Of a DNA stretch of 64,000 nt, positions 1 through 64,000 are shown piece by piece. The notes beneath the pieces were generated by a model. It did no database searches. It saw nothing but the letters and a program-made list of their open reading frames with translations, and was not told the DNA's origin. Numbering within the stretch: position 1 is the first letter of the stretch; every line of letters starts with the position of its first letter. The stretch spans positions 1,488,001 through 1,552,000 of the forward strand of contig BPGK01000001.1 of assembly GCA_026002995.1 (NCBI GenBank). The letters are read 5' to 3'. Source of the stretch: Gaiellaceae bacterium. GTDB taxonomy: Bacteria > Actinomycetota > Thermoleophilia > Gaiellales > Gaiellaceae. The position numbers and the translations under genes were made by a program.

Positions 1-524
1 ACGATCACCGCGCGGGAGCCGATGAACGCCCCGTCCTCGACGATCACCGGCCGCGCCTGCGGCGGCTCGAGCACGCCGCCGATCCCCACACCCCCGGACA
101 GGTGCACGTCGGCGCCGATCTGGGCGCACGACCCGACCGTCGCCCAGGTATCGACCATCGTGCGTGGGCCGACCCAGGCGCCGATGTTCACGTACCCGGG
201 CATGAGCACCACGCCCTCCGAGAGGAAGGAGCCGTACCGCGCGACACCCGGAGGAACGACGCGAACGCCGCGCGCCGCGTAGTCGGTCTTGACCGGGATC
301 TTGTCGAGGAAGTGCAGCCCGCCCACCTCCATGGGCTCGACCTTGCGGAGCCGGAAGTAGAGGAGGATCGCCATCTTCACCCACTCGTTCACCTGCCACT
401 CGCCGTCACGCCGCTCGGCGACGCGGAGCTCGCCCGCATCGAGGAGGCGCACGGCCTCCTCGATCGGGGCAGGGTCGAGGATCCCGGTCTCCCACGAGCG
501 CTCGATCGCGGCCCGAAGCTCCAT
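1..524 (-). CDS. dapD: Tetrahydrodipicolinate N-succinyltransferase, partial (3' end outside window)
   Basis: Transfers succinyl from succinyl-CoA to tetrahydrodipicolinate in the succinylase branch of DAP/lysine synthesis (family knowledge). The visible 174 residues run from the start [11 protein letters not shown] through the hexapeptide left-handed beta-helix. Recognisable blocks are [30 protein letters not shown] and FIGSRAVI, which match the proteobacterial-type DapD closely. The C-terminus lies beyond base 1. Its ATG shares one base with the TGA of dapE just upstream (TGATG), so the pair is translationally coupled and encodes two steps of the same pathway. Confidence 0.93.
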
Positions 525-1621
525 CAGCCTCCATCCTCGCCGATCGGGGCGGACGCCGTCACGAGCTCTCGCAACACCTCGTAGCAGCGGACGAGCGCGG
601 CGACCTCGACCTGCTCGTCGCGACGGTGTGCGAACGCGGGGTCTCCGGGCCCGAAGTTGACCGCGTCGATCCCGTGCGCCGTGAAGTCGGCGACGTTCGT
701 CCACGCCTGCTTCGGCTCGACCTCGGCGAGGCCGGCCGCGGCCCGTAGAGCCAGGACGAGGGGGGAGGCGACGGTCACCCGTCCCGCCGGCGCGTGGCTT
801 GCCACCTCGACCTCCACACCGTCCGGGAGGAGCGCCCGGAGCGCCGCTTCGGCCTCCGTCGGGGAGCGATTCGGCGCGTACCGGAAGTTCACGGTCGCGC
901 TCGCCTCCCCCGGGATGACGTTGTCTGCGATTCCCGCCTGCAGGCGAGTGACGGCGAGCACCTCCACGAAGGTCAGGCCCTCGACGACCACCTCTCGCGA
1001 GGGGTGCGCGAGGAGCGGCCGGATCCCCTCGACCGCACGGGCGAGCGCGCTGTCTGCGAGCCACGGCCGTGCGGAGTGGCCGCTCCTGCCGTGGAAGACG
1101 AGACGGGCGATGAGGTTGCCGAGGCACCCTGCCTGGATGCGGCCGGCGGTGGGCTCGAGCACGATCGCGAGCGCGGTCTCGTGGATCGCCCGGGAGCGCG
1201 CGAAGAGCTCGGGAAGCGGATCGTGCTCGTACGGGAGCTCTTCCTTGCCGAAGAGAAGCAGCGCGACGTCGGCTCGCCCGTGGGGCACCTCCGCGAGGTC
1301 GCGGACGAGCTCGAGCGCGACGGCGAGTCCGCCCTTCATGTCGCTCGCGCCGAGCCCGTGCACACGCCCGTCGGCGATGCGTCCGGGGAGGTTGCCCTGC
1401 GCCGGCACCGTGTCGTAGTGCCCGACGAGCGTCACGAGGGGGGCGTCGGTTCGCCTCGCCGGGACGAAGAAGGCCGCGTCGTCCGAGCGGTACTCGAGGG
1501 CGAGCGAGGGCGGGACGAGCTCGAGGAGCCGTTCGCGAATCCGGGCTTCGTCGCCGCTCTCGGAGGGGATGTCGACGAGCTCGAGCGTTCGCGCGGCAAG
1601 ACGGTCGGCGAGCGCACGCAC
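524..1621 (-). CDS. dapE: Succinyl-diaminopimelate desuccinylase
   Basis: Zinc-dependent M20 amidohydrolase that removes succinate from N-succinyl-LL-DAP, giving LL-DAP for lysine and peptidoglycan. It has 365 residues, usual for the family. Visible motifs are GHYDTVP (first metal His/Asp), GASDMKGG (bridging Asp), GKEELP (general-base Glu followed by metal Glu) and a C-terminal FAHRRDE His site. The GTG start has no Shine-Dalgarno, but a TAGGCT hexamer lies 6 nt upstream, so the message is probably leaderless. It is coupled to dapD downstream and divergent from hflX, with only 31 bp between the two starts. Confidence 0.93.
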
Positions 1622-1627
1622 CCCGGC

Positions 1628-1646
1628 AGCCTACCCGCGGCATAAT
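1628..1646. promoter_or_regulatory. Divergent leaderless promoter pair for dapE and hflX
   Basis: The 31-bp space between two opposing GTG starts holds a minus-strand TAGGCT (1633-1628, 6 nt before dapE) and a plus-strand CATAAT (1641-1646, 6 nt before hflX). The -35 region of each gene would therefore fall inside the other gene. The -10 roles are inferred from sequence and spacing. Confidence 0.5.
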
Positions 1647-1652
1647 CCGCCG

Positions 1653-2960
1653 GTGACCGCGCGCCAGCCCGATCCCATGCCCGGGGCGGAGCCGGAACGC
1701 GGTTTCGTGCTCGGGGTCTTTCCGAAGGGTGTCGACGGCGCAGCCGAGCTCGCCGAGCTGCGCGAGCTCGCGCGGACGGCCGGTGTCGAGACGGTCGGCG
1801 AGCTCGTCCAGCACCGCTCCCGCCCCGATCCGAAGACGTTCGTCGGGAAGGGGAAGCTCGCGGAGCTCGAGGCGGCCTACGCGGCCGCAGGCGCCGAGGT
1901 GCTGCTGGTCGACGACGAGCTCACGCCCACGCAGCAGCGCGCGCTCGAGGACGCGCTCCAAGCCCGGGTGGTCGACCGGACGCAGCTCATCCTCGACATC
2001 TTCGCCCAGCACGCTCGCAGCGCGGAGGGAAAGCTCCAGGTCGAGCTCGCGCAGCTCGAGTACAACCTCCCCCGCATGCGCGGACTCTGGAAGCACCTGG
2101 AGCGCCTCGGCGGCGGCGTCGGGACGCGAGGTCCCGGGGAGAGCCAGCTCGAGACGGATCGGCGACTCGCGCGGACGCGCATCGCGCTCGTGAAACGTCG
2201 TCTCCGCGAGCTCGAGCGGCAGCGGGCGACCCGGCGCAAGGAACGACGCCGCGCCTCCGTGCCGACGATCGCGCTCGCCGGTTACACGAACGTCGGGAAG
2301 TCGACGCTCCTCAACGCGCTCACCGGCGCCGACGCCTCCGTCGACGACCGCCTCTTCGAGACGCTCGACCCGACGACGCGCTCCTTCGTCCACGAGGGCA
2401 AGCGCTACCTCGTCACCGACACGGTCGGTTTCATTCGGCGGTTGCCGACGCCCCTCGTCGAGGGCTTCGCGGCGACGCTGGAGGAGACGTTGCTCGCCGA
2501 CCTCGTGCTGCACGTGGCCGATGCCTCGCTTCCCGAGCATGAGCTCCGCGAGACGATCGCGGCGGTCGAGGAGGTACTCCGCGAGATCGGCGCGGACGAG
2601 GTACCGGTCGAGCTCGTCCTGAACAAGGTCGACCTCCTCGACGAGCTCGGGCGTCACCGGATCGAGAACGCGTACCCGCGCGCTCTGCTCGTGTCCGCGC
2701 AGACCGGGGAGGGGCTCGCCGAGCTCCGAGCGCGGCTCGCAGCCCGCTTCTCCGATCGGTTCGAGGACGTTCGGTTGCTCGTTCCGTACACCGACGGCGG
2801 GGTGCTGGCCGAGCTCTACGGGCTCGGCGCGCCGATCGCTGAGAGGCGCGATACGCCCGAAGGAGTGTACGTTCGGGCCCGTCTGCCGCGACGCGAGGTG
2901 CAGCGCTTCGCGGCCTACCTCGTTGCGGGCGACGCGGTCGCCGAGGCGTCGCAACCGTGA
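1653..2960 (+). CDS. hflX: GTPase HflX, ribosome-associated
   Basis: HflX-family GTPase; known members split stalled or hibernating ribosomes. From the GTG start it has 435 residues. The N-terminal HflX domain carries the glycine-rich [10 protein letters not shown] and [14 protein letters not shown] segments and a basic coiled linker. The Obg-like G domain follows, with P-loop [12 protein letters not shown]3 [10 protein letters not shown] and G4 NKVD. I chose GTG 1653 because CATAAT lies 6 nt before it; an in-frame ATG at 1677 is possible. The last four bases overlap the dut start (GTGA), making hflX-dut-nudix one transcription unit. Confidence 0.93.
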
Positions 2961-3391
2961 TCGACGTCGTCGTCCGGCGCCTGCACCCCGACGCGACGCT
3001 CCCGCTGCGGGCGTACGAGGACGATGCGGGGCTCGACCTCGCGGCCTGCGAGGAGCACGTGCTCGCGCCCGGGGAGCGCGCTGTCGTCGGCACGGGGCTC
3101 GCGGTCGAGATCCCGCCGGGATACGCGGGCTTCGTGCAGCCGCGGTCTGGCCTCGCAGCGCGCCACGGGATCACCGTAGTCAACTCGCCCGGCCTGATCG
3201 ACGCCGGCTACCGGGGAGAGGTGCGCGTCGTGCTCTTGAACACAGACCGTCGAGCGAGCTTCAGGGTGACACCGGGCATGCGCATCGCCCAGCTCGTGAT
3301 CGCTCCGGTGCCGAGCGTTCGGATCGTCGAGGCCGACGAGCCGACCGCGAGCGAGCGTGGCGCGCGGGGGTTCGGATCGTCGGCGCTGTGA
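2957..3391 (+). CDS. dut: Deoxyuridine 5'-triphosphate nucleotidohydrolase (dUTPase)
   Basis: Hydrolyses dUTP to dUMP and pyrophosphate, preventing uracil incorporation and supplying dTMP synthesis. The 144-residue trimeric-type enzyme shows the usual motifs: DDAGLDLAA (1), QPRSGLA (2), [10 protein letters not shown] (3), MRIAQLVI (4) and the C-terminal glycine-rich RGARGFGSS (5). The GTG start overlaps the hflX stop by 4 bp and its own stop overlaps the nudix start by 4 bp, so expression is coupled both ways. Confidence 0.95.
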
Positions 3392-3858
3392 GCGTGGACG
3401 CGCCACGGATCCGTGTCTCGGCGATCCTGCGGTGGCGCGACCGCCTGCTGCTTCTCCGGCACGAGAAGCCAGACGGCGCGGAGGTATGGCTGCTCCCCGG
3501 GGGTGGCGTGCAACTCGGCGAGAGCCTCCTGGCGGCGCTCCGCCGCGAGCTCTGGGAGGAGACGGGGCTCTTCCCACCCGATGTCGAGCTCCCTCTCGAG
3601 GGTCCGGTGGCACTCGTCGACTCGATCGCCCCCGTGTCTTCGCCCCGGCGCAAGCACGTTCTCCACATCCTCTTCGCGGCGGACGTGTCCGGCTCGCTCG
3701 AGGGGGTCGCGAGCGCGGATGCGGCCGTCGGCGGCCACCGAGCGTTCGCGCTCTCGGAGCTCGACGGGATCACGCTCCACCCTCCGATTCAGCGCTTCCT
3801 CCAGCGCTGGCGTCCGGGCGACCCGGCGGTCTACCTGGGCGAGCTGTGGGTACCCTGA
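3388..3858 (+). CDS. NUDIX hydrolase
   Basis: A 156-residue NUDIX-fold hydrolase of unknown substrate. The Nudix box is complete: G, five residues, E (GVQLGE), seven residues, then RELWEETGL. It sits third in hflX-dut-nudix, with a GTGA overlap to dut. A housekeeping nucleotide-pool role beside dUTPase is plausible but is inferred only from this position. Nothing in the C-terminal half (HPPIQRFLQRW) identifies a subfamily. Confidence 0.85.
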   Translation: MSVDAPRIRVSAILRWRDRLLLLRHEKPDGAEVWLLPGGGVQLGESLLAALRRELWEETGLFPPDVELPLEGPVALVDSIAPVSSPRRKHVLHILFAADVSGSLEGVASADAAVGGHRAFALSELDGITLHPPIQRFLQRWRPGDPAVYLGELWVP

Positions 3859-3977
3859 CGCGCCGCACGCCGACACGTTCTCGGCGCACTCCCGCATCCC
3901 ACCCGTAGACGTTTCCTCGATAGGATCGCAGCGGGTGGTGGGCTGGGGTGCCCCGTGGGGCCAGGCATCGGAGCGGC

Positions 3978-4730
3978 TCACCGTCTCCCGCCGCGCTCGC
4001 GCGCACGGCTCGCGGCGACCCGGAACGCCTCCCGCTCGAGCGTGTCGTCGAGCGGCTCGAGCGCAGGCGGCGGTCCGCCGCTCGCATGCGCGAGGGCGCG
4101 CGCGAGCAGCCAGTCCGCGAGCCACGGGTTTCGCGGCAGGAGCGGTCCGTGGAGGTACGTGCCGATGGCGGCGCCAACCCGGCAGCCTTCGAAGCCGGAC
4201 ACGCCGTCGTTCCCGAATCCGTAGAGCACCCGGCCGAGCGGCTGCGCGCCCTCGTCGAGGAGCGTCCGGCCGGCGTGGTTCTCGAACCCGGCAAGCTGCC
4301 GCGGCTCGCCGCCGTCCAGCCTGCACTCGAGGAGCACGTCGCCGATCATTCGCGTCTCACCCGCCACCGTCTCGAGCGGGAACAGACCGGCTCCCGGCAT
4401 GAGCGAGCCGTCTTGGCCACGGTAGGAGCGTCCAAGGAGCTGGTAGCCCCCGCAGACCGCGAGGAGAGCGGCGCCGCCGGCCACCGCCTCTGCGAGCGCG
4501 GGCCCCTTCTCGGCGAGGTCGGGCGCGACGAGGGCCTGCTCGCGGTCCTGCCCGCCGCCGATGTAGAGGAGATCGAGCTCACCTGGGCGGAGCTCGTCCC
4601 CCCGGGAGATCGCTCGCACGGAGAGCTCGTGCCCGCGCAGCGCGGCCCGGCGCGCGAGCACCGCGATGTTGCCGCGGTCGGCGTAGATGTTGAGGTACTC
4701 GGGGTATAGGTGGCCCACGCGGATCCTCAT
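3978..4730 (-). CDS. gatD: Lipid II isoglutaminyl synthase, glutamine amidotransferase subunit
   Basis: CobB/CobQ-like class I amidotransferase that supplies ammonia to MurT for amidating the D-Glu of lipid II. It has 250 residues. The catalytic Cys is Cys93 in AVCGGYQLLG and the catalytic His is His194 in GTYLHGPLL. The N-terminal VGHLYPEYLNIYADRGN is typical of GatD. The ATG overlaps the murT stop by 4 bp (ATGA). The pair is known from actinobacteria and firmicutes and predicts amidated peptidoglycan stems in this organism. Confidence 0.92.
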   Translation of the reverse strand: MRIRVGHLYPEYLNIYADRGNIAVLARRAALRGHELSVRAISRGDELRPGELDLLYIGGGQDREQALVAPDLAEKGPALAEAVAGGAALLAVCGGYQLLGRSYRGQDGSLMPGAGLFPLETVAGETRMIGDVLLECRLDGGEPRQLAGFENHAGRTLLDEGAQPLGRVLYGFGNDGVSGFEGCRVGAAIGTYLHGPLLPRNPWLADWLLARALAHASGGPPPALEPLDDTLEREAFRVAASRARERGGRR

Positions 4731-6100
4731 CTCCCGCCGCCCTCCCAGTAGGGGGCGACGTGCCCACGGGCGGTCAGGACGCCGCGCAGCGCCAGCATCG
4801 CGGTGTACGTGGGCAGCACGACGAGGTCGTCGCCCGCCTCGGTCAGCTCGAGGCCTCGATCGAGAGCCCGCTCCAGGTCAGGGATCACCTCGAGCCGCCC
4901 GTCGGGGAGCCCGCCATAGACGAGCCGAAGGCCGAGCTCGGCCGCGCGCGCCCCGGTCACGACAGCACGCTCGACGTGGGGGAGGAGCGGCTCGAAGTCG
5001 ACGTCCCAGATCCAGGAGACGTCCCGACCGTCGGCGATCGCGTCGTTGAGCGCGAGCACGAGGACTCTCGGAACCCCTGTCTCGAGGGTGCGCAGCGCCT
5101 CGTTCGCGCCGGCCGGGTTCTTCACGAGGAGCACGACGACGCGTTTTCCGCCGACCGGGATCCGCTCGAAGCGCCCGAACGCGCCGCCGAACCCGTCGAG
5201 CCGTGACCGGAGCACGGGTGCGGCGACGCCGAGCGCCGAGCTCAGCGCGGCCGCGGCGAGTGCGTTGTACACGTTGTAGAGGCCCGGCAGCGGGAGCTCG
5301 ACTGTGCCCTCGCCGTCGGGCGTGACGAGGCGGAAGCGCACCCCGGTCGTCCCGCGCAGCTCGACGTCGCGCGCGGCCACGTCGAGCTCGGGGCGCGCGT
5401 GCCCACACTCGGGACACCGGTAGTCGCCGAGGTGGCCGACGTAGACAGCTTCGTACACGTACGGCGCTCCGCAGCGGACGCAGTACTTCGAGTCCGCGGC
5501 GTGCTGGAGACCCTCGCGCGCGTGTCGGGGGTCGTCGAGCCCGAAGCGGACGACGCGCTCGCGACCTCGCCCGAGCTCGGCGACGACGGGATCGTCCGCG
5601 TTCACGACGAGCGTCGCGCGCTCGTCGAGCGACGCTGTCGCGGTCCGCCAGCGGGCAGCGAGCGCCTCGAGCTCGCCGTAGCGGTCGAGCTGGTCTCGGA
5701 AGAGGTTCGAGAGCAGCACCACCCGGGGACGGGTCCGCGCGATGGCCTCGGGGAGCGCGGCCTCGTCGACCTCGAAGAGGCCGAGCTCGGCCTTCCGCGC
5801 ACCCACGAGGGCGGAGGCGACCCCCGAGAGGAGGTTCGCGCCGGCGCGATTCCAGGCGAGACGGCGGTCGGCGCCGAGCACGCGTGCGCACATCGCCGCG
5901 GTCGTCGTCTTGCCGTTCGTCGCCGAGAGGAGGACCACTCCCTCCGGGAGCCGAGCAGCGAGCGCGTCGACGGCGGAGGGGTCGAGTCGCCAGAGGAGCT
6001 TGCCGGGAAGCGTCGTGCCGCCTCCACGGCCGAGCCCGCGCGAGAGCCTCGCGACGGCGCGGGCGGCGGCAGTCTCGAGCGCGAGTCGAACGGGTAACAC
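4727..6100 (-). CDS. murT: Lipid II isoglutaminyl synthase, Mur-ligase-like subunit
   Basis: ATP-dependent Mur-ligase-fold subunit that activates the second stem-peptide residue for amidation with GatD-derived ammonia. It has 457 residues. The P-loop is SATNGKTTTAAM. A Cys4 zinc-ribbon insertion typical of MurT is visible as KYCVRCGAPY and YRCPECGHA. The C-terminal DUF1727-type domain begins near RFERIPVGGKR. The GTG at 6100 has no Shine-Dalgarno but has TACCCT 7 nt upstream, suggesting a leaderless message. First gene of murT-gatD. Confidence 0.93.
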   Translation of the reverse strand: MLPVRLALETAAARAVARLSRGLGRGGGTTLPGKLLWRLDPSAVDALAARLPEGVVLLSATNGKTTTAAMCARVLGADRRLAWNRAGANLLSGVASALVGARKAELGLFEVDEAALPEAIARTRPRVVLLSNLFRDQLDRYGELEALAARWRTATASLDERATLVVNADDPVVAELGRGRERVVRFGLDDPRHAREGLQHAADSKYCVRCGAPYVYEAVYVGHLGDYRCPECGHARPELDVAARDVELRGTTGVRFRLVTPDGEGTVELPLPGLYNVYNALAAAALSSALGVAAPVLRSRLDGFGGAFGRFERIPVGGKRVVVLLVKNPAGANEALRTLETGVPRVLVLALNDAIADGRDVSWIWDVDFEPLLPHVERAVVTGARAAELGLRLVYGGLPDGRLEVIPDLERALDRGLELTEAGDDLVVLPTYTAMLALRGVLTARGHVAPYWEGGGR

Positions 6101-6107
6101 GACGGCG

Positions 6108-6113
6108 AGGGTA
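6108..6113 (-). promoter_or_regulatory. Probable -10 of leaderless murT-gatD
   Basis: TACCCT on the minus strand, 7 nt before the murT GTG. No ribosome-binding site is present. It is divergent from the promoter of the gene starting at 6184. Confidence 0.45.
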
Positions 6114-6146
6114 CCGCGCGATGCGGGCGCGGACGCTCTGGCGCTT

Positions 6147-6174
6147 TTGCAAAGTCTTTACTTTGCTCTAAGCT
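6147..6174 (+). promoter_or_regulatory. Promoter with embedded perfect palindrome upstream of the repeat protein at 6184
   Basis: A small AT-rich island in GC-rich DNA. Perfect inverted repeat GCAAAGT-CTTT-ACTTTGC at 6149-6166. Possible -35 TTGCAA at 6147-6152, then a 16-bp spacer and -10-like TAAGCT at 6169-6174. The ATG follows 9 nt later. The palindrome lies almost entirely between -35 and -10, where an operator would block RNA polymerase. Assignment as an operator is inference. Confidence 0.5.
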
Positions 6175-6183
6175 CACTGCAGG

Positions 6184-6888
6184 ATGACAGAGAAGGGCAC
6201 ACCGCGAGCGCGTCGCCTCCAGATCGACGAGCGCGAGCTCGCCGCGTTCCGGGCAGGACTGCGCCGCCGGTACACCGACGACGAGATCCTCGACGAGCTC
6301 CGGCGCGCCGCCGCGCGCCTCGGACGGTCGCCGACGATGCGCGAGTTCGCCGCCGATCCCGAGGCGTCGGTGCACCCGCAGACGGTGATCGAGCACTTCG
6401 GCACGTGGAACGCAGCCAAGCGCGCGGCGGGTCTCTTCCCGCGCCGCTTCCTGACCCGTGAGGAGCTGCTCGAGCAGCTCCGACGGCTCGGCGAGGAGCT
6501 CGGGCGAGCGCCGACCGCTCGCGACCTCGCCGCGCGCAGGCGCACGGTGCCGTCGGCGTCGCTCTACGCTCACACGTTCGGGTCGCTCGCCGAGGCGCTC
6601 CGCGAGGCGGGGTTCGAGGTCCTGCGCGGCGAGGAGCGTCTCGAGCGCGCCATCGAGCAGGGCGTCGCGCTCGCTCGGGAGCTCGGACGTCTCCCGAAGA
6701 TGGCGGACTGGGCCGCCGCACGGCGACGCGATCCCTCGCTCCTCTCGGAGTGGCAGGTGTACCGCCTGGTGGACGCGCCGCGGGGAGCCTGGACGGCCTT
6801 CCAGTACCTCGTGCGCGAGGCGCTCCGCGAGGAGGGCGTCGAGGTTCGCCGAGACGGATCGCTCGCGGAGGCGCTACCCGACCGCTGA
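6184..6888 (+). CDS. Protein of three homing-endonuclease-associated-type repeats; putative DNA-binding regulator
   Basis: A 234-residue protein with no nuclease domain. It consists of three imperfect repeats of about 55 residues: near 28-84 (YTDDEILDELRR to WNAAKRAAGL), 88-145 (LTREELLEQL to SLAEALREAGF) and 152-222 (LERAIEQGVAL to LREEGVEV). Each has the pattern of a long helix, LGR.P...DF/W, then a Trp/Phe plus ALR or AAKR helix. This matches what I know of the short repeats attached to homing endonucleases. DNA binding is inferred. The ATG lies 9 nt after a -10-like hexamer that follows a palindrome, consistent with autoregulation. Its 3' end overlaps the convergent gene by 15 bp. Confidence 0.65.
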   Translation: MTEKGTPRARRLQIDERELAAFRAGLRRRYTDDEILDELRRAAARLGRSPTMREFAADPEASVHPQTVIEHFGTWNAAKRAAGLFPRRFLTREELLEQLRRLGEELGRAPTARDLAARRRTVPSASLYAHTFGSLAEALREAGFEVLRGEERLERAIEQGVALARELGRLPKMADWAAARRRDPSLLSEWQVYRLVDAPRGAWTAFQYLVREALREEGVEVRRDGSLAEALPDR

Positions 6889-7671
6889 CACGATGAGCGC
6901 GAAGCGAGCAAGCGTGGAGACGCCCTCGTGCGGCGCGCGGACCGGTGGCAGGGCCTCGGTCTCCCGGTAGCGGGGATCCGGGCGGAAGCGGCGCTCGCGG
7001 ACGACCTCTCCCCGGACGACCCGGAGCAGGCGGCCCTCGCGAACCTCACAGACCTCGAGCCGAACCCCGAGCGCAGCCTCGGCGATCCGGAGCGCCCTCC
7101 GCGTGGAGGCGAAGAAGAGCTCGCACGCCCCGCGACCGAGCCAGAGCGGACGAGCGAGACCCCGCGCGAGGTACAGCGTCTCCGCGTCTCGCTCGTCGAG
7201 CCAGGCCGCCGCCATGGCGCCGCGAATCTCGCCGAGGGCGCGCGCATCGTGCTGGCGCAGCTCCATGAGGGCGAAGATCGCCTCCGAGTCGACCGTCATC
7301 GCATCCTCGTGGCGGCGCAGACCGTAGCGGGCGAGGAGGGCGTCGTCGTTCTCGACGACCCCGTTGTGCACGCCGACGACCGAGCCGTGCCGGATGGGGT
7401 GGTTGTTCGCCTCGATGTCGGGATGCCCCTTCGTGTAGTCGCGGACGTGGAGCAGCGCCTGCGAGGTGTCCTCCGGCAGCGCGAGCTCCTCGAGCAGCCG
7501 GCTCGCGCCGCCGCGGAGCTTGCGCACGCCGATCTCCGGCCCGCCGTTCCGCCACGCGTACCCGACGGCGTCGGCGCCTCGCTCGGCGATCCCCGCGAGC
7601 AGGGCTTGCGCAGCGAGCGTCCGCGAGACCGGAGAGGAGGCGCTCAGGCTGAAGCCGGCGATACCGCACAT
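6874..7671 (-). CDS. Class II glutamine amidotransferase domain protein
   Basis: A 265-residue stand-alone Ntn-type glutaminase domain like the N-terminal domain of GlmS/PurF. Mature processing would expose Cys2 (MCGIAGFSLS). Other conserved elements are the HVRDYTKG loop, NNHPI, the VGVHNGVVEN oxyanion segment and SEAIFALM. No synthase or sugar-isomerase domain is attached, so the ammonia acceptor is unknown. Its tail overlaps the convergent repeat-protein gene. The ATG has no clear Shine-Dalgarno and no -10-like hexamer at leaderless spacing. Confidence 0.8.
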   Translation of the reverse strand: MCGIAGFSLSASSPVSRTLAAQALLAGIAERGADAVGYAWRNGGPEIGVRKLRGGASRLLEELALPEDTSQALLHVRDYTKGHPDIEANNHPIRHGSVVGVHNGVVENDDALLARYGLRRHEDAMTVDSEAIFALMELRQHDARALGEIRGAMAAAWLDERDAETLYLARGLARPLWLGRGACELFFASTRRALRIAEAALGVRLEVCEVREGRLLRVVRGEVVRERRFRPDPRYRETEALPPVRAPHEGVSTLARFALIVSAVG

Positions 7672-7832
7672 GGGGTTCGGAGCCGCGGGAGTGTGGGGAG
7701 CGGGGTCGAGGTCACGACACCGTAGACGACAGTCGGGACGACAAGGTTGGTCGGGCTTCTCCGTCGCCCGCTCGATCCCTCGTCCGCAGGCAATCCCTCA
7801 AGGGGGGCAGGGAACGCGCCGATAGACCGGCC

Positions 7833-8753
7833 GTGGATCCGAACGCGGCCGAGCACCTCTTCGACTACCCCGAGGACGAGCCCGTGGCCTCCGAGGACGA
7901 GGTGGCCGAGAGCCCGAACCTCGCCGGCCCCGACGCTGACGATCCGTTGAAGCTGTACGTGCGCCAGATCGGCGACGGACGCCTGCTCACGCCGGCCGAG
8001 GAGCGCGAGCTCGCCCGGCTGAAGGACGAGGGCGACGAAGAAGCGAAGCGAAAGCTCATCGAGTCGAACCTCCGTCTCGTCATGTCGATCACCCGGAACT
8101 ACACGCGCGCCGACGTGCCGCTCCTCGACCTCATCCAGGAGGGGAACCTCGGGCTCATCCGCGCGGTCGAGAAGTTCGACTACCGGCTCGGGTTCAAGCT
8201 CTCGACGTACGCGACCTGGTGGATCCGCCAGGCGATCTCCCGCGCGCTCGCAGAGCAGGGTCGCGTCATCCGACTTCCGGTGCACGTCGCCGACCAGGTC
8301 CGCAAGGTGACGAAGACGCGCCGGCTGCTCGGGCAGAAGCTGAACCGCGACCCCTCGCTCGAGGAGATCGCAGCCGAGCTCGACCTCTCGCCGGAGCGGG
8401 TGCAGGAGCTCCTCGACCTCGTCGTCGATCCCGTCAGCCTCGAGACCCCGATCGGCGAAGGCGACTCGAGCGTCGCCGACCTCATTCCCGACGCGAGCTC
8501 GAAACAGCCGGACGCCGAGACGGCCGATCGGGCACGCGCGAGCGAGCTCCTCGAGGCCCTGAGCAAGCTGCAGCCGCGCCAGCGGCGCGTCCTCGTCGAG
8601 CGCTTCGGGCTCGACGGCGTCAAGCCGCGCACGCTCGAGGAGGTCGGAGCGAACCTCGGGATCACGCGGGAGCGGGTGCGGCAGCTCGAGGCGCGGGCGC
8701 TCCGCGAGCTCCGCGCAGTCGCGCCGGGCCTCGAGCTCTACCTGCGCTCGTAG
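7833..8753 (+). CDS. RNA polymerase sigma-70 factor, RpoD-related (group 1/2)
   Basis: A 306-residue sigma factor with region 1.2 (DPLKLYVRQIGDGRLL), region 2 ([43 protein letters not shown] in variant form), region 3 (RLPVHVADQVRKV) and region 4 with helix-turn-helix LEEVGANLGITRERVRQLE. Region 1.1 is reduced to a short acidic tail, suggesting a group 2 paralogue rather than the main housekeeping factor. GTG start. Stop codon lies 18 bp from that of a second, convergent RpoD-type sigma gene. Confidence 0.9.
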   Translation: MDPNAAEHLFDYPEDEPVASEDEVAESPNLAGPDADDPLKLYVRQIGDGRLLTPAEERELARLKDEGDEEAKRKLIESNLRLVMSITRNYTRADVPLLDLIQEGNLGLIRAVEKFDYRLGFKLSTYATWWIRQAISRALAEQGRVIRLPVHVADQVRKVTKTRRLLGQKLNRDPSLEEIAAELDLSPERVQELLDLVVDPVSLETPIGEGDSSVADLIPDASSKQPDAETADRARASELLEALSKLQPRQRRVLVERFGLDGVKPRTLEEVGANLGITRERVRQLEARALRELRAVAPGLELYLRS

Positions 8754-8771
8754 CCCGCGCAGAACGGCGCG

Positions 8772-9881
8772 TCAGGTCGCGTCGACCGCCTCCAGCTCCC
8801 GCAGGCTCGAGAGCCTGCGCAGCGACTCGAGCTCGATCTGCCGCACCCGCTCGCGGGTGAGGCCGAGTCGGCGTCCGATCTCCTCGAGGGTCTGCGGCTC
8901 GGAGCCGGCGAGCCCGTAGCGCATGACGACGACCGAGCGCTCCCGCTCCGGGAGCGCCGCGAGGGCGGAGCGGAGCGCCTCGCTGCGCAGGTGGAGCTCG
9001 ACCGCCTCCTCAGGGAGGAGGTCGTCCCCGGCGACGAAGTCGCCGAAGACCGCGTCCTCGCCGTCGCCGACTGGCGCGTCGAGGCTCGTCGAGGCGCGCG
9101 CGGCGGCGCGCACCTCGAGCACCTGCTGGACGGTGAGGGAGGCCTCCTCCGCGATCTCCTCGACTGTCGGCTCTCTCCCGAGCTGCGTCCAGAGGGTGCG
9201 ATCGGCGCGGTTGATCTTCTGCATCCGCTCGACGATGTGCACGGGCATCCGAATCGTGCGCGCCTTGTCCGCGAGCGCACGGGCGACTGCCTGCCGGATC
9301 CACCAGGTCGCGTACGTCGAGAACTTGAATCCGCGCCGCCAGTCGAACTTCTCGACCGCGCGGATGAGCCCCAGCGTCCCCTCCTGGATCAGGTCGAGGA
9401 ACGGCAGGCCCTGGTTGCGGTAGTTCTTCGCGATCGAGACGACGAGCCGCAGGTTCGACTGGATCATCCGCTCCTTCGCCGCGAGGTCGCCCCGCTCGAT
9501 GCGCTTCGCGAGCTCGACCTCCTGCGCGGCGGTGAGGAGCTGGTGGCGACCCGCCTCGCGGAGGAAGAGCTGGAGCGCGTCCGTCGTCGTCTCGACCGGG
9601 GCCGTCATGGCGGCGACGACCTCGGAGTGGGGGGTCTGCTCGACGATCTCGATCGACCGCTGATCGAGCTCGCGGAGGAGCGCATCGTGCTCGAGCTCGG
9701 TCAGCTCGTAGGCTTCCGCGAGCTCGACGAGCTCGGACGCGCGGATCGTCCCGCTCTGCTCTGCCTGCTCGAGCAGCTGGCGGATCTCCTCGACGACGAG
9801 GATGCTCTCGATGTCGACCTGACTCACGCGCGGCGTTCGGAAACCGGAGTACGTGCCAGGTGACACTCTCTCGCATCTCAA
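8772..9881 (-). CDS. RNA polymerase sigma-70 factor RpoD-type with region 1.1
   Basis: A 369-residue sigma-70 factor. It has a compact region 1.1-like N-terminus ([14 protein letters not shown] to [12 protein letters not shown]), region 1.2 ([16 protein letters not shown]), region 2 with [18 protein letters not shown] and [13 protein letters not shown], region 3 ([13 protein letters not shown]) and region 4 ([19 protein letters not shown]). Region 1.1 makes it the better candidate for the principal sigma factor, though it is shorter than most RpoD. I use ATG 9881, preceded by GAGG; a GTG 18 codons in (VSQVDIES) is an alternative. Convergent with the sigma gene at 7833. Confidence 0.9.
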
Positions 9882-9941
9882 GCCTCGTGTCTAGGGGCCG
9901 ACGAGCGAATCACCGATGCGGGTGGCGTCGGTGGGGGAGGC

Positions 9942-9947
9942 TACGCT
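9942..9947 (+). promoter_or_regulatory. Probable -10 of the sulfotransferase/acyltransferase pair
   Basis: TACGCT ending 10 nt before ATG 9958. It supports 9958 over the upstream in-frame ATG at 9916 and implies a leader of only a few nucleotides. Confidence 0.4.
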
Positions 9948-9957
9948 TCTCGCCGCG

Positions 9958-10953
9958 ATGCCCCTCGTCCCGCGCCAGGATCCCGAGTTCACGCCGACGT
10001 TCGCGAAGGACCCCGCCGACGAGGAGCTCCTCGGCATCCTCAACCAGGCGCTCGCGCAGGCGGAGGACGACGCGCTGCTCGACCTGCCCGAGACGTACCC
10101 GACCCTCCATGTCGTCGGCGTGCCGCGGTCGGGGACGACGCTCCTCTACCAGGTCGTGGCCGCGGGGCTCGAGGTCGGCTACGTGAACAACCTCGTCGCC
10201 GCCTTCTGGCGTGCTCCCGTGCTCGGGCTCCGGTTGTCGCGGAAGCTCGGTCTCCATCGCTTCGAGTCGACCTTCGGGTCGCGGTTCGGCCGCACCGAGG
10301 GCGTGGGGGAGCCGCACGAGTTCGGCTACTTCTGGAACCACCACCTCCGCTACCCGGGCCTGTACGCGCTGCCGGCCTCGCACGAGGAGGAGATCGACTG
10401 GGCGCGCCTGCGCGCCGAGATCGTGAACATGGCCCACTGGAACCGCGGGCCGATGGCCTTCAAGCCCATGCTGCTCGTCTGGCATCTCGTCCGCATGGCG
10501 CGCGAGATGCCCCGCTCCTGCTTCGTCTGGATCCGTCGCGATCCGCGCGCCACCGCGCTCTCGCTCCTCGAGATGCGCCGCTCGCTCTTCGGCTCCCTCG
10601 AGGCGTGGGCGTCGCTGCGGCCGTACGGAGCGGACTGGCTCGCCGGCGAGCCACCCTGGCGCCAGGTCGCGGGGCAGGTCGTCGCGCTCGAGCGCACGCT
10701 GCGAGCCGCAGCGGACGTCCTCGGCCCGGAGACGGTTCTCGAGCTCGGCTACGAGGAGCTCTGCTCGGATCCCCGTGGAGCGCTCGAGCGCGTTGCTAGC
10801 CTGCTCGCCGGAAAGGGCTTCGAGCCCGCGCTGCGCGAGCTCCCGGTCGCGAGCTTCGAGCCGCGCCGGCGCGACCCGCTCGCAGAGGAGTTCGGCGCGC
10901 TCGTGGACGAGGCGTTGGAGGAGTTCCTCGCGGCCTCGACGGTGGGGCCGTGA
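9958..10953 (+). CDS. Sulfotransferase family protein
   Basis: A 331-residue PAPS-dependent sulfotransferase-like protein. The 5'-phosphosulfate loop is GVPRSGTTLLYQV near residue 48, and a second PAPS-binding segment resembles CFVWIRRDPRATALSLLEM. The acceptor is unknown; family members sulfate carbohydrates, lipids or other small molecules. Start ATG 9958 is chosen for its TACGCT hexamer; an ATG at 9916 would add 14 residues. The stop overlaps the GTG of the next gene by 4 bp, tying it to a lipoyl-domain acyltransferase and suggesting that both modify one surface glycan or lipid (inference). Confidence 0.8.
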   Translation: MPLVPRQDPEFTPTFAKDPADEELLGILNQALAQAEDDALLDLPETYPTLHVVGVPRSGTTLLYQVVAAGLEVGYVNNLVAAFWRAPVLGLRLSRKLGLHRFESTFGSRFGRTEGVGEPHEFGYFWNHHLRYPGLYALPASHEEEIDWARLRAEIVNMAHWNRGPMAFKPMLLVWHLVRMAREMPRSCFVWIRRDPRATALSLLEMRRSLFGSLEAWASLRPYGADWLAGEPPWRQVAGQVVALERTLRAAADVLGPETVLELGYEELCSDPRGALERVASLLAGKGFEPALRELPVASFEPRRRDPLAEEFGALVDEALEEFLAASTVGP

Positions 10954-12065
10954 GCGCAACCCCGATCGCGCGGGTCGAGATCCCGCTCGTCAACCCGAAC
11001 GAGCCCGAGGTGCAGGTCATCGAGGTCGCGGTCGAGCCCTTCACCGAGGTCGCGCCCGGGGATCTTCTGTGCGTGGTCGAGACGAGCAAGGCGACGGCCG
11101 ACGTGGAGGCGGAGGTCGGCGGCTGGATCGGCCCGGTGCACGTCGTCGCGGGCGAGCGGGCGAGCGCCGGCGACCTCGTCTGCGAGATCTTCGCCGAGCG
11201 CCCGGACCCGGCGCAGGCGGAAGCCGCGCCGGTCGCTCCCGAGCGCCCGGCCGGACTTCGGCTCACGCGCAAGGCCGAGCGGCTCGCGCTCGAGGCCGGG
11301 CTCGACCTCTCGACCCTCCCGACGGGCCGGTTCCTAACAGAAGGCGACATCGAGGCGATCCTCGGGCGCGGCCGAACCGCCGGCGAGATCCCCTCCGCGA
11401 TCCGGGAGCGCGCGAGCGACAGGGCCGCAGTCGTCTTCGGCGCCGGTGGGCTCGCCAAGTCGCTCGTCGAGCTCATGCGCGCTCGCGGCGACATCGATCC
11501 CATCTGCGTCCTCAACGACCGGCCGGAGAGCGTCTCCGACGTCCTCGGAGTGCCCGTGCTCGGCGGGCGCGAGTATCTCGAGCCCCTGCGCGAGCTCGGC
11601 GTGCGCTACGCCGTGAACGCCGTCGGGGCCGTGCGCCGGATCGAGGATCGCATCGGCATCTTCGAGCTCCTCGCCGCCGCCGGGTTCGAGCAGCCCGCGC
11701 TCGTCGACCCAGCCGCCTTCGTCGCGCCGTCCGCCACGCTCGCGGAGGGGGCGCAGGTCTTCGCCGGCGCAGCGGTCTGCTCGGCGGCCTCGATCGGGCG
11801 AGGAGCGATCGTGAACACGAACGCGGTCGTCTCCCACGACTGCGTCATCGGGGACTTCGCGCACATCGCTCCGGGCGCGCTCCTGGCGGGCGAGGTGTCC
11901 GTCGGACGAGGAACGCTCATCGGCATGGGCGCGACTGCGGTCGTCTACCTCACGATCGGCGCGCGCGTCATCGTCGGAAACGGCGCGGTGCTGAACGAGG
12001 ACGTGCCCGACGGGACGATCGTCCACGCCGGCGGCGTCTGGCCGCGGCCCGAGCACCACCGCTGA
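10950..12065 (+). CDS. Lipoyl-domain / E3-binding-domain / PglD-NeuD-type acyltransferase fusion
   Basis: A 371-residue three-part protein. Residues 1-85 are a biotinyl/lipoyl-type hammerhead domain with candidate modified Lys47 in VVETSKATAD. Residues about 100-140 resemble the peripheral-subunit (E3/E1)-binding domain of 2-oxoacid dehydrogenase E2 (LRLTRKAERLALEAGLDL to FLTEGDIEAIL). Residues about 155-240 are a PglD-N nucleotide-sugar-binding fold (VVFGAGGLAKSL). The rest is a hexapeptide left-handed beta-helix with the PglD-type catalytic His in VVSHDCVIGDF (His296). Thus the catalytic core of an E2 is replaced by a sugar O/N-acyltransferase. It is coupled by GTGA to the sulfotransferase. 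Substrate and the form of the arm (lipoyl or biotinyl) are unknown. Confidence 0.85.
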   Translation: MSATPIARVEIPLVNPNEPEVQVIEVAVEPFTEVAPGDLLCVVETSKATADVEAEVGGWIGPVHVVAGERASAGDLVCEIFAERPDPAQAEAAPVAPERPAGLRLTRKAERLALEAGLDLSTLPTGRFLTEGDIEAILGRGRTAGEIPSAIRERASDRAAVVFGAGGLAKSLVELMRARGDIDPICVLNDRPESVSDVLGVPVLGGREYLEPLRELGVRYAVNAVGAVRRIEDRIGIFELLAAAGFEQPALVDPAAFVAPSATLAEGAQVFAGAAVCSAASIGRGAIVNTNAVVSHDCVIGDFAHIAPGALLAGEVSVGRGTLIGMGATAVVYLTIGARVIVGNGAVLNEDVPDGTIVHAGGVWPRPEHHR

Positions 12066-12068
12066 GCA

Positions 12069-12102
12069 AACGCACGATAACGTGCGTTATGTCAAGCTGA
12101 CA
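12069..12102. terminator. Nested palindromes between convergent genes; candidate bidirectional terminator or operator
   Basis: Perfect AACGCACG-ATAA-CGTGCGTT at 12069-12088, overlapped by ATAACG-TG-CGTTAT (12077-12090) and followed by TGTCA-AGC-TGACA (12090-12102). It begins 3 bp after the acyltransferase stop and covers the stop of the opposing broken gene. The 8-bp stem with 4-nt loop fits a hairpin terminator, but no T-run follows on either strand. The stacked, AT-rich symmetry would also suit an operator. Confidence 0.5.
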
Positions 12103-12653
12103 GCAGAACGCTCGTCGCGGCGCCGAGATGCGTGAACGACGAACTCCCTCCCGCACCCCGTGCAGACCGCCTCGGCGTCGAGCGCGGCACCGCTGATCCG
12201 GGTCCCGCTGCTTTCGGGGTGGTCATGATCGTGCTCGCAGCCTTCGTGGTGACGATCCCGGTCCTGCACTGGGTCGACCGTCGTGAGCTGGCCGCTCTGG
12301 AGCGTCGCGAACATCGTCGCGCCGGAAGCGAGCAGGACGTACGTGCTCCGCTCGAGCCAGGCCCGCCGCGGCGGGTGCGCCGCGTCGGGCTCGGCGCGTT
12401 CTTCGCAAGCGTCGCGAGCGAGAGCAGGCTTGCGACGACGCAGGCGCCGGCGACGGCGAGCACAGAGCCCTAGATGCGCCCGTAGATGTTGCCGGTCGGC
12501 TCGGCCCAGATGCCGCCGATCGCGAGCGCGAAGCCCGCTGCCCCGAGCAGCGGCTGCGATGCCGAGGATCGCGTTGACGGCCTCCGGCCGACCGGACGTG
12601 GCTGCGGAGCTCTCGCCTGCATGTCGGGCCCCCGCCCGAACGCCGGTCGACAT
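12087..12653 (-). pseudogene. Broken small membrane-protein gene
   Basis: The start is credible: ATG 12653 preceded by GGAGGTGATC, an excellent Shine-Dalgarno, 74 bp after uppP on the same strand. The first ~35 codons and the last ~90 read in one frame, ending in WLERSTYVLLASGATMFATL and a CTGCGREF Cys pair. The middle makes sense only in another frame, where two hydrophobic segments appear (LLGAAGFALAIGGIW and VLAVAGACVVASLLSLATLA) separated by an in-frame TAG at 12472-12470. So two compensating frameshifts plus one stop have disrupted a protein of about 185 residues with roughly three membrane segments. Assembly error is an alternative. I do not recognise the family. Confidence 0.5.
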
Positions 12654-12727
12654 CGCCGATCACCTCCTCTCGATCCGAGGATCCTCCGCGCGGCCGCCAT
12701 CGGCATCGGGGAGATCCCCGAAGGGCT

Positions 12728-13666
12728 CTAGAACGTGGCAGAGCGCACGCCGGTGAGAATCACGACGAGCACCGCCGAGGCGAGCACGAGGCGGTACACG
12801 ACGAAGATCCCGTACGTGTGACGTCGCACGTACCCGAGGAGCCAGTCGATCGCGAGCAACCCGGCGCCGAGCGCCGCGAGCGTCCCCACGAGGAACGGGC
12901 CTTGCCAGCCGCTCGGGAGGTCTCCGAGGAGCACGTCCCCCACTCCCTTGAGGACGACGGCGCCGAGCACGGTCGGAACGAGCAGCAGGAACGAGAAGCG
13001 CGCAGCGCTGTCGCGGTCGAGGCCGAGGAGCCGCCCCGCCGTGATCGTGATCCCCGAGCGCGAGACGCCGGGCGCGAGCGCGAGGGCCTGAGCGAGCCCC
13101 ATCGCGACCGCGTGCCCCAGCCCGAGATCCCCCATCGCGCGCCGCTGCGGGAAGCGGTCGGCCCACCAGAGCAGCAGCGCCCCCGCGGCGAGGAGGACGA
13201 GGATCTGCCACGGCTCGCCGAGGTTGTCCGCGATCGCGTCTTCGCCGAGAAGGCCGACGATTCCGGCCGGGATCGTGGCGACGAAGACGAACCAGGCGAT
13301 GCGCTCGTCGGGCGTCTCGACCCGGCGGCGGCCGAGCGTGCGAAGCCACGCCCGGAGGAGCCGCACGATGTCCGTCCAGAAGTAGGCGCCGACGGCGATG
13401 AGCGTCCCGAGGTGGAGAGAGACGTCGAACGTCTGGTGGAAGCGGTCGTTCTCCTCGAGGTACGTCCAGTCGGCCGCCCAGGGCACGAGGATGAGGTGCC
13501 CGGAGGAGGAGATCGGCAGGAGCTCCGTCGCTCCCTGGACGACGCCGAGAACGAGCGCCTGCGCGTTCGTGAGCTTCGCCGGATCGTCCCCGATGCCGAG
13601 GAGCGTGACGAGGGCGGCGAGGACGAGGGCGGCTCCCGCGACGCCGTAGACGAGGGAGCGACGCAC
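12728..13666 (-). CDS. uppP: Undecaprenyl-diphosphatase
   Basis: Integral membrane phosphatase recycling undecaprenyl pyrophosphate for cell-wall synthesis; overproduction of the family gives bacitracin resistance. It has 312 residues from GTG 13666. The signature is LGVVQGATELLPISSSGHL near residue 35, and the second catalytic motif is PGVSRSGITITAGR near 190; about eight hydrophobic segments follow the family pattern. Start chosen because TAGGAT lies 7 nt upstream, giving a leaderless message and an N-terminus beginning with a membrane helix. Confidence 0.95.
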   Translation of the reverse strand: MRRSLVYGVAGAALVLAALVTLLGIGDDPAKLTNAQALVLGVVQGATELLPISSSGHLILVPWAADWTYLEENDRFHQTFDVSLHLGTLIAVGAYFWTDIVRLLRAWLRTLGRRRVETPDERIAWFVFVATIPAGIVGLLGEDAIADNLGEPWQILVLLAAGALLLWWADRFPQRRAMGDLGLGHAVAMGLAQALALAPGVSRSGITITAGRLLGLDRDSAARFSFLLLVPTVLGAVVLKGVGDVLLGDLPSGWQGPFLVGTLAALGAGLLAIDWLLGYVRRHTYGIFVVYRLVLASAVLVVILTGVRSATF

Positions 13667-13673
13667 AGACGGG

Positions 13674-13679
13674 ATCCTA
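13674..13679 (-). promoter_or_regulatory. Probable -10 of leaderless uppP
   Basis: TAGGAT on the minus strand, 7 nt before GTG 13666. It argues against a long structured 5' leader for uppP. Confidence 0.45.
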
Positions 13680-13945
13680 GCCGCCCCCGCGACGGTCGGG
13701 GCAGACGACGAACTTCGCGCAAATTGCGGCAATTCGGTGAACGAGGACCTTGACCCGCTCGGCCGTGTCCCATAGGTTCCCTCCTGCACCGAGCACGGAG
13801 CGCAAGTAGGTCGAAGCCCAGCTCGAAGGCTCTACGCGGAAGCGGACGGTCGGCGGGCTGTGTGGACGAAAGCGCCACCGGCTCGGTGAACTTTTTTGGT
13901 CCGATCCGTGGCCCGAAATGGAACGCGCCTGCAACCCGGGCACGA
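13680..13945. other. Non-coding gap between uppP and a small membrane-protein gene
   Basis: I see no convincing coding frame. The stretch has some self-complementarity on either strand (for example GCTCGG near 13790 with CCGAGC near 13758, minus-strand reading) and ends in a plus-strand hairpin followed by a T-run (13876-13897). A plus-strand small RNA is possible; no known riboswitch consensus was recognised. Confidence 0.3.
13876..13897 (+). terminator. Candidate intrinsic terminator
   Basis: CACCG-GCT-CGGTG stem followed after AAC by six T. It points in the plus direction, but no plus-strand gene precedes it, since uppP is on the minus strand. It would end a non-coding plus-strand transcript from 13.7-13.9 kb or read-through. 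The stem is short. Confidence 0.45.
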
Positions 13946-13951
13946 TAGGAT
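13946..13951 (+). promoter_or_regulatory. Probable -10 for small membrane protein
   Basis: TAGGAT 7 nt before GTG 13959, the same hexamer and spacing seen before uppP, the PLP enzyme (51900) and the oxidoreductase at 23804. Confidence 0.4.
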
Positions 13952-13958
13952 CGTGCAC

Positions 13959-14141
13959 GTGCACCTGCGGATTCCCTCGGTCGACCCCGGCGTCAAGGCG
14001 TTCCTCTGGGCGTGCCTGTTCTTCCTCGTTCTCTGGCTCGGTGCGCTCGCGCTCGGCTACCCGAACGGCACGTCCTTCGTCCTCTCGGCCGTCGTCGCCG
14101 CAGGCATCTTCCTGCTCGTCCGTCTGCGCGGAGCGAGGTAG
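13959..14141 (+). CDS. Small two-helix membrane protein, unknown function
   Basis: A 60-residue protein with two predicted membrane helices: AFLWACLFFLVLWLGALALG and SFVLSAVVAAGIFLLVRL, ending in a short basic tail. GTG 13959 is 7 nt after TAGGAT; a GTG two codons earlier is the alternative. No homologue is recognised. It stands alone between uppP and a minus-strand block. Confidence 0.6.
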   Translation: MHLRIPSVDPGVKAFLWACLFFLVLWLGALALGYPNGTSFVLSAVVAAGIFLLVRLRGAR

Positions 14142-14148
14142 CGCGCCG

Positions 14149-14334
14149 CTACCGACGGCGGTCGGCGTCGCTGAGTGCGGAGACGAGGCGGTCGGCGAAG
14201 TCGCGACCGATCTTCGTCTCGAGCCGGACGAGCGCGGGCTGCCTCGACAGGGCGCTCCCGCGACCAGGGAGCGCGGCGATATGGACGAGGAGGCGGCGCG
14301 ACGCGGCGGCTGTCGTGAGGACGGCGGCCGTCAT
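14149..14334 (-). CDS. Small hypothetical protein
   Basis: A 61-residue reading frame downstream of apt on the same strand, with very high GC at third positions and mixed second positions, as in the surrounding genes. The C-terminal half (LVRLETKIGRDFADRLVSAL) could form a helix. There is no clear Shine-Dalgarno, -10-like hexamer or recognisable family, so it may not be translated. Confidence 0.3.
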   Translation of the reverse strand: MTAAVLTTAAASRRLLVHIAALPGRGSALSRQPALVRLETKIGRDFADRLVSALSDADRRR

Positions 14335-14392
14335 GCCAGGGTGATCGGCGTGCCCGCTCCCGGCCGGAATCCCTGGCGGGAGGGAACCGTCG

Positions 14393-14911
14393 TCAGTAGG
14401 TGACGAGCGAGTGTACGTCGTACCCGGCGAGCCGCGAGCGGCCGCCGAGGAACGTGAGCTCGATGACGAAGAGCAGACCGACGACCCGACCCCCGAGGCT
14501 CTCGACGAGCTCGACCTTCGCCTTCGCCGTCCCGCCGGTTGCGAGGACGTCGTCGATGATCACGACCCGGGCGCCCTCCGGGATCGCGTCGCGGTGGAGG
14601 TGGAGACTGTCCGTGCCGTACTCGAGCGCGTAGCTCGCTTCGACCGTCTCGCGCGGCAACTTCCCCGGCTTGCGCGCGGCGACGAAGCCCGCGCCTAGCG
14701 CGTACGCGAGGGCACCCCCGAAGATGAAGCCGCGAGCCTCGGCGCCGAGCACGAGGTCGGGCTCGCGGGGCGCCGCCCAGGCCGCGAGTCGCCGAATCGT
14801 CTCGGCGAAGTACTCGGCGTCCGCGATGAGCGGCATGAGGTCCTTGAAGACCACGCCCTTCGTCGGGAAGTCGGGGACATCCCGGATCCGGTCGCGGAGA
14901 TCGAGCGTCAC
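14393..14911 (-). CDS. apt: Adenine phosphoribosyltransferase
   Basis: Salvages adenine with PRPP to AMP. It has 172 residues from GTG 14911. Features are VPDFPTKGVVFKDLMPL near the N-terminus, the EARGFIFG segment, ARKPGKLP and the PRPP-binding VVIIDDVLATGGTA. The GTG overlaps the stop of the MerR-type regulator by 4 bp, so it is the last coupled gene of the pgsA-rsiG-like-garA-like-ftsR-like-apt group. Confidence 0.93.
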   Translation of the reverse strand: MTLDLRDRIRDVPDFPTKGVVFKDLMPLIADAEYFAETIRRLAAWAAPREPDLVLGAEARGFIFGGALAYALGAGFVAARKPGKLPRETVEASYALEYGTDSLHLHRDAIPEGARVVIIDDVLATGGTAKAKVELVESLGGRVVGLLFVIELTFLGGRSRLAGYDVHSLVTY

Positions 14912-15624
14912 GACATACGCTCCACGCCCGCACGCACCTCTCGCAGGAAGAGGAGGTGCGAGAGCTCCTGCGCGGCGCGGACGAGCACCTCGAGATCGTC
15001 GAAGGCCCCTTTGCGTCGCTCGGGATTGCGCGAGCGCATCGCCGGAGCGACGAGCTGCTCGACGAGCGTCGCCTGTCTCGCAGCTTGGGTCACGAACGTC
15101 CGCAGGTGCCGGGCGTCGACGCCGAAGCGCGCGAGCCGCGCGCACGCGGCGGCGATGTCGGCCTCGCTCTCCCGGTAGAGCCGCGTTCCCGCTTCGGTAC
15201 GCGAGCGCACGATCCCGTACTCCTCGAGCTCCCGGAGGAAGTCCGGCGTCACCGCCGCACGCTCGCACAGCTCGCCGGCGTCGATCTCGTCCTCGCGGCC
15301 GGTCAGACCGACGCTCCGCCGCTTCGCTCGGTCGCCCCCCGCACCTGGGCCGTCGAGCTCCTCACGGATCACCCGCAGCGGGAGGAACTCGTCGCGCTGC
15401 AACCGGAGAATGGTCGTCAGACGCGCGACATCCTCCGGCGCGAAGAGTCGGTACCCGCCGCGCGTTCGTCGCGGGGAGATCAGGCCCTGATCCTCGAGGT
15501 AGCGGATCTTCGAGACCGAGATGTCCGGGAACTCCTCCCGGAGAGCCTCGCAGACGGCGCCGATGGTCTGGAGCCGCGGCTCGGCGTCGCCCGTCCCACG
15601 GCGTCGTGCGGCGACGGTGCTCAT
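14908..15624 (-). CDS. MerR-family regulator, FtsR-like (Rv1828 type)
   Basis: A 238-residue regulator. The N-terminal winged HTH is IGAVCEALREEFPDISVSK then IRYLEDQGLISPRRT and GYRLFAPEDV, the arrangement of the actinobacterial FtsR/Rv1828 family. The family is known to act on ftsZ expression in corynebacteria. The C-terminal half is helical with a second wing-like segment. Its ATG overlaps the stop of the FHA gene (ATGA), preserving the garA-Rv1828 adjacency known from mycobacteria. Target genes here are not visible. Confidence 0.85.
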   Translation of the reverse strand: MSTVAARRRGTGDAEPRLQTIGAVCEALREEFPDISVSKIRYLEDQGLISPRRTRGGYRLFAPEDVARLTTILRLQRDEFLPLRVIREELDGPGAGGDRAKRRSVGLTGREDEIDAGELCERAAVTPDFLRELEEYGIVRSRTEAGTRLYRESEADIAAACARLARFGVDARHLRTFVTQAARQATLVEQLVAPAMRSRNPERRKGAFDDLEVLVRAAQELSHLLFLREVRAGVERMS

Positions 15625-16085
15625 CGCAGCAGGAAGGTCAGTCGGTACTTGCCGATCTGCACCTCGTCATCCTCCTCGAGGACGGCGGAGTCGATGCGAC
15701 GGCGGTTGACGTAGGTGCCGTTCAGGCTCCCGAGGTCGCGGATGGTGAAGCGGTCGCCCTCCCGCACGAGCTCGGCGTGGCGTCGCGACACGGTCACGTC
15801 GTCGAGGAAGATGTCGCACTCCGGCGAGCGACCGATGAGCGTCCGTCCCTCGGGAGGCTGGAACGACTGCCCGGCCATCCCTCCCCCCGAACGGACGACG
15901 AGCGCCGGCCCCGCGATCCCGAGTGAGGCGAGGAGCGACTCGCCCTCCTCCCCCGCCCCCTCGACGTCGAAGCTCAGGGTCGTCTCGCCCCCGGCGTCCT
16001 TCGTGAGCAGGGCGCCGCAGCGGGAGCAGTAGTTCGAGGCCTCCGGATTCTGGAAGCCGCACTCCGGGCAGTAGACGCGGCTCAC
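15621..16085 (-). CDS. GarA-like FHA protein with N-terminal zinc ribbon
   Basis: A 154-residue protein. Residues 6-23 form a zinc ribbon (CPECG, CSRCG). Next comes GGETTLSF with an ETT site (Thr35/Thr36) resembling the PknB/PknG phosphorylation site of GarA. An FHA domain follows from about 75, with RSPECDIFLDDVTVSRRHAE and LGSLNGTYVNRRRID holding the phosphothreonine-binding Arg, Ser and Asn. GarA/OdhI controls 2-oxoglutarate metabolism in mycobacteria and corynebacteria. The zinc ribbon is an extra feature. GTG overlaps the stop of the RsiG-like gene. Confidence 0.88.
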   Translation of the reverse strand: MSRVYCPECGFQNPEASNYCSRCGALLTKDAGGETTLSFDVEGAGEEGESLLASLGIAGPALVVRSGGGMAGQSFQPPEGRTLIGRSPECDIFLDDVTVSRRHAELVREGDRFTIRDLGSLNGTYVNRRRIDSAVLEEDDEVQIGKYRLTFLLR

Positions 16086-16330
16086 TCGTCTGCCTTGGGG
16101 GCTGCCTTCGTCGCGAGGATCTCGGTCAGGCGCTCGACGTCGGCGAGCTGCGCCTCCCCGGCGCTCACCTGCTCGCGCAGCCGAGCGACGAGCTCCGCGC
16201 GCAGGATGTCGATCCGACCGTGCAGGACCCTGCGCCTGAAGGAGATCTCGTCCTCCTCGCGCTCCAGGTCGCGGATCATCGAGCGGAGATCGTCGTCGCT
16301 CAACGTGGAGAGATCCGGAAGTGGTTCCAC
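16082..16330 (-). CDS. RsiG-like coiled-coil protein with c-di-GMP-type motif
   Basis: An 82-residue, almost entirely helical protein. Residues Glu26, Ser30, Arg33, His37 and Asp41 fit the spacing E-x3-S-x2-R-x3-Q-x3-D, the c-di-GMP-binding signature of the actinobacterial anti-sigma factor RsiG, with His replacing Gln. Only one copy is present, as described for the homodimeric Rubrobacter form. No WhiG-type sigma gene is in this window, so the partner is unknown. It precedes the garA-like gene with a 4-bp overlap and follows pgsA by 59 bp. Confidence 0.65.
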   Translation of the reverse strand: MEPLPDLSTLSDDDLRSMIRDLEREEDEISFRRRVLHGRIDILRAELVARLREQVSAGEAQLADVERLTEILATKAAPKADE

Positions 16331-16389
16331 CGCTCACCTTTCCTCGTGGGTCACCTGAGTAAAGCAGCAGCCGATCCGAGGGGTCAACC

Positions 16390-16983
16390 TCAGCTTGAGG
16401 CTTTTGTCTCCGATTCGGCGTGTGCCGCGCGCTCCCTCCCCGCTCGGCGCAGGACGTCGAGCGCCTGCGCCGCGTACTGGGCTCCGGCTGCGAGCGCGAG
16501 CGCGATGCCGACCCAGAGCAGCGCGAGCGCCCACGTCGTCCCCTCGGGCGTCACGAGCACGAAGCCGAGTGCCGCGTAGAGGACCCAGGTCGCGAGCTTT
16601 CCGAGCTGCGTGACGTCGAGGACGAGCCCGCGGGGCGCGAGCACCTTGTACCCCACGACGAGCGTGAGGTCGCGGGCGACCACGACGAGCGCGGCGAGGA
16701 GTGGGATCCGACCGCTCGCCCACATGAGGAGGACCGCGGTGTCGATCATCAGCCGGTCGGCGAGGGGGTCGGCGACCTTCCCGAACGCCGACTCGACTCG
16801 CCAGCGCCTCGCGAGCCACCCGTCGAGCTGATCGGTCGCAGCGGCGGCGGCGAAGAACACGCCCGCCCCCCACGCCGGCCCGTCTCCCGCGCGCAGGAAG
16901 AGCCAGGCGAAGATCGGGATCGCAACGAAGCGGGCGACCGTCAGGCTGTTCGGGATCCGGCGCCGTGTCCGTTCCCAGCTCAC
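16390..16983 (-). CDS. CDP-alcohol phosphatidyltransferase (phosphatidylglycerophosphate synthase type)
   Basis: A 197-residue membrane enzyme transferring a phosphatidyl group from CDP-diacylglycerol to an alcohol such as glycerol-3-phosphate. The full CDP-alcohol motif DxxDGxxARx8Gx3Dx3D is present, from TDQLDGWLARR through GKVADPLADR. About five hydrophobic segments. The opening RRRIPNSLTVARFVAIP is typical of PgsA. The exact alcohol cannot be settled from sequence; cdsA at 34.3-35.1 kb makes the donor. The GTG is 6 nt after TAGGGT. Confidence 0.85.
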   Translation of the reverse strand: MSWERTRRRIPNSLTVARFVAIPIFAWLFLRAGDGPAWGAGVFFAAAAATDQLDGWLARRWRVESAFGKVADPLADRLMIDTAVLLMWASGRIPLLAALVVVARDLTLVVGYKVLAPRGLVLDVTQLGKLATWVLYAALGFVLVTPEGTTWALALLWVGIALALAAGAQYAAQALDVLRRAGRERAAHAESETKASS

Positions 16984-16989
16984 GACCGA

Positions 16990-17009
16990 ACCCTACGCGC
17001 TGCTAGCGT
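16990..17009. promoter_or_regulatory. Divergent leaderless promoters for pgsA-type gene and HutF-like gene
   Basis: In the 34 bp between opposing GTG starts are minus-strand TAGGGT (16995-16990, 6 nt before 16983) and plus-strand TAGCGT (17004-17009, 8 nt before 17018). No ribosome-binding sites. Confidence 0.45.
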
Positions 17010-17017
17010 CGCGCATC

Positions 17018-18034
17018 GTGGCCGACACGCTCTCGCTGCCGGGCTTCGTCAACGCCCACACCCACACCTTCCAACGCGCGCTGCGCGGGCGCGCCGCCGG
17101 CGCCGACTTCTGGGCCTGGCGGGAGACGATGCTGGCGGAAGCCGAGCGGCAGACCGTCGAGACGGTGCGAAGCGGCTACGAGGCCGGCTTCCGCGAGATG
17201 CGCGCGGCGGGCTACACGGCGGTCGGCGAGTTCCACTACCTGGGAGCCGACGTCGCCCCGGCGGTCGTCGAGGCGGCCGCCGCCGCCGAGGTCGAGTTGA
17301 CTCTCCTCCACGTCGCCTACGCCCGCGGGGGCCTCCCGCGCTTCCGACAGGCCTCGGTCGCGGCGTACCTCGCGGAGGTGGAGGATCTCCGCGCGCGGGG
17401 GATCCGCGTCGGGCTCGCCCCCCACTCCGTGCGGGCATGCCCGGCGGACTGGTTGCGCGAGATCGGACGCTACGCCGCACGCGAGGGGCTTCCGCTCCAC
17501 GTCCACGCCGACGAGCAGCCGCGTGAGATCGAGGAGTGCCTGGCCGAGCACGGCTGTCGCCCGATTGAGCTCCTCGCGCGCACGGACTGCCTCGGACCGC
17601 ACGTCACCATCGTCCATGCCACGCATGCGGACGGCGCGGAGCTCGACCTCCTCGCCTCCACGGGCGCGTCGGTGTGCGTCTGTCCGACGACGGAAGCCGA
17701 CCTCGCCGACGGCTTCGTTCCGGCCGCGCGGATGCGAGCTCGCCGAATCCCGCTCTGCATCGGCTCCGACTCGAACGTGCGGATCGACCCGCTCGAGGAG
17801 CTTCGAGAGCTCGAGGGGATCGCGCGCCGACAGACGGGAACGCGTGGCGTGTTCTCCACCGACGACCTCCTCTCCATCGGCTCCGAGCGAGGCGCGCGGG
17901 CGCTCGGCATCGACGCCTGGCCCGGGGTTGCCGTCGAGCTGACTCATTCCGTCCTGACCGACGTCGCCGTCGAGCGGGTTCCCGCCGTCCTGATCTCGAG
18001 CTGCTCTGCCGACGTCTTCGCGCCCCCGACCTGA
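17018..18034 (+). CDS. HutF-like amidohydrolase, short form
   Basis: Amidohydrolase closest to N-formimino-L-glutamate deiminase of histidine breakdown. Metal ligands are visible: HxH in FVNAHTHTFQRALRGR, HVHADEQ, IVHATHAD and Asp in CIGSDSNVRIDP; CPTTEADLADGF is also HutF-like. At 338 residues it is about 110 shorter than typical HutF: the protein begins almost at the first metal site, lacking most of the N-terminal beta-sandwich, and the C-terminus is clipped. No other hut genes are nearby, so the substrate may differ. Confidence 0.75.
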   Translation: MADTLSLPGFVNAHTHTFQRALRGRAAGADFWAWRETMLAEAERQTVETVRSGYEAGFREMRAAGYTAVGEFHYLGADVAPAVVEAAAAAEVELTLLHVAYARGGLPRFRQASVAAYLAEVEDLRARGIRVGLAPHSVRACPADWLREIGRYAAREGLPLHVHADEQPREIEECLAEHGCRPIELLARTDCLGPHVTIVHATHADGAELDLLASTGASVCVCPTTEADLADGFVPAARMRARRIPLCIGSDSNVRIDPLEELRELEGIARRQTGTRGVFSTDDLLSIGSERGARALGIDAWPGVAVELTHSVLTDVAVERVPAVLISSCSADVFAPPT

Positions 18035-18113
18035 GCGCCGAGGGGCTCGCGGGACGGAGGAGCGCAGCCCTCAGCCGCCGCGAAGCCGCAGCGCTTCAGG
18101 CATCTCCCTTCGC

Positions 18114-18147
18114 GGAGGGGGGATCGGCTCCTGCCGATCCCCCCTCC
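18114..18147. terminator. Strong bidirectional hairpin terminator
   Basis: Perfect 15-bp stem GGAGGGGGGATCGGC with TCCT loop and its exact complement, between the convergent HutF-like and DsrE-like genes. No T-run follows, but the stem is the most stable in the window. Confidence 0.8.
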
Positions 18148-18165
18148 TGAGCATCGGCCTAGCGC

Positions 18166-18675
18166 CTACGTGAAGATGATCTGCGCGCCGGCGCTGCGCT
18201 CGTAGAACTCGCCGACCGTGAGGATGCCGTCGAGCTCGGGGACGAAGTCGTCCTCAGTCAGGCCGAACATCTCGACGGTCGCTTGGCAGGCGTAGATCCC
18301 GCCACCCGAGTCGTGGATCAGCTCGATGAACTCGCCGACCGGCGGAATGTCGAGCTTCTCCATCTGGCGGCTCATCATCTTCGTCGCAAGCCAAGACATG
18401 CCTGGGATCGCGCCGACGAGCGTCGGCAGGTGCATCCCCGGGTTACCCACGGTCGCGACCTTGATCTTCGCCTGCCGATCCTTGCGGATGGCGTCGAGCC
18501 CGAAGAAGGTGAAGAAGAGGTCGGCTTCGATCCCCTCCATGCGGGCGCCGTTGGCCATGATCAGCCCCGGGTAGATGCCCTCGAGCGAGCCGTGCGAGAC
18601 GACGATGCTCACCTTCTCGATCGGCTCACGCCCCACCTTCTCCTCTTGCTCGGGCGCTTGCAGCAGCTCCACCAT
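18166..18675 (-). CDS. DsrE/DsrF-like (DsrE2-type) sulfur-relay protein
   Basis: A 169-residue DsrE-fold protein. Key segments are VSIVVSHGSLEGIYPGLIMA, DLFFTFFGLDAI, the M-rich loop SWLATKMMSRQMEKLDIP and a conserved Cys in GGGIYACQATVEMFGL. DsrE-type proteins carry persulfide sulfur. ATG 18675 is preceded by GGAGG at good spacing. Last of three genes (SQR-like, DsrC-like, DsrE-like) separated by 12 and 25 bp, so all are likely co-transcribed. Confidence 0.88.
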   Translation of the reverse strand: MVELLQAPEQEEKVGREPIEKVSIVVSHGSLEGIYPGLIMANGARMEGIEADLFFTFFGLDAIRKDRQAKIKVATVGNPGMHLPTLVGAIPGMSWLATKMMSRQMEKLDIPPVGEFIELIHDSGGGIYACQATVEMFGLTEDDFVPELDGILTVGEFYERSAGAQIIFT

Positions 18676-18700
18676 GGTCGACCTCCCTCGACTACTCGAT

Positions 18701-19015
18701 CTAGATGCACCCGCGGGGCTTCGGGATCCCGCCGATCTTCGCGGCGAGCTTCGCAGGCCCCTTCGGAAACAACTGGTACAGCTCCTTGATCGGGACCCCC
18801 GACTCCTTGCCGAGGGAGCGGATGGAGGGCGCACTCCCGGTCTCCAGGTAGCGGTTGCGCATGAACTGTACGACCTGCCAGTGCGCGGGCGTCAGCTCGA
18901 TGCCGTTCTCGCGCGCGATCTCCTCGGCGACCTCACGCGTCCACTGCGACGGGTCGACGAGGAAGCCTTCGGCGTCCCGCTCGACGGGCGTGCCTGCGAT
19001 CTCGGTCGTTGTCAT
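18701..19015 (-). CDS. DsrC/TusE-family protein with single C-terminal cysteine
   Basis: A 104-residue DsrC-fold protein ending PKPRGCI, so the penultimate swinging-arm Cys (Cys103) is present. The second redox Cys of true DsrC, about ten residues earlier, is Ala (GPAKLAAKIGG), as in TusE or regulatory DsrC-like proteins. It may therefore relay persulfide sulfur rather than form the DsrC trisulfide (inference). ATG preceded by GAGGAG. Between the SQR-like and DsrE-like genes. Confidence 0.88.
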   Translation of the reverse strand: MTTTEIAGTPVERDAEGFLVDPSQWTREVAEEIARENGIELTPAHWQVVQFMRNRYLETGSAPSIRSLGKESGVPIKELYQLFPKGPAKLAAKIGGIPKPRGCI

Positions 19016-19027
19016 CGTCGTCTCCTC

Positions 19028-20278
19028 TCACACGTGCTCTGGGTGGTGTTCTTTGCCGTGGCTCGGCATCTGCGCCGAGATCCCCGGGAGGTCGCGCCCG
19101 GGCAGGAGCGCGTGCCAGTAGAGCCACTGGAACATGAGCTTCCCGAGGTGGTTCAGCCTCGACTCCTTCAGGAGCGGGAGCGGGCCGACCGCGCTCGGGA
19201 ACCGCCCGGGAAGCGGCTCGGTCTCGTAGTTGAAGTCGATCAAGAGCGCCTTGCCGAAGCCGGTTTCGATGAAGCAGTTCGCGTGCCCGTCGTAGCTCGC
19301 GTCGAGCTCCTCGCCGGCGAGGAAGCGACGAACGTTCTCGGTCAGGACCTCGCCCTCGAAGTGCGTCACCGAGCCGGCCTTCGAGATCGGGACGCCGGCC
19401 GCGTCACCGAGCGCGAAGACGTTCGGCCGCACGCGCGATTGCAGCGTGTGCGGGTCGACGGGAACGAAGCCGAGGTCGTCGCCGAGCCCCTCCGTTCGCG
19501 ACACGTACCCCGCCCCGGCGTGGAGGGGCACCGTGACGAGCAGGTCGAACGGCTCCTCCCGCTCGTCCCAGCTCACGATCTTCCCACCTGCGCCGTCGAC
19601 CTCCCCCACCGAGAACTCGGTGACGAGCTCGATGTGCTTCTCCTCGAGCAGGCCGGCGAGCCGCTCGGCGGCGACAGGCTTCGTGAACGCGGCGTCGAGC
19701 GGCGTGACGTAGGCGATGTCGACGTCTGCTCGGATCCCGCGCTCCGTGAAGTAGGCATCCGCGAGGAAGGCGAACTCGAGCGGCGCGACCGGGCACTTGA
19801 TGGGGAGGTCGACGATGTTGACCACGAGGCGTCCGCCGTCGAAGCGCTCGAGCGCCGCGGCGAGCTGCTCCGCGCCTGGGACGTCGTAGAAGGTAAACAT
19901 GCGCTCGCGCCAGCCGTCCCCGGTCAGCCCCTCCGTCTCCTCGGGCTGCAAACGGACGCCCGTCGCGACGATCAGCACGTCGTACGGGAGGCGGGTCCCG
20001 TCCGCCAGCTCGACCCGGTGCTCGTCGAGGTCCACCTGCTCCACCTCGGACTCGTAGAAGTTGACGTCCCTGCGGAACTGACGCCGCCTCGGACGGACGA
20101 TGTCCTCCACCCGAGCGAGGCCGAACGGCACGAACAGGAGTCCAGGCTGGTAGACGTGGCGATCGTCGCGATCGACGACCGAGATCGTCGCCTCCGACGC
20201 CGAATACACACGCCGTAAGCGGTTCGCGACCATCGTGCCGCCGGTTCCGCCGCCGAGGATGACGATGCGCTGGGGCAT
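19028..20278 (-). CDS. Sulfide:quinone oxidoreductase-family flavoprotein
   Basis: A 416-residue FAD/NAD-fold flavoprotein. The FAD site is VILGGGTGGTMVANRL with YDVLIVATG and FALGDAAGVP. Two cysteines match the redox pair of SQR: Cys162 in LPIKCPVAPLEF and one in GHANCFIETG. A C-terminal amphipathic segment (LMFQWLYWHALLPG) fits membrane association. It probably oxidises sulfide or a sulfane donor and hands sulfur to the DsrE/DsrC pair downstream. GTG 20284 two codons earlier is also possible; a TAAGAA sequence lies just upstream. Confidence 0.85.
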   Translation of the reverse strand: MPQRIVILGGGTGGTMVANRLRRVYSASEATISVVDRDDRHVYQPGLLFVPFGLARVEDIVRPRRRQFRRDVNFYESEVEQVDLDEHRVELADGTRLPYDVLIVATGVRLQPEETEGLTGDGWRERMFTFYDVPGAEQLAAALERFDGGRLVVNIVDLPIKCPVAPLEFAFLADAYFTERGIRADVDIAYVTPLDAAFTKPVAAERLAGLLEEKHIELVTEFSVGEVDGAGGKIVSWDEREEPFDLLVTVPLHAGAGYVSRTEGLGDDLGFVPVDPHTLQSRVRPNVFALGDAAGVPISKAGSVTHFEGEVLTENVRRFLAGEELDASYDGHANCFIETGFGKALLIDFNYETEPLPGRFPSAVGPLPLLKESRLNHLGKLMFQWLYWHALLPGRDLPGISAQMPSHGKEHHPEHV

Positions 20279-20386
20279 GGCCACTTCTTAGCACGCGCAC
20301 CTCGTCGTCGAAGCGGGGGATCTCCGGACCGCCCTGCGGCGTTCTACGGGGCGACGCCGGGGATGAAGCGTCTACAGTCGAGCCGG

Positions 20387-20773
20387 ATGTACCGCTTCGT
20401 GGAGCACACAGCGGAGCTCGAGCTCGAGCTCGAGGAGGAGTCGGCGGAGGGCGTCCTCCTGGAGGCGCTCCGCGCCTTCGCCGAGCTCACCGGCCGGGGC
20501 CGCGGCGCGCTCGTCGAACGGCCCGTCGACGTCGAGGCGCCCGATCTCCCCATGCTCCTCGCGGCGTGGCTCGAGGAGCTCCTGTTCCTGGCCGAGACGG
20601 AGCGGCTCCTGCCCGAGGACGCCGAGCTCTCGGTGCGCGGGGCCCGCGCGACCGGCATCGTGCGCGGCCGGCGAGGATCGCCTCGCCCGCTCGTCAAGGC
20701 GGTCACGCTCCACCGGCTCCGGCTCCGTCCGGACAACGGCGTCTGGCGCGGACGGGTGGTGCTCGATGTCTGA
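20387..20773 (+). CDS. Archease
   Basis: A 128-residue archease, which accelerates guanylylation and turnover of RtcB RNA ligase. The N-terminal MYRFVEHTAELELELEEES carries the metal-binding HTA-type motif, and the C-terminal segment has KAVTLHRL. ATG 20387 sits 8 nt after TACAGT; an in-frame ATG at 20363 is less likely. It overlaps the rtcB start by 8 bp, so chaperone and client are coupled. Confidence 0.9.
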   Translation: MYRFVEHTAELELELEEESAEGVLLEALRAFAELTGRGRGALVERPVDVEAPDLPMLLAAWLEELLFLAETERLLPEDAELSVRGARATGIVRGRRGSPRPLVKAVTLHRLRLRPDNGVWRGRVVLDV

Positions 20774-22184
20774 GCTCGTTCGAGTCGACGAGTGGACGTG
20801 GGAGATCCCGGCCTCGGCGCGGGACGACATGCGCGTCCCGGCGCGGATCTTCGCCGACGAGGAGATTCTCGCAGAGATCGCCGGCGACCTCTCACTCGAC
20901 CAGCTCCAGAACGTCGCGACGCTGCCCGGCGTGACGGGGGCCGCGATCGCGATGCCCGACATCCATCAGGGGTACGGCTTCCCGGTCGGCGGGGTAGCAG
21001 CCACCGAGCTCCCGGACGGCGTCGTCTCGCCCGGCGGGGTCGGATACGACATCAACTGCGGCGTCCGGCTGCTCGCGCTCCCGATCTCGGAGCGCGAGCT
21101 CGGTCCGCGGCGTGAGGCCCTCGTCCACGAGATCTCGCGGGCGATCCCGGCCGGCGCCGGCAAGCACGGTGGCGTCCGGCTCTCGGACGAGCACCTCGAC
21201 GCGGTGCTCCGCGACGGCCCACGGGCGCTCCCCGACGTGCGTCCTGACGACATCGAGCGAACGGAGTCGGAGGGACGACTCGACGGCGCGGAGCCTGCCG
21301 CCGTCTCCGAGCGGGCGCGGCTGCGCGGCCGCGACCAGCTCGGCACGATGGGCTCGGGGAACCACTTCGTCGAGCTGCAAGAGGTCGCGGAGGTGCTCGA
21401 TCCCGTGGCTGCGCGCGCCTTCGGGCTCGCGGCGGGACAGGTGACGGTTCTCATCCACTCCGGCTCGCGCGGCCTCGGCCACCAGGTGTGCACCGACTAC
21501 GTGAAGCTCATGGACGCGCGTCTGGCCGCGTACCGCATCCACCTCCCGGATCGGCAGCTCGCGTGCGCGCCGGCGTCGTCGCCCGAGGGCCGACGCTACC
21601 TCGGCGCGATGGCGGCGGCAGCGAACTTCGCCTGGGCGAACCGTCAGGCGATTGCGGACAGCGTCCGGCGGGCGGTTCGCACCGTGCTCGGCGACGCGGT
21701 CGCTGCTGGCACGGAGCAGGTCTACGACGTCGCCCACAACGTCGCCAAGGTCGAGGTCCACGGCGGAAAGCGGGTGTGCGTCCACCGCAAGGGCGCCACG
21801 CGGGCGTTCCCGGCGGGCTCGGAGGAGATCCCGGAGCGCTACCGCGATGTCGGACAGCCCGTCTTCATCCCCGGCTCGATGGGCACGGCGAGCTTCGTCC
21901 TCGTCGGCCAGCCGGGCGCCCTCGAGCGCTCGTTCGGGACGACCTGCCACGGGGCCGGCCGCCGTCTCTCGAGGACGGCTGCGCGCCGGCGAGTACACGG
22001 CAGCGAGCTTCGTCGCGAGCTCGAGGCGCGCGGGATCGTCGTGCGCTGCCCGTCACCGAAGGGGCTCGCCGAGGAGGCGCCGTTGGCGTACAAGGACGTC
22101 GATCGTGTCGTTCGGGTCGTCGAGAGAGCCGGGCTCGCCCGCCGCGTCGCCCGCCTCGTCCCGCTCGGCGTCGTCAAGGGATGA
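20766..22184 (+). CDS. rtcB: RNA-splicing ligase RtcB
   Basis: A 472-residue GTP/Mn-dependent ligase joining 2',3'-cyclic phosphate (3'-phosphate) and 5'-OH RNA ends. Signatures are MPDIHQGYGFPVGGVAA, GGVGYDINCGVRLL with the metal Cys, GSGNHFVELQ, HSGSRGLGHQV and the guanylylation motif CHGAGRRLSR. All catalytic regions are intact. Archease immediately upstream supports an RNA-repair role. Confidence 0.95.
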   Translation: MSELVRVDEWTWEIPASARDDMRVPARIFADEEILAEIAGDLSLDQLQNVATLPGVTGAAIAMPDIHQGYGFPVGGVAATELPDGVVSPGGVGYDINCGVRLLALPISERELGPRREALVHEISRAIPAGAGKHGGVRLSDEHLDAVLRDGPRALPDVRPDDIERTESEGRLDGAEPAAVSERARLRGRDQLGTMGSGNHFVELQEVAEVLDPVAARAFGLAAGQVTVLIHSGSRGLGHQVCTDYVKLMDARLAAYRIHLPDRQLACAPASSPEGRRYLGAMAAAANFAWANRQAIADSVRRAVRTVLGDAVAAGTEQVYDVAHNVAKVEVHGGKRVCVHRKGATRAFPAGSEEIPERYRDVGQPVFIPGSMGTASFVLVGQPGALERSFGTTCHGAGRRLSRTAARRRVHGSELRRELEARGIVVRCPSPKGLAEEAPLAYKDVDRVVRVVERAGLARRVARLVPLGVVKG

Positions 22185-22207
22185 TCTCGTGGAAGGAGGA
22201 CGTTGAC

Positions 22208-22777
22208 ATGGCCGTGGACGTGACCGAAGAGACCTTCGCCGACGCCGTCGTGGAGCGGTCGAAGTCGGTCCCGGTCGTCGTCGACTTCTGGGCGAACTGG
22301 TGCGGCCCCTGCCATGCGCTCGCACCCGTGCTCGAGCGCGCAGTCGCGGCGCGGGACGGCGCAGTCGAGCTCGCGAAGGTGGACGTGGACGCGAACCCGC
22401 GGCTCGCTGCGACGTTCGGCGTCCGCGGCATACCGGCGGTGAAGGCGTTCAAGGACGGGCGCGTCGTGGCTGAGTTCGTCGGAGCGCAGCCGGCCGCCGC
22501 GGTGGAGGCCTTCCTCGACGCCCTGCTCGCGCCCCCGCGCCTCGCCGGAATCATCGAGGAGCTTCGCGCGTCCGGCGAGCTGCCGGAGGTGCTCGCCGCC
22601 CTCGAGCGTGACGACCCCGAAGGCGCCCTCGAGCTCGTCGTCGGCGCAGTCCCGGACGCGGCTCCGGACGAGCGCGACCGCCTGCGCGAGATCGCGGTCG
22701 CGATCTTCGAGCAGCTCGGTCAGGACGACCCCGTGGCGTCTACCTACCGTCGGCGGCTCTCGGCCGCGCTCTACTGA
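22208..22777 (+). CDS. Thioredoxin-domain protein with TPR-like tail (CnoX/YbbN type)
   Basis: A 189-residue protein: an N-terminal thioredoxin domain with WCGPC (Cys32, Cys35) and cis-Pro GIPAVKAF, then about 80 helical residues (LAGIIEELRASGELPEVLAALE and later) resembling the TPR tail of the CnoX/YbbN holdases. Start ATG 22208 has GGAGG upstream. It follows rtcB by 23 bp, so may be co-transcribed. The 3' end overlaps the convergent hydrolase gene by 7 bp. Confidence 0.88.
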   Translation: MAVDVTEETFADAVVERSKSVPVVVDFWANWCGPCHALAPVLERAVAARDGAVELAKVDVDANPRLAATFGVRGIPAVKAFKDGRVVAEFVGAQPAAAVEAFLDALLAPPRLAGIIEELRASGELPEVLAALERDDPEGALELVVGAVPDAAPDERDRLREIAVAIFEQLGQDDPVASTYRRRLSAALY

Positions 22778-23760
22778 GCGACCGCGCGGCGGTAGCGCGT
22801 CGCCCAGCGGGCGGTGGCATCGAGGTACGCGCGCTGCGCGCCGAGACCGTACCGGCCCCACGCGCCGTCGTACGAAAGTCGTCCGACCTGCGGGAGCGCG
22901 GGCTCGATCTGCGTGCCCTCCTGCCACTCGTTGTAGCTCGTGATCGTGATCACGTCGGCACCCGCCTCGATGGCGGCTCTCCACATGCGGTCGTAGGTCG
23001 CACCGTGGAGCCGAGGCCGCACCTGACGGAGCTCCGTCGCGAGGCGCGCGTCGAAGCCCGGGCCCACGGAGGGCGCGCAGAGGAGCTCGAGGCGCCGCGC
23101 TTGGGCGCAGATGCGCCTGAACGAGGCACCGCGCCAGGTGACGATGTCGTACGTGTAGAGGCCGTCGAACCCGGACGCCTTCGCACGGCCGGCGAGACGC
23201 GTGTGTCCGAAAACACGGGCGTCGCCGTGGTCGGCCAACGCCTCGGCCCAGGCAGTGGCCGGGTCCCGCTCCGCGTCGTAGACGTAGAACTCGTCGTAGC
23301 CCTCCGAACGCAGGCGGGCGATGTCGTGCGCCGCCCGAGCCGGCGTACGTCCCCCGTAGGGCTCGAGGTGGATCGCGACCCGAAGCCCGTACCGTCGAGC
23401 CGCGTCGCGAACGAGCGGTAGCCGCTCCGCCTCGGGCGAGCCGAAGCCCCACCAGGAGATGACAACCGTGTCGACGCCGGCGGCGCTGATCTCGCGCATC
23501 TGCGCGTCGACAACCCGCGGGCTCGACGACGAGTACAGCCCCCGCTTCGGGTAGTAGGGCGTCGCGAGGATCTGCCGGCCCTCCCGCTCGACGTACCAGT
23601 GCGCCCAGACGCCGTCGCGCCCAGGGTTCGAGTACCAGGGGTAGTAGAAGATCGCGACCTCCCCGGGCGTCCGTACCGAGATCGAGCCGGCGGCCGAGGG
23701 CAGGACGCACGCGGCCGCGAGCGCAGCGACGAGCAGAGCGAGAGCACGGACCGAGGGCAT
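22771..23760 (-). CDS. Secreted GH99-like glycoside hydrolase
   Basis: A 329-residue protein with a signal peptide (hydrophobic ALALLVAALAAACVLPSAAG). The catalytic barrel resembles GH99/endo-mannosidase-like enzymes: AIFYYPWYSNPGRDGVWAHW, VVISWWGFGSP, VAIHLEPYGGR and ITITSYNEWQEGTQIEPA. The substrate is unknown; polysaccharide processing outside the cell is likely. Divergent from the oxidoreductase gene with 43 bp between. Confidence 0.85.
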   Translation of the reverse strand: MPSVRALALLVAALAAACVLPSAAGSISVRTPGEVAIFYYPWYSNPGRDGVWAHWYVEREGRQILATPYYPKRGLYSSSSPRVVDAQMREISAAGVDTVVISWWGFGSPEAERLPLVRDAARRYGLRVAIHLEPYGGRTPARAAHDIARLRSEGYDEFYVYDAERDPATAWAEALADHGDARVFGHTRLAGRAKASGFDGLYTYDIVTWRGASFRRICAQARRLELLCAPSVGPGFDARLATELRQVRPRLHGATYDRMWRAAIEAGADVITITSYNEWQEGTQIEPALPQVGRLSYDGAWGRYGLGAQRAYLDATARWATRYRRAVAQ

Positions 23761-23791
23761 CGCGCCGCCGGATGCTACCGACCAGGCTCGC

Positions 23792-23797
23792 TAGGAT
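23792..23797 (+). promoter_or_regulatory. Probable -10 of leaderless oxidoreductase gene
   Basis: TAGGAT 6 nt before GTG 23804. Minus-strand TAGCAT lies 11 nt before the divergent hydrolase ATG. Confidence 0.4.
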
Positions 23798-23803
23798 CGC
23801 CTC

Positions 23804-24985
23804 GTGGCGCGGTACCGGTACCTCATCGTCGGCGGTGGCATGGCCGGCGACGCGGCCGCACGCGGGATCAGGGATCACGACCAAGACGGGACGATCGGCC
23901 TCGTCGCGGCCGAGAGAGACCCGCCCTACTCCCGTCCTCCGCTCTCCAAAGGCCTGTGGGCCGGAGGTGACGAGGCCAAGATCTGGCGCGACACGGCGAA
24001 CCTCGGAGTCGACGTCCACCTCGGCCGACGGGTCACGTCGATCGACCTCTCTGCGCGCACGGCACTCGACGACGCGGGCACGACACACTCCTTCGAGCGC
24101 CTCCTCCTCGCGACAGGCGGCGAGGCGCGACGCCTCCCCGGCGCCCCACCCGCCGTCGTCGCCTTCCGAACGCTCGAGGACTACCGGAGGCTGCGCGCGG
24201 CCGCGGTTCCGGGAGCGAAGATCGCGGTCGTCGGAGGTGGGTTCATCGGCTCCGAGATCGCAGCCGCGCTCGCGACCGCGCGCTGCCGGGTCACGATGCT
24301 CTTCCCCGAGGATGGGATCGGCGCGCGGCTCTTCCCCTCCGCGCTCTCGGCGTTCGTGAACGACGTCTACCGGGAACGCGGGGTCGAGGTTCGCCCCAAC
24401 GAGCTCGTTACCGCGATCGAGACCTCCGGAGACGGCTTCCGCGTCGTCAGCGAGGACGGGGTCGCGATCGAGGCCGATGCAGTGGTGACCGGCCTCGGAA
24501 TCACTCCTGCAACCGAGCTCGCGGAGGCGCTAGGCCTCCCGGTCGACGACGGGATCGTCGTCGACGCGTACGGCCGCGTGGGCGGCCGCGACGACGTCTT
24601 CGCCGCCGGCGACGTGGCGCGGTTCCCGGTGGCCGCGCTCGGCCGGACGATGCGCGTCGAGCACGAGGACCACGCCAACACGCACGGGCGCGTCGTCGGC
24701 GCCAACATGGCGGGCGCGGGTATCGCGTACGACCACCTCCCCTTCTTCTACTCCGACCTCTTCGACCTCGGCTACGAGGCCGTCGGCGAGCTCGACGCCC
24801 GCCTCGCGACGCTCGAGGAGTGGGTCGAGCCCTACCGGAAGGGCGTCGTCGCATACGTGGACGCCGATGGGCGCCCACGCGGCTTCCTGCTCTGGGACGT
24901 GTGGGGAAAGGTCGATCCCGCGCGTGCGCTGATCCAAGCGGGCGAGCCGCTCGCCGTCGAGTCGCTGCGCGCGCTCCTCGACTAA
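23804..24985 (+). CDS. FAD/NAD(P)H-dependent oxidoreductase (ferredoxin-reductase/AIF-like)
   Basis: A 393-residue two-dinucleotide-domain flavoprotein. FAD motif LIVGGGMAGDAAARGI at the N-terminus, NAD(P) motif IAVVGGGFIGSEIAAAL near 145, and DDVFAAGDVARFP near 265. RPPLSKGLW and the C-terminal FYSDLFDLGYEAVGE segment resemble ferredoxin/rubredoxin reductases and AIF. No electron-carrier gene is adjacent, so the partner is unknown. Confidence 0.85.
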   Translation: MARYRYLIVGGGMAGDAAARGIRDHDQDGTIGLVAAERDPPYSRPPLSKGLWAGGDEAKIWRDTANLGVDVHLGRRVTSIDLSARTALDDAGTTHSFERLLLATGGEARRLPGAPPAVVAFRTLEDYRRLRAAAVPGAKIAVVGGGFIGSEIAAALATARCRVTMLFPEDGIGARLFPSALSAFVNDVYRERGVEVRPNELVTAIETSGDGFRVVSEDGVAIEADAVVTGLGITPATELAEALGLPVDDGIVVDAYGRVGGRDDVFAAGDVARFPVAALGRTMRVEHEDHANTHGRVVGANMAGAGIAYDHLPFFYSDLFDLGYEAVGELDARLATLEEWVEPYRKGVVAYVDADGRPRGFLLWDVWGKVDPARALIQAGEPLAVESLRALLD

Positions 24986-24988
24986 CGA

Positions 24989-25003
24989 GCGGCTCCGAGC
25001 CGC
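24989..25003. terminator. Short hairpin between convergent genes
   Basis: GCGGCT-CCG-AGCCGC fills the 21-bp gap between the oxidoreductase and dodecin stop codons; a plausible bidirectional terminator without a T-run. Confidence 0.45.
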
Positions 25004-25006
25004 GGC

Positions 25007-25210
25007 TCAGTCGTCGAGCACGAACGTCACGAGCATGTTCACCTGGTACTCGGTGATCGCGCCCTCCTCCACGCGCACCGTCTGCTCCTTGATCCAGGCG
25101 CTCTTGACGTTCCGGAGCGTCTTGTTCGCCCGCTCGAGGCCTGCCTTGATGGCGTCCTCGAAGCTCGTGCTGGACGTCGCGCTGATCTCGGTGACACGAG
25201 CGACGGACAT
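25007..25210 (-). CDS. Dodecin family flavin-binding protein
   Basis: A 67-residue dodecin, the small protein that forms hollow dodecamers storing flavins or CoA. The pattern VARVTEISATSSTSFEDAI, then NVKSAWIKEQTVRVE with the flavin-stacking Trp, then EYQVNMLVTFVLDD is intact and full length. ATG preceded by GGAGG. Monocistronic. Confidence 0.93.
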   Translation of the reverse strand: MSVARVTEISATSSTSFEDAIKAGLERANKTLRNVKSAWIKEQTVRVEEGAITEYQVNMLVTFVLDD

Positions 25211-25307
25211 GGTCTGCCTCCTTCGTCGCTGACCGTCTCTGCTCGATTCTGACGCGTCGCCGCGCCCGGCGCTCTCGAACGTGATCCGAGCTCGCACCAC
25301 TCGCGTA

Positions 25308-25338
25308 TGTCCAGATACACCTGGACACTCTCTGGACA
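25308..25338 (+). promoter_or_regulatory. Palindrome plus direct repeat upstream of DUF4397 gene; candidate operator
   Basis: TGTCCAG-ATACAC-CTGGACA (25308-25327) is a perfect inverted repeat, and CTGGACA recurs at 25332-25338 immediately before AAGGAGG. Three half-sites in 31 bp just upstream of a ribosome-binding site suggest a regulator site in the leader or at the promoter. Confidence 0.45.
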
Positions 25339-25352
25339 AGGAGGACGATGCG

Positions 25353-26612
25353 ATGAAGCTCCGCATGAGGCTCGTGCTCGGCGCGCTCGTGGCTCTCGCA
25401 TTCGCGAGCGTGGCGCCCAACGCGCTCGCAGCCGCGAAGCTGCGCGTGCTGCACAGCGCACCCGATGTTCCGGCAGTCACGATCTACGTCAACGGGCAGG
25501 CGGCGGTGTCGAGCCTCGCACCGCTCGAGTCGACGCCGTACCTCGACCTCCCGGCCGGCACCTACCAGGTCGCCGTCGCGCTCGCCGGACAGCCCGAGTC
25601 GGCCGCCGTCCTGCGCACGAGCGTCACGCTCGAGAACAACAAGCGCTACACGAGCTACGCGACAGGACTGCTCGCGAGCGGAACTGTTCGGCTCGGCGCC
25701 ACCGAGGACGCCTGGCGTGCACCCTTCCAGCGCAGCGCGCTCCGCGTCTGGCACAACTCGCCCGACGCCCCGGCCGTCGACGTGATCGTGAACGGGCAGA
25801 CGGCGCTCGCCGGCGTCCCGTTTGGAACGATCTCGCAGTACCTCCCGCTCCCGGCGGGCAGCTACGACGTCCGGATCAACGTCGCCGGCACGTCGACGAC
25901 GGTCTTCACCGGCACGGTGAACCTCGCTCGCGGTGAGGCGTACACTGCCGTCGCGCTCGGCAGCGTGGCGGGCACGGGCGCGCCCTTCGGCGTGCAGGTG
26001 CTTCGCGACGCGACCTCCGGCGCGCTCGTCCGCGTCCTCCACGCGTCGCCGAACGTGCCTGCGGTGACTGTGTACGTCAACGGGCAGCGGGCGATCCAGC
26101 GCCTCGGCACGCTCCAGTCGAGCGGCTACCTCCCGCTCGACCCAGGCACCTACAACATCGCCGTCTCGCTCGCCGGCCGCCCGGCGTCGCAGGCGGCACT
26201 GCGGGCCCGCATCACGGTGCCGGACAAGACCCGCGTCACCGCCCTCGCGCGGGGCCTGCTCAACGGCAGGGGCGTCGCTCGCCTGCAGCTCGCCACGCAG
26301 CGTGACATCGACGTCGCGCCGCAGGGCAAGTCGGCGCTCCGCGTCTGGCACCTCTCGCCCGACGCACCCCGCGTGGACGTGTTCGTGAACGGCAAGCGCG
26401 TCCTCGCCGGCCTGCGCTACACGGCAGCGTCCGCGTACCTGACCCTCGATCCCGGCACGTACCGCGTGCAGGTCCGGGTCGCCGGCACGCGCACGGTCGT
26501 GTTCAACGGCCGCGTCACGACGCGGGCGAACCGCGCCTACAGCGCAACCGCTCTCGGCTCCGTGACGGGACGGGGCGCGAGCTTCCGCGTCTCGGTCCTT
26601 GCCGACGCTTAG
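25353..26612 (+). CDS. Secreted protein with four DUF4397 domains
   Basis: A 419-residue exported protein. Signal peptide (LVLGALVALAFASVAPNALA). Four DUF4397 beta-sandwich units start near LRVLHSAPDVPAV, LRVWHNSPDAPAV, VRVLHASPNVPAV and LRVWHLSPDAPRV; units 1/3 and 2/4 are the closer pairs, suggesting duplication of a two-domain ancestor. No catalytic motif or anchor. ATG 25353 preceded by AAGGAGG. A strong hairpin ends the gene, and an ECF sigma/anti-sigma pair follows, reminiscent of SigK-controlled exported antigens in mycobacteria (analogy only). Confidence 0.85.
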   Translation: MKLRMRLVLGALVALAFASVAPNALAAAKLRVLHSAPDVPAVTIYVNGQAAVSSLAPLESTPYLDLPAGTYQVAVALAGQPESAAVLRTSVTLENNKRYTSYATGLLASGTVRLGATEDAWRAPFQRSALRVWHNSPDAPAVDVIVNGQTALAGVPFGTISQYLPLPAGSYDVRINVAGTSTTVFTGTVNLARGEAYTAVALGSVAGTGAPFGVQVLRDATSGALVRVLHASPNVPAVTVYVNGQRAIQRLGTLQSSGYLPLDPGTYNIAVSLAGRPASQAALRARITVPDKTRVTALARGLLNGRGVARLQLATQRDIDVAPQGKSALRVWHLSPDAPRVDVFVNGKRVLAGLRYTAASAYLTLDPGTYRVQVRVAGTRTVVFNGRVTTRANRAYSATALGSVTGRGASFRVSVLADA

Positions 26613-26624
26613 CCTCGAAGTACC

Positions 26625-26652
26625 GGGGAGGCCCGTCTCGACGGGCCTCCCC
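26625..26652 (+). terminator. Terminator of the DUF4397 gene
   Basis: Perfect 12-bp stem GGGGAGGCCCGT with CTCG loop, beginning 12 bp after the stop. No T-run. It ends 15 bp before the sigma gene's -10-like CACAAT. Confidence 0.75.
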
Positions 26653-26679
26653 ACCCCGGTTCCGTGCCACAATCTCCGT

Positions 26680-27273
26680 GTGGCGGTCGAGACGGGCATC
26701 ACCGAGGGTGCCGACGACTCGGTGCTCGTCCGCCGCGTCGCCGCGGGCGACGCGGACGCGCTCCGCATCCTCTACGACCGGTTCGGGCGGATCGTGTACG
26801 CCTTCGCGCTTCGCCTCACGCGCGATCCCGGCCTCGCGGAGGAGTGCACGCAGGACGCCTTCGTCGCGCTCTGGCGCCGTGCGAGCTCGTTCGACCCAGC
26901 GCGGGCCAAGCTCTCGACCTGGCTCCTCGCGGTCACCCGGAACAAGGCGATCGAGCTGCTCCGGGCCCGCGGCCGCCGTCCGGAGGCGCCCCTCGACATC
27001 GACTTCGAGGGAACTCTCGAGGACGCCGTGGACGCTCCGTCCGACGCGATCGAGCAGAAGGACCTCGCAGGACGCGTCGCCGAAGCCCTCGCCGAGCTGC
27101 CGCACGAGCAGCGCGAGGTCGTCTCGCTCGCCTACTTCGACGGCCTCAGCCACAGCGAGATCGCCGAGGTGATCGGAGCCCCGCTCGGAACCGTAAAAGG
27201 GAGGATGAGGCTCGCCCTCGAGCGACTGCGTGGAGTCGTCGACACGTACGACCTGTACCCCGAGAGAACGTGA
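26680..27273 (+). CDS. ECF-family RNA polymerase sigma factor
   Basis: A 197-residue sigma factor with only regions 2 and 4. Region 2: ILYDRFGRIVYAFALRL, AEECTQDAFVALWRRA and FDPARAKLSTWLLAVTRN. Region 4: LPHEQREVVSLAYFDGLSHS then EIAEVIGAPLGTVKGRM. It looks like the SigK-type ECF group. GTG 26680 is 6 nt after CACAAT (26668-26673), so the transcript is probably leaderless. The stop overlaps the anti-sigma start by 4 bp. Confidence 0.92.
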   Translation: MAVETGITEGADDSVLVRRVAAGDADALRILYDRFGRIVYAFALRLTRDPGLAEECTQDAFVALWRRASSFDPARAKLSTWLLAVTRNKAIELLRARGRRPEAPLDIDFEGTLEDAVDAPSDAIEQKDLAGRVAEALAELPHEQREVVSLAYFDGLSHSEIAEVIGAPLGTVKGRMRLALERLRGVVDTYDLYPERT

Positions 27274-27857
27274 ACGAGACGGACATCGAGAGAGACGAGC
27301 AGGAGATCTTCGCCCGCATGGAGGCCGCCCTCCCGCGCGCGACTCCCCCGGACGACCTGTTCGACCGCATCCTCACCGAGGTCGAGGCCGAGGCAGCCGT
27401 CCTCCCGCTCCCTCGGCGCGGGCGACGACGGTTCGGGTGGAGGGTCGGAGCGGTCGTGGCGGCGGCGGCGCTGCTCGTCGTCTCGGCGGGGATCGCCCTC
27501 CGGGACGCGGCCGAGCCCCCAGTCGTGCGCGCAACGCTCGAGGCACGCACGGAGGCCCGGGTCACGGGCGAGGCTGCGCTCGTCGCGCCCGACTCTTCCG
27601 AGGGGCGCCTCGAGCTCACGCTGCTGGGCGTACCACCTGCGCCGACCGGGCACCACTACGAGGTCTGGGTGCTCCCAGAGGGATCCGACGAGATGATCTC
27701 GGTCGGCACGTTCGACACCGAGGCGACGCGAGACGTGACGCTCGACTTCGCGCTCCCCGTGCGTGGGCCGTTTGCCGCGGTCGACGTCTCCGTCGAGGAG
27801 GACGACGGGCCCGCAGAGCACTCGGACACGAGCCTCGCGACCGGCACCTTCTCGTAG
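27270..27857 (+). CDS. RskA-like anti-sigma factor
   Basis: A 195-residue single-pass membrane protein. The N-terminal cytoplasmic part (about 50 residues) lacks an HxxxCxxC zinc motif. One membrane helix (WRVGAVVAAAALLVVSAGIA) is followed by an extracytoplasmic RskA-C-type beta domain (LELTLLGVPPAPTGHHYEVW, FAAVDVSVEEDDG). It probably sequesters the upstream ECF sigma and is released by regulated proteolysis; the M50 protease at 31.9-33.2 kb is a candidate in trans (inference). Confidence 0.85.
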   Translation: MNETDIERDEQEIFARMEAALPRATPPDDLFDRILTEVEAEAAVLPLPRRGRRRFGWRVGAVVAAAALLVVSAGIALRDAAEPPVVRATLEARTEARVTGEAALVAPDSSEGRLELTLLGVPPAPTGHHYEVWVLPEGSDEMISVGTFDTEATRDVTLDFALPVRGPFAAVDVSVEEDDGPAEHSDTSLATGTFS

Positions 27858-27880
27858 CCGGCGTCGGCTCGGTCCGCGCG

Positions 27881-27973
27881 CTACGCCGCGAGCGCCAGGA
27901 AGAGGAGGACGACGACGGCGGCGATCGCGATCGCTGCGAAGAAGAGCCTCGCTGCGAGGATCACGGGTCCCAC
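27881..27973 (-). CDS. Very small membrane peptide, doubtful
   Basis: A 30-residue frame starting GTG, almost wholly one hydrophobic helix (FFAAIAIAAVVVLLFLALAA), with strong GC third-position bias. No convincing ribosome-binding site or family. Convergent with the anti-sigma gene. Confidence 0.28.
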   Translation of the reverse strand: MGPVILAARLFFAAIAIAAVVVLLFLALAA

Positions 27974-28119
27974 CCCCTCTGGTCGTTCTGCTCTCCTACG
28001 AACGCCGATCGTAGCGAGTGGCGGACGCGGCCACCATGACGCGAGTGAGGGAACGACGCGCCGTCGTCTTGGGTGGCCGCCGCGCAAGTTTCGGCTCTCC
28101 TGCGCATCCTCGTCCACGG

Positions 28120-28332
28120 ATGACGAGAGCGTTCGAGATCCGGTCGGGACGGCGGACGGTCAGCGTGCAGCACTCCGTGAGCGCGCTCCAGGCGGCGGTC
28201 GACTACGTCAAGTCGCTCGGGTGCAGCGACCACGAGATCGTGCGACTCGGTCTCGACAGCGTCTCCTGGCGCGGAGCGCGGTTCAGCGCTGTCCCGGTCG
28301 CGGCCGACGGGGCCGACGCCGGCCGCGGCTAG
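28120..28332 (+). CDS. Small conserved-looking hypothetical protein
   Basis: A 70-residue soluble protein: an N-terminal beta-type RSGRRTVSVQHS segment, then a helix ALQAAVDYVKSLGCSDHEI and VSWRGARFSAVPV. Codon use matches neighbouring genes. Function unknown; it stands alone before the tRNA gene. Confidence 0.5.
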   Translation: MTRAFEIRSGRRTVSVQHSVSALQAAVDYVKSLGCSDHEIVRLGLDSVSWRGARFSAVPVAADGADAGRG

Positions 28333-28383
28333 CGTCTTCCCGGTCGCGTTTAACCACGGCGGCGCGCGCCGGCGAATCCTCAG

Positions 28384-28458
28384 TCGGGGCGCCCGGATTT
28401 GAACCGGGGACCTCTAGTCCCCCAGACTAGCGCGCTAACCAGGCTGCGCCACGCCCCG
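28384..28458 (-). tRNA. tRNA-Pro (GGG)
   Basis: Full cloverleaf, 75 nt without CCA. Acceptor CGGGGCG/CGCCCCG with discriminator A, D stem GCGC/GCGC, anticodon stem CTAGT/ACTAG with loop CTGGGGG (anticodon GGG), T stem CCCGG/CCGGG with TTCAAAT loop. CCA is not encoded. It lies downstream of proS on the same strand. Confidence 0.97.
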
Positions 28459-28459
28459 T

Positions 28460-28472
28460 GGTGTCAGACACC
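28460..28472. repeat. GGTGTC-A-GACACC palindrome abutting tRNA-Pro
   Basis: A perfect 6-bp inverted repeat two bases before the mature 5' end of the tRNA. It could be a REP-type element or a site affecting tRNA processing. The following stretch to 28649 shows no gene. Confidence 0.4.
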
Positions 28473-28649
28473 TTACCGCCTCTCCGACTTCCCCCCACAG
28501 GCAGAAGAGGCCGAGCTTGAGGGCGCCGCGCGAGCTCGCGCTCGACGATCGGGCCGGCGCCGAGCGTCACCCGGTGCCGTTCCGCCGGAGCTGGATCGAC
28601 ATCTCACCGCCCGGGCGCTCATCGAGGATCCCGGCGTCGGAGCCAGGCG

Positions 28650-28946
28650 TCAGGCGAGCCGACGGAAGAGCCGATCGATGAGCTCGGGCATCTGCTCGAG
28701 CTTCTCGGTGATGACGCGGATGCGGTACTCGCGGAAGTGCTCGGGCTCGACCCCGAGCGCATCGGCGATCCGCGCGATGACGTCGTTCGAGGGCACGGGG
28801 CGATTGCCGTGGACGATGTGGTTGAGGTACCCCGCCGAGAGGCCGGCCCGGCTCGCGAGGCCGCGGTAGGTCGTCCCGGTCTCCGCCATCAGTCGCTCGA
28901 TGGTGGGCCCGAACGCCTCGTCCGAGTATCTCCGCCGCTTCGCCAT
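28650..28946 (-). CDS. XRE-family helix-turn-helix regulator
   Basis: A 98-residue protein. Cro/C1-type HTH near residues 15-65: IERLMAETGTTYRGLASRAG, then LSAGYLNHIVHGNRPVPS and VIARIADALGVEPEHF. A short helical C-terminus (MPELIDRLFRRL) may dimerise. Its ATG shares a base with the proS stop (TGATG), so it is translationally coupled to prolyl-tRNA synthetase and lies between proS and tRNA-Pro. Confidence 0.85.
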   Translation of the reverse strand: MAKRRRYSDEAFGPTIERLMAETGTTYRGLASRAGLSAGYLNHIVHGNRPVPSNDVIARIADALGVEPEHFREYRIRVITEKLEQMPELIDRLFRRLA

Positions 28947-30628
28947 CACAGGCTCGTCGCCCATTTCACCACGTTTGCGATCTCCATGCGCTCGTCGACG
29001 ACGCCGTCGCGAGAGCGGACGTCGACGCGCCCGTCGGAGAGCGTCTTGCGGCCGACGATCACCCGCATCGGGCAGCCGATCAGGTCCGCGTCGGCGAACT
29101 TCTCCCCGGGACGCTCCTCGCGGTCGTCGAGGAGGACGTCGAGCCCTTCGGCGCCGAGGAGCGCAGCGACGTGCTCGGCCTGCTCGAGCACCTCCCCGGC
29201 GCCGCCGTATAGAGCGAGAACGTGGACGTCGTAGGGCGCGATCGTCCGCGGCCAGACGATGCCGTGCTCGTCGTGGCCCTGCTCCACCGCGGCGGCGAGC
29301 ACGCGTCCCGGGCCGATGCCGTAGCTCCCACCGACGAGGGGCTTCTCCCGGCCGTCCTCGTCGAGGAACGTCGCCCGGAGCGGCTCGGAGTAGCGGGTTC
29401 CGAACTTGAAGATGTGACCGACCTCGATCGCGACCTGGAACCCGAGCACGCCGCCACACCGGGCGCACGTGTCTCCTTCTCGGGGCTCGCGGATGTCGGC
29501 GAACCGCGGCTCGTAGTCGCGCCCGGCCTCGACTCCGAGGAGGTGCCAGCCATCACGGTTCGCGCCCGCGACGAACTGGCCCTCGCGCAGCGCCTCGTCG
29601 GCGATCACCTCGACCGTCACTCCGACGGGGCCGAGCGAGCCGCCGCGCGCGCCGAAGGTCGCTCGGATCTCGTCCTCGCTCGCCGGTCGAAAGTCGCGCC
29701 CCAGGACGCCGAGCAGCTTCGACTCCGAGAGCCGGTCGTCGCCGCGGACGAGCCCGAGGACGAGCGTGCCATCGGCCATCACCACGGGCATCGCCTTCGA
29801 GGTCGCGGCCTCGTCGATCCCGAGGAACTCGGCGAGCGCCTCGATCGTCGTCACGCCCGGCGTCGCGACCTCCGCGGGCGCGTCGAGCGGCTCCGGGAGC
29901 TCCGGTGCACGAGGCACTCCACGCGCGATCTCGAGGTCGGCCGCGTAGCCGCAGCTCGCGCACGTCACGAGCGTGTTCTCCCCCGCTCCCGCCGGTGCGA
30001 GGAAGTCGACGGACTCCTTGCCGCCCATGATCCCGGACTCCGCCTGGACCGCGTGCACCGTGAGCCCACAGCGCTCGAAGATGCGGTGGTAGGCCTCCTC
30101 GTGTTTGCGGAAGGAGAGGTCGAGCCCCGCTTCGTCGCGGTCGAAGGAGTACGAGTCCTTCATGATGAACTCGCGGACGCGAAGGAGCCCTCCACGTGGT
30201 CGCGGCTCGTCGCGGTCCTTCACTGAGAAGTGGTAGAGGATCTGCGGGAGCTGCCGGTAGCTCTGGATCTCGCGCGCGTGGAAGGTGACGGTCTCCTCGT
30301 GGGTCATCGGCAGGACGAACTTCCGGCCGGTGCGATCCTCGAGGTGGAACACCTCGGGTACCGCGATGCGCCCGGTCGCCTCCCAGAGCTCGGCGGGCGT
30401 GAGGACGGGCATCAGCATCTCCTGGCCGCCGATCGCGTCCATCTCCTCGCGAATGATCTGGACGACCTTCTGGTGCACCCGCCAGCCGAGCGGGAGGTAG
30501 GTCCACACGCCCGCGCTCACCTGCCGGATGTAGCCGCCGCGGACGAGGAGCTTGTGCGAGACCGCCTCCGCGTCCGCGGGGTCCTCGCGCAGGGTTGGAA
30601 TGAACAGCCGTGACTGCCGGACGACCAT
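28946..30628 (-). CDS. proS: Prolyl-tRNA synthetase, bacterial type with editing domain
   Basis: A 560-residue class II synthetase. Motif 1 region GGYIRQVSAGVWTYLPLGWR, motif 2 region FVLPMTHEETVTFHAR and FREFIMKDSYSFDRD-type segment, YbaK-like insertion about 225-380, motif 3 GGSYGIGPGRVLAAAVEQ, and a C-terminal anticodon-binding domain. Residues around the insertion include a CARCGG Cys pair. ATG 30628 is favoured because TAGAAT lies 10 nt upstream; ATG 30640 overlaps that hexamer. Followed by a coupled XRE gene and tRNA-Pro. Confidence 0.95.
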   Translation of the reverse strand: MVVRQSRLFIPTLREDPADAEAVSHKLLVRGGYIRQVSAGVWTYLPLGWRVHQKVVQIIREEMDAIGGQEMLMPVLTPAELWEATGRIAVPEVFHLEDRTGRKFVLPMTHEETVTFHAREIQSYRQLPQILYHFSVKDRDEPRPRGGLLRVREFIMKDSYSFDRDEAGLDLSFRKHEEAYHRIFERCGLTVHAVQAESGIMGGKESVDFLAPAGAGENTLVTCASCGYAADLEIARGVPRAPELPEPLDAPAEVATPGVTTIEALAEFLGIDEAATSKAMPVVMADGTLVLGLVRGDDRLSESKLLGVLGRDFRPASEDEIRATFGARGGSLGPVGVTVEVIADEALREGQFVAGANRDGWHLLGVEAGRDYEPRFADIREPREGDTCARCGGVLGFQVAIEVGHIFKFGTRYSEPLRATFLDEDGREKPLVGGSYGIGPGRVLAAAVEQGHDEHGIVWPRTIAPYDVHVLALYGGAGEVLEQAEHVAALLGAEGLDVLLDDREERPGEKFADADLIGCPMRVIVGRKTLSDGRVDVRSRDGVVDERMEIANVVKWATSL

Positions 30629-30675
30629 GTGGCGACGCATTCTAGGGACGCGGCTCGCCCCGCCCCCTCGCCTCT

Positions 30676-30725
30676 CGCCCCGACGCCCGCCCTCGACCGG
30701 CGTCGGGGCGAGGCATGCCTCGCCC
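30676..30725. repeat. REP-like palindrome cluster between ispG and proS
   Basis: Two overlapping perfect inverted repeats: a 12-bp stem CGCCCCGACGCC / GGCGTCGGGGCG (30676-30710) and the 20-bp palindrome centred on GCGAGGCATGCCTCGC (30706-30725). The second core recurs, with variation, at 56279 and 56908 in the imuB-dnaE2 region. Confidence 0.65.
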
Positions 30726-30737
30726 GCCTCCCTCCGC

Positions 30738-31877
30738 CTACTCCCCGCCGAGCGGGATGAGGGACGCCTCGGCCATGGCAAGCGCGGCCGGCTTCGCCAT
30801 CTTCAGGCGCTTCGGGCGGACCATCCCGCCGGCGATCCAGGCGTCGATCTCCCGGAAGAGCTCGTCGATGAGCGTCTGGGCGGGCACCTTCTTGAGCACG
30901 CGCCCGTGCGCGTAGATGAAGCCGACGTCGCGTCCTCCGGCGATCCCGAAGTCGGCGTCGCCCGCCTCCCCGGGCCCGTTCACGGCGCAGCCCATGACGG
31001 CGACCTCGAATGCCTGCGAGTACGAGCGGAGGCGCTCCTCGACGGCCCGTGCGAGCGTCTCGACTCCGACGTTGTCGCGACCGCACGACGGACAGGCGAT
31101 CATCACCGGCCCGCGCTCGCGCAGGCCGAGCGCCTTGAGGATCTCCCACGCGACCTCGACCTCCTTCACGGGGTCGGCGGTGAGAGAGACGCGCAGCGTG
31201 TCTCCGATGCCGTCGGCGAGGAGCGAGCCGATGCCGACCGCGCTCTTGATCGCGCCCGCGAACTCGGTCCCCGCCTCCGTGACGCCGAGGTGGAGCGGAT
31301 AGGGCACCTTCGCGGCGAGCATCCGGTACGCGCGGATCATCGTCGGCACGTGCGTCGCCTTCACCGAGATCTTGAAGCTCCGGTAGTCGAGCTTCTCCAG
31401 CAGCTCGACCTCCTCGAGCGCTGCGGCGACGAGCGCCTCGGCCTGGTCGCGCTGGGCGAGCGCATGGAGATGCTTGGGGAGCGAGCCCGAGTTCGCCCCG
31501 ATCCGCATGGGGATCCCGGCCTTCTTCGCAGCCTCTACAACCTGCGCGACCTTGTCCGGACCGCCGATGTTGCCCGGGTTGATCCGGACGGCGGCGACAC
31601 CTGCCTCGATCGCCTTCAGCGCGAGGGAGGCGTTGAAGTGGATGTCGGCGATGACGGGAATCGGCGACAGCTTCACGATGAGCGGCAGCGCGGCCGCGTC
31701 CTCGTTCTTCGGTACCGCGACGCGCACGATCTCGCAACCGGCAGACGCGAGCGCGGCGATCTGCGCCGTCGTCGCGGAGACGTCGTGCGTCTTCGTGAGC
31801 GTCATCGACTGGACGGCGACGGGCGCGCCGCCGCCGACGGGTACGGATCCGACCCTGATCTGGAGCTCGCTCGCCAT
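30738..31877 (-). CDS. ispG: 4-hydroxy-3-methylbut-2-en-1-yl diphosphate synthase (flavodoxin/ferredoxin)
   Basis: Iron-sulfur enzyme of the MEP isoprenoid pathway converting MEcPP to HMBPP. It has 379 residues. An N-terminal TIM-type barrel (VAVQSMTLTKTHD, VRINPGNIGG) is followed by the [4Fe-4S] domain with MIACPSCGRDNV and MGCAVNGPGEAGDAD supplying three cysteines. ATG is 7 nt after TACGCT. dxr lies upstream in the same block. Confidence 0.95.
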   Translation of the reverse strand: MASELQIRVGSVPVGGGAPVAVQSMTLTKTHDVSATTAQIAALASAGCEIVRVAVPKNEDAAALPLIVKLSPIPVIADIHFNASLALKAIEAGVAAVRINPGNIGGPDKVAQVVEAAKKAGIPMRIGANSGSLPKHLHALAQRDQAEALVAAALEEVELLEKLDYRSFKISVKATHVPTMIRAYRMLAAKVPYPLHLGVTEAGTEFAGAIKSAVGIGSLLADGIGDTLRVSLTADPVKEVEVAWEILKALGLRERGPVMIACPSCGRDNVGVETLARAVEERLRSYSQAFEVAVMGCAVNGPGEAGDADFGIAGGRDVGFIYAHGRVLKKVPAQTLIDELFREIDAWIAGGMVRPKRLKMAKPAALAMAEASLIPLGGE

Positions 31878-31884
31878 CGCCGAG

Positions 31885-31890
31885 AGCGTA
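31885..31890 (-). promoter_or_regulatory. Probable -10 of leaderless ispG
   Basis: Minus-strand TACGCT, 7 nt before the ispG ATG and just downstream of the hairpin at 31903-31921. Confidence 0.4.
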
Positions 31891-31902
31891 GCGCCCGCCC
31901 GA

Positions 31903-31921
31903 CCACGCTCCGCGAGCGTGG
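31903..31921. terminator. Hairpin between rseP-type gene and ispG
   Basis: Perfect CCACGCTC-CGC-GAGCGTGG, 8-bp stem, in the 61-bp gap. No T-run. It may partly terminate the rseP message before the ispG promoter. Confidence 0.45.
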
Positions 31922-31938
31922 GTCGCGAGGCGAGCCGC

Positions 31939-33165
31939 CTACGACAGCCGACCGATGTCGTTCGTGATCCCGACGAAGAAGAGGAGGAGGACGAGCGCGA
32001 GCCCGATCACCGACACGCGCTCGTACACCTCGCGCCTGACGAAGCGACCGCGGGCCCCCTCGATGACGGTGAAGAGGATGTGCCCGCCGTCGAGCGGCAG
32101 GAGCGGAAGGAGGTTCAGGAGGGCGAGCGAGAGCGAGATGAGGCCGAGCACCCAGAGGTAGTTCTCGGCGCCGCGTTCGATCGCGTCGGACGAGGCCTGC
32201 GTGATGCCGATGGGGCTGGACACGTTCTCGCGGCCGTCGCCAATGGCGAGCGAGCCGATCGACTTCACGATCTCCCAGCTCACGAGGCCCGTGACGCGGA
32301 CTCCTTCCCGGATCGCAGGCAGGAGACCGAGCCCCTCGCCCCGCAGCGTGAACCCGAGGCGATACCGGCCGTCGACGTCGGCAGGCGAGACCGGACCGAG
32401 GTCGAGCTCCTCGCCGTCTCGGACGACGGTGATGACGATCGGCCTGCCCTCCGAGCTCGCGATCGTGTCGGCGATCTCGTCGGGCTCGACGCGCGTCCCG
32501 CCGATCGAGACGATGCGATCTCCGGGCTCGAGCCCGATCGACGCCGCGGGCGAGGTCACGCCAGGCGAGAGCTCCGGCGCGACCGCGGCGACGATCCGCG
32601 TCGGCTGCCCGGCGACGGTCATGAAGAGAACGCTGAAGAGGACGACGGCCAAGACGACGTTCGCCGCCGGACCGGCGCCGATGGCGACGAGCCGCTTCCA
32701 CGTCGCCGCCTTCCAGTACGCCTCGGGCCCGAGCGCGTCCCGGAGCTCGGCGATGCCCTTCTCCGCCCGCGCCCGAGCCGCCGAGGAGAGCGGCTGGCGG
32801 CGCAGGTCGCGCTCGAGCTCCTCGAGCGCCTCGAGCGCGCCGTCGAGATCGTCGTCGGCGAGGCGGCGCTCGACGCGATCGACCGGACCGGCCAGCGTCG
32901 GTGCCTCGGAGACGGCCTGGGAGAAGCGTCGCTCGGCATCGTGCGGGACCGGGCGGTGCATGCCCGGGATCGAGACGAATCCGCCGAGCGGGATCATCCC
33001 GATCCCGTACTCGATCCCGCCGCGACGCGTTCGCACGAGCGGCGGCGGAAAGCCGATGTAGAACTTCCGCGGGCGGAGCCCGACCGCGAGCGAGGCGAAG
33101 AAGTGACCCGCCTCGTGGACGAGGACGAGGAAGCCGAGACCGAGGATCGCGATCGCGAGGCTCAC
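31939..33165 (-). CDS. Site-2 (M50/RseP-type) intramembrane metalloprotease
   Basis: A 408-residue membrane protease cutting transmembrane substrates such as anti-sigma factors. Zinc motif HEAGHFFASLAVG in the first helix and the second ligand motif LLNLLPLLPLDGGHIL near the C-terminus. A PDZ domain lies at about 210-290 (GLEPGDRIVSIGGTRVEPDE). Between helices 1 and 2 is a roughly 70-residue charged helical insertion (LDGALEALEELERDLRR). GTG overlaps the dxr stop by 4 bp, the usual dxr-rseP pairing. Confidence 0.92.
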   Translation of the reverse strand: MSLAIAILGLGFLVLVHEAGHFFASLAVGLRPRKFYIGFPPPLVRTRRGGIEYGIGMIPLGGFVSIPGMHRPVPHDAERRFSQAVSEAPTLAGPVDRVERRLADDDLDGALEALEELERDLRRQPLSSAARARAEKGIAELRDALGPEAYWKAATWKRLVAIGAGPAANVVLAVVLFSVLFMTVAGQPTRIVAAVAPELSPGVTSPAASIGLEPGDRIVSIGGTRVEPDEIADTIASSEGRPIVITVVRDGEELDLGPVSPADVDGRYRLGFTLRGEGLGLLPAIREGVRVTGLVSWEIVKSIGSLAIGDGRENVSSPIGITQASSDAIERGAENYLWVLGLISLSLALLNLLPLLPLDGGHILFTVIEGARGRFVRREVYERVSVIGLALVLLLFFVGITNDIGRLS

Positions 33166-34250
33166 GTCGGGGTCAGCCTCCCAGCCGCGTGCCGCCTGGC
33201 CTCCTCGTCGGCCTCGACGAGCTCGTCCAGGTCGCGAGCCGGAGCCCCGTCGACGGCCCCGAGGGCGTCCTCGACGACGGTGGCGATGTCGGTGAACCGC
33301 ACGAGCCCGCGCAGGAACGCCTCCACGGCCACCTCGTTCGCCGCGTTGAAGGCGCACGGGTACGTGCCTCCACGCTCGCCGGCCTCCCGCGCGAGACGGA
33401 GCAGCGGGAAGCGCTCCGTGTCGGGCGGCTCGAACTCCAGCGTGAGGCCGGCGCGGAAGTCGAGCGGCGCGACCGGCGTCTCCCTCCGCTCGGGGTAGGT
33501 GAGAGCGAACGAGATCGGGACGCGCATGTCCGGGTAGCCGAGGTGCGCCAGCGCGGCGCCGTCCCGGAGACGGACGATCGCGTGGACCACGGAGCTCGGA
33601 TGGACGACGACCTCGATCCGGTCGTAGGGAAGCCCGAACAGGAAGTGGGCCTCGATCACCTCGAGGCCCTTGTTCGCGAGCGTCGCCGAGTCGATCGTGA
33701 TCTTCGGCCCCATCGACCAGGTCGGGTGCGCGAGCGCCTCCTCCACCGTGACCGCGTCGAGCTCGTGGAGCGGCCGCTCGCGGAACGGGCCGCCAGAGGC
33801 CGTCAGGACGATCGAGTCGACGGTCTCGGGCGCGCGCCCCTCGCAGCACTGGAAGACGGCCGAGTGCTCGCTGTCGACGGGGAGCAGGAGCCCTCCCCCC
33901 CGCTTCCAGGCGTCGAGCGCAAGATCGCCGGCTGCGACGAGGCTCTCCTTGTTCGCGAGCGCGAGCGTCACCCCGTGCTCGAGCGCCCACAGCGTCGCCC
34001 GCACGCCCGCGAAGCCGACGACGGCGTTGAGGACGATGTCGGGCTCGGCCGCCTCGAGCAGCGCGACGGGATCGCCGCCGACCTGCACGTGCGACACGCC
34101 GTAGGCGGATGCGAGCGCTTCGAGGTCGGTCGAGCCGGATGCGAGCGCGCACACGTCGAGCTCGGGGCGCGCGGAGACGACCTCGAGCGCCTGACGCCCG
34201 ATCGATCCCGTCGCGCCGAGAATCGCGACTCGCCTGCGGTCTGCGGCCAC
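33162..34250 (-). CDS. dxr: 1-deoxy-D-xylulose 5-phosphate reductoisomerase
   Basis: NADPH-dependent second step of the MEP pathway. It has 362 residues. NADPH motif ILGATGSIGRQALEVV, NKESLVAAGD, the flexible substrate loop WSMGPKITIDSATLANKGLE and the catalytic Glu/Asp region VDSEHSAVFQ are all present. The GTG has TAGCCT 6 nt upstream although cdsA is only 35 bp away, suggesting an internal leaderless promoter. Coupled to the M50 protease. Confidence 0.95.
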   Translation of the reverse strand: MAADRRRVAILGATGSIGRQALEVVSARPELDVCALASGSTDLEALASAYGVSHVQVGGDPVALLEAAEPDIVLNAVVGFAGVRATLWALEHGVTLALANKESLVAAGDLALDAWKRGGGLLLPVDSEHSAVFQCCEGRAPETVDSIVLTASGGPFRERPLHELDAVTVEEALAHPTWSMGPKITIDSATLANKGLEVIEAHFLFGLPYDRIEVVVHPSSVVHAIVRLRDGAALAHLGYPDMRVPISFALTYPERRETPVAPLDFRAGLTLEFEPPDTERFPLLRLAREAGERGGTYPCAFNAANEVAVEAFLRGLVRFTDIATVVEDALGAVDGAPARDLDELVEADEEARRHAAGRLTPT

Positions 34251-34256
34251 CGTGGA

Positions 34257-34262
34257 AGGCTA
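34257..34262 (-). promoter_or_regulatory. Probable internal -10 before dxr
   Basis: Minus-strand TAGCCT, 6 nt before GTG 34250, between cdsA and dxr. Confidence 0.4.
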
Positions 34263-34285
34263 ACGCCCCGACCGTTCAGAACAGG

Positions 34286-35089
34286 CTACGCCTGGCCGAA
34301 CGCGAGGATGACGAGGTACGCGACGGGCCCCGCCCAGAGCAGCGAGTCGAGCCGGTCGAGCATGCCGCCGTGCCCAGCGAGGACGCGTCCCGAGTCCTTC
34401 GTCCGCAGATCGCGCTTGATCGCGGACTCGAAGAGGTCGCCCGCCACGGAGGCGACGGCGATCGCGGCCCCGAGGGCGAGCATCTCCGCAGGCGCGAGGA
34501 ACTCCCCGCGATCGCGGTAGAGGATGAGGAACGAGACGAGCATCGCCGCGAAGACGCCCCCGACGAGCCCCTCCCACGACTTCCCAGGGGAGATCGCAGG
34601 AGCGAGCTTGTGCCGTCCGAGGGCTCTGCCGACGAAGAACGCCGCCGTGTCGGCGGCGAAGACCGTGAACAGGACTGCCATGAGGGCCCAGAAGCCGTGC
34701 TCCGGAATCGCGCGGACGAGGAGCAGCATCCCGAGCCCCCCGCCGACCCATGCCACCCCGAGCAAGGTCACGCCGAAAGAGGCGGTCGCCGAAGGCCTGA
34801 CGTCGGCGAGGCCGAAGGCGAGGAACGCGACGAGGAGCGTGGACAGGAGCCCGCCGAGCATCCAGGCGAGGCCTCCGAGCTCGAGCCCGAGGAGCGTGAG
34901 GACGAAGCCGGCGTAGCCGCCGATCACGAGCGGTCTCAGCTCGCGGGCCATCCGGTACAGCTCATGGAGGCAGACCAGGCCAGCCGCGAGCGCGAGCGCA
35001 ACGAGCCACCAACCGCCGAGGTAGGCGACTCCGATTACGGCCGGCAGCAGGACCGCCGCGACGAGGATGCGGGAGCCGAGACCGCTCAC
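34286..35089 (-). CDS. cdsA: Phosphatidate cytidylyltransferase
   Basis: A 267-residue polytopic enzyme making CDP-diacylglycerol from phosphatidic acid and CTP. About eight membrane segments, with the C-terminal family signature from GDLFESAIKRDLRTKDSG to GHGGMLDRLDSLL and DTAAFFVGRALGRHKLAPAI. GTG overlaps the uppS stop. Its product feeds the phosphatidyltransferase at 16.4 kb. Confidence 0.95.
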   Translation of the reverse strand: MSGLGSRILVAAVLLPAVIGVAYLGGWWLVALALAAGLVCLHELYRMARELRPLVIGGYAGFVLTLLGLELGGLAWMLGGLLSTLLVAFLAFGLADVRPSATASFGVTLLGVAWVGGGLGMLLLVRAIPEHGFWALMAVLFTVFAADTAAFFVGRALGRHKLAPAISPGKSWEGLVGGVFAAMLVSFLILYRDRGEFLAPAEMLALGAAIAVASVAGDLFESAIKRDLRTKDSGRVLAGHGGMLDRLDSLLWAGPVAYLVILAFGQA

Positions 35090-35850
35090 CGGCGCGCGCC
35101 GAATCGCCGTACTCGCGTCTGGAACTCCTCGAGCGCGGCACGCAGATCGTCCTCGCCGAAGTCGGGCCAGAGGGTGTCGGTGAACACGAGCTCGGCGTAC
35201 GCCGACTGCCAGAGCAGGAAGTTCGAGAGGCGCTTCTCGCCGGAGGTGCGGATCACGAGGTCGGGCTCGGGGAGGTCCGGCGCGAAGAGGCGCGCTTGGA
35301 TGGCCTCCTCCGTGACTGCCTCCGCTGCGATGCCGTCGGCGACGATGCGCCGCGCAGCGGCGACGAGCTCAGCCCGGCTCCCGTAGTCGAACGCGATCCA
35401 GAGCGAAAGTCGCGTATTGCCGTCCGTCTCGCGCTCGAGCAGCTCCATCTTCTCCTGGAGCTCGACGGGTATGCGATCGCGACGCCCGACGAAGCGCGTG
35501 CAGACGCCCTGGCGGGCGAGGTCCGGCAGCTCCCGATCGATCGTCTCGGACATGAGCTCGAGGATCGACTCGACCTCGTCCGGGGGGCGCGCCCAGTTCT
35601 CGGTCGAGAACGCGTACACCGCGAGCGAGCGGACACCGAGCGCGATCGCCGCCTCGACCGTGCGCCGGAGCGCACGAGCGCCCTCGCGATGCCCTGCTTC
35701 GACGGGAAGCCCCCGCGCGGCCGCCCAGCGCCCGTTGCCGTCCATGATGATCGCGACGCTGCGCGCCGTGGCGACGCCCGCGTCCGTCGCGGCGGGCGCG
35801 TGGCCGATCGCCGGCGGCGCGGGCCGACTCGAGTCCGGGCCTCGGCTCAC
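35086..35850 (-). CDS. uppS: Isoprenyl transferase (undecaprenyl diphosphate synthase type)
   Basis: A 254-residue cis-prenyltransferase producing the lipid carrier for cell-wall synthesis. Motifs are IIMDGNGRWAAARGLP, GHREGARALRRTVE, YAFSTENWARP and the C-terminal PDLVIRTSGEKRLSNFLLWQ. Chain length cannot be read from sequence. The proline/alanine-rich N-terminus (about 28 residues) is longer than usual. GTG overlaps the frr stop by 4 bp and the gene overlaps cdsA by 4 bp. Confidence 0.94.
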   Translation of the reverse strand: MSRGPDSSRPAPPAIGHAPAATDAGVATARSVAIIMDGNGRWAAARGLPVEAGHREGARALRRTVEAAIALGVRSLAVYAFSTENWARPPDEVESILELMSETIDRELPDLARQGVCTRFVGRRDRIPVELQEKMELLERETDGNTRLSLWIAFDYGSRAELVAAARRIVADGIAAEAVTEEAIQARLFAPDLPEPDLVIRTSGEKRLSNFLLWQSAYAELVFTDTLWPDFGEDDLRAALEEFQTRVRRFGARR

Positions 35851-36410
35851 ACCTCCATGATCTCGGCCTCTTTCGCCTTCAAGAGGTCGTCGATCGTCCT
35901 CGTGTGCTCGTCGGTGATCTTCTGCACCTGCTGCTCGGCGCGCCGCTCCTCGTCGTCGCCGACCTCACCGTTGACGACGAGCTCGCGCAGGTGTTGGAGC
36001 ACGTCGCGGCGGACGTTTCGGATCGCGACCTTGCCGTCCTCGGCGACCCGGCGAACGACCTTCACGAGCTCCTTGCGACGCTCCTCGGTCAAGGGCGGGA
36101 TCGGAAGCCTGATCACCTTCCCGTCATTCGAGGGCGTGAGGCCGAGATCCGACTCCTGGATCGCGCGCTCGATCGTCTTCATCGCCCCCGGATCGAACGG
36201 CTGCACGGTGAGGAGCCGCGGCTCGGGGGCCGAGATCGAGGCCAGGCTCTTGAGCGGGGTCGGCGTCCCGTAGTAGTCGATGGTGATCCGATCGAGGAGC
36301 GCGGGAGAGGCGCGGCCGGTCCGGATGGAGTTGAACTCCTGGTGCGTCGCCTCGATCGACCTGTCCATCCGGCGCCTCGCATCGGCCAGGAACTCCTCGA
36401 TCGCTGCCAT
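35847..36410 (-). CDS. frr: Ribosome recycling factor
   Basis: A 187-residue factor that with EF-G splits post-termination ribosomes. Features are IRTGRASPALLDRI, YYGTPTPLKSLASI, SDLGLTPSNDGKVIRLPIPP and the long helical arm LTEERRKELVKVVRRVAE. ATG preceded by GGAGG. It lies 17 bp after pyrH in the canonical rpsB-tsf-pyrH-frr order. Confidence 0.96.
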   Translation of the reverse strand: MAAIEEFLADARRRMDRSIEATHQEFNSIRTGRASPALLDRITIDYYGTPTPLKSLASISAPEPRLLTVQPFDPGAMKTIERAIQESDLGLTPSNDGKVIRLPIPPLTEERRKELVKVVRRVAEDGKVAIRNVRRDVLQHLRELVVNGEVGDDEERRAEQQVQKITDEHTRTIDDLLKAKEAEIMEV

Positions 36411-36427
36411 GCGTCCTCCTCTCTCGA

Positions 36428-38003
<1,576 letters not shown>

Positions 38004-38007
<4 letters not shown>

Positions 38008-38837
38008 TCGCTCTCCCCTTCCTCCGCGGCCACGGCCGCCACGGTCTCGACGGGCTCGGACGCCTCGTCCGAGACTGCCGCCGTCTCGGACTCCTCCGGG
38101 GCGGGCTCGGACGCCTCGACAGGTGGCGCTGCGCTCTCGATCTCCTCGACCGTGACCTTCGCTCGCCCCGCGGCGATGCCATCGGCGATGACGCGCGCCA
38201 CGAGCGTGCACGAGCGGATCGCGTCGTCGTTCCCAGGGATGACGAAGTCCGCCTCGTCGGGGTCGCAGTTCGTGTCGACGAGCCCGATGACCGGGATTCC
38301 GAGACGGCGCGCCTCGCGCACGGCGAGCTGTTCCTTCTTCAGGTCGATGACGAAGACCGCGTCCGGTTGGCGCTTCATGTCGGCGACGCCGCCGAGGTTC
38401 GCCTCGAGCTTCTCGAGGTCGGCCTCCATCGCGATGCGCTCCTTGGGCGGGAGCAGGTCGAGCTGCCCGCTCTCCTTGAGCCGCCGGAGGTCGTGCAGGT
38501 ACGCGATGCGCTCCGCGATCGTGCGCCAGTTCGTCAGGAGGCCGCCGAGCCAACGGTGGTTGACGTACGGCATGCCGACGCGGCCGGCGTGCTCGGCCAC
38601 GGCATCCTGGGCCTGCTTCTTCGTGCCGACGAAGAGGATGGTTCCCCCGCGCTCGGCGACGTTGCGGGCGAAGGCGTACGCCTCCTCGAGCAGCGCCTGC
38701 GTCTGCGTCAGGTCGATGATGTAGATGCCGCCGCGCTCGCCGAAGATGTAGCGGCGCATCTTCGGGTTCCAGCGACGGGTCTGGTGCCCGAAGTGGACGC
38801 CCGCCTCGAGCAGCTCGCGCATGGTCACGACTGACAC
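38004..38837 (-). CDS. rpsB: 30S ribosomal protein S2
   Basis: A 277-residue S2. Characteristic segments are [56 protein letters not shown] and [20 protein letters not shown]. The C-terminal 45 residues form an acidic Ala/Glu/Ser-rich tail beyond the core. GTG 38837 is favoured by AAAGGGG 8 nt upstream; ATG 38822 is the alternative. Starts the rpsB-tsf-pyrH-frr-uppS-cdsA-dxr group. Confidence 0.95.
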
Positions 38838-38961
38838 GTGATCAGCCCCTTTCGTGGGTTGGGTTCGGTGCACCGACGGGCCGGACGGAACCGAGCGCAG
38901 AGCTTCGGCACCCCCGCCACGGCTGGTCGCCGGGTAGTGGGACACGACGCGCGACAGTGTA
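38838..38961 (-). promoter_or_regulatory. rpsB promoter and leader
   Basis: TACACT (38961-38956) is a likely -10. A leader of about 110 nt with a Shine-Dalgarno follows, in contrast to the leaderless genes nearby. Long leaders before rpsB often carry autoregulatory structure; I could not assign a known fold. Confidence 0.4.
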
Positions 38962-38971
38962 GCCACGACCG

Positions 38972-39874
38972 TCACCCCGCTCGGGCTCGCTCGAGCGCCG
39001 CCTCGAGATCGGCCGGGAGCGGCGACTCGAAGGAGAGCTCCTCGCCCGTCACCGGATGCAGGAAGCGGAGGCGGTAGGCGTGCAGGAACTGGCGCTCGAG
39101 GCCGAGGTCGCCGCGAGCGCCGTACAGCGGATCGCCGGCGACGGGGAGGCCGATCGCCTGGAGGTGGACACGGATCTGGTGTGTCCTCCCCGTCTCGAGG
39201 CGCACGTCGAGCAACGCGTGCTCGGGCATCGCCTCCACCACCTCGAAGAACGACACCGCGTCCCGCGGCTCGTCGCTGTCGAGCGAGCGCCGGGTCGGAT
39301 CGCGCCGGTCGCGTCCCAGCGGCGCGTCGATTCGGCCCGTGCGCGAGCGCGGCCTGCCTCGCACGAGAGCGAGGTAGCGGCGCTCGACCTCCCGACGCCG
39401 GATCGCGTCCGTGAGCGCACGCCACGCCTCCTCCGAGCGCGTGGCGACGAGGAGCCCCGACGTCCCCTTGTCGAGGCGGTGCACGATGCCCGGTCGGTTC
39501 GGATCCGGACCTCCCGCTGCGCCGAGCGCGAGGAGCTGCGAGGCCAGGGTCGGCTCGCGCGTCCCGGCTCCGGGGTGCACGACGAGCCCGGCCGGCTTGT
39601 CCACGACCACGAGGTCGTCGTCCTCGAAGACGACGCGGACCGCGACGGGCCTCGGCTCGAGGACGGAGGGCTCCTCGGGCAGAACGACCTCCACGACGGC
39701 GCCCGGGCGAAGCCGATGGCTCTTGGGTCGGGGCGCCCCGTCGACGAGCACCGCGCCGTCCGCGAGGAGCCGCTCGGCGTGCGACCGTGACCCGATCTCG
39801 GGGCGCGCGGCGAGGACTGCGTCGAGCCGGAAGCCGCCCTCGTGCTCAGCGACGCTGAAGCGAAGCGACCGCAT
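38972..39874 (-). CDS. Pseudouridine synthase, RluD-type
   Basis: A 300-residue RluA/RluD-family synthase acting on rRNA. N-terminal S4 domain ([30 protein letters not shown]). Catalytic domain with [17 protein letters not shown] containing the active Asp, [18 protein letters not shown] and [13 protein letters not shown] 39874 lies 26 bp inside the lspA 3' end, so lspA and this gene overlap and are probably coupled, the usual neighbour pair. Confidence 0.93.
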
Positions 39875-40448
39875 CGCGCCTGGCCGGTGCGGGACGCGGC
39901 CGGTCGGAGAGGACGAGCGCGCCGAAGACGAGGGCGACACCCACGACGATGAAGGTGTCGGCGAGGTTGAACGCCGGCCAGACGGAGATGTCGAGGAAGT
40001 CCGTCACGTGACCGAGCCGGATCCGATCGACGAGGTTGGCGAGGCTTCCGCCCAGGACGAGCCCGAGCGCGACCGGGAGCAGCGGATGCCGCCGTCCGGA
40101 GCGTGCGAAGAACCAGAGCATGCCGAGCACCGCCAGCACGGTGATCCCGATCACGAAGGACGTCCGGCTCGCGAAGAGGCCGAAGGCGATGCCCGAGTTC
40201 TGGACGTGGTGGATGGCGATCGGACCGACGAGCGTTACGCTCTCTCCCAGGTCGAGAGTCCGCGCGATGATCGTCTTCGTGAGCTGGTCGGCTGTCACAG
40301 CCGCCGCGGCGACCGCCGCTAGGGCGAGCCACTGCGCCCGGCCGGGCGCGAGCGAGCGTTCGGCGGACGAGATGGGCTGCAACGCGTTCGCAGTGGAGCC
40401 GACACGCACCTCCGTCCGGAGGGCGTCGCCCCGGGCAGGCTCGCTCAC
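39846..40448 (-). CDS. lspA: Lipoprotein signal peptidase
   Basis: Membrane aspartyl protease cleaving prolipoprotein signal peptides. It has 200 residues and four hydrophobic segments. The catalytic regions are VTADQLTK, NSGIAFGLFA, LGGSLANLVDRI with the first Asp and FNLADTFIVVGV with the second. An N-terminal extension of about 38 residues precedes the first helix. GTG overlaps the traR-type stop by 4 bp. Confidence 0.94.
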   Translation of the reverse strand: MSEPARGDALRTEVRVGSTANALQPISSAERSLAPGRAQWLALAAVAAAAVTADQLTKTIIARTLDLGESVTLVGPIAIHHVQNSGIAFGLFASRTSFVIGITVLAVLGMLWFFARSGRRHPLLPVALGLVLGGSLANLVDRIRLGHVTDFLDISVWPAFNLADTFIVVGVALVFGALVLSDRPRPAPARRDAVASLQRR

Positions 40449-40807
40449 CGGCCTTCCTGCGCGCGCTTGTCGTCGAGACAGAGCGTCGCGTAGGGGACGG
40501 CTGCGAGCCGCTCCTCGGATATCGGACGGCCGCAGACGACGCAGGTCCCGTACGTGCCCTCGTCGATCCGGCGAAGCGCGGCCTCGATCTCGGCGAGGAG
40601 GTGCTCGGCGTTCTCCTCGAGCCCGCCGTCCAGCTCGCGCATGAAGGTGTCGGTGGCGTGGTCGGCGAGCCCGTCTCCCGGCCCGCTTGCGAGGTCACCG
40701 GTCTCGTCGCTGATCGAGCCGTCGTGGTTGACCGTCGCGAGCGCGGCGCTCAAGCGTCGCCGCTCCTCCTCCAGCATCGCTCGGATGCGAGCGAGGTCGA
40801 GCGTCAT
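40445..40807 (-). CDS. TraR/DksA-type zinc-finger protein
   Basis: A 120-residue DksA/TraR-family protein. Coiled N-terminus (RIRAMLEEERRRLSAAL), then DHATDTFMRELDGGLEENA and a C-terminal zinc-finger region CVVCGRPISEERLAAVPYA followed by CLDDK. The last Cys of the usual Cys4 site is Asp, leaving three Cys. Such proteins bind the RNA-polymerase secondary channel or have other roles; which applies here is open. ATG overlaps the stop of a possible 22-codon leader peptide and its own stop overlaps lspA. Confidence 0.87.
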   Translation of the reverse strand: MTLDLARIRAMLEEERRRLSAALATVNHDGSISDETGDLASGPGDGLADHATDTFMRELDGGLEENAEHLLAEIEAALRRIDEGTYGTCVVCGRPISEERLAAVPYATLCLDDKRAQEGR

Positions 40808-40872
40808 CGCGTACCTGCCTCGGCCCGTGCGGGGCGCGCCCGACGACGGAAACGTGTCGTTCGCTCGTCCAC
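40804..40872 (-). CDS. Possible leaderless Arg-rich leader peptide before the traR-type gene
   Basis: GTG 40872 lies 6 nt after a minus-strand TATCCT and opens a 22-codon frame, nine of the codons Arg (segment VDERTTRFRRRARPAR). Its TGA overlaps the ATG of the next gene as ATGA. The geometry matches coupled genes in this genome, but no homologue is known, and the downstream gene could be translated without it. Confidence 0.33.
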   Translation of the reverse strand: MDERTTRFRRRARPARAEAGTR

Positions 40873-40919
40873 GGCGCAAGGATATCCCGCGCGGGACGAC
40901 CCTCGGCCGCGACCGGAGC

Positions 40920-41417
40920 TCAGCCGGCGATACGGCGGATGCCGGTGTCCGATTGCTCTTCGACGCGGGCTGTCTCCTCCGCGGGCGCCTCGCTCTCGGG
41001 GGCGCCGGGCCAGCCCTCGAGCACGCCGAGCGCCGTCCGGAGCTGCTCGCGAATGCGGATCGACTCCTCCTCGAGGCGTCGCTTCTCGGCGGCCGCCTCG
41101 CGCGTCACCCTCCGCCCTTCCGCGTGCGCCTCTTGGACGATGAGGTCGGCCTCGCGACGCGCCTGCTCCTTCATCTCCTGCGCGGCGCGCTCCGCAGACA
41201 CGAGCGTCGAGCGAAGGAGCGCCTCGAGCTCGCGGTGTTTCGCGATCTCGGCCTCCAGCTCCTCGACGCGGTCCGCGAGGTCTGCGCGCTCCCGCCAGAC
41301 CTGCTCGAAGCTGTCGGCGATGTCGGTGAGGAGCTGCTCGACGACGGACTTCCGGTACCCGCGCAGCCAGGCGCGACGGAGTTGGACGTGGCGTATCTCC
41401 ACGGGTGAGAGCGACAT
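40920..41417 (-). CDS. DivIVA/Wag31-type coiled-coil protein
   Basis: A 165-residue membrane-curvature-sensing coiled-coil protein that organises polar growth or septation in actinobacteria. The N-terminal DivIVA domain is LSPVEIRHVQLRRAWLRGY, followed by heptad-rich helices (RVEELEAEIAKHRELEAL, EMKEQARREADLIVQEA). The C-terminal 35 residues are acidic and probably disordered. ATG preceded by GGAGG, 9 bp after the YggT-type gene. Confidence 0.88.
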   Translation of the reverse strand: MSLSPVEIRHVQLRRAWLRGYRKSVVEQLLTDIADSFEQVWRERADLADRVEELEAEIAKHRELEALLRSTLVSAERAAQEMKEQARREADLIVQEAHAEGRRVTREAAAEKRRLEEESIRIREQLRTALGVLEGWPGAPESEAPAEETARVEEQSDTGIRRIAG

Positions 41418-41426
41418 GCGACCTCC

Positions 41427-41762
41427 TTACAGGAGCGCCTCGATGAGGCGGTTGGCGAGCTCGGCCGCGACGAGCAGGACGACGACGGCGACGACCGGCG
41501 ACAGGTCGAGCGGGCCCAGGGTGGGGATCCGTCCGCGGAAGAGACCGATGTACGGGCCGACGACTTCGTCCAGGAAGCGTTGCACAGCGGCGGCCGTGCG
41601 GGAGTAGGGCAACCGAACCCAGGAGAGGATGACCCACGCGAGGATCAGCAGCACGTAGATCGAGACGAACGCCCGCACGAAGCTCTGCAGCGACGAGGCC
41701 GCATCGGCGAGCACGGGCGAAGCGACGACGCCCATGACACCCATGTTCGCCGCCGGGATCAC
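41427..41762 (-). CDS. YggT-family membrane protein
   Basis: A 111-residue protein with two hydrophobic segments (FVSIYVLLILAWVILSWV and LSPVVAVVVLLVAAELANRL) separated by the conserved VGPYIGLFRGRIP loop, the standard YggT layout next to sepF and divIVA. Function is poorly defined in the family. In-frame ATGs at 41744 and 41735 are alternative starts. Confidence 0.85.
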   Translation of the reverse strand: MIPAANMGVMGVVASPVLADAASSLQSFVRAFVSIYVLLILAWVILSWVRLPYSRTAAAVQRFLDEVVGPYIGLFRGRIPTLGPLDLSPVVAVVVLLVAAELANRLIEALL

Positions 41763-41778
41763 CGATCCCTGCTTCGGG

Positions 41779-42306
41779 CTACGCCTGGTTGAAGAAGCCG
41801 CCCCGCTCGAGGGCCCGCGCGCGCTCCTCCGCGGAGAGCTCCACGTTGCGCGGGGTGAGCAGGAAGACCTTGTCGGCGACGCGCTGCATGCTTCCGTCGA
41901 GCGCGTACGTGAGCCCGCTCGCGAAGTCGATGAGTCGCTTCGAGAGGTCGGTGTCGGCCCCTTGCAGGTTCACGATAACCGGGATCTGGGCCTTGAAGCG
42001 ATCGGCGATCTGCTGCGCGTCGTTGAAGCTCCGCGGGATGACGAGGTGCACCTTCGCGGGCGGCCCGGGCTCGACGCTCCGCAGCCGAGGAGGGCTGCGG
42101 CGCGCCCGCGCCTGCACGGGCGCTTCTTCCGACGGCCACTCGTCGACCTCGGGCGCGCTCGGCAACCTGCGGACGTTCTGCCGGTCCCGCCGTCGGTAGC
42201 TCTCCTCGAGGTGCTCGTTCGTGACGTAGCCGTCCTCGTCCCACTCGTCGTCCTCGGCGATCCCGAAGTAGACGAGCGTGCGGTTCCAGAGCTCTCCCAG
42301 CCCCAT
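41779..42306 (-). CDS. sepF: Cell division protein SepF
   Basis: Membrane anchor and bundler for FtsZ. It has 175 residues. An N-terminal amphipathic helix (MGLGELWNRTLVYFGI) is followed by an acidic/basic linker and a C-terminal SepF domain (KVHLVIPRSFNDAQQIADRF, VIVNLQGADTDLSKRLIDFA, DKVFLLTPRNVELS). ATG 42306 is 9 nt after TAGAAT; GTG 42312 is an alternative. Upstream of yggT and divIVA. Confidence 0.93.
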   Translation of the reverse strand: MGLGELWNRTLVYFGIAEDDEWDEDGYVTNEHLEESYRRRDRQNVRRLPSAPEVDEWPSEEAPVQARARRSPPRLRSVEPGPPAKVHLVIPRSFNDAQQIADRFKAQIPVIVNLQGADTDLSKRLIDFASGLTYALDGSMQRVADKVFLLTPRNVELSAEERARALERGGFFNQA

Positions 42307-42315
42307 GACCACGCG

Positions 42316-42321
42316 ATTCTA
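42316..42321 (-). promoter_or_regulatory. Probable -10 before sepF
   Basis: Minus-strand TAGAAT (5 of 6 consensus), 9 nt before ATG 42306 and 5 bp past the yggS stop. Confidence 0.45.
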
Positions 42322-42325
42322 GGTG

Positions 42326-42937
42326 CTACGCGCTCTCAGTGGCGACGAGGCGCGAGCCGATGCGGACGATCGTCGCACCCTCTTCGACCGCGACCTTGTA
42401 GTCCTGCGAGGTGCCCATGCTGAGCTCGGCGAGGCCGTGCTCCTCGGCGAGCTCGCGCAGCCGGCGGAAGTACGGCCGCGAGGCCTCGGGATCGTCGGTC
42501 AGGGGCGGCATGGTCATGAGGCCGCGGACGAGCGGATACCGCTCGACGTAGCCGCCGATCTCCTCCGGGCGGACACCCGCCTTCGACGCCTCGCCCGAGA
42601 GGTTGACCTCGAGCAGGGCTGGGATCGCGAGACGGCGGGCCGCCGACTCCGAGTCGAGCGAGTGCACGAGCTCGCACATCCGGTTGACGACCTTGACCTT
42701 GTTCGACTGGAGGTGGCCGATGAAGTGCCAGTGGAAGAGGTCTCCGTGCGCGGCATGCTTGGCTTGGAGATCCTGGGCGCGGTTCTCGCCGACGACCTCG
42801 ACCCCGGCTTCGGCGAGCGTCGGCAGCTCGTCGAGCGCGACGTACTTCGTCGCGACGACGATGGTGACCTCCGAGCCGACTTCCTCGCGCAGCGCTCGGT
42901 AGCGCTCCGCGATCACTTCCGGAGGAGCGATCGTCAC
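42326..42937 (-). CDS. YggS-family PLP-binding protein (PLP homeostasis)
   Basis: A 203-residue TIM-barrel PLP protein. The PLP lysine is in VVATKYVALDEL. Other landmarks are VVGENRAQDLQAK, FHWHFIGHLQSNKVK, the phosphate-binding GLMTMPPL and LSMGTSQDYKVAVEEGAT. The helix between HSLDSESAARRL and ALLEVNL is shorter than in most homologues, explaining the small size. GTG overlaps the stop of the upstream nucleotidyltransferase fusion gene. Confidence 0.92.
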   Translation of the reverse strand: MTIAPPEVIAERYRALREEVGSEVTIVVATKYVALDELPTLAEAGVEVVGENRAQDLQAKHAAHGDLFHWHFIGHLQSNKVKVVNRMCELVHSLDSESAARRLAIPALLEVNLSGEASKAGVRPEEIGGYVERYPLVRGLMTMPPLTDDPEASRPYFRRLRELAEEHGLAELSMGTSQDYKVAVEEGATIVRIGSRLVATESA

Positions 42938-45507
42938 GACTCGGCGCCCGCCTCGACGAGCTCTCGCGCCGCCGCGAGCTCCGCGTCTCTCCCGGCGAGC
43001 TCTCCGTCGAGCTTCCGCCGCCGAAGCTCCGCGAGCACCTTCCCGACGCGCGGCGACTCCGTGAGCCCGAGCTCGGCGAGGTCCGAGCCGTCGATCTCGA
43101 GCCGCACGTCGCGGAGGCGCGTGAAGTACTCGCGCAGCGCCGGGTGGTCGGTGCGGGCGAGCGCGAGGAGCGGCGCGTCGGGGGCGTACGCCTCCGCGAG
43201 GGCGACCACCTGCGACGGAGCGAGCTCCTCCGTCTCGACCCGCTCGGCGATACGCGGGGCGACCGTGATCGCCCCGACGATCAGCGCGACGTCGCGGCGC
43301 CTCACGCGCAGTCGCTCGAGCCAGTCGAAGGCCTCCTCGGTGCTGAGCTCCCGGCCAAGCACGGCGAGCCCGATCCGCCAAGGCGGGACGTCGAGGCCGA
43401 GCTCCGAGCGCAGCTCGAGCGCCCGCTCGAAGAGCGCTGCGGCTTCGGCGTCCGCTCGCAGGCGCGGGTGCACGGCGCGGTCGGCACCGAGCTCGCCGAG
43501 CCGGAGGATCCCGCCCACCGCCCCGGGATCGTCGAGGAGCGCGGTCAGCTCGTCGCGCAGTCGCGCCGAGGAGAGATCGCCGACGAGGCCCATCTCGATG
43601 CACGCGCGCGCGAGGCGTGCCGAGTGCTCTTCGAGCCGGAAGCCGTACCGCGCCTCGTAGCGGATCGCGCGGAAGATCCGCGTCGGATCGTCGATGAACG
43701 AGAGGTTGTGCAGGACGCGGAGGACGCCGGCCGCGAGGTCGGCTCGGCCGCCGAAGGGATCGACCAGACGCCCGAGGTCGTCGGGAGCGAGCGACGCGGC
43801 CATCGCGTTGATCGTGAAGTCCCGGCGGAAGAGGTCATCGCGGAGGCTCGCCCGCTCGACTGCGGGCAGCGCCGCGGGGGCGTCGTAGAACTCGGTGCGC
43901 GTCGTGACGACGTCGACGCGCTCCCCCTCCCCGTACTGCACGACCGCCGTCCCGAACTTCTCGTGCGTCGTGACGCGACCGCCCAAGGTGCGCGCGAGCG
44001 CGCGAGCGAACGCGATCGCGTCCCCTTCGACGGCGATGTCGATGTCGAAGCTCTCCTCGCCGAGCAAGAGGTCGCGGATCGTCCCGCCGACGAGGTAGAC
44101 CCCCTCCGCCTCGGCTCCGAGCGCCGCGACCGCGTCGATCAACGGCCGCAGCGCCGGGACGCGCTCGAGCTCCGCAGCGAGGCTCTCCACGGGCTCCTCG
44201 TGCTCCGGCGGGACGCGCTCGAGCGCACGCAGGAGGTCAGCGCGTGTGACGACGCCGACGAGCGCACCGTCCCGCACGATCGCCACGCGACCGTCCTCGG
44301 CGCGCGTGACCAGCGACTGGAGCTCGGTCAACGGGGTGTCCTCCGTCGCCGTCAGGACGCGTCCGCTCATGATGCCGCGCACCGGCGCGTGCGCGAGCCC
44401 GTGGCTGATCGCCTTGTCCAAGTCCTCTCGGCGAACGGAGCCGACCGGGCGACCGTCCTCGGCAACGAAGACCCCGCTCTGCTTGTACCGACGACAGAGC
44501 GCCATCGCGGCGCCGACGGTGTCCTCGGGCCGGACGGTGCGCGCCGGAGCGGACATGACGTCGCGAGCGCGCCGCGTCTCCCGCTGCGCGGCGGCGAGCG
44601 CCTGCTCGACCGCAGCGCGCGCCTCGTCGAGCGAGAGGCGAGCGATGGCGGAGGCGGCGTGTGCATGTCCTCCGCCACCGAGGGCGGCGGCGACGACGGC
44701 GGCATCGATCCGGTCGGTGCGGCTGCGTATCACCGCGAACACGCGCCCCTCCATCTCGACCAAGACCACGAGCGCCCGCGCGTCCGTGAGATCGACGACC
44801 TTGTGCGCGAGGTTGGACACGCCGTCGACGTACGTCGGCCAGTGGACCGCCGCAACGAGCACCTCGTCCCCCCCGACGTCCACGGGCTCGAGCGCCTCGA
44901 GCAGCGCCTGCAAGAGGTCGCGCTCGCCGACCGTTAGGGGAGTGTGCAGGTACTCGGCGACGAGCTCTTGCCGAGCCCCGTGTCGCAGGCACCAGGCCAG
45001 TGCGTCGACGTCACGCTGGGTCGTGGAGGCGTACGTGAGCGAGCCGGTGTCCTCGTGGATCCCGAGGGCGAAGGCCGTCGCCTCCAGCGGCGTGGGCTCG
45101 ATCTCCCGCTCGGCGAGGATGCCGACGATGGTGGTCGTGAGGGCGCCGTCCTCGGAGAGCACAGCCGCGTCCGGTGACACCCACTCGGGCAGGTCGCCCG
45201 CGCCGTGGTGGTCGAACAGCACCTTCTCGACCGCCGGATCGCGCGCGACCAGCTCGAGCTCGCCGAGCCGCGTCGCGCTCCTGGCCTCGACGACGACGAG
45301 GCGGCGGATGGCCGAGAGATCGAGGTCGCCGATCGACGCGATCGGCCCGAGCTCCTCCGCGTGCAGGCGGTAGAAGTCACGGACGTTGCGGTTCAGCGAG
45401 CCGAGCGCGACGACCGCGCCGGGATAGAGGCGGCGCGCGCCGAGCATCGCCGCGAACGCGTCGAAGTCGGTGTTCCCGTGGCTGGCGATGACCTCTTCTG
45501 CCCGCAC
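42934..45507 (-). CDS. DHH-DHHA1 / tandem CBS / tRNA CCA-type nucleotidyltransferase fusion
   Basis: An 857-residue protein in three parts. Residues about 1-310 are a DHH phosphoesterase with DHHA1 (HGNTDFDAFAAML, VLFDHHGAGDLP, GGGGHAHAASA). About 320-440 are two CBS domains (RPEDTVGAAMALCRRYKQSG, TEDTPLTELQSL). About 455-857 are the poly(A) polymerase/CCA-transferase head and RNA-binding region (YLVGGTIRDLLLGEESFDID, RRDFTINAMA, DPTRIFRAIRYEARYGF). The architecture is known from some bacteria as A-adding or CCA-type enzymes. GTG is 6 nt after CAGAAT. Confidence 0.93.
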   Translation of the reverse strand: MRAEEVIASHGNTDFDAFAAMLGARRLYPGAVVALGSLNRNVRDFYRLHAEELGPIASIGDLDLSAIRRLVVVEARSATRLGELELVARDPAVEKVLFDHHGAGDLPEWVSPDAAVLSEDGALTTTIVGILAEREIEPTPLEATAFALGIHEDTGSLTYASTTQRDVDALAWCLRHGARQELVAEYLHTPLTVGERDLLQALLEALEPVDVGGDEVLVAAVHWPTYVDGVSNLAHKVVDLTDARALVVLVEMEGRVFAVIRSRTDRIDAAVVAAALGGGGHAHAASAIARLSLDEARAAVEQALAAAQRETRRARDVMSAPARTVRPEDTVGAAMALCRRYKQSGVFVAEDGRPVGSVRREDLDKAISHGLAHAPVRGIMSGRVLTATEDTPLTELQSLVTRAEDGRVAIVRDGALVGVVTRADLLRALERVPPEHEEPVESLAAELERVPALRPLIDAVAALGAEAEGVYLVGGTIRDLLLGEESFDIDIAVEGDAIAFARALARTLGGRVTTHEKFGTAVVQYGEGERVDVVTTRTEFYDAPAALPAVERASLRDDLFRRDFTINAMAASLAPDDLGRLVDPFGGRADLAAGVLRVLHNLSFIDDPTRIFRAIRYEARYGFRLEEHSARLARACIEMGLVGDLSSARLRDELTALLDDPGAVGGILRLGELGADRAVHPRLRADAEAAALFERALELRSELGLDVPPWRIGLAVLGRELSTEEAFDWLERLRVRRRDVALIVGAITVAPRIAERVETEELAPSQVVALAEAYAPDAPLLALARTDHPALREYFTRLRDVRLEIDGSDLAELGLTESPRVGKVLAELRRRKLDGELAGRDAELAAARELVEAGAES

Positions 45508-45513
45508 GGAGTC

Positions 45514-45519
45514 ATTCTG
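45514..45519 (-). promoter_or_regulatory. Probable -10 of the nucleotidyltransferase fusion gene
   Basis: Minus-strand CAGAAT, 6 nt before GTG 45507. Confidence 0.35.
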
Positions 45520-45562
45520 CGCGAGATCGAGCGGCGGCCGGGGCGAGCGGGCGCCTGCCCCC

Positions 45563-45952
45563 TCAGACGTGGGCGATAGCCTCGATCTCGACTCGACCCC
45601 CGACGGGGAGCTGCGCGATGCCGACCGTCGAGCGCGCGGGCGGGCGGTCACCGACGAAACGCGCGTACACCTCGTTCATCTCGGCGAAGTCCGCGAGGTG
45701 CACCAGGAAGACCGTGGTCTTCACGAGCTTGTCCAGGCCGCTGCCCGCGGCCTCGAGAATCGCGGCCAGGTTGCGCAGCGCCTGCTCGGTCTGCTCCGCG
45801 ATGCCGGGGCCGACGAGCTCTCCCGTCTCCAGGGAGACGCCGAGTTGGCCCGCGACGAACACGAAGTCCCCGCAGCGGATCGCCTGGTTGTAGGGGGCTC
45901 CCTGGAAGGGGCCCGGCGCACGGTCGGTGCGCACGACGTGCTTCTCTGCCAT
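45563..45952 (-). CDS. ridA: RidA-family enamine/imine deaminase
   Basis: A 129-residue RidA protein, which hydrolyses reactive 2-aminoacrylate-type enamines. The conserved Arg lies in PPARSTVGIAQLPVGG and the terminal Glu in VEIEAIAHV; FVFVAGQLGVSLETGEL is also typical. ATG preceded by AAAGGAG. It follows the HisB-like gene by 13 bp. Confidence 0.93.
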   Translation of the reverse strand: MAEKHVVRTDRAPGPFQGAPYNQAIRCGDFVFVAGQLGVSLETGELVGPGIAEQTEQALRNLAAILEAAGSGLDKLVKTTVFLVHLADFAEMNEVYARFVGDRPPARSTVGIAQLPVGGRVEIEAIAHV

Positions 45953-45965
45953 CGAGCTTCTCCTT

Positions 45966-46475
45966 TCAGCTCCTCGCTCCCACGGGTGCGAGCGCCTCGG
46001 CGAGCGCCTCGCCGAGCGCCTTGAAAATCGCGAGCAGAACGTGCTCCGAGCTCTCCCCCTCGAGCAGGCGGACGTGGATGGTGAGCCCCGCCGCGTCGGC
46101 GAAGGAGCCGAGGAAGGCGGCCACGAGATCCCGCCGCAGACCGCCCGCCCGAGACGCCGTCAGGTCGGCGTTCGAGACGACGAGCGCGCGAGCGGACGCC
46201 TCGAGGACGACCATCGCGAGCGCCTCGTCCGCGGGCACGATCCCGACGCCGCGCCCGCGCGCTCCGTCGGCCCGCAGGAGCGGCCGACACGCCTCTCCGA
46301 GCGCCGTCCCCGCCGCTTCCACCTCGGCCTCGGGAGCGTCGGGCGCGAGCTCGAGGGAGAGCCCGAGGCGCCCGCTGCGAGCGAGCTCGCCGAGGAGGTG
46401 GTCGAGGATGGCGATGCCGGTCGCAACGGCCGCCTCGTCCGTGCCGAGTGCGATGCGGGCGGTCCCGGCGCCCAT
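45966..46475 (-). CDS. HisB-like (imidazoleglycerol-phosphate dehydratase fold) protein lacking metal ligands
   Basis: A 169-residue protein with the clear outline of HisB: TGIAILDHLLGEL near residue 19, PADEALAMVVLEASARA near 81 and SSEHVLLAIFKALGEALAEA near 142. The HHxxED manganese motif is replaced by acidic/Ala residues (PDAPEAEVEAAG), and the distal HHxxE-type motif retains only one His. It is also about 25 residues short. Dehydratase activity is therefore unlikely; it may be a structural or regulatory paralogue. ATG shares a base with the murA stop. Confidence 0.7.
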   Translation of the reverse strand: MGAGTARIALGTDEAAVATGIAILDHLLGELARSGRLGLSLELAPDAPEAEVEAAGTALGEACRPLLRADGARGRGVGIVPADEALAMVVLEASARALVVSNADLTASRAGGLRRDLVAAFLGSFADAAGLTIHVRLLEGESSEHVLLAIFKALGEALAEALAPVGARS

Positions 46476-47755
46476 CACAGGTCCGCGCGCTCGATGGCGG
46501 CGCCGAGCGCCCGCAGCCGCTCGTCGATCCGCTCGTAGCCGCGATCGATCTGCCGGATATTCCCGATCGTGGACGTGCCCTCGGCACACAGCGCGGCGAT
46601 CACCATCGCCATGCCGGCGCGGATGTCGGGGCTCTCGAGCCGCTCCCCGTAGAGGGTCGCAGGCCCCGTCACGACGACGCGGTGCGGGTCGCAGAGGATG
46701 ATCCTCGCCCCCATCGAGACGAGCTTGTCGACGAAGAAGAGGCGACTCTCGAACATCTTCTCGAAGATGAGCACCGTCCCGTGCGCCTGCGTTGCCACCG
46801 TGACCGCGATCGAGGTCAGGTCGGCGGGAAAGGCCGGCCAGACCCCGCTCTCGATCTTCGGGATCTGACCTCCGAAGTCGTCCTCGATCGTCAGCCGCTG
46901 GCCGGCCGGGACCCGCACGCGCGTGTCGGAGATCTCCATCTCGATCCCGAGCTTCCGGAACGCGGGCACGATCGAGATGAGGTCGTCCGGCTCGACGTCC
47001 TCGACGACCACCTCACCGCCGGTCGCCGCCGCCAGCCCGACGAAGCTCGCGACCTCGATGTGGTCGGGGCCGATACGGTGCTCCCCGCCGCCGAGCGACT
47101 CGACGCCGCGGATGTGGAGGACGTTCGAGCCGATCCCGCGAATGTCCGCGCCGAGTGAGACGAGGAAGCGACAGAGATCTTGGATGTGCGGCTCGCACGC
47201 AGCGTGGCCGAGAACCGTCTCCCCGCGCGCGAGGACGGCGGCCATGATCGCGTTCTCGGTTCCCATCACCGATGCCTCGTCGAGGTACAGCCGTGTCCCG
47301 GTCAGCGAGTCCGCGGTGAGCGAGTACACGCCGTCGATCTGGAAGTCGGCGCCGAGGGCGGCGAAGGCGTGGACGTGCGTGTCGAGGCGGCGGCGACCGA
47401 TGACGTCGCCGCCCGGTGGAGGCACGGTCACGCGGCCGAAGCGCGCGAGCAGCGGTCCCGCGAGGAGGAAGGACGCTCGGATCTCCCTCGCGAGGAGAGG
47501 GTCGAGCTCCGTCTTGTGCACCCCACGGCTGTCGACGCGGAGGTCGTTGTCCCCCGTCCACTCGACGTCCGCGCCGAGGTCGGCGAGCAGCTCCACCATC
47601 GTCTCGACATCGCGGATCCGGGGGACGTTGGAGAGCCGAACCTCGTCCCCAGCGAGGATGCAGGCAGCGAGAATCGGCAGAGCGCCGTTCTTGTTCCCCG
47701 CGGCGCGGACGGTGCCGTGGAGCGGCCGGCCGCCTTCGATCACGAAGGACTGCAT
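46475..47755 (-). CDS. murA: UDP-N-acetylglucosamine 1-carboxyvinyltransferase with Asp at the catalytic Cys position
   Basis: First committed step of peptidoglycan synthesis. It has 426 residues, EPSP-synthase fold, with [13 protein letters not shown] at the N-terminus. The active loop reads [11 protein letters not shown], so Asp117 replaces the usual Cys; this substitution is known from mycobacterial MurA and confers intrinsic fosfomycin insensitivity. ATG 47755 is 10 nt after TACCAT. Coupled to the HisB-like gene. Confidence 0.94.
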
Positions 47756-47765
47756 GGCGCGGGCA

Positions 47766-47771
47766 ATGGTA
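47766..47771 (-). promoter_or_regulatory. Probable -10 before murA
   Basis: Minus-strand TACCAT, 10 nt before ATG 47755; no Shine-Dalgarno. Confidence 0.35.
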
Positions 47772-47794
47772 CTCGGCACGTCGTACCGGCCCGG

Positions 47795-49768
47795 TTAGGC
47801 GGAGAGGTTCGTGATCTCGAGCTTGGGGATAGAGGGGTCGTGCTCGATCCCGAGCACCTGGAGGTAGAAGGAGAGCTCGGCCTCGAGCGAGCGCACGATG
47901 GTCTCGGCCTTGCGGAACCCGTGCCCTTCGCCCTCGAACAGGAGGTACGCGTACGGGACCTTCCGCTGCCGGAGAGCGGCGACGATGAGCTCGGCTTGCG
48001 ATGGTGGGACGATCGCGTCGTCCGCGCCTTGGAGAACGAGCAGCGGCGTTCTGATCCTGTCGCGGTAGTGGATCGGGCTCCGCTCCCGATAGAGCTCCCT
48101 CGCCTCGGGGTAGGGACCGACGAGCGTGTGCTCGTAGCGGAGCTCGAACTTGTGCGTGTTGCCGTCGCCGAACTGCTCGAGATCGGCCAGCCCGAAGTAG
48201 GAGGTGCCGGCCGCGAACACGTCGGTGAAGGTCAAGGCGCAGATCGTCGTGTACCCGCCTGCGCTTCCGCCCGTGATGAGGAGACGATCCGGGTCGGCCT
48301 CGCCCTGAGCGACGAGGTAGCGCGCGGCGTTCACGCAGTCCTGCAGATCGACGACGCCCCAGTTCCCGTACAGCCGCTCACGGTACGCGCGGCCGTACCC
48401 GGTCGAGCCCCCGTAGTTCACGTCCACGATCGCGAACCCGCGGCTCGTCCAGAACTGCTTCTCGAGACTGAACAGCGAGGTCGCGCTCCCCGTCGGGCCG
48501 CCGTGGCACATCACGATGAGCGGCGGGAGCTCTCCCTCGGGCGCGACGACCTCCGGGTTCGTCGGCCGGTAGTGGAGCGCGTGCGCGGTGAGCCCGCCCT
48601 CGGTCGGGAACTCGATTGCGCGCGGGATCGAGAAGAACTCGCGCGCGACCGGGACGCTCTCCCCGGCCCGGAGAACCTCCCGCTCGCCCGTGGTGACGTC
48701 GATCCGTGCGACCTCGGCTGGCAGCGTCGCCGAGCCGGCGATCACCACCGCAGCGGTGCCCTCGGCCACGAGGTAGGGGGAGCGCCAGGCGTCGTAGGGA
48801 AGGTCGAGCGGCGTGAGCTCGCCCGTCTCGGGGTCGAGAACGGCGAAGTGCGTGCGACCGCCGGACTCGTACGCGCAGACGATGCGGCCATCGTCCAGGA
48901 AGCCGTACGAGGAGAGCCCGAATGTCCAGGCGGGGTACCCGAACTCCGCCTCCGCTGCATGGAGGACGGTGCGCTCGCCCTCGCGGTCGCGCTCGAGGTT
49001 CCACCACCCGCTCCGGTCGCTGGCGAACACGAGGTCGCCCGACGGGCTCCACTCCGGCTGCCAGATCGACTCCTCGCCGTCGATCCCCGCGACGTGCCGG
49101 ACGCCGGAGAGCGCGTCGTAGGGCTCGATCCTCCCGACGTAGAGCTCGCAGCCGTCCCAGGGCATCCAGGGGAGGTTCCAGGCGAGGTAGCTCACGCGCG
49201 TCCCGTCGGGCGACACGCGCGGGGCGGCGTAGAAGTCGCGGCCCGCCGTCAGCTCGCGAATCTCGCAACTGCCGTCGAGCGGGACGCCGACGAGGTCGTT
49301 CACGACCTCGGCGGCTCGGTCCGAAAACGGGTGCCGCTCGCGAACGCCGATCCACAGCGCTCCGTCGGGGGTGACGCGTCCGTCCGCGTAGCGATGGCGT
49401 CCGTCCGTGTCGGGCGTGAGCGCCACGGGCTCGGCGCCGGGATCCTGCCGGTACAGCCGCTGGTCCTCGAAGTTCGTGAACACGACCGTCTCGCCGTGGA
49501 GGCAGTACGCACCGCCTCCGTACTCGTGCACCGTCGTCCGGACGCTGAACCCGGGCGGGGTGACGTCGACCGGCGCGCTGCCCTCGTCCTTCCGAACGAG
49601 GACGACGCGCCCGCCCTCGAGCGGTCGCCCCTCGAGCCACCAGGCCGTGCCCCCCGCGAGCCACGGCGCGCTGAGACGCACGCCTGCACGGGCGACCAGC
49701 TCGGCGCTGATGGGAGAGGGCCAGGCCCCGTAGGGCACGACCCGAGGCTGGGTTCGGGTGAGATCCAA
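47795..49768 (-). CDS. S9-family (prolyl oligopeptidase-like) serine peptidase
   Basis: A 657-residue protein: an N-terminal beta-propeller of WD40/PD40-type repeats (PRVSPDGTRVSYLAW, PEWSPSGDLVFASDRSGWWN) and a C-terminal alpha/beta hydrolase. Catalytic Ser in ITGGSAGGYTT, Asp in LQGADDAIVPP and His in FEGEGHGFRK. No signal peptide, so cytoplasmic. It resembles acylaminoacyl/dipeptidyl peptidases of subfamily S9C. The start is a TTG at 49768; GTG 49738 is possible. Confidence 0.9.
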   Translation of the reverse strand: MDLTRTQPRVVPYGAWPSPISAELVARAGVRLSAPWLAGGTAWWLEGRPLEGGRVVLVRKDEGSAPVDVTPPGFSVRTTVHEYGGGAYCLHGETVVFTNFEDQRLYRQDPGAEPVALTPDTDGRHRYADGRVTPDGALWIGVRERHPFSDRAAEVVNDLVGVPLDGSCEIRELTAGRDFYAAPRVSPDGTRVSYLAWNLPWMPWDGCELYVGRIEPYDALSGVRHVAGIDGEESIWQPEWSPSGDLVFASDRSGWWNLERDREGERTVLHAAEAEFGYPAWTFGLSSYGFLDDGRIVCAYESGGRTHFAVLDPETGELTPLDLPYDAWRSPYLVAEGTAAVVIAGSATLPAEVARIDVTTGEREVLRAGESVPVAREFFSIPRAIEFPTEGGLTAHALHYRPTNPEVVAPEGELPPLIVMCHGGPTGSATSLFSLEKQFWTSRGFAIVDVNYGGSTGYGRAYRERLYGNWGVVDLQDCVNAARYLVAQGEADPDRLLITGGSAGGYTTICALTFTDVFAAGTSYFGLADLEQFGDGNTHKFELRYEHTLVGPYPEARELYRERSPIHYRDRIRTPLLVLQGADDAIVPPSQAELIVAALRQRKVPYAYLLFEGEGHGFRKAETIVRSLEAELSFYLQVLGIEHDPSIPKLEITNLSA

Positions 49769-49778
49769 CGGCGCGGGC

Positions 49779-49784
49779 TATCGT
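49779..49784 (+). promoter_or_regulatory. Probable -10 of leaderless HD-domain gene
   Basis: TATCGT, 8 nt before GTG 49793. Confidence 0.4.
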
Positions 49785-49792
49785 ACTCCTCC

Positions 49793-50368
49793 GTGCGGCC
49801 GACGCGCGACCGAGCCTGGCAGACGCTGACGCGCTACACGACGAGCGAGGCGCTCTTGCGGCATGCGCTCGCCGTCGAGGCGTCCGTCGGCTACTACGCG
49901 CGACTCTACGGCGAGGACGAGGAGTACTGGCGCGCGACGGCGCTGCTCCACGACTTCGACTACGAGATGCATCCCACCCTCGACCAGCATCCGCAGGACG
50001 GCGCGCCGATCCTCCGGGAGGAGGGCTACCCCGAAGAGCTCATCGAGGCCGTCCTCTCGCACGCCGAGCACCTCGGGCTGCCGCGCGACACGCCGCTGAA
50101 GAAGGTGCTCTTCGCCTGCGACGAGCTCTCCGGGTTCGTCCACGCCTGCGGCCTCGTCCGGCCCACCGGCCTCGACGGGCTGGAGCCGAAGTCGGTACGC
50201 AAGAAGCTGAAGCAGCCCTCCTTCGCCGCCGGCGTGCACCGCGACGAGGTGTACGCGGGCGCGGAGCTCCTCGGCCTGGAGCTCGACGAGCACATCGCGA
50301 ACGTCGTCGCCGCGATGCGGCCGATCGCGCGCGAGCTCGGGCTCCGCACCGCCGCGGACGCCGCCTGA
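49793..50368 (+). CDS. HD-domain phosphohydrolase-like protein
   Basis: A 191-residue protein with the HD signature: RHALAVEASVGYYARLYG, then WRATALLHDFDYEMHPT (His-Asp) and AVLSHAEHLGLP. The C-terminal part (SVRKKLKQPSFAAGVHRDEV) is helical. The family includes small nucleotide hydrolases and uncharacterised HDIG proteins; substrate unknown. Divergent from the S9 peptidase. Confidence 0.82.
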   Translation: MRPTRDRAWQTLTRYTTSEALLRHALAVEASVGYYARLYGEDEEYWRATALLHDFDYEMHPTLDQHPQDGAPILREEGYPEELIEAVLSHAEHLGLPRDTPLKKVLFACDELSGFVHACGLVRPTGLDGLEPKSVRKKLKQPSFAAGVHRDEVYAGAELLGLELDEHIANVVAAMRPIARELGLRTAADAA

Positions 50369-50410
50369 TCCGTACGCGCCGGGTCCCGCGGCGACCGGCG
50401 GTCGCGGCAC

Positions 50411-50839
50411 TCACCCCCAGGAGAGCGGCGGCGCAGCGGCCGGGTACCCGTGCGGGTAGGCGGGCATCCCCGGCGGCGGCGGATCCCAGGGCGTCGCCTG
50501 GGAGACCCAGATGTGCGCGGCGACCCGGAGTCCTGCGGTGTCGTCGAGCGAGCCCGCGGCGACGGCGACGGTCTCTGATCCGGGAGCGCGCCACAGGAGG
50601 CTCGAGCCACACGACCGGCAGAACCCACGCTCTGCGCGACGGGCCGAGCGCGGGCTCCGCACCCACGCGAGCCCGTCCGAGCAGTCGATCTCGAGCTCCG
50701 CGGCACGTGCGGCGGTTGCCGCCCACGCGCGCCCAGCCCAGCGCCGGCACTCGAGGCAGTGGCAGACGAGGATCTCGCGGAGCCGGCCGAGGACCGCGTA
50801 CCGCACGGCGCCGCAGAGGCAGCCGCCCTCGCGTCTCAC
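50411..50839 (-). CDS. GFA/CENP-V-like zinc protein
   Basis: A 142-residue GFA-family protein. Zinc-binding cysteines are visible as GGCLCGAVRYAV, VCHCLECRRW and GFCRSCGSSLLW, the standard C-x-C...C-x-C-x2-C...C-x2-C set. The family is annotated as glutathione-dependent formaldehyde-activating enzyme, but most members are uncharacterised. GTG overlaps the stop of the PLP enzyme. Confidence 0.85.
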   Translation of the reverse strand: MRREGGCLCGAVRYAVLGRLREILVCHCLECRRWAGRAWAATAARAAELEIDCSDGLAWVRSPRSARRAERGFCRSCGSSLLWRAPGSETVAVAAGSLDDTAGLRVAAHIWVSQATPWDPPPPGMPAYPHGYPAAAPPLSWG

Positions 50840-51900
50840 GGCAGGGCGGCGACGAGGCGGTCGAGGTCGTCGTCGCTCGTCCACCAGCCGACCGAGGCGC
50901 GGACGAGCCCGCGGCCGGGGAGGTCGCGCACGATGACGCCGGCCTCGGCGAGCTGGGCGACGATCCCGGCCGACGCCTCCGCAGGGACGCGCCAGGAGAC
51001 GAGCGTCGCCCGCTCCCGCGGCTCGACCACGTCGCACCCGGCCTCCCGGAGCGCCTGCCGGAAGGTGTCCGCGGTGACACGCGCCCGCTCGAAGCCCCAC
51101 TCCGGCATCGCCGCGAGCGCCGCGCGCAGCCCGGCGACGTGGGCGGCAGGGGTCAGGGTGGGGTCGAAGCGCGCGGCTCCCTCCCGCGGGACGAAGGCCC
51201 CGTCGGGCTCGTAGGCCTGCTGCGAGAGGTAGCTCGGTCGCGCGACCCGCAGTCGCTCGGGATCGGCGACGACGAGCGCGCCCGTTCCCTCCGGGCCGCA
51301 TAGCCACTTCTGACCGGAGACGGTGTAGAAGTCGAGCCCGGCGGCATCCACGGGGATGGCGCCGACCGACTGGGCGCCGTCGACGAGGATCGGAATGCCG
51401 GTGCGCTCCCTCAGCTCGCGGACGGGGAGGATCTGGCCGGTCGTCCAGAGCACGTGCGAGAGCGCGAGCAGCCGTGTCCGCGGCGTGACCGCAGCCGCGA
51501 TGCGATCGGCGTCCGGCTCGACGACGACGACGCGGGCGCCGGAGGCGTGGAGCGGCCCGAGGAGGCCGAAGTGCTCGTCCGTCGTCGTGATCACCTCGTC
51601 CCCCGGGCCAAGGCCGAGCCCCGCGAGCACGACGTTGCACCCGTCGGTCGTTGACGCCGTGAGCGCCACCTGCGACGGGTCGACCCCGACGAGCCGTGCG
51701 ATGTCGGCGCGCAGCGCCTCACGCTCCTCGAGGAGCCGCGCGAACGCCGCGGCGCCCCCTCGGCCTTCGCGCAGCGCGCGCTCCTCACAGGCCTGCATCG
51801 CCTGCAACGTCGCGCGCGAGAGCGGCCCGACGCTCCCCGCTTGCAGGTACACGTAGCGCTCGAGCACTGGAAACTGCGCGCGAGCCTCGTCGAAGGTCAT
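50836..51900 (-). CDS. Aminotransferase class V-fold PLP enzyme
   Basis: A 354-residue PLP enzyme of the cysteine-desulfurase/isopenicillin-N-epimerase-like group. PLP contacts are ALTASTTDGCNVVLAGL, PILVDGAQSVGAIPVD and the Schiff-base Lys in YTVSGQKWLCGPEGTGAL. It lacks the active-site Cys loop of cysteine desulfurases, so desulfurase activity is not implied. ATG is 7 nt after TAGGAT. Coupled to the GFA gene. Confidence 0.87.
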   Translation of the reverse strand: MTFDEARAQFPVLERYVYLQAGSVGPLSRATLQAMQACEERALREGRGGAAAFARLLEEREALRADIARLVGVDPSQVALTASTTDGCNVVLAGLGLGPGDEVITTTDEHFGLLGPLHASGARVVVVEPDADRIAAAVTPRTRLLALSHVLWTTGQILPVRELRERTGIPILVDGAQSVGAIPVDAAGLDFYTVSGQKWLCGPEGTGALVVADPERLRVARPSYLSQQAYEPDGAFVPREGAARFDPTLTPAAHVAGLRAALAAMPEWGFERARVTADTFRQALREAGCDVVEPRERATLVSWRVPAEASAGIVAQLAEAGVIVRDLPGRGLVRASVGWWTSDDDLDRLVAALP

Positions 51901-51907
51901 GGGCGGG

Positions 51908-51932
51908 ATCCTACGGACACGGGCTCTACGCT
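51908..51932. promoter_or_regulatory. Divergent -10 pair for the PLP enzyme and glycosyltransferase
   Basis: Minus-strand TAGGAT (51913-51908, 7 nt before 51900) and plus-strand TACGCT (51927-51932, 8 nt before 51941) share a 40-bp gap. Confidence 0.45.
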
Positions 51933-51940
51933 AGTCCTGT

Positions 51941-52990
51941 ATGCGCGTCGTCCTCGCCGACCCCCCCGCCTACACGCCCCCGTACGACCGCTCGCTCGCA
52001 GCGGCGCTCGCCCGCGCCGGCGTCGACGTCGAGCTCGTGACCTCGCGCTTCCGCTTCGGAGAGGTCGAGCGCGCCGAGGGCTACCGGGCGAGCGAGTGGT
52101 TCTACCCGCTCTCCTCGCGCATGGGGTCGTCCCGACTCCGACTCGCCGTGAAGGCGCTCGAGCATCCCTTCGGCATGGCTCGACTGGCCGCCCTCGGGCC
52201 CGACGTCCTCCACGTGCAGTGGCTCGTTCCCGAGCTCGATCGCTGGCTCCTCCGCTCGAGGGCTCCGCTCGTCTTCACCGCGCACGACATCGTCCCCCGG
52301 CGGACGGCCCGCTACACGGGCCTCTGGAGGCGGCTCTTCGAGCGCTTCGAACGGATCGTCGTCCACTCTGAGCGCGGGCGCGACGCGCTCGTTGCGTTCG
52401 GCGTCGCACCGGAGAAGCTGCGCGTCATCCCGCACCCGGTCTTCCGCTCGGAGATCCCGCGTCGGGACGACGGCCGCACCGCGCTCGCCCTCGGCCTCAT
52501 CCGCCCCTACAAGGGAACCGAGGACGCGGTGGACGCCGTCCTGCGGGTGGACGGCGCGAGGCTCCTCGTCGCGGGCGACCCGCGCATCCCGCTCGACGAG
52601 CTCCGCGCCCGAGCGGGAGACCGCGCCGAATGGCGACTCGGCTTCCTGCCACGCTCCGAGCTCGAGCGCGCGCTCGCCGAGGCGACGGTCGGGCTCTTCC
52701 CCTACCGCCCCGAGATCGACCTCTCGGGAGCGCTCCTCCAGACCCTCGGCGCGGGCGTCCCCGCGATCGTCTACGACATCGGTGGGCTCGGGGAGCTCGT
52801 CGGTCGCTACGGCGCCGGCGTGGTGGTCGCGCCGGGCGACGTCGAGGGTATGGCGAGCGCGCTGCGCCGCTTGCTCGAGGATCCCGAGGCGCTCGAGGCC
52901 GCGCGGGCCGGCGCCGAGCGCGCACGGGCAGAGCTCACCTGGGATGCGTCGGCCCGTGCGCACCTCGAGCTCTACCGGGAGCTCGCGTGA
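51941..52990 (+). CDS. GT4-type glycosyltransferase
   Basis: A 349-residue GT-B enzyme. N-terminal acceptor domain (VVLADPPAYTPPYDRSLAAAL, PDVLHVQWLVPELDRW, LVFTAHDIVPRRTARYT); the C-terminal donor domain has VIPHPVF, ALGLIRPYKGTEDAV and EIDLSGALLQTLGAGVPAIV carrying the E-x7-E-like region. Donor and acceptor unknown. GTGA overlap with the next small gene. Confidence 0.87.
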   Translation: MRVVLADPPAYTPPYDRSLAAALARAGVDVELVTSRFRFGEVERAEGYRASEWFYPLSSRMGSSRLRLAVKALEHPFGMARLAALGPDVLHVQWLVPELDRWLLRSRAPLVFTAHDIVPRRTARYTGLWRRLFERFERIVVHSERGRDALVAFGVAPEKLRVIPHPVFRSEIPRRDDGRTALALGLIRPYKGTEDAVDAVLRVDGARLLVAGDPRIPLDELRARAGDRAEWRLGFLPRSELERALAEATVGLFPYRPEIDLSGALLQTLGAGVPAIVYDIGGLGELVGRYGAGVVVAPGDVEGMASALRRLLEDPEALEAARAGAERARAELTWDASARAHLELYRELA

Positions 52991-53301
52991 GGATTCGTCG
53001 CGATCGCCGCTTCCGCGAGCTCGTGGAGCGTCAACTCGACCTCTTTGCGACCGACGAGGCGAGCCTCCTCGCCGAGGCGGAGGCCGCGGATCGTGCCTGG
53101 ACGAACGCCGACCGCGAGGAGGCCGAGGAGCGCTACGGCGACTACCAGCTCCTGGTGGACGCGATCGGGGAGGCGCTCTACGACCTGCGCGAGGCGTACG
53201 CGGCGACGCTCGAGGAACGCACCGCGGACGAGTACCGCGCGGCGTTCGACCGCGCGGCGCGCAAGCGCTTCGGCCGACTGGCGTCGTTTCTCGCGGAGTG
53301 A
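52987..53301 (+). CDS. Conserved-looking helical protein of unknown function
   Basis: A 104-residue, almost entirely helical, charged protein (RFRELVERQLDLFATDEASL, EEAEERYGDYQLLVDAIGEA). GTG overlaps the glycosyltransferase stop by 4 bp, so it is translated with it. No motif recognised. Convergent with dnaE2, 4 bp apart. Confidence 0.65.
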   Translation: MRIRRDRRFRELVERQLDLFATDEASLLAEAEAADRAWTNADREEAEERYGDYQLLVDAIGEALYDLREAYAATLEERTADEYRAAFDRAARKRFGRLASFLAE

Positions 53302-53305
53302 GAGC

Positions 53306-56300
53306 TCACCTGCGCCCGAACGAGTGCGGGCGCGGGAGCGACTCCCAGACGCCGTCGCTCTCGGCCATGCGGCGGGCGAGCGGGACGAGCGACTCGAGCT
53401 CGGAGACGACGACGTTGCGGTTCTCTCCCAGGCGCTCGTAGCGCCCACGGGCGAGCACGAGCGGCTCCCCGCGCACGATGGCTCGGTGCCGGTCGTACAC
53501 CTGCGGTGGGACGACGAGGTTCACCTGGCCGTGCTCGTCCTCGAGCAGCATGAAGACGATCCCGTTCGCAGTCGACGGCCGCTGGCGAGCAACCGTCATG
53601 CCGGCGACGGAGACTCGCCGGCCGTGCGGCTCGCCGTGGAGCTCCCGGCTCGAGAGCGTTCCCGCCGGGAGGTGCGGCCGCAGGAGCGCTAGCGGGTGCG
53701 CTCCCACCGAGAGCCCCGTGTGCCGATAGTCGGCGAGCATCCGCTCCCAGCGCGTGAGCTCGCGGAGCGCGGGCGTCTCCACGGTGGGCGCGAGAGGGAG
53801 CGGGAGTTGCTTCGCCTCGCCCTCGGTGCCCGGAACCGACTGCGGGCGGAGGGCGAGCCCGAGCTCCCAGAGGAGGTCGCGGCGCCGCCCGAAGCCGTCG
53901 CAGGCCCCTCCCCGGACGAGCGCCTCGAGGCCTTCTCGAGGAAGTGGCGCCCGCCGCGCGAGGTCGGCGATCCCCAGGAACGGGCCGTTTGCCTCGCGCT
54001 CGGCGACGAGCGCGTCTGCCTCCTCGGCCCCGATCGACGCCACGTAGCGCAGCCCTATCCGGACCGCAACGGCGGGGTCAGGTCTCAACTGTTGCGTCTT
54101 GGACGCAACAGTTGGGACCTGACCCCGTTCGATAGAGCACTTCGCGCTGCTCAGGTTGACGTCGGCGGGACGCACCTCCACCCCGCGGCGCTGCGCGTCG
54201 CGGACGAGCGTCGCGGGCGGGTAGAAGCCCATCGGCTGCGCGTTCAGGAGCGCGCACAGGAACTCCGCCGGGTAGTAGTGGCGGAGCCACTGCGACTGGT
54301 ACGCGAGCAGCCCGAAGGCGGCCGCGTGCGCCTTCGGGAAGCCGAACCCCGAGAAGCCGACGAGCTTGTCGAAGACCGTGTTGGCCACGTCGGCGGAGAC
54401 CCCTCTCTCCGCCGCTCCGGCGACGAAGCGGCCGCGATACGCCTCGAGCGCGTCGTGGCTCCGCTTGCGGCTCATCGCCCGGCGCAGCCCTTCGGCCTCC
54501 CCCACCGTGAAGCCCGCGAGCGCGATCGCGACCTCGAGCACCTGATCCTGGAAGACGACGACGCCGTACGTCGAGCGCAGCGGCTCGCGCAGGAGCTCGT
54601 GGTCGACCGGCCAGACGTAGCCGGGATCGCGGCGGAGTCGCTCGCGCGCGTCGATGTACGGGTGCACGGCCTTCCCCTGGATCGGCCCGGGCCGCACGAG
54701 CGCCACCTGGACTGTGAGGTCGTCGAGGCTCTCGGGCTTCGTCCGCAGGAGGCTCTGCATCTGCGCCCGGCTCTCGATCTGGAACGTGCCGACCGTGTCC
54801 GCCCGCTGGATCTCCGCGAAGACCTCCGGGTCGTCGAAGGGGATGCGGGAGAGGTCGATCACCTCGCCCCGCGTGCGCGCGATCTGCTCGACGCAGTCCT
54901 CGACCGCCGAGAGCATCCCCAGGCCGAGGAGGTCGATCTTGAGGAAGCCGGCGTCGGCGCAGGAGTCCTTGTCCCACTGGCAGAGCTGACGCCCCGCCAT
55001 CGCCGCCGGCTGCACGGGGACGAGCTCGACGAGCGGACGCGTGGAGACGATCATCCCGCCCGGGTGCTGGGAGACGTGCCGGGGCAGGCCGGCGATCTCC
55101 CCCGTGAGCCAGGCAAAGGCGCGCCAGCGGCGGGAGCCGAGCTTGCGCTCGGCGTCGGGGAGCCGCGCGAGCTCCTCCCCCACCCGGCGCGCGTCCCAGC
55201 CGTCGGAGAGACGCGCGAGGCGCTCAAGGTCGGCGTACGGGAGCCCGAGCGCCTTCCCGACGTCGCGGATAGCGCCCCGCGAGCGGTAGGTAGCGAAGCT
55301 CGCGACGAGCGCCGCGTGCTCGTGCCCGTAGCGCTCGGTGACGCGGACGATGAGCTTCTCGCGGATGTCGCGTGGGAAGTCGAGGTCGATGTCCGGCACG
55401 GCAGCCAGCTCACGGTTCAGGAAGCGCCCGAGCGAGAGCTCGTTCGCGACCGGGTCGACGTGCGAGAGCCCGGTGAGGTAGCAGACGATCGAGCCGACCG
55501 AGCTGCCCCGTCCGCGACCCGGCGGGAGGAAGGCGCGCGGCGAGTCGGCCCCGCGCACCTCCCGCGCGCACTCGCGCGCGAGCTCGAGCACCTCATGGTG
55601 GAGGAGGAAGAACCCGGCGAGGCCGAGCTCGTCGATCAGCCGCAGCTCCTCCTCGAGCCGGCGCTGCGCGTCCCGGCGGAGCCGCGCGTCCGCCTCCCGG
55701 TAGCGCTCGGCGAAGGCGGCCCGGCAGACGGCGGCGAGCCGGCGGATCGCCGGCTCGCCGCCGTCCGAGAAGTCGGGGTAGCGGTAGCCGAGCTCCTCGG
55801 TCAGGTCGAATGCGAGCCGCTCGGCGACGCGCACCGTTCGCCCGGCGGCGGCGCGGTCGAGCGGGAATCGCTCGAGCATCTCCTCGGGCGGGCGCAGGAA
55901 GCTCTCGCGGTTCCCGCGTCGCTCCGGCTCGCACCCTTCGAGCGAGGTTCGGCAGCGGATCGCGACGAGCACGTCCTGGAGGAGCGTGCGCCGCGGATGG
56001 TGCGCGTGCACGTCCCCGGTCGCCACCGTCTCCACACCGAGGTGCTCGGCGAGGTCGCGCAGTAGCGCGAGCCGGCGCGCGTCGCCGCGTTCGAACGGCC
56101 GCTGGAGCTCGACGTAGAAGCGGTCACGGCCGAACGCCTGCGCGAGGCGGACAGCCGCGTTCGGATCGATCACGCCGAGGCCGCGACGCGCGCAGCCCGA
56201 CAGGCAGACGAGCCCCTCGGAGAGCTCCGCGACGAGCTCGAGCGGCACGGAGGGTTGAGAGGGCCGGCGCGACAGCGAGGGCGAGGCTTGCGTCGCCCGC

Positions 56301-56641
56301 TGGTTCGGCAAGCCGCGACCTCGTACGGGGTCGTTGCGCATCCCTGCATGGGCGGCGGTGAGGAGCCGACAGAGGTTCGCGTAGCCCTGCCGCGACTCGA
56401 CGAGCAGCGTCACGTGCGCCCCACCGTCGAGCGTCACCTCGGCGCCCGTGATCGGCCGCACCCCGAGCGAGCGCGCCGCGTGCGCGAACTCGAGCGAGCC
56501 GTAGAGCCCGTCGTGGTCGGTGAGCGCGAGCGCCTCGTACCCGAGCTCGGCGGCCCGCGCGGCGAGCTCCTCCGGCTGCGAGGCGCCGTCGAGGAACGAG
56601 TACGCGGAGTGGCAGTGGAGCTCGACGTACATCGCCTGCAT
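53306..56641 (-). CDS. dnaE2: Error-prone DNA polymerase III alpha subunit (ImuC/DnaE2)
   Basis: A 1111-residue C-family polymerase of SOS mutagenesis. PHP domain at the N-terminus (VELHCHSAYSFLDGAS), polymerase acidic pair in VPDIDLDFPRDIREKL, GRGSSVGSIVCYLTGLSH, YLTGLSH-type finger segments, HPGGMIV, LLGLGMLSAVEDCV and a C-terminal OB domain (VSVAGMTVARQRPST). Two palindromic REP-like elements are inserted in frame: near residues 114-123 and 839-855 (RGQVPTVASKTQQLRPD). Both fall between conserved blocks, so the enzyme may remain active. ATG 56632 is an alternative start. Confidence 0.93.
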   Translation of the reverse strand: MQAMYVELHCHSAYSFLDGASQPEELAARAAELGYEALALTDHDGLYGSLEFAHAARSLGVRPITGAEVTLDGGAHVTLLVESRQGYANLCRLLTAAHAGMRNDPVRGRGLPNQRATQASPSLSRRPSQPSVPLELVAELSEGLVCLSGCARRGLGVIDPNAAVRLAQAFGRDRFYVELQRPFERGDARRLALLRDLAEHLGVETVATGDVHAHHPRRTLLQDVLVAIRCRTSLEGCEPERRGNRESFLRPPEEMLERFPLDRAAAGRTVRVAERLAFDLTEELGYRYPDFSDGGEPAIRRLAAVCRAAFAERYREADARLRRDAQRRLEEELRLIDELGLAGFFLLHHEVLELARECAREVRGADSPRAFLPPGRGRGSSVGSIVCYLTGLSHVDPVANELSLGRFLNRELAAVPDIDLDFPRDIREKLIVRVTERYGHEHAALVASFATYRSRGAIRDVGKALGLPYADLERLARLSDGWDARRVGEELARLPDAERKLGSRRWRAFAWLTGEIAGLPRHVSQHPGGMIVSTRPLVELVPVQPAAMAGRQLCQWDKDSCADAGFLKIDLLGLGMLSAVEDCVEQIARTRGEVIDLSRIPFDDPEVFAEIQRADTVGTFQIESRAQMQSLLRTKPESLDDLTVQVALVRPGPIQGKAVHPYIDARERLRRDPGYVWPVDHELLREPLRSTYGVVVFQDQVLEVAIALAGFTVGEAEGLRRAMSRKRSHDALEAYRGRFVAGAAERGVSADVANTVFDKLVGFSGFGFPKAHAAAFGLLAYQSQWLRHYYPAEFLCALLNAQPMGFYPPATLVRDAQRRGVEVRPADVNLSSAKCSIERGQVPTVASKTQQLRPDPAVAVRIGLRYVASIGAEEADALVAEREANGPFLGIADLARRAPLPREGLEALVRGGACDGFGRRRDLLWELGLALRPQSVPGTEGEAKQLPLPLAPTVETPALRELTRWERMLADYRHTGLSVGAHPLALLRPHLPAGTLSSRELHGEPHGRRVSVAGMTVARQRPSTANGIVFMLLEDEHGQVNLVVPPQVYDRHRAIVRGEPLVLARGRYERLGENRNVVVSELESLVPLARRMAESDGVWESLPRPHSFGRR
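54074..54126. repeat. 53-nt REP-like hairpin inside dnaE2
   Basis: Two 25-nt arms separated by TTG with a single G-T wobble; outer ends GGGGTCAGGTC and GACCTGACCCC, inner arms CAACTGTTGCGTC and GACGCAACAGTTG. It adds about 17 codons without breaking the frame. Confidence 0.85.
56274..56301. repeat. Second REP-like palindrome inside dnaE2
   Basis: GGGCGAGGC-TT-GCGTCGCCC with one G/G mismatch, flanked by AGCG and CGCT. It encodes RATQASPSLSRR, an Arg/Ser-rich segment between conserved PHP-domain blocks. The core resembles the element at 30706. Confidence 0.6.
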
Positions 56642-56659
56642 CCCCGACCACGGCGTGCT

Positions 56660-56899
56660 CTACGCCGCCTGGGTGAACCAGCACCGCGCCTCGCGGTCGC
56701 GGTAGACGCACACGTTGCGGCCGCTCTCGAGCACGACCTCGAAGTAGCGACGGTCGATCGGCTCCTCCGTCCACCAGCGATCGACGACGATCCACTCCTC
56801 CCGCACGAGCGTGACGAGCTCGCGGTTGACGAGCCTCGGCGTACCGCCCGGCCCCGTCTCGACGAGCGCCGGACGAGGAGCATTGAGGCGCCCCGACCT
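56660..56899 (-). CDS. Small translesion-cassette protein (DUF6504-like), start uncertain
   Basis: The conserved portion is about 48-70 residues at the C-terminus: VREEWIVVDRWWTEEP, IDRRYFEVVLESG and NVCVYRDREARCWF, resembling a small protein often encoded between actinobacterial imuB and dnaE2. The frame is open further upstream, but I see no ATG/GTG before GTG 56806 that fits; the expected start region is occupied by REP-like palindromes (56906-56967). The boundary given marks the likely homologous part, not a verified start codon. Confidence 0.5.
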   Translation of the reverse strand, partial: RSGRLNAPRPALVETGPGGTPRLVNRELVTLVREEWIVVDRWWTEEPIDRRYFEVVLESGRNVCVYRDREARCWFTQAA

Positions 56900-56905
56900 C
56901 GTCGA

Positions 56906-56967
56906 GACGAGGCTTGCCTCGCTCCGGCTCCCGCGGTGGCCCCGCGAGGGCGACCCAAGGGTCGCCC
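56906..56967. repeat. Pair of REP-like palindromes at the imuB 3' end
   Basis: CGAGGC-TT-GCCTCG at 56908-56921 and GGGCGACCC-AA-GGGTCGCCC at 56948-56967. The second abuts the imuB stop: read on the minus strand, TAG runs straight into GGGCGACCC. Same palindrome style as 30706-30725. Confidence 0.7.
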
Positions 56968-58152
56968 CTACGGATCGCGCGGGACGACGATCGCTCGCGC
57001 TTCCGGAACCCTCGACCACGGCGCCACCTCCACCACGGCGCACACCGATCCTGCCCCGGTGCTCGCGCGCACCTGACGCAGGCCCTCCCGCAGCCGCACT
57101 GCCGTTTCCTCTCCCGCCGGCGCGACGAGCGCGAGCTGCTGCCCCGTGTGCTCCGCGAGCTCGACCGCCTCCAGCCGCAGCTCGACGACCGGCGCCGGCA
57201 GCTCGGCCAGCTTCGGCCCGAGCGCCGCTCGCAGCCGATCCGGCTCGGCGGTGGCGTCGCGAAGCGTCAGCGTGCGGCGCCACGAGCCTCCGTTCGCGAG
57301 CCGAGCGCCCAGCGCGAGCTTGCGGAAGGGCCGTCCGGCCCGTTCGGGGCGCGCGAGCAGGCGCTCGAGGAGGGAGCCGAGCGCCCGCCGCAGGGTGAGC
57401 TCATTCGCGACCGCGTCGGGGAATGCAAGCGCCTCGGCGAGCTCGACCGCGGGCGCGCGGCCACGCACCCTCGCCCTGCCGCCCCCGCGCGCGAGCCGCC
57501 AGGCCTTCCTCCCCTCCACCCCCAGCCGCTCCGCGACCGCGCCGCCCGGGAGGGCAGCCAGCTCACCGAGCGAGCGCAGCCCGAGCCCTTCGAGCTCGGC
57601 GTACCGTTCCGGCGAGAGCGGGAGCAGCGAGAGCGGGAGCGGCTCGAGGAACGACTCCTCGTCGCTCGCCGCGACGACGAGGATCTGCCCCGGTCGCGCG
57701 ACGCTCGCCGCTGCAAGCGCCGTGAAGCGCCGCGCCGCCGCGCCGATCCGGGGATCCCAGCCCGACCCGACGGCTGCGAGCGCGCGGCGAAGGGCAGGCT
57801 CGACGCCGCCGTAGAGCCGCTCGACGCCCCTCGTCTCGAAGACGACGGCGCCCCGCTCGACCGGTTCGACCGCGAAGCCCGAGTCCTCGAGCCGGCGCAG
57901 GACGCCCTCCCACTCCCGCTCGACAGCAGCGGGGTCGCGCTCGACGAGGACGAGCGCGGGGCACGTGGCGAGCGCTTCGCCGAGGCGCATTCCCGGCTTC
58001 ACTCCTGCAGCCTCCGCAGCGGCGGTCACCGGCCCGAGGAGCGGCTCCGCCCCGGGCTCGGGCGCGAGCGCCGCGGGCTCCAGCGCGAGCCGCGGCGTAG
58101 CTCTGAGCGCCGCTCGCAGCTCGAAGCCCGGGATGACGAGACAGGCGATCAT
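56968..58152 (-). CDS. imuB: Y-family polymerase-like mutagenesis protein ImuB
   Basis: A 394-residue Y-family polymerase relative that works with DnaE2 in SOS mutagenesis. It starts MIACLVIPGFELRAALR, where true polymerases have the catalytic Asp; this position and the later acidic pair are absent, as usual in ImuB. The helix-hairpin-helix-like LEGLGLRSLGELAALPGG and the little-finger region follow. ATG 58152 is overlapped by two SOS boxes. The C-terminus ends at a TAG that belongs to a REP-like palindrome and may be clipped. No imuA' gene is visible. Confidence 0.9.
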   Translation of the reverse strand: MIACLVIPGFELRAALRATPRLALEPAALAPEPGAEPLLGPVTAAAEAAGVKPGMRLGEALATCPALVLVERDPAAVEREWEGVLRRLEDSGFAVEPVERGAVVFETRGVERLYGGVEPALRRALAAVGSGWDPRIGAAARRFTALAAASVARPGQILVVAASDEESFLEPLPLSLLPLSPERYAELEGLGLRSLGELAALPGGAVAERLGVEGRKAWRLARGGGRARVRGRAPAVELAEALAFPDAVANELTLRRALGSLLERLLARPERAGRPFRKLALGARLANGGSWRRTLTLRDATAEPDRLRAALGPKLAELPAPVVELRLEAVELAEHTGQQLALVAPAGEETAVRLREGLRQVRASTGAGSVCAVVEVAPWSRVPEARAIVVPRDP

Positions 58153-58154
58153 GG

Positions 58155-58182
58155 GAACACATGTTCTAGCGAACACGTGTTC
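58155..58182. promoter_or_regulatory. Tandem LexA (SOS) boxes at the imuB start
   Basis: GAACACATGTTC (58155-58166) and GAACACGTGTTC (58171-58182), each GAAC-N4-GTTC as in actinobacterial LexA sites, centres 16 bp apart. The nearer box ends 2 bp before ATG 58152. A minus-strand TAGAAC (58168-58163) lying between and overlapping them is the likely -10. Confidence 0.85.
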
Positions 58183-58201
58183 GCCTGTCAAGGGGCGGGT
58201 G

Positions 58202-58954
58202 TCAGGGCGCTTCGATCTTCTCCGCCCGGAAGCACTCGACCCGGTACGCCAGTCGGACGCCGTCCGGCCCGGCAGTCTCGTCGTAGAGTGCGCCCACGGC
58301 CTCGAGGACGGGCTGCCGATCCGCCCACGGCAGCTTCGCGACGTAGCTCCGCGACAACACGAGGTCGAGGAGGCCGTCGCGGTCGAGCGCCTGCTCGAAC
58401 GAGAACGTCGCGGTCTCCACCGGCCCGAAGAGGCCGCTCGCCGCGAGCACGGGGAACACGTCGTCCTCCTGCACGGTCTCGTTGCCGACGATCGCGGAGA
58501 GCCTCGCCGTCCACGGGTCGCGGTCGTCGCGGGCGTTCCAGACGAGCGCGAGCCGCCCGCCGGGCCGGAGCACGCGTGCGATCTCGGGGAGCGCGACGGC
58601 GTGGTCGAACCAGTGGAAGGACTGCGCGCACGTCACGACGTCCGCGAACGCGTCCGGCAGCGGGATCACCTCGGCGCTCCCGAGCAGGGCGAACGCGCCG
58701 GGCGCCGCCTCGGGCAGGAGCTCGAGCATCTCCACGAGCGGCTCGACCGCGGTCACTCGGTGCCCGAGCGCGACGAGCGAGCGGGTCAGCTTGCCCGTGC
58801 CGGCGCCGAGGTCGACGACGTCACGCGGCTCGTCGCCGACGAGCCAGCGCACCGCCTCGTCCGGATAGCCCGGACGCCCGCGCTCGTAGGCGTCGGCGAC
58901 CTCCGCGAACGCCGTGTACGGCCCGCGCACGAGGTGGTCGCGATTCACGATCAC
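58202..58954 (-). CDS. Class I SAM-dependent methyltransferase
   Basis: A 250-residue methyltransferase. SAM motif I is VVDLGAGTGKLTRSLVALG, motif II-like VTAVEPLVEMLELLP, then SAEVIPLPDAFADVVTCAQS and the HWFDHAVALPEIARVLRPGG segment common in small-molecule (UbiE/trans-aconitate-type) enzymes. Substrate unknown. GTG overlaps the comB-like stop by 4 bp. Confidence 0.87.
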   Translation of the reverse strand: MIVNRDHLVRGPYTAFAEVADAYERGRPGYPDEAVRWLVGDEPRDVVDLGAGTGKLTRSLVALGHRVTAVEPLVEMLELLPEAAPGAFALLGSAEVIPLPDAFADVVTCAQSFHWFDHAVALPEIARVLRPGGRLALVWNARDDRDPWTARLSAIVGNETVQEDDVFPVLAASGLFGPVETATFSFEQALDRDGLLDLVLSRSYVAKLPWADRQPVLEAVGALYDETAGPDGVRLAYRVECFRAEKIEAP

Positions 58955-59649
58955 GCGGCGATCTCGGCCGCGCCGTCCCGCAGGGCGACGAGCTGCGGAA
59001 CGACGTCGAGGACGCTCTCGCGGGCGCAGAAGGGGATGTCCGGCTCGAGCTCGGGCGCGTTCTCGAGGAGGTTCCGGCCGCTGCGCGAGACGCGGAGCGC
59101 CTCCTCCGCCCCGCCCCACGTCGGCACGAGCCGCGCGGCCGCCTCGGCCGCATCCGTTCGCTTCCAGCCGAGGCTCTCGACGATGCGGCCGGCGACGTAC
59201 GTGTCGTCGAGGTTCGGCCTCCCTTCGACGCCCGCGCACACGACGAGCACATCCTCTCCGTATTCCCGTGCGGCCTCGACGAGCGCCGCGAGGTTGAGGA
59301 GGGACGCGATCAGCACGCGCTCGCAGCGGGAGGCGGCGGCGACAACCGCCCGTGTCCCGTTCGTCGTCGAGAGGATGAGCGTGTCGCCTGCGGGCTCGAG
59401 GTACTCGCGTGGCGAGTTCCCGAGGTCGAAGCCGGGGATGCGGACGGCGTTCCGCTCGCCGCCGAGAACGCCACCGCCGAGCGCGTCGCGGAGCGTCCGC
59501 GCCTCCTCCACCTCTGCGGCGCAGAACACGGCCGCGTAGCCGGACGCGAGCGCCTGGCAGATCGTCGAGGTCGCGCGGATGACGTCGATGACGATCCCGG
59601 TCGGAGCCGAGCCGGCCTCGTCGGGAGTGAACGCGACGTCCACGAGCAC
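58951..59649 (-). CDS. 2-phosphosulfolactate phosphatase-family protein (ComB-like)
   Basis: A 232-residue ComB-fold protein. Signatures are GIVIDVIRATSTICQALASG, LGGERNAVRIPGFDLGNSP, ILSTTNGTRAVVAA and LVVCAGVEGRPNLDDTYVAG. In archaea ComB acts in coenzyme M synthesis; in bacteria lacking CoM its role is uncertain, and no other CoM genes are near. GTG is 6 nt after TAGCGT. Confidence 0.88.
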   Translation of the reverse strand: MLVDVAFTPDEAGSAPTGIVIDVIRATSTICQALASGYAAVFCAAEVEEARTLRDALGGGVLGGERNAVRIPGFDLGNSPREYLEPAGDTLILSTTNGTRAVVAAASRCERVLIASLLNLAALVEAAREYGEDVLVVCAGVEGRPNLDDTYVAGRIVESLGWKRTDAAEAAARLVPTWGGAEEALRVSRSGRNLLENAPELEPDIPFCARESVLDVVPQLVALRDGAAEIAA

Positions 59650-59654
59650 GTCGG

Positions 59655-59661
59655 TACGCTA
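59655..59661. promoter_or_regulatory. Overlapping divergent -10 elements for comB-like and rhomboid genes
   Basis: TACGCTA holds a plus-strand TACGCT (9 nt before GTG 59670) and, on the opposite strand, TAGCGT (6 nt before GTG 59649). The two starts are only 20 bp apart. Confidence 0.5.
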
Positions 59662-59669
59662 GCCCGACC

Positions 59670-60530
59670 GTGAGCGCGCCCGAGCAGCCCATGCGGTGCT
59701 ACCGGCACCCGGATCGCGAGACGATGGTCACGTGCTCGGAGTGCGGGCGGCCGATCTGCCCCGACTGCATGACCTTCGGGCCGGTCGGGATCCGCTGTCC
59801 CGAGCACGCGAGCGCGTCCGGGCGGCCCTCCGCGCCGCACCGACAAGCGAGGAGCGCCGTCCTCCAGCTCTCGAGCCGAGGACCGATCGTCACGCAGGCG
59901 CTCGTCGCGCTCAACGTCCTCGTCTTCCTCGCCGAGCTCGCTCTCGGCGGCACCCTGAACGGGACGGGCAACTGGATCTACGAGCACGGCGTCCTCGTCT
60001 CGAGCACGGTGAACTCGTCGGGACAGCTCGTGGGCGTCGCCGAAGGGGAGTGGTGGCGCCTGCTCACCGCAGCGTTCCTCCACTATGGGCCGCTCCACCT
60101 GGGGATGAACATGCTCGTGCTCTGGCTCCTCGGACAAGGGGTCGAGGACTACTTCGGCCACGCGCGCTTCGCCCTCCTCTACGTCGTCGCCGGCCTCGCC
60201 GGCTCGGCGGGGGCACTGCTCTGGAGCCCGAACGCGCTCACCGTCGGCGCGTCGGGTGCGATCTGGGGGATCATGGGCGCGGCCATCGTGCTCGAGCGCC
60301 GCCGGATCTACGTCTTCGGCGGGCAAGCGATGGCGCTCCTGCTCCTCAACGTCGCGATCACGCTGTTCCTCCCCGGGATCTCGATCGGCGGGCACTTCGG
60401 CGGCCTCGTCGGCGGCACGCTCGCGGCGCTCGTGTTCACGGGCCTCCGGCGGGCCCCTGCGCTCGCGACCCTCGCCGTCGCGGGCATCGGCGTCGCCGCC
60501 GTCGCCGTCGCGGCCGGCAGCGTCGCCTGA
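59670..60530 (+). CDS. Rhomboid intramembrane serine protease with N-terminal zinc finger
   Basis: A 286-residue protein. Residues about 9-48 are a B-box-like zinc finger (RCYRHPDRETMVTCSECGRP, CPDCMTFGPVGIRCPEH). The rhomboid core has six to seven membrane segments, with WRLLTAAFLHYGPLHLGMNM, catalytic Ser in TVGASGAIWGIMG and His in GGHFGGLVGGTLAAL. The zinc-finger fusion is common in actinobacterial rhomboids. Convergent with PPDK, 3 bp apart. Confidence 0.93.
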   Translation: MSAPEQPMRCYRHPDRETMVTCSECGRPICPDCMTFGPVGIRCPEHASASGRPSAPHRQARSAVLQLSSRGPIVTQALVALNVLVFLAELALGGTLNGTGNWIYEHGVLVSSTVNSSGQLVGVAEGEWWRLLTAAFLHYGPLHLGMNMLVLWLLGQGVEDYFGHARFALLYVVAGLAGSAGALLWSPNALTVGASGAIWGIMGAAIVLERRRIYVFGGQAMALLLLNVAITLFLPGISIGGHFGGLVGGTLAALVFTGLRRAPALATLAVAGIGVAAVAVAAGSVA

Positions 60531-60533
60531 GCG

Positions 60534-63131
60534 TCAGCCGCCGATCGCGACTGCGGTGACGCCGGCGTCGGCCAACGCCGCCTGCGCCGCAGCGAGTCGG
60601 GCGATCGGGACGCGGTACGGCGAACACGACACGTAGTCGAGCGCGAGCCCGTGGCAGAACGCGACGGAGCGCGGCTCGCCGCCGTGCTCGCCGCAGATGC
60701 CGAGCTTGATCTCGGGCTTCGTCGAGCGGCCACGCTCGACGGCGATCCGCATGAGGTCGCCTACCCCGTCCACGTCGAGCACCTCGAACGGGTTCCGCTC
60801 GAGGATCCCGTGCTCGAGGTAGTACGTGAGGAACTTCCCCTCCGCGTCGTCGCGCGAGAAGCCGAGCGTCGTCTGCGTGAGGTCGTTCGTTCCGAAGGAG
60901 AAGAAGTCTGCCTCCTCGGCGATCTCGTCCGCGCGGAGCGCCGCCCGGGGCAACTCGATCATCGTCCCGCAGCGGAATGCGACCGACGGCTCCTCCGCCG
61001 CGACGCGCTCGGTGAGCTCGCGCAGGCGCCGGAGCTCCTCGCGAAAGCCCACCAGGGGGTGCATGATCTCGACGAGGGGGGCATCGCCGGTCCGCTCTTC
61101 GACCGCCCGCGCCGCGCGCACGATCGCTCGCACCTGCATCTCGTAGATCTCGGGGTACTGGAGCCCGAGACGACAGCCTCGCGTGCCGAGCATCGGGTTC
61201 GCCTCGCGGAGCTGACGGATGCGATCACGCATCGCGTCCGAGGTCGCCTCCTCGAGCGGCGGCAGGAACTCGTGGAGCGGCGGGTCGAGGAGCCGAATCG
61301 TCACCGGCAGCCCGGCCATGGCCTCGAAGATCGCCTCGAAGTCGCCCTGCTGCATCGGCAGGAGCTTGTCGAGCGCCGCCCGCCGCTCCTCCTCGTCGCG
61401 CGCGAGGATCATCTCCCGCACGATCGGGAGCCGGTCTTCCGCCATGAACATGTGCTCGGTGCGACAGAGGCCGATGCCCTCGGCCCCGAGCTCGCGGGCC
61501 TTCGCCGCGTCCTCGGGCGTGTCCGCGTTGGCGCGGACGCGCAGCCGGCGCAGCACGTCCGCCCACTCGAGGATCGTCCCGAAGTTCTCGTCGATCGCAG
61601 GGGGTACGAGCGGGACCGCGCCGAGGATGACGTGGCCCTCCGCGCCGTCGATCGTGATCACGTCGCCCTCGTGGAGCACGTGCTCGCCGATCGTCACCGT
61701 CCCCGTCGCCTGGTCGATCGAGAGCGCCTCACAGCCTGCGACGCACGGCTTCCCCATGCCGCGGGCGACGACGGCGGCATGCGAGGTCATCCCGCCGTGC
61801 GCGGTGAGGACGCCGCGCGCCTTGATCAGGCCGTGGATGTCATCCGGCGTGGTCTCCCAGCGCACGAGGATGACGTCCTCGCCGGCGCTCCCCCGCTCCG
61901 CCGCACGGTCGGCGTCGAGGACAATCGCGCCGACTGCGGCGCCGGGCGATGCGTTCAGACCCTTTGCGACGACCTCGTACTCCGCGTCGGGGTCGATGCG
62001 CGGGTGCAGGAGCTGATCGAGCTGACCGGGGTCGATCCGCGCGACCGCCTCCTCACGCGAGATGAGCTCCTCCTCGACCATCTCCACGGCGATGCGGAGC
62101 GCCGCGGTCGCGGTGCGCTTCCCGGTACGAGTCTGGAGGAGGTAGAGCTTTCCCTCCTCCACCGTGAACTCGATGTCCTGCATGTCCCGGTAGTGGGCCT
62201 CGAGCCGATCGAGCGTCTCGACGAGCTCCTCGTAGGCCTCCGGGAGGAGCTCGCGCATGCGCGAGATCGGCTCCGGCGTCCGGATCCCCGCGACGACGTC
62301 CTCGCCCTGGGCGTTGAGCAGGAACTCCCCGAACAGGGCCTTCTCTCCGGTAGCCGGGTTCCGCGTGAAGCAGACGCCCGTGCCCGAGCGCTCGCCGCGG
62401 TTCCCGAAGACCATCTGCACGACGTTCACGGCCGTCCCCAGATCGTCCGGGATCTCGTACGTCCGCCGGTACACCTGCGCCCGCGGCGCGTCCCAGGAGT
62501 CGAACACCGCCCGGTAGGCCCGGCGCAGCTGCTCGCGCGGATCCTGGGGGAACCCCGTCCCCGTCGCCTCCTCGTAGATCGTCTCGAAGGACGCGACGAG
62601 CTCGCGCAGGTCGTGGGCGGTTAAGTCGACGTCCTGGGAGACTCCGCGCGCGGCCTTCAGATCGCTGAGCGCCTGCTCGAAGCGGTGCCCGTCGACGCCG
62701 TCCACGACCTCGCCGTACATCTGGATCAGACGTCGGTAGGAGTCGTAGGCGAAGCGCGGGTTGCGGGTCGACGCCGCGAGCCCCTCGACCGCGACGTCGT
62801 TGAGCCCGAGGTTGAGGATCGTGTCCATCATCCCGGGCATCGAGATCGCCGCGCCGGAGCGCACCGAGACGAGGAGTGGGTTCTCCGGATCCCCGAAGCG
62901 CTTGCCCGTGCGCTCCTCGAGCCGGGCGATGTGCTCGTCGACCTCCGCGTCGAGCCCCTCCGGCACCCGATGTCCCGCCGCCATGTACGCGCGACAGGCA
63001 TCGGTCGTGATCGTGAACCCGGCCGGCACCGGAAGACCGAGCTGCGTCATCTCGGCGAGGCCGATCCCCTTGCCGCCGAGGAGCTCTCTCCCGCCGGGCG
63101 CCTGCTCGTCGAAGTCGTAGACGTAGCGCAT
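60534..63131 (-). CDS. ppdK: Pyruvate, phosphate dikinase
   Basis: An 865-residue enzyme interconverting pyruvate, ATP and Pi with PEP, AMP and PPi. N-terminal ATP-grasp part (GGKGIGLAEMTQLGLPVPAG), phosphohistidine swivel domain with GGMTSHAAVVARGMGKPCVA, and a C-terminal PEP/pyruvate barrel (GIGLCRTEHMF, SFGTNDLTQTTLGFSRDDAE, GICGEHGG). ATG 63131 is 10 nt after TAGATT; a GTG seven codons earlier is possible. Full length. Confidence 0.95.
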   Translation of the reverse strand: MRYVYDFDEQAPGGRELLGGKGIGLAEMTQLGLPVPAGFTITTDACRAYMAAGHRVPEGLDAEVDEHIARLEERTGKRFGDPENPLLVSVRSGAAISMPGMMDTILNLGLNDVAVEGLAASTRNPRFAYDSYRRLIQMYGEVVDGVDGHRFEQALSDLKAARGVSQDVDLTAHDLRELVASFETIYEEATGTGFPQDPREQLRRAYRAVFDSWDAPRAQVYRRTYEIPDDLGTAVNVVQMVFGNRGERSGTGVCFTRNPATGEKALFGEFLLNAQGEDVVAGIRTPEPISRMRELLPEAYEELVETLDRLEAHYRDMQDIEFTVEEGKLYLLQTRTGKRTATAALRIAVEMVEEELISREEAVARIDPGQLDQLLHPRIDPDAEYEVVAKGLNASPGAAVGAIVLDADRAAERGSAGEDVILVRWETTPDDIHGLIKARGVLTAHGGMTSHAAVVARGMGKPCVAGCEALSIDQATGTVTIGEHVLHEGDVITIDGAEGHVILGAVPLVPPAIDENFGTILEWADVLRRLRVRANADTPEDAAKARELGAEGIGLCRTEHMFMAEDRLPIVREMILARDEEERRAALDKLLPMQQGDFEAIFEAMAGLPVTIRLLDPPLHEFLPPLEEATSDAMRDRIRQLREANPMLGTRGCRLGLQYPEIYEMQVRAIVRAARAVEERTGDAPLVEIMHPLVGFREELRRLRELTERVAAEEPSVAFRCGTMIELPRAALRADEIAEEADFFSFGTNDLTQTTLGFSRDDAEGKFLTYYLEHGILERNPFEVLDVDGVGDLMRIAVERGRSTKPEIKLGICGEHGGEPRSVAFCHGLALDYVSCSPYRVPIARLAAAQAALADAGVTAVAIGG

Positions 63132-63141
63132 CAGCGAGAGG

Positions 63142-63147
63142 AATCTA
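63142..63147 (-). promoter_or_regulatory. Probable -10 of ppdK
   Basis: Minus-strand TAGATT, 10 nt before ATG 63131. Confidence 0.4.
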
Positions 63148-63217
63148 CACACGCCTCGGTCTAAGGGTTCTGGAAGGGTTCCACCGCCCCACCGCAGCCG
63201 GATCGTACTCTGGCGCC

Positions 63218-64000
63218 GTGCGCGTCGCGCTCGCGCACCTCACGCTCGTCGCCCTCGTTGCCGCGGTGACCTTCGCCCTCGGCGCGGGAGCCGTCCGCGC
63301 TCGACCCGAAGCGACCATCACCGTGCGCATCGAGGCGCGCGAGTTCTCGTTCGCTCGCTCGCGCGAGACGGTCCCGGCGGGAACCAGCGTCCGCTTCGTC
63401 GTGCGAAACACCGGCGCCTCCTGCACCGCCGGAGCCGCCTCCTCCCGTCACCGGCTCCCTGGTCGCGACCGTCGTCGCGACCGTCGTCGGGACGTTCGAG
63501 CGTCCGGTGCTCGTGACGGCTCTTCCCGGCGAGAGCAGCGACGTGTTCGTCGTCGAGCAGCGCAGGACGATTCGCATCGTTCGCAACGGAGCCACGCTCC
63601 GGGAGCCGTTCCTCGACATTCGCGACCGCGCGTACGAGTCGAGCGAGTCCGGGCTCCTCTCGCTCGCGTTCTCGCCCGACTACGCCGTGACCGGTCTCTT
63701 CTACGTCTTCTACAACCGCAACGCTGGAAATGGCGACATCACGATCTCGGAGTGGAGACCACACCCCATCGACACGGATCGCGCCGATCCGTTCTCCGAG
63801 CGGGTTCTCCTGACGATCGAGAAGCCGTGGGAGAACCACAACGGCGGGATGCTCCAGTTCGGACCCGACGGTCTGCTCTATGCCTCGGCCGGCGATGGAG
63901 ACAGCGGCGTCTACAACAACCCGGCGCCTTCGTGCGCGACAAGCGTCTGCGCGCGCTCCAGGGAAGGTACCTCTACGGCGACTTCTGTCTGGGCGGAGTC
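63218..64000 (+). pseudogene. Degraded cupredoxin-like / PQQ-type sugar dehydrogenase gene, continues beyond window
   Basis: GTG 63218 opens a signal peptide (LVALVAAVTFALGAGAV) and a cupredoxin-like start (ITVRIEAREFSFARSRET, VRFVVRNTGAS). From about 63426 sense continues only in another frame as a glucose/sorbosone dehydrogenase-family propeller (FERPVLVTALPGESSDVFVV, LREPFLDIRDRAYESSESGL, ENHNGGMLQFGPDGLLYASA). After DGDSG near 63903 the frame shifts again to GAFVRDKRLRALQGRYLYGD, which belongs near the C-terminus of that family, so a large internal part is missing. At least two frame changes and one deletion are visible. Confidence 0.7.

Follow-up and report, generated by a model that had tools for sequence, protein, structure and literature searches.

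The gene pair described here raises the question of where a sugar acyltransferase that carries the swinging arm of a 2-oxo acid dehydrogenase complex obtains its acyl group. To our knowledge, acyl-CoA or acyl-ACP is the accepted donor in bacterial sugar acylation. The window, the whole stretch of DNA analysed, comprises 64,000 nucleotides from a Gaiellaceae bacterium (contig BPGK01000001.1, positions 1,488,001 to 1,552,000), and all positions below refer to it unless another contig or locus is named.

Organization of the gene pair

The pair consists of two overlapping genes on the plus strand, and the flanking genes on both sides run the opposite way. The upstream neighbour, named by reading of its translation, is presumably a sigma-70-type factor. 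Downstream lies an undecaprenyl-diphosphatase-like gene (12728-13789, minus strand; named by reading) with the motif LPISSSGHL, which is possibly a link to lipid-carrier glycan export, or plain neighbourhood. Genes were called with a simple script of our own, and named genes were verified by homology. The features of the pair are as follows.

9916..10953, plus strand: PAPS-type sulfotransferase (Sulfotransfer_3, PF13469, E=3.7e-16, 60.5 against a cut-off of 27 bits; P-loop GVPRSGTTLL)
10950..10953, plus strand: 4-bp GTGA overlap, the GTG start of the fusion lying inside the sulfotransferase end
10950..12065, plus strand: lipoyl/peripheral-subunit-binding-like/NeuD-PglD acyltransferase fusion, 371 aa (domain scans, AlphaFold)
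10968..11195, plus strand: lipoyl (swinging-arm) domain, about residues 7-82 (PF00364 at residues 20-80, E=5.6e-9; Foldseek to 3crk)
11088..11090, plus strand: Lys47, predicted lipoylation site in ETSKA, no MKM biotin motif; invariant in alignments A1 and A3
11259..11369, plus strand: peripheral-subunit-binding (E1/E3-binding)-like domain, about residues 104-140 (HMM-HMM; helices at 107-115 and 131-137)
11424..12029, plus strand: NeuD/PglD/PerB-type left-handed β-helix acyltransferase, about residues 159-360 (TIGR03570; PerB 4eaa)
11835..11837, plus strand: His296 in SHDCVIG, the catalytic-base position of NeuD/PglD; invariant in 33 armed and unarmed NeuDs
11979..11981, plus strand: Asn344, N in 5 armed and A/M/T/S/G in 28 unarmed NeuDs of alignment A4

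Both reading frames, Lys47 (in VVETSKATAD), His296 and the overlap, all named in the initial annotation, can be read directly in the sequence. The sulfotransferase frame has an ATG at 9916 and an internal ATG at 9958; the latter, from which the gene had been read originally, may be the true start.

The pairing with a sulfotransferase recurs in relatives. G203, which belongs to a different family of the class, has the two-gene overlap at 52% identity with an identical 4-bp GTGA (L143, 14221-14224). Orthologues of the sulfotransferase adjoin the fusion gene in G014 (59%, L109), G203, G474, G549, G539 and G563. An APS kinase is encoded in the window genome (E=4.9e-61), and the co-encoded sulfotransferase suggests that the product is sulfated. 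Two further observations concern this linkage. G534 and G554 (L158, L159) have a second, different sulfotransferase-like gene (VGMPRSGTKMLREMLS) between E1β and the lipoyl-NeuD gene. In G007, of the same genus, 27 residues at a contig end (L111:3408-3488, contig C56) match the C-terminal residues of the fusion with 96% identity, and the pair probably exists there too.

The lipoyl arm and the binding-like domain

The N-terminal part of the fusion matches the L2 lipoyl domain of pyruvate dehydrogenase (3crk) with a TM score (target) of 0.80 in Foldseek. The armed proteins listed, of NeuD and WcaF type, carry an E[ST][ST]K motif, and Lys47, like His296, is unchanged in all full-length homologues (alignments A1 and A3). 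From this motif and the lipoyl/octanoyl transferase that the window genome encodes, Lys47 is likely to be lipoylated. A biotin carrier was excluded by motif, the arms reading ETSKA, ESTKA or ETTKA in place of MKM. More broadly, the arm might bear the acceptor or some other group (biotin, a sulfur carrier), or be an unmodified scaffold: it scores on a combined biotin/lipoyl model, and sulfotransferase and sulfatase genes nearby may hint at chemistry involving sulfur. The missing biotin motif speaks against such cargo, and the E1 linkage described below, with the binding-like domain, points instead to a reductive-acylation cycle, so that we regard this explanation as very improbable.

The middle domain had been described as E3/E1-binding-like. 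HMM-HMM comparison with peripheral-subunit-binding domains of E2 proteins gave a probability of 97% (E=7e-11), the ten references being eight sequences from loci of this analysis plus those of E. coli and B. stearothermophilus; 60 column-shuffled controls reached at most 4.8%. The Pfam scan gave no match of this domain to E3_binding. The assignment required profile-profile comparison. In the AlphaFold model (33 sequences, mean pLDDT 89.6) residues 107-137 form a helix, a short helix and a second helix.

Despite these E2-like parts the protein is not an E2 proper, since the catalytic 2-oxoacid_dh core (the CAT-type CoA acyltransferase) is absent from the Pfam scan and a NeuD domain is found instead. 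A chance fusion or frameshift was likewise excluded because neither Lys47 nor His296 varies and G203 has the two-gene overlap as well; the full-length architecture is retained in two phyla.

The NeuD-type acyltransferase domain

Residues 161-358 match TIGR03570 with 167.5 bits against a cut-off of 160.8, covering positions 3-196 of 202 of the profile. The C-terminal half superimposes on PerB (4eaa) with a TM score (target) of 0.91, an r.m.s.d. of 1.1 and 38% identity over 201 columns. NeuD, PglD and PerB enzymes acylate amino groups of nucleotide sugars. Members of TIGR03570 use acetyl-CoA as donor, and PerB binds CoA; the groove that binds CoA in these relatives persists in the fold of the fusion, and both the family donor and the groove count against the arm as donor.

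The armed proteins differ from unarmed NeuDs near the C-terminus. Besides Asn344, the five armed proteins in alignment A4 have Trp364-Pro365 where unarmed NeuDs mostly read PA[RK]; in most armed proteins AG-x-x-WP stands in place of that motif. Further armed proteins from the class likewise carry Asn, and nearly all of them have the WP end; the armed protein of G052 has Ser at the Asn344 position and no WP. Asn344 and the WP C-terminus fit a changed site for a thioester arm, which is suggestive only.

The protein could also be an ordinary acyl-CoA-dependent NeuD, whose lipoyl and binding domains merely dock it to an E1/E2 complex and channel locally made acyl-CoA to the sugar. Such a role would suit a C-terminal domain whose score exceeds the NeuD cut-off and whose fold matches that of a CoA-binding enzyme, and the window genome encodes several complete E1-E2 sets. 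It fits less well with the modifiable Lys retained in every member, with a C-terminus that departs from unarmed NeuDs at otherwise well-kept positions, and with the E1 neighbourhoods inspected, where no separate E2 core lies beside the armed acyltransferase. On balance this alternative seems unlikely.

Linkage to E1 genes in related genomes

A pattern-limited scan across 84,980 species genomes gave four homologues of full length (42% identity), all of them from MAGs of the Anaerolineales. There, E1α and E1β are followed directly by the fusion gene and then by a DegT aminotransferase (Pfam-checked); the contig starts inside E1β in L010 and inside E1α in L009. In G052, from the window's order and another actinobacterial family, DegT, E1α, E1β and the fusion lie in a row with their ends touching or overlapping. 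In G203 the E1α-E1β genes are convergent with the sulfotransferase-fusion pair.

Counts were made within one phylum, in 399 genomes of the window's class. An E1β profile found one ThDP-dependent E1 subfamily in 21 of these and a fusion profile found the fusion in 12, every one among the 21 (hypergeometric 1e-17; 6/6 among the more complete genomes, 1.6e-9); these figures are descriptive, as the genomes are related and phylogeny is uncorrected, so that 12/12 overstates independence. The fusion lies about 2 kb or less from E1 in nine of the twelve (G203, G563, G549, G474, G554, G539, G534, G567 and G637), where it is convergent or divergent with E1α-E1β and mostly adjoins the same sulfotransferase. 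In G518 the fusion is truncated at a contig end, with E1β near the end of a different contig. The two others, the window genome and G014, have fusion and E1 apart, and the E1 sits with another (WcaF-type) arm protein. Overall, the neighbours of the E1 subfamily are lipoyl-armed acyltransferases in 20 of the 21 genomes.

A dedicated E1 was looked for beside the window pair and not found. The initial suggestion that an E1-made acyl group is handed to a sugar draws strong if indirect backing from the E1α-E1β linkage and co-occurrence in relatives, and none from adjacency in the window. The pair might be an orphan relic that lost its E1 from the locus and with it the ancestral function, for E1 is unlinked both here and in G014. 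This is a poor prospect, however: the reading frames are intact with all motifs, G014 keeps the same arrangement, the C-terminus is near-identical in G007 (at the contig end), and an E1 is kept elsewhere in the window genome.

A second armed acyltransferase in the window genome

The only E1β of the subfamily in the window genome lies at 2.08 Mb, 586 kb from the pair, in the following operon.

Contig C1 of the window genome (G000), about 2083.06-2087.74 kb (L133:8064-12738), minus strand: sulfatase-family gene, E1α, E1β, 522-aa armed acyltransferase

E1α and E1β together occupy about 2084.6-2086.6 kb. The 522-aa protein joins a lipoyl arm (ETTKATVEV) and a binding-like domain of the same kind to a WcaF-like β-helix acyltransferase, and it is not orthologous to the fusion. 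As far as contigs show, this architecture accompanies the same E1 in 11 genomes, the window's and ten more, and the four-gene operon recurs within the genus, in at least five more genomes. A well-conserved phosphodiesterase-like gene (VPRKVMLIGLDCAEPSLVLERWRDELPTIS; L133:17739-19136) recurs a few kb from the E1/WcaF-type operon in L134, L135 and L136.

In G637 armed proteins of the NeuD and WcaF types are both found beside one E1. In the E1 tree, subfamily members with NeuD-type and LbH-type partners are intermixed, and six further E1s encoded in the window genome fall outside them. Given the intermixing and the arrangement in G637, the window protein could plausibly work with the unlinked 2.08-Mb E1 in trans.

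Nature of the acyl group

The E1 subfamily has in common the signatures PYGGAFK in E1β and YExLN beside the ThDP motif in E1α, and a few members deviate at the last residues of PYGGAFK. Both signatures are absent from the six further E1s compared from the window genome, and PDH-type E1s do not share them. The signatures are also found in E1s beside E2-plus-ACP genes (G393, G090) and in NRPS and other natural-product loci, among them a Streptomyces plasmid and renieramycin RenH. Several arms of the E2-plus-ACP modules read ETSKA as well. In loci L144 (G393), L145 (G090), L146 and L149, E1s of this subfamily adjoin E2-like lipoyl proteins together with ACP or polyketide/peptide synthetase genes; E1α and E1β are fused in G090. 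In the E1 tree the subfamily groups with the E1s of NRPS-linked E2-ACP modules, in a tree that lacks QncN/QncL and has weakly supported deeper nodes.

Among published modules of this layout, QncN/QncL/QncM load a carrier protein with a ketose-phosphate-derived glycolyl unit, and SclQ1-4 are assigned the same role by homology (PMC6335953; Peng et al. 2012 cited in PMC5384830). The link of the E1 subfamily to NRPS modules with the QncN/QncL/SclQ layout makes glycolyl a reasonable first guess for the acyl group, though a speculative one. If the arm is indeed the donor, the chance that the E1 is instead of the ordinary kind, acting on pyruvate or a branched-chain 2-oxo acid and delivering acetyl or a branched acyl group, falls just short of even. 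The closest solved relatives of the E1 are pyruvate and 2-oxoisovalerate E1s, and 2-oxo acids are used by pepteridine and other diverted E1/E2 systems (PMC5384830); the tree grouping and the signatures in common with the E2-ACP modules weigh on the side of glycolyl.

Proposed mechanism and acceptor

Taken together, the domain content and gene linkage make the fusion, in our judgement, rather probably a lipoyl-dependent sugar acyltransferase fed by a dedicated E1. In such a scheme the ThDP-dependent E1α2β2 encoded at 2.08 Mb, outside the window, would cleave a 2-oxo acid or ketose phosphate and reductively acylate the lipoyl group on Lys47, with the peripheral-subunit-binding-like domain docking E1 (or E3). 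The arm would then swing round to present its thioester-bound acyl group to the NeuD-type active site. There His296 would activate the acceptor amine (or hydroxyl) of the sugar, and transfer from arm to sugar would be direct, without CoA. Dihydrolipoyl dehydrogenase would re-oxidise the arm, and the sulfotransferase may sulfate the same product or a partner molecule.

The acceptor is most likely a nucleotide-activated amino sugar. The DegT aminotransferases beside the fusion genes of the Anaerolineales and G052 fit an amino-sugar acceptor, and in G203 nucleotide-sugar dehydrogenase-like and UDP-GlcNAc 2-epimerase-like genes, named by reading, are about 10 kb away. No acceptor-sugar pathway genes were found near the window pair, which counts against the proposed mechanism.

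Relation to known systems

The fusion shares the complete Rossmann-like and β-helix domain and the catalytic His with the sugar N/O-acetyltransferases NeuD, PglD, PglB, VioB and PerB (TIGR03570). Those enzymes are armless and use acetyl-CoA, whereas here about 155 residues of lipoyl and binding-like domain stand in front and Asn344 and the WP terminus differ. With the E2 dihydrolipoyl acyltransferases it has in common the lipoyl and peripheral-subunit-binding-like domains and the genetic link to E1α/E1β, but their chloramphenicol-acetyltransferase-like, CoA-acylating core is here a sugar acyltransferase. A further likeness is to QncN/QncL/QncM, SclQ1-4 and NapB/NapD, drawn through modules of the same layout with the characterised sequences outside the comparison: E1 and a lipoyl arm divert an acyl group from CoA there, as they would here. 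The acceptor there is an ACP, reached through an E2 core, and here would be a sugar, reached through NeuD- or WcaF-like domains; the loci read show neither ACP nor E2 core next to armed proteins of the NeuD or LbH type. The known amide-forming route through a carrier protein and C-domain is also proposed to divert a lipoyl-borne acyl group to a biosynthetic acceptor, and a β-helix sugar acyltransferase is present only here.

A non-exhaustive search of open-access papers found none joining lipoyl with NeuD/PglD, in agreement with the earlier statement that no enzyme of this design has been characterised. The flagellin-glycan 'lipoylation' of PMC4875605 concerns fatty-acid genes and is unrelated.

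The chances are about even that these proteins represent a class of CoA-independent, lipoyl-thioester sugar acyltransferases, with a single E1 supplying two or more unrelated armed types (NeuD and WcaF) for transfer of glycolyl or other E1-derived acyl groups onto sulfated glycans or glycolipids. If so, sugar acylation would have a third donor system, a lipoyl arm served by a dedicated E1. Acyl groups could be drawn straight from central 2-oxo acids or ketose phosphates, opening the way to types, such as glycolyl, that are not common as CoA esters. The E1-plus-arm unit also looks like a plug-in: CAT-type E2s together with carrier proteins, NeuD domains and WcaF-like domains all occur as partners of one E1 subfamily.
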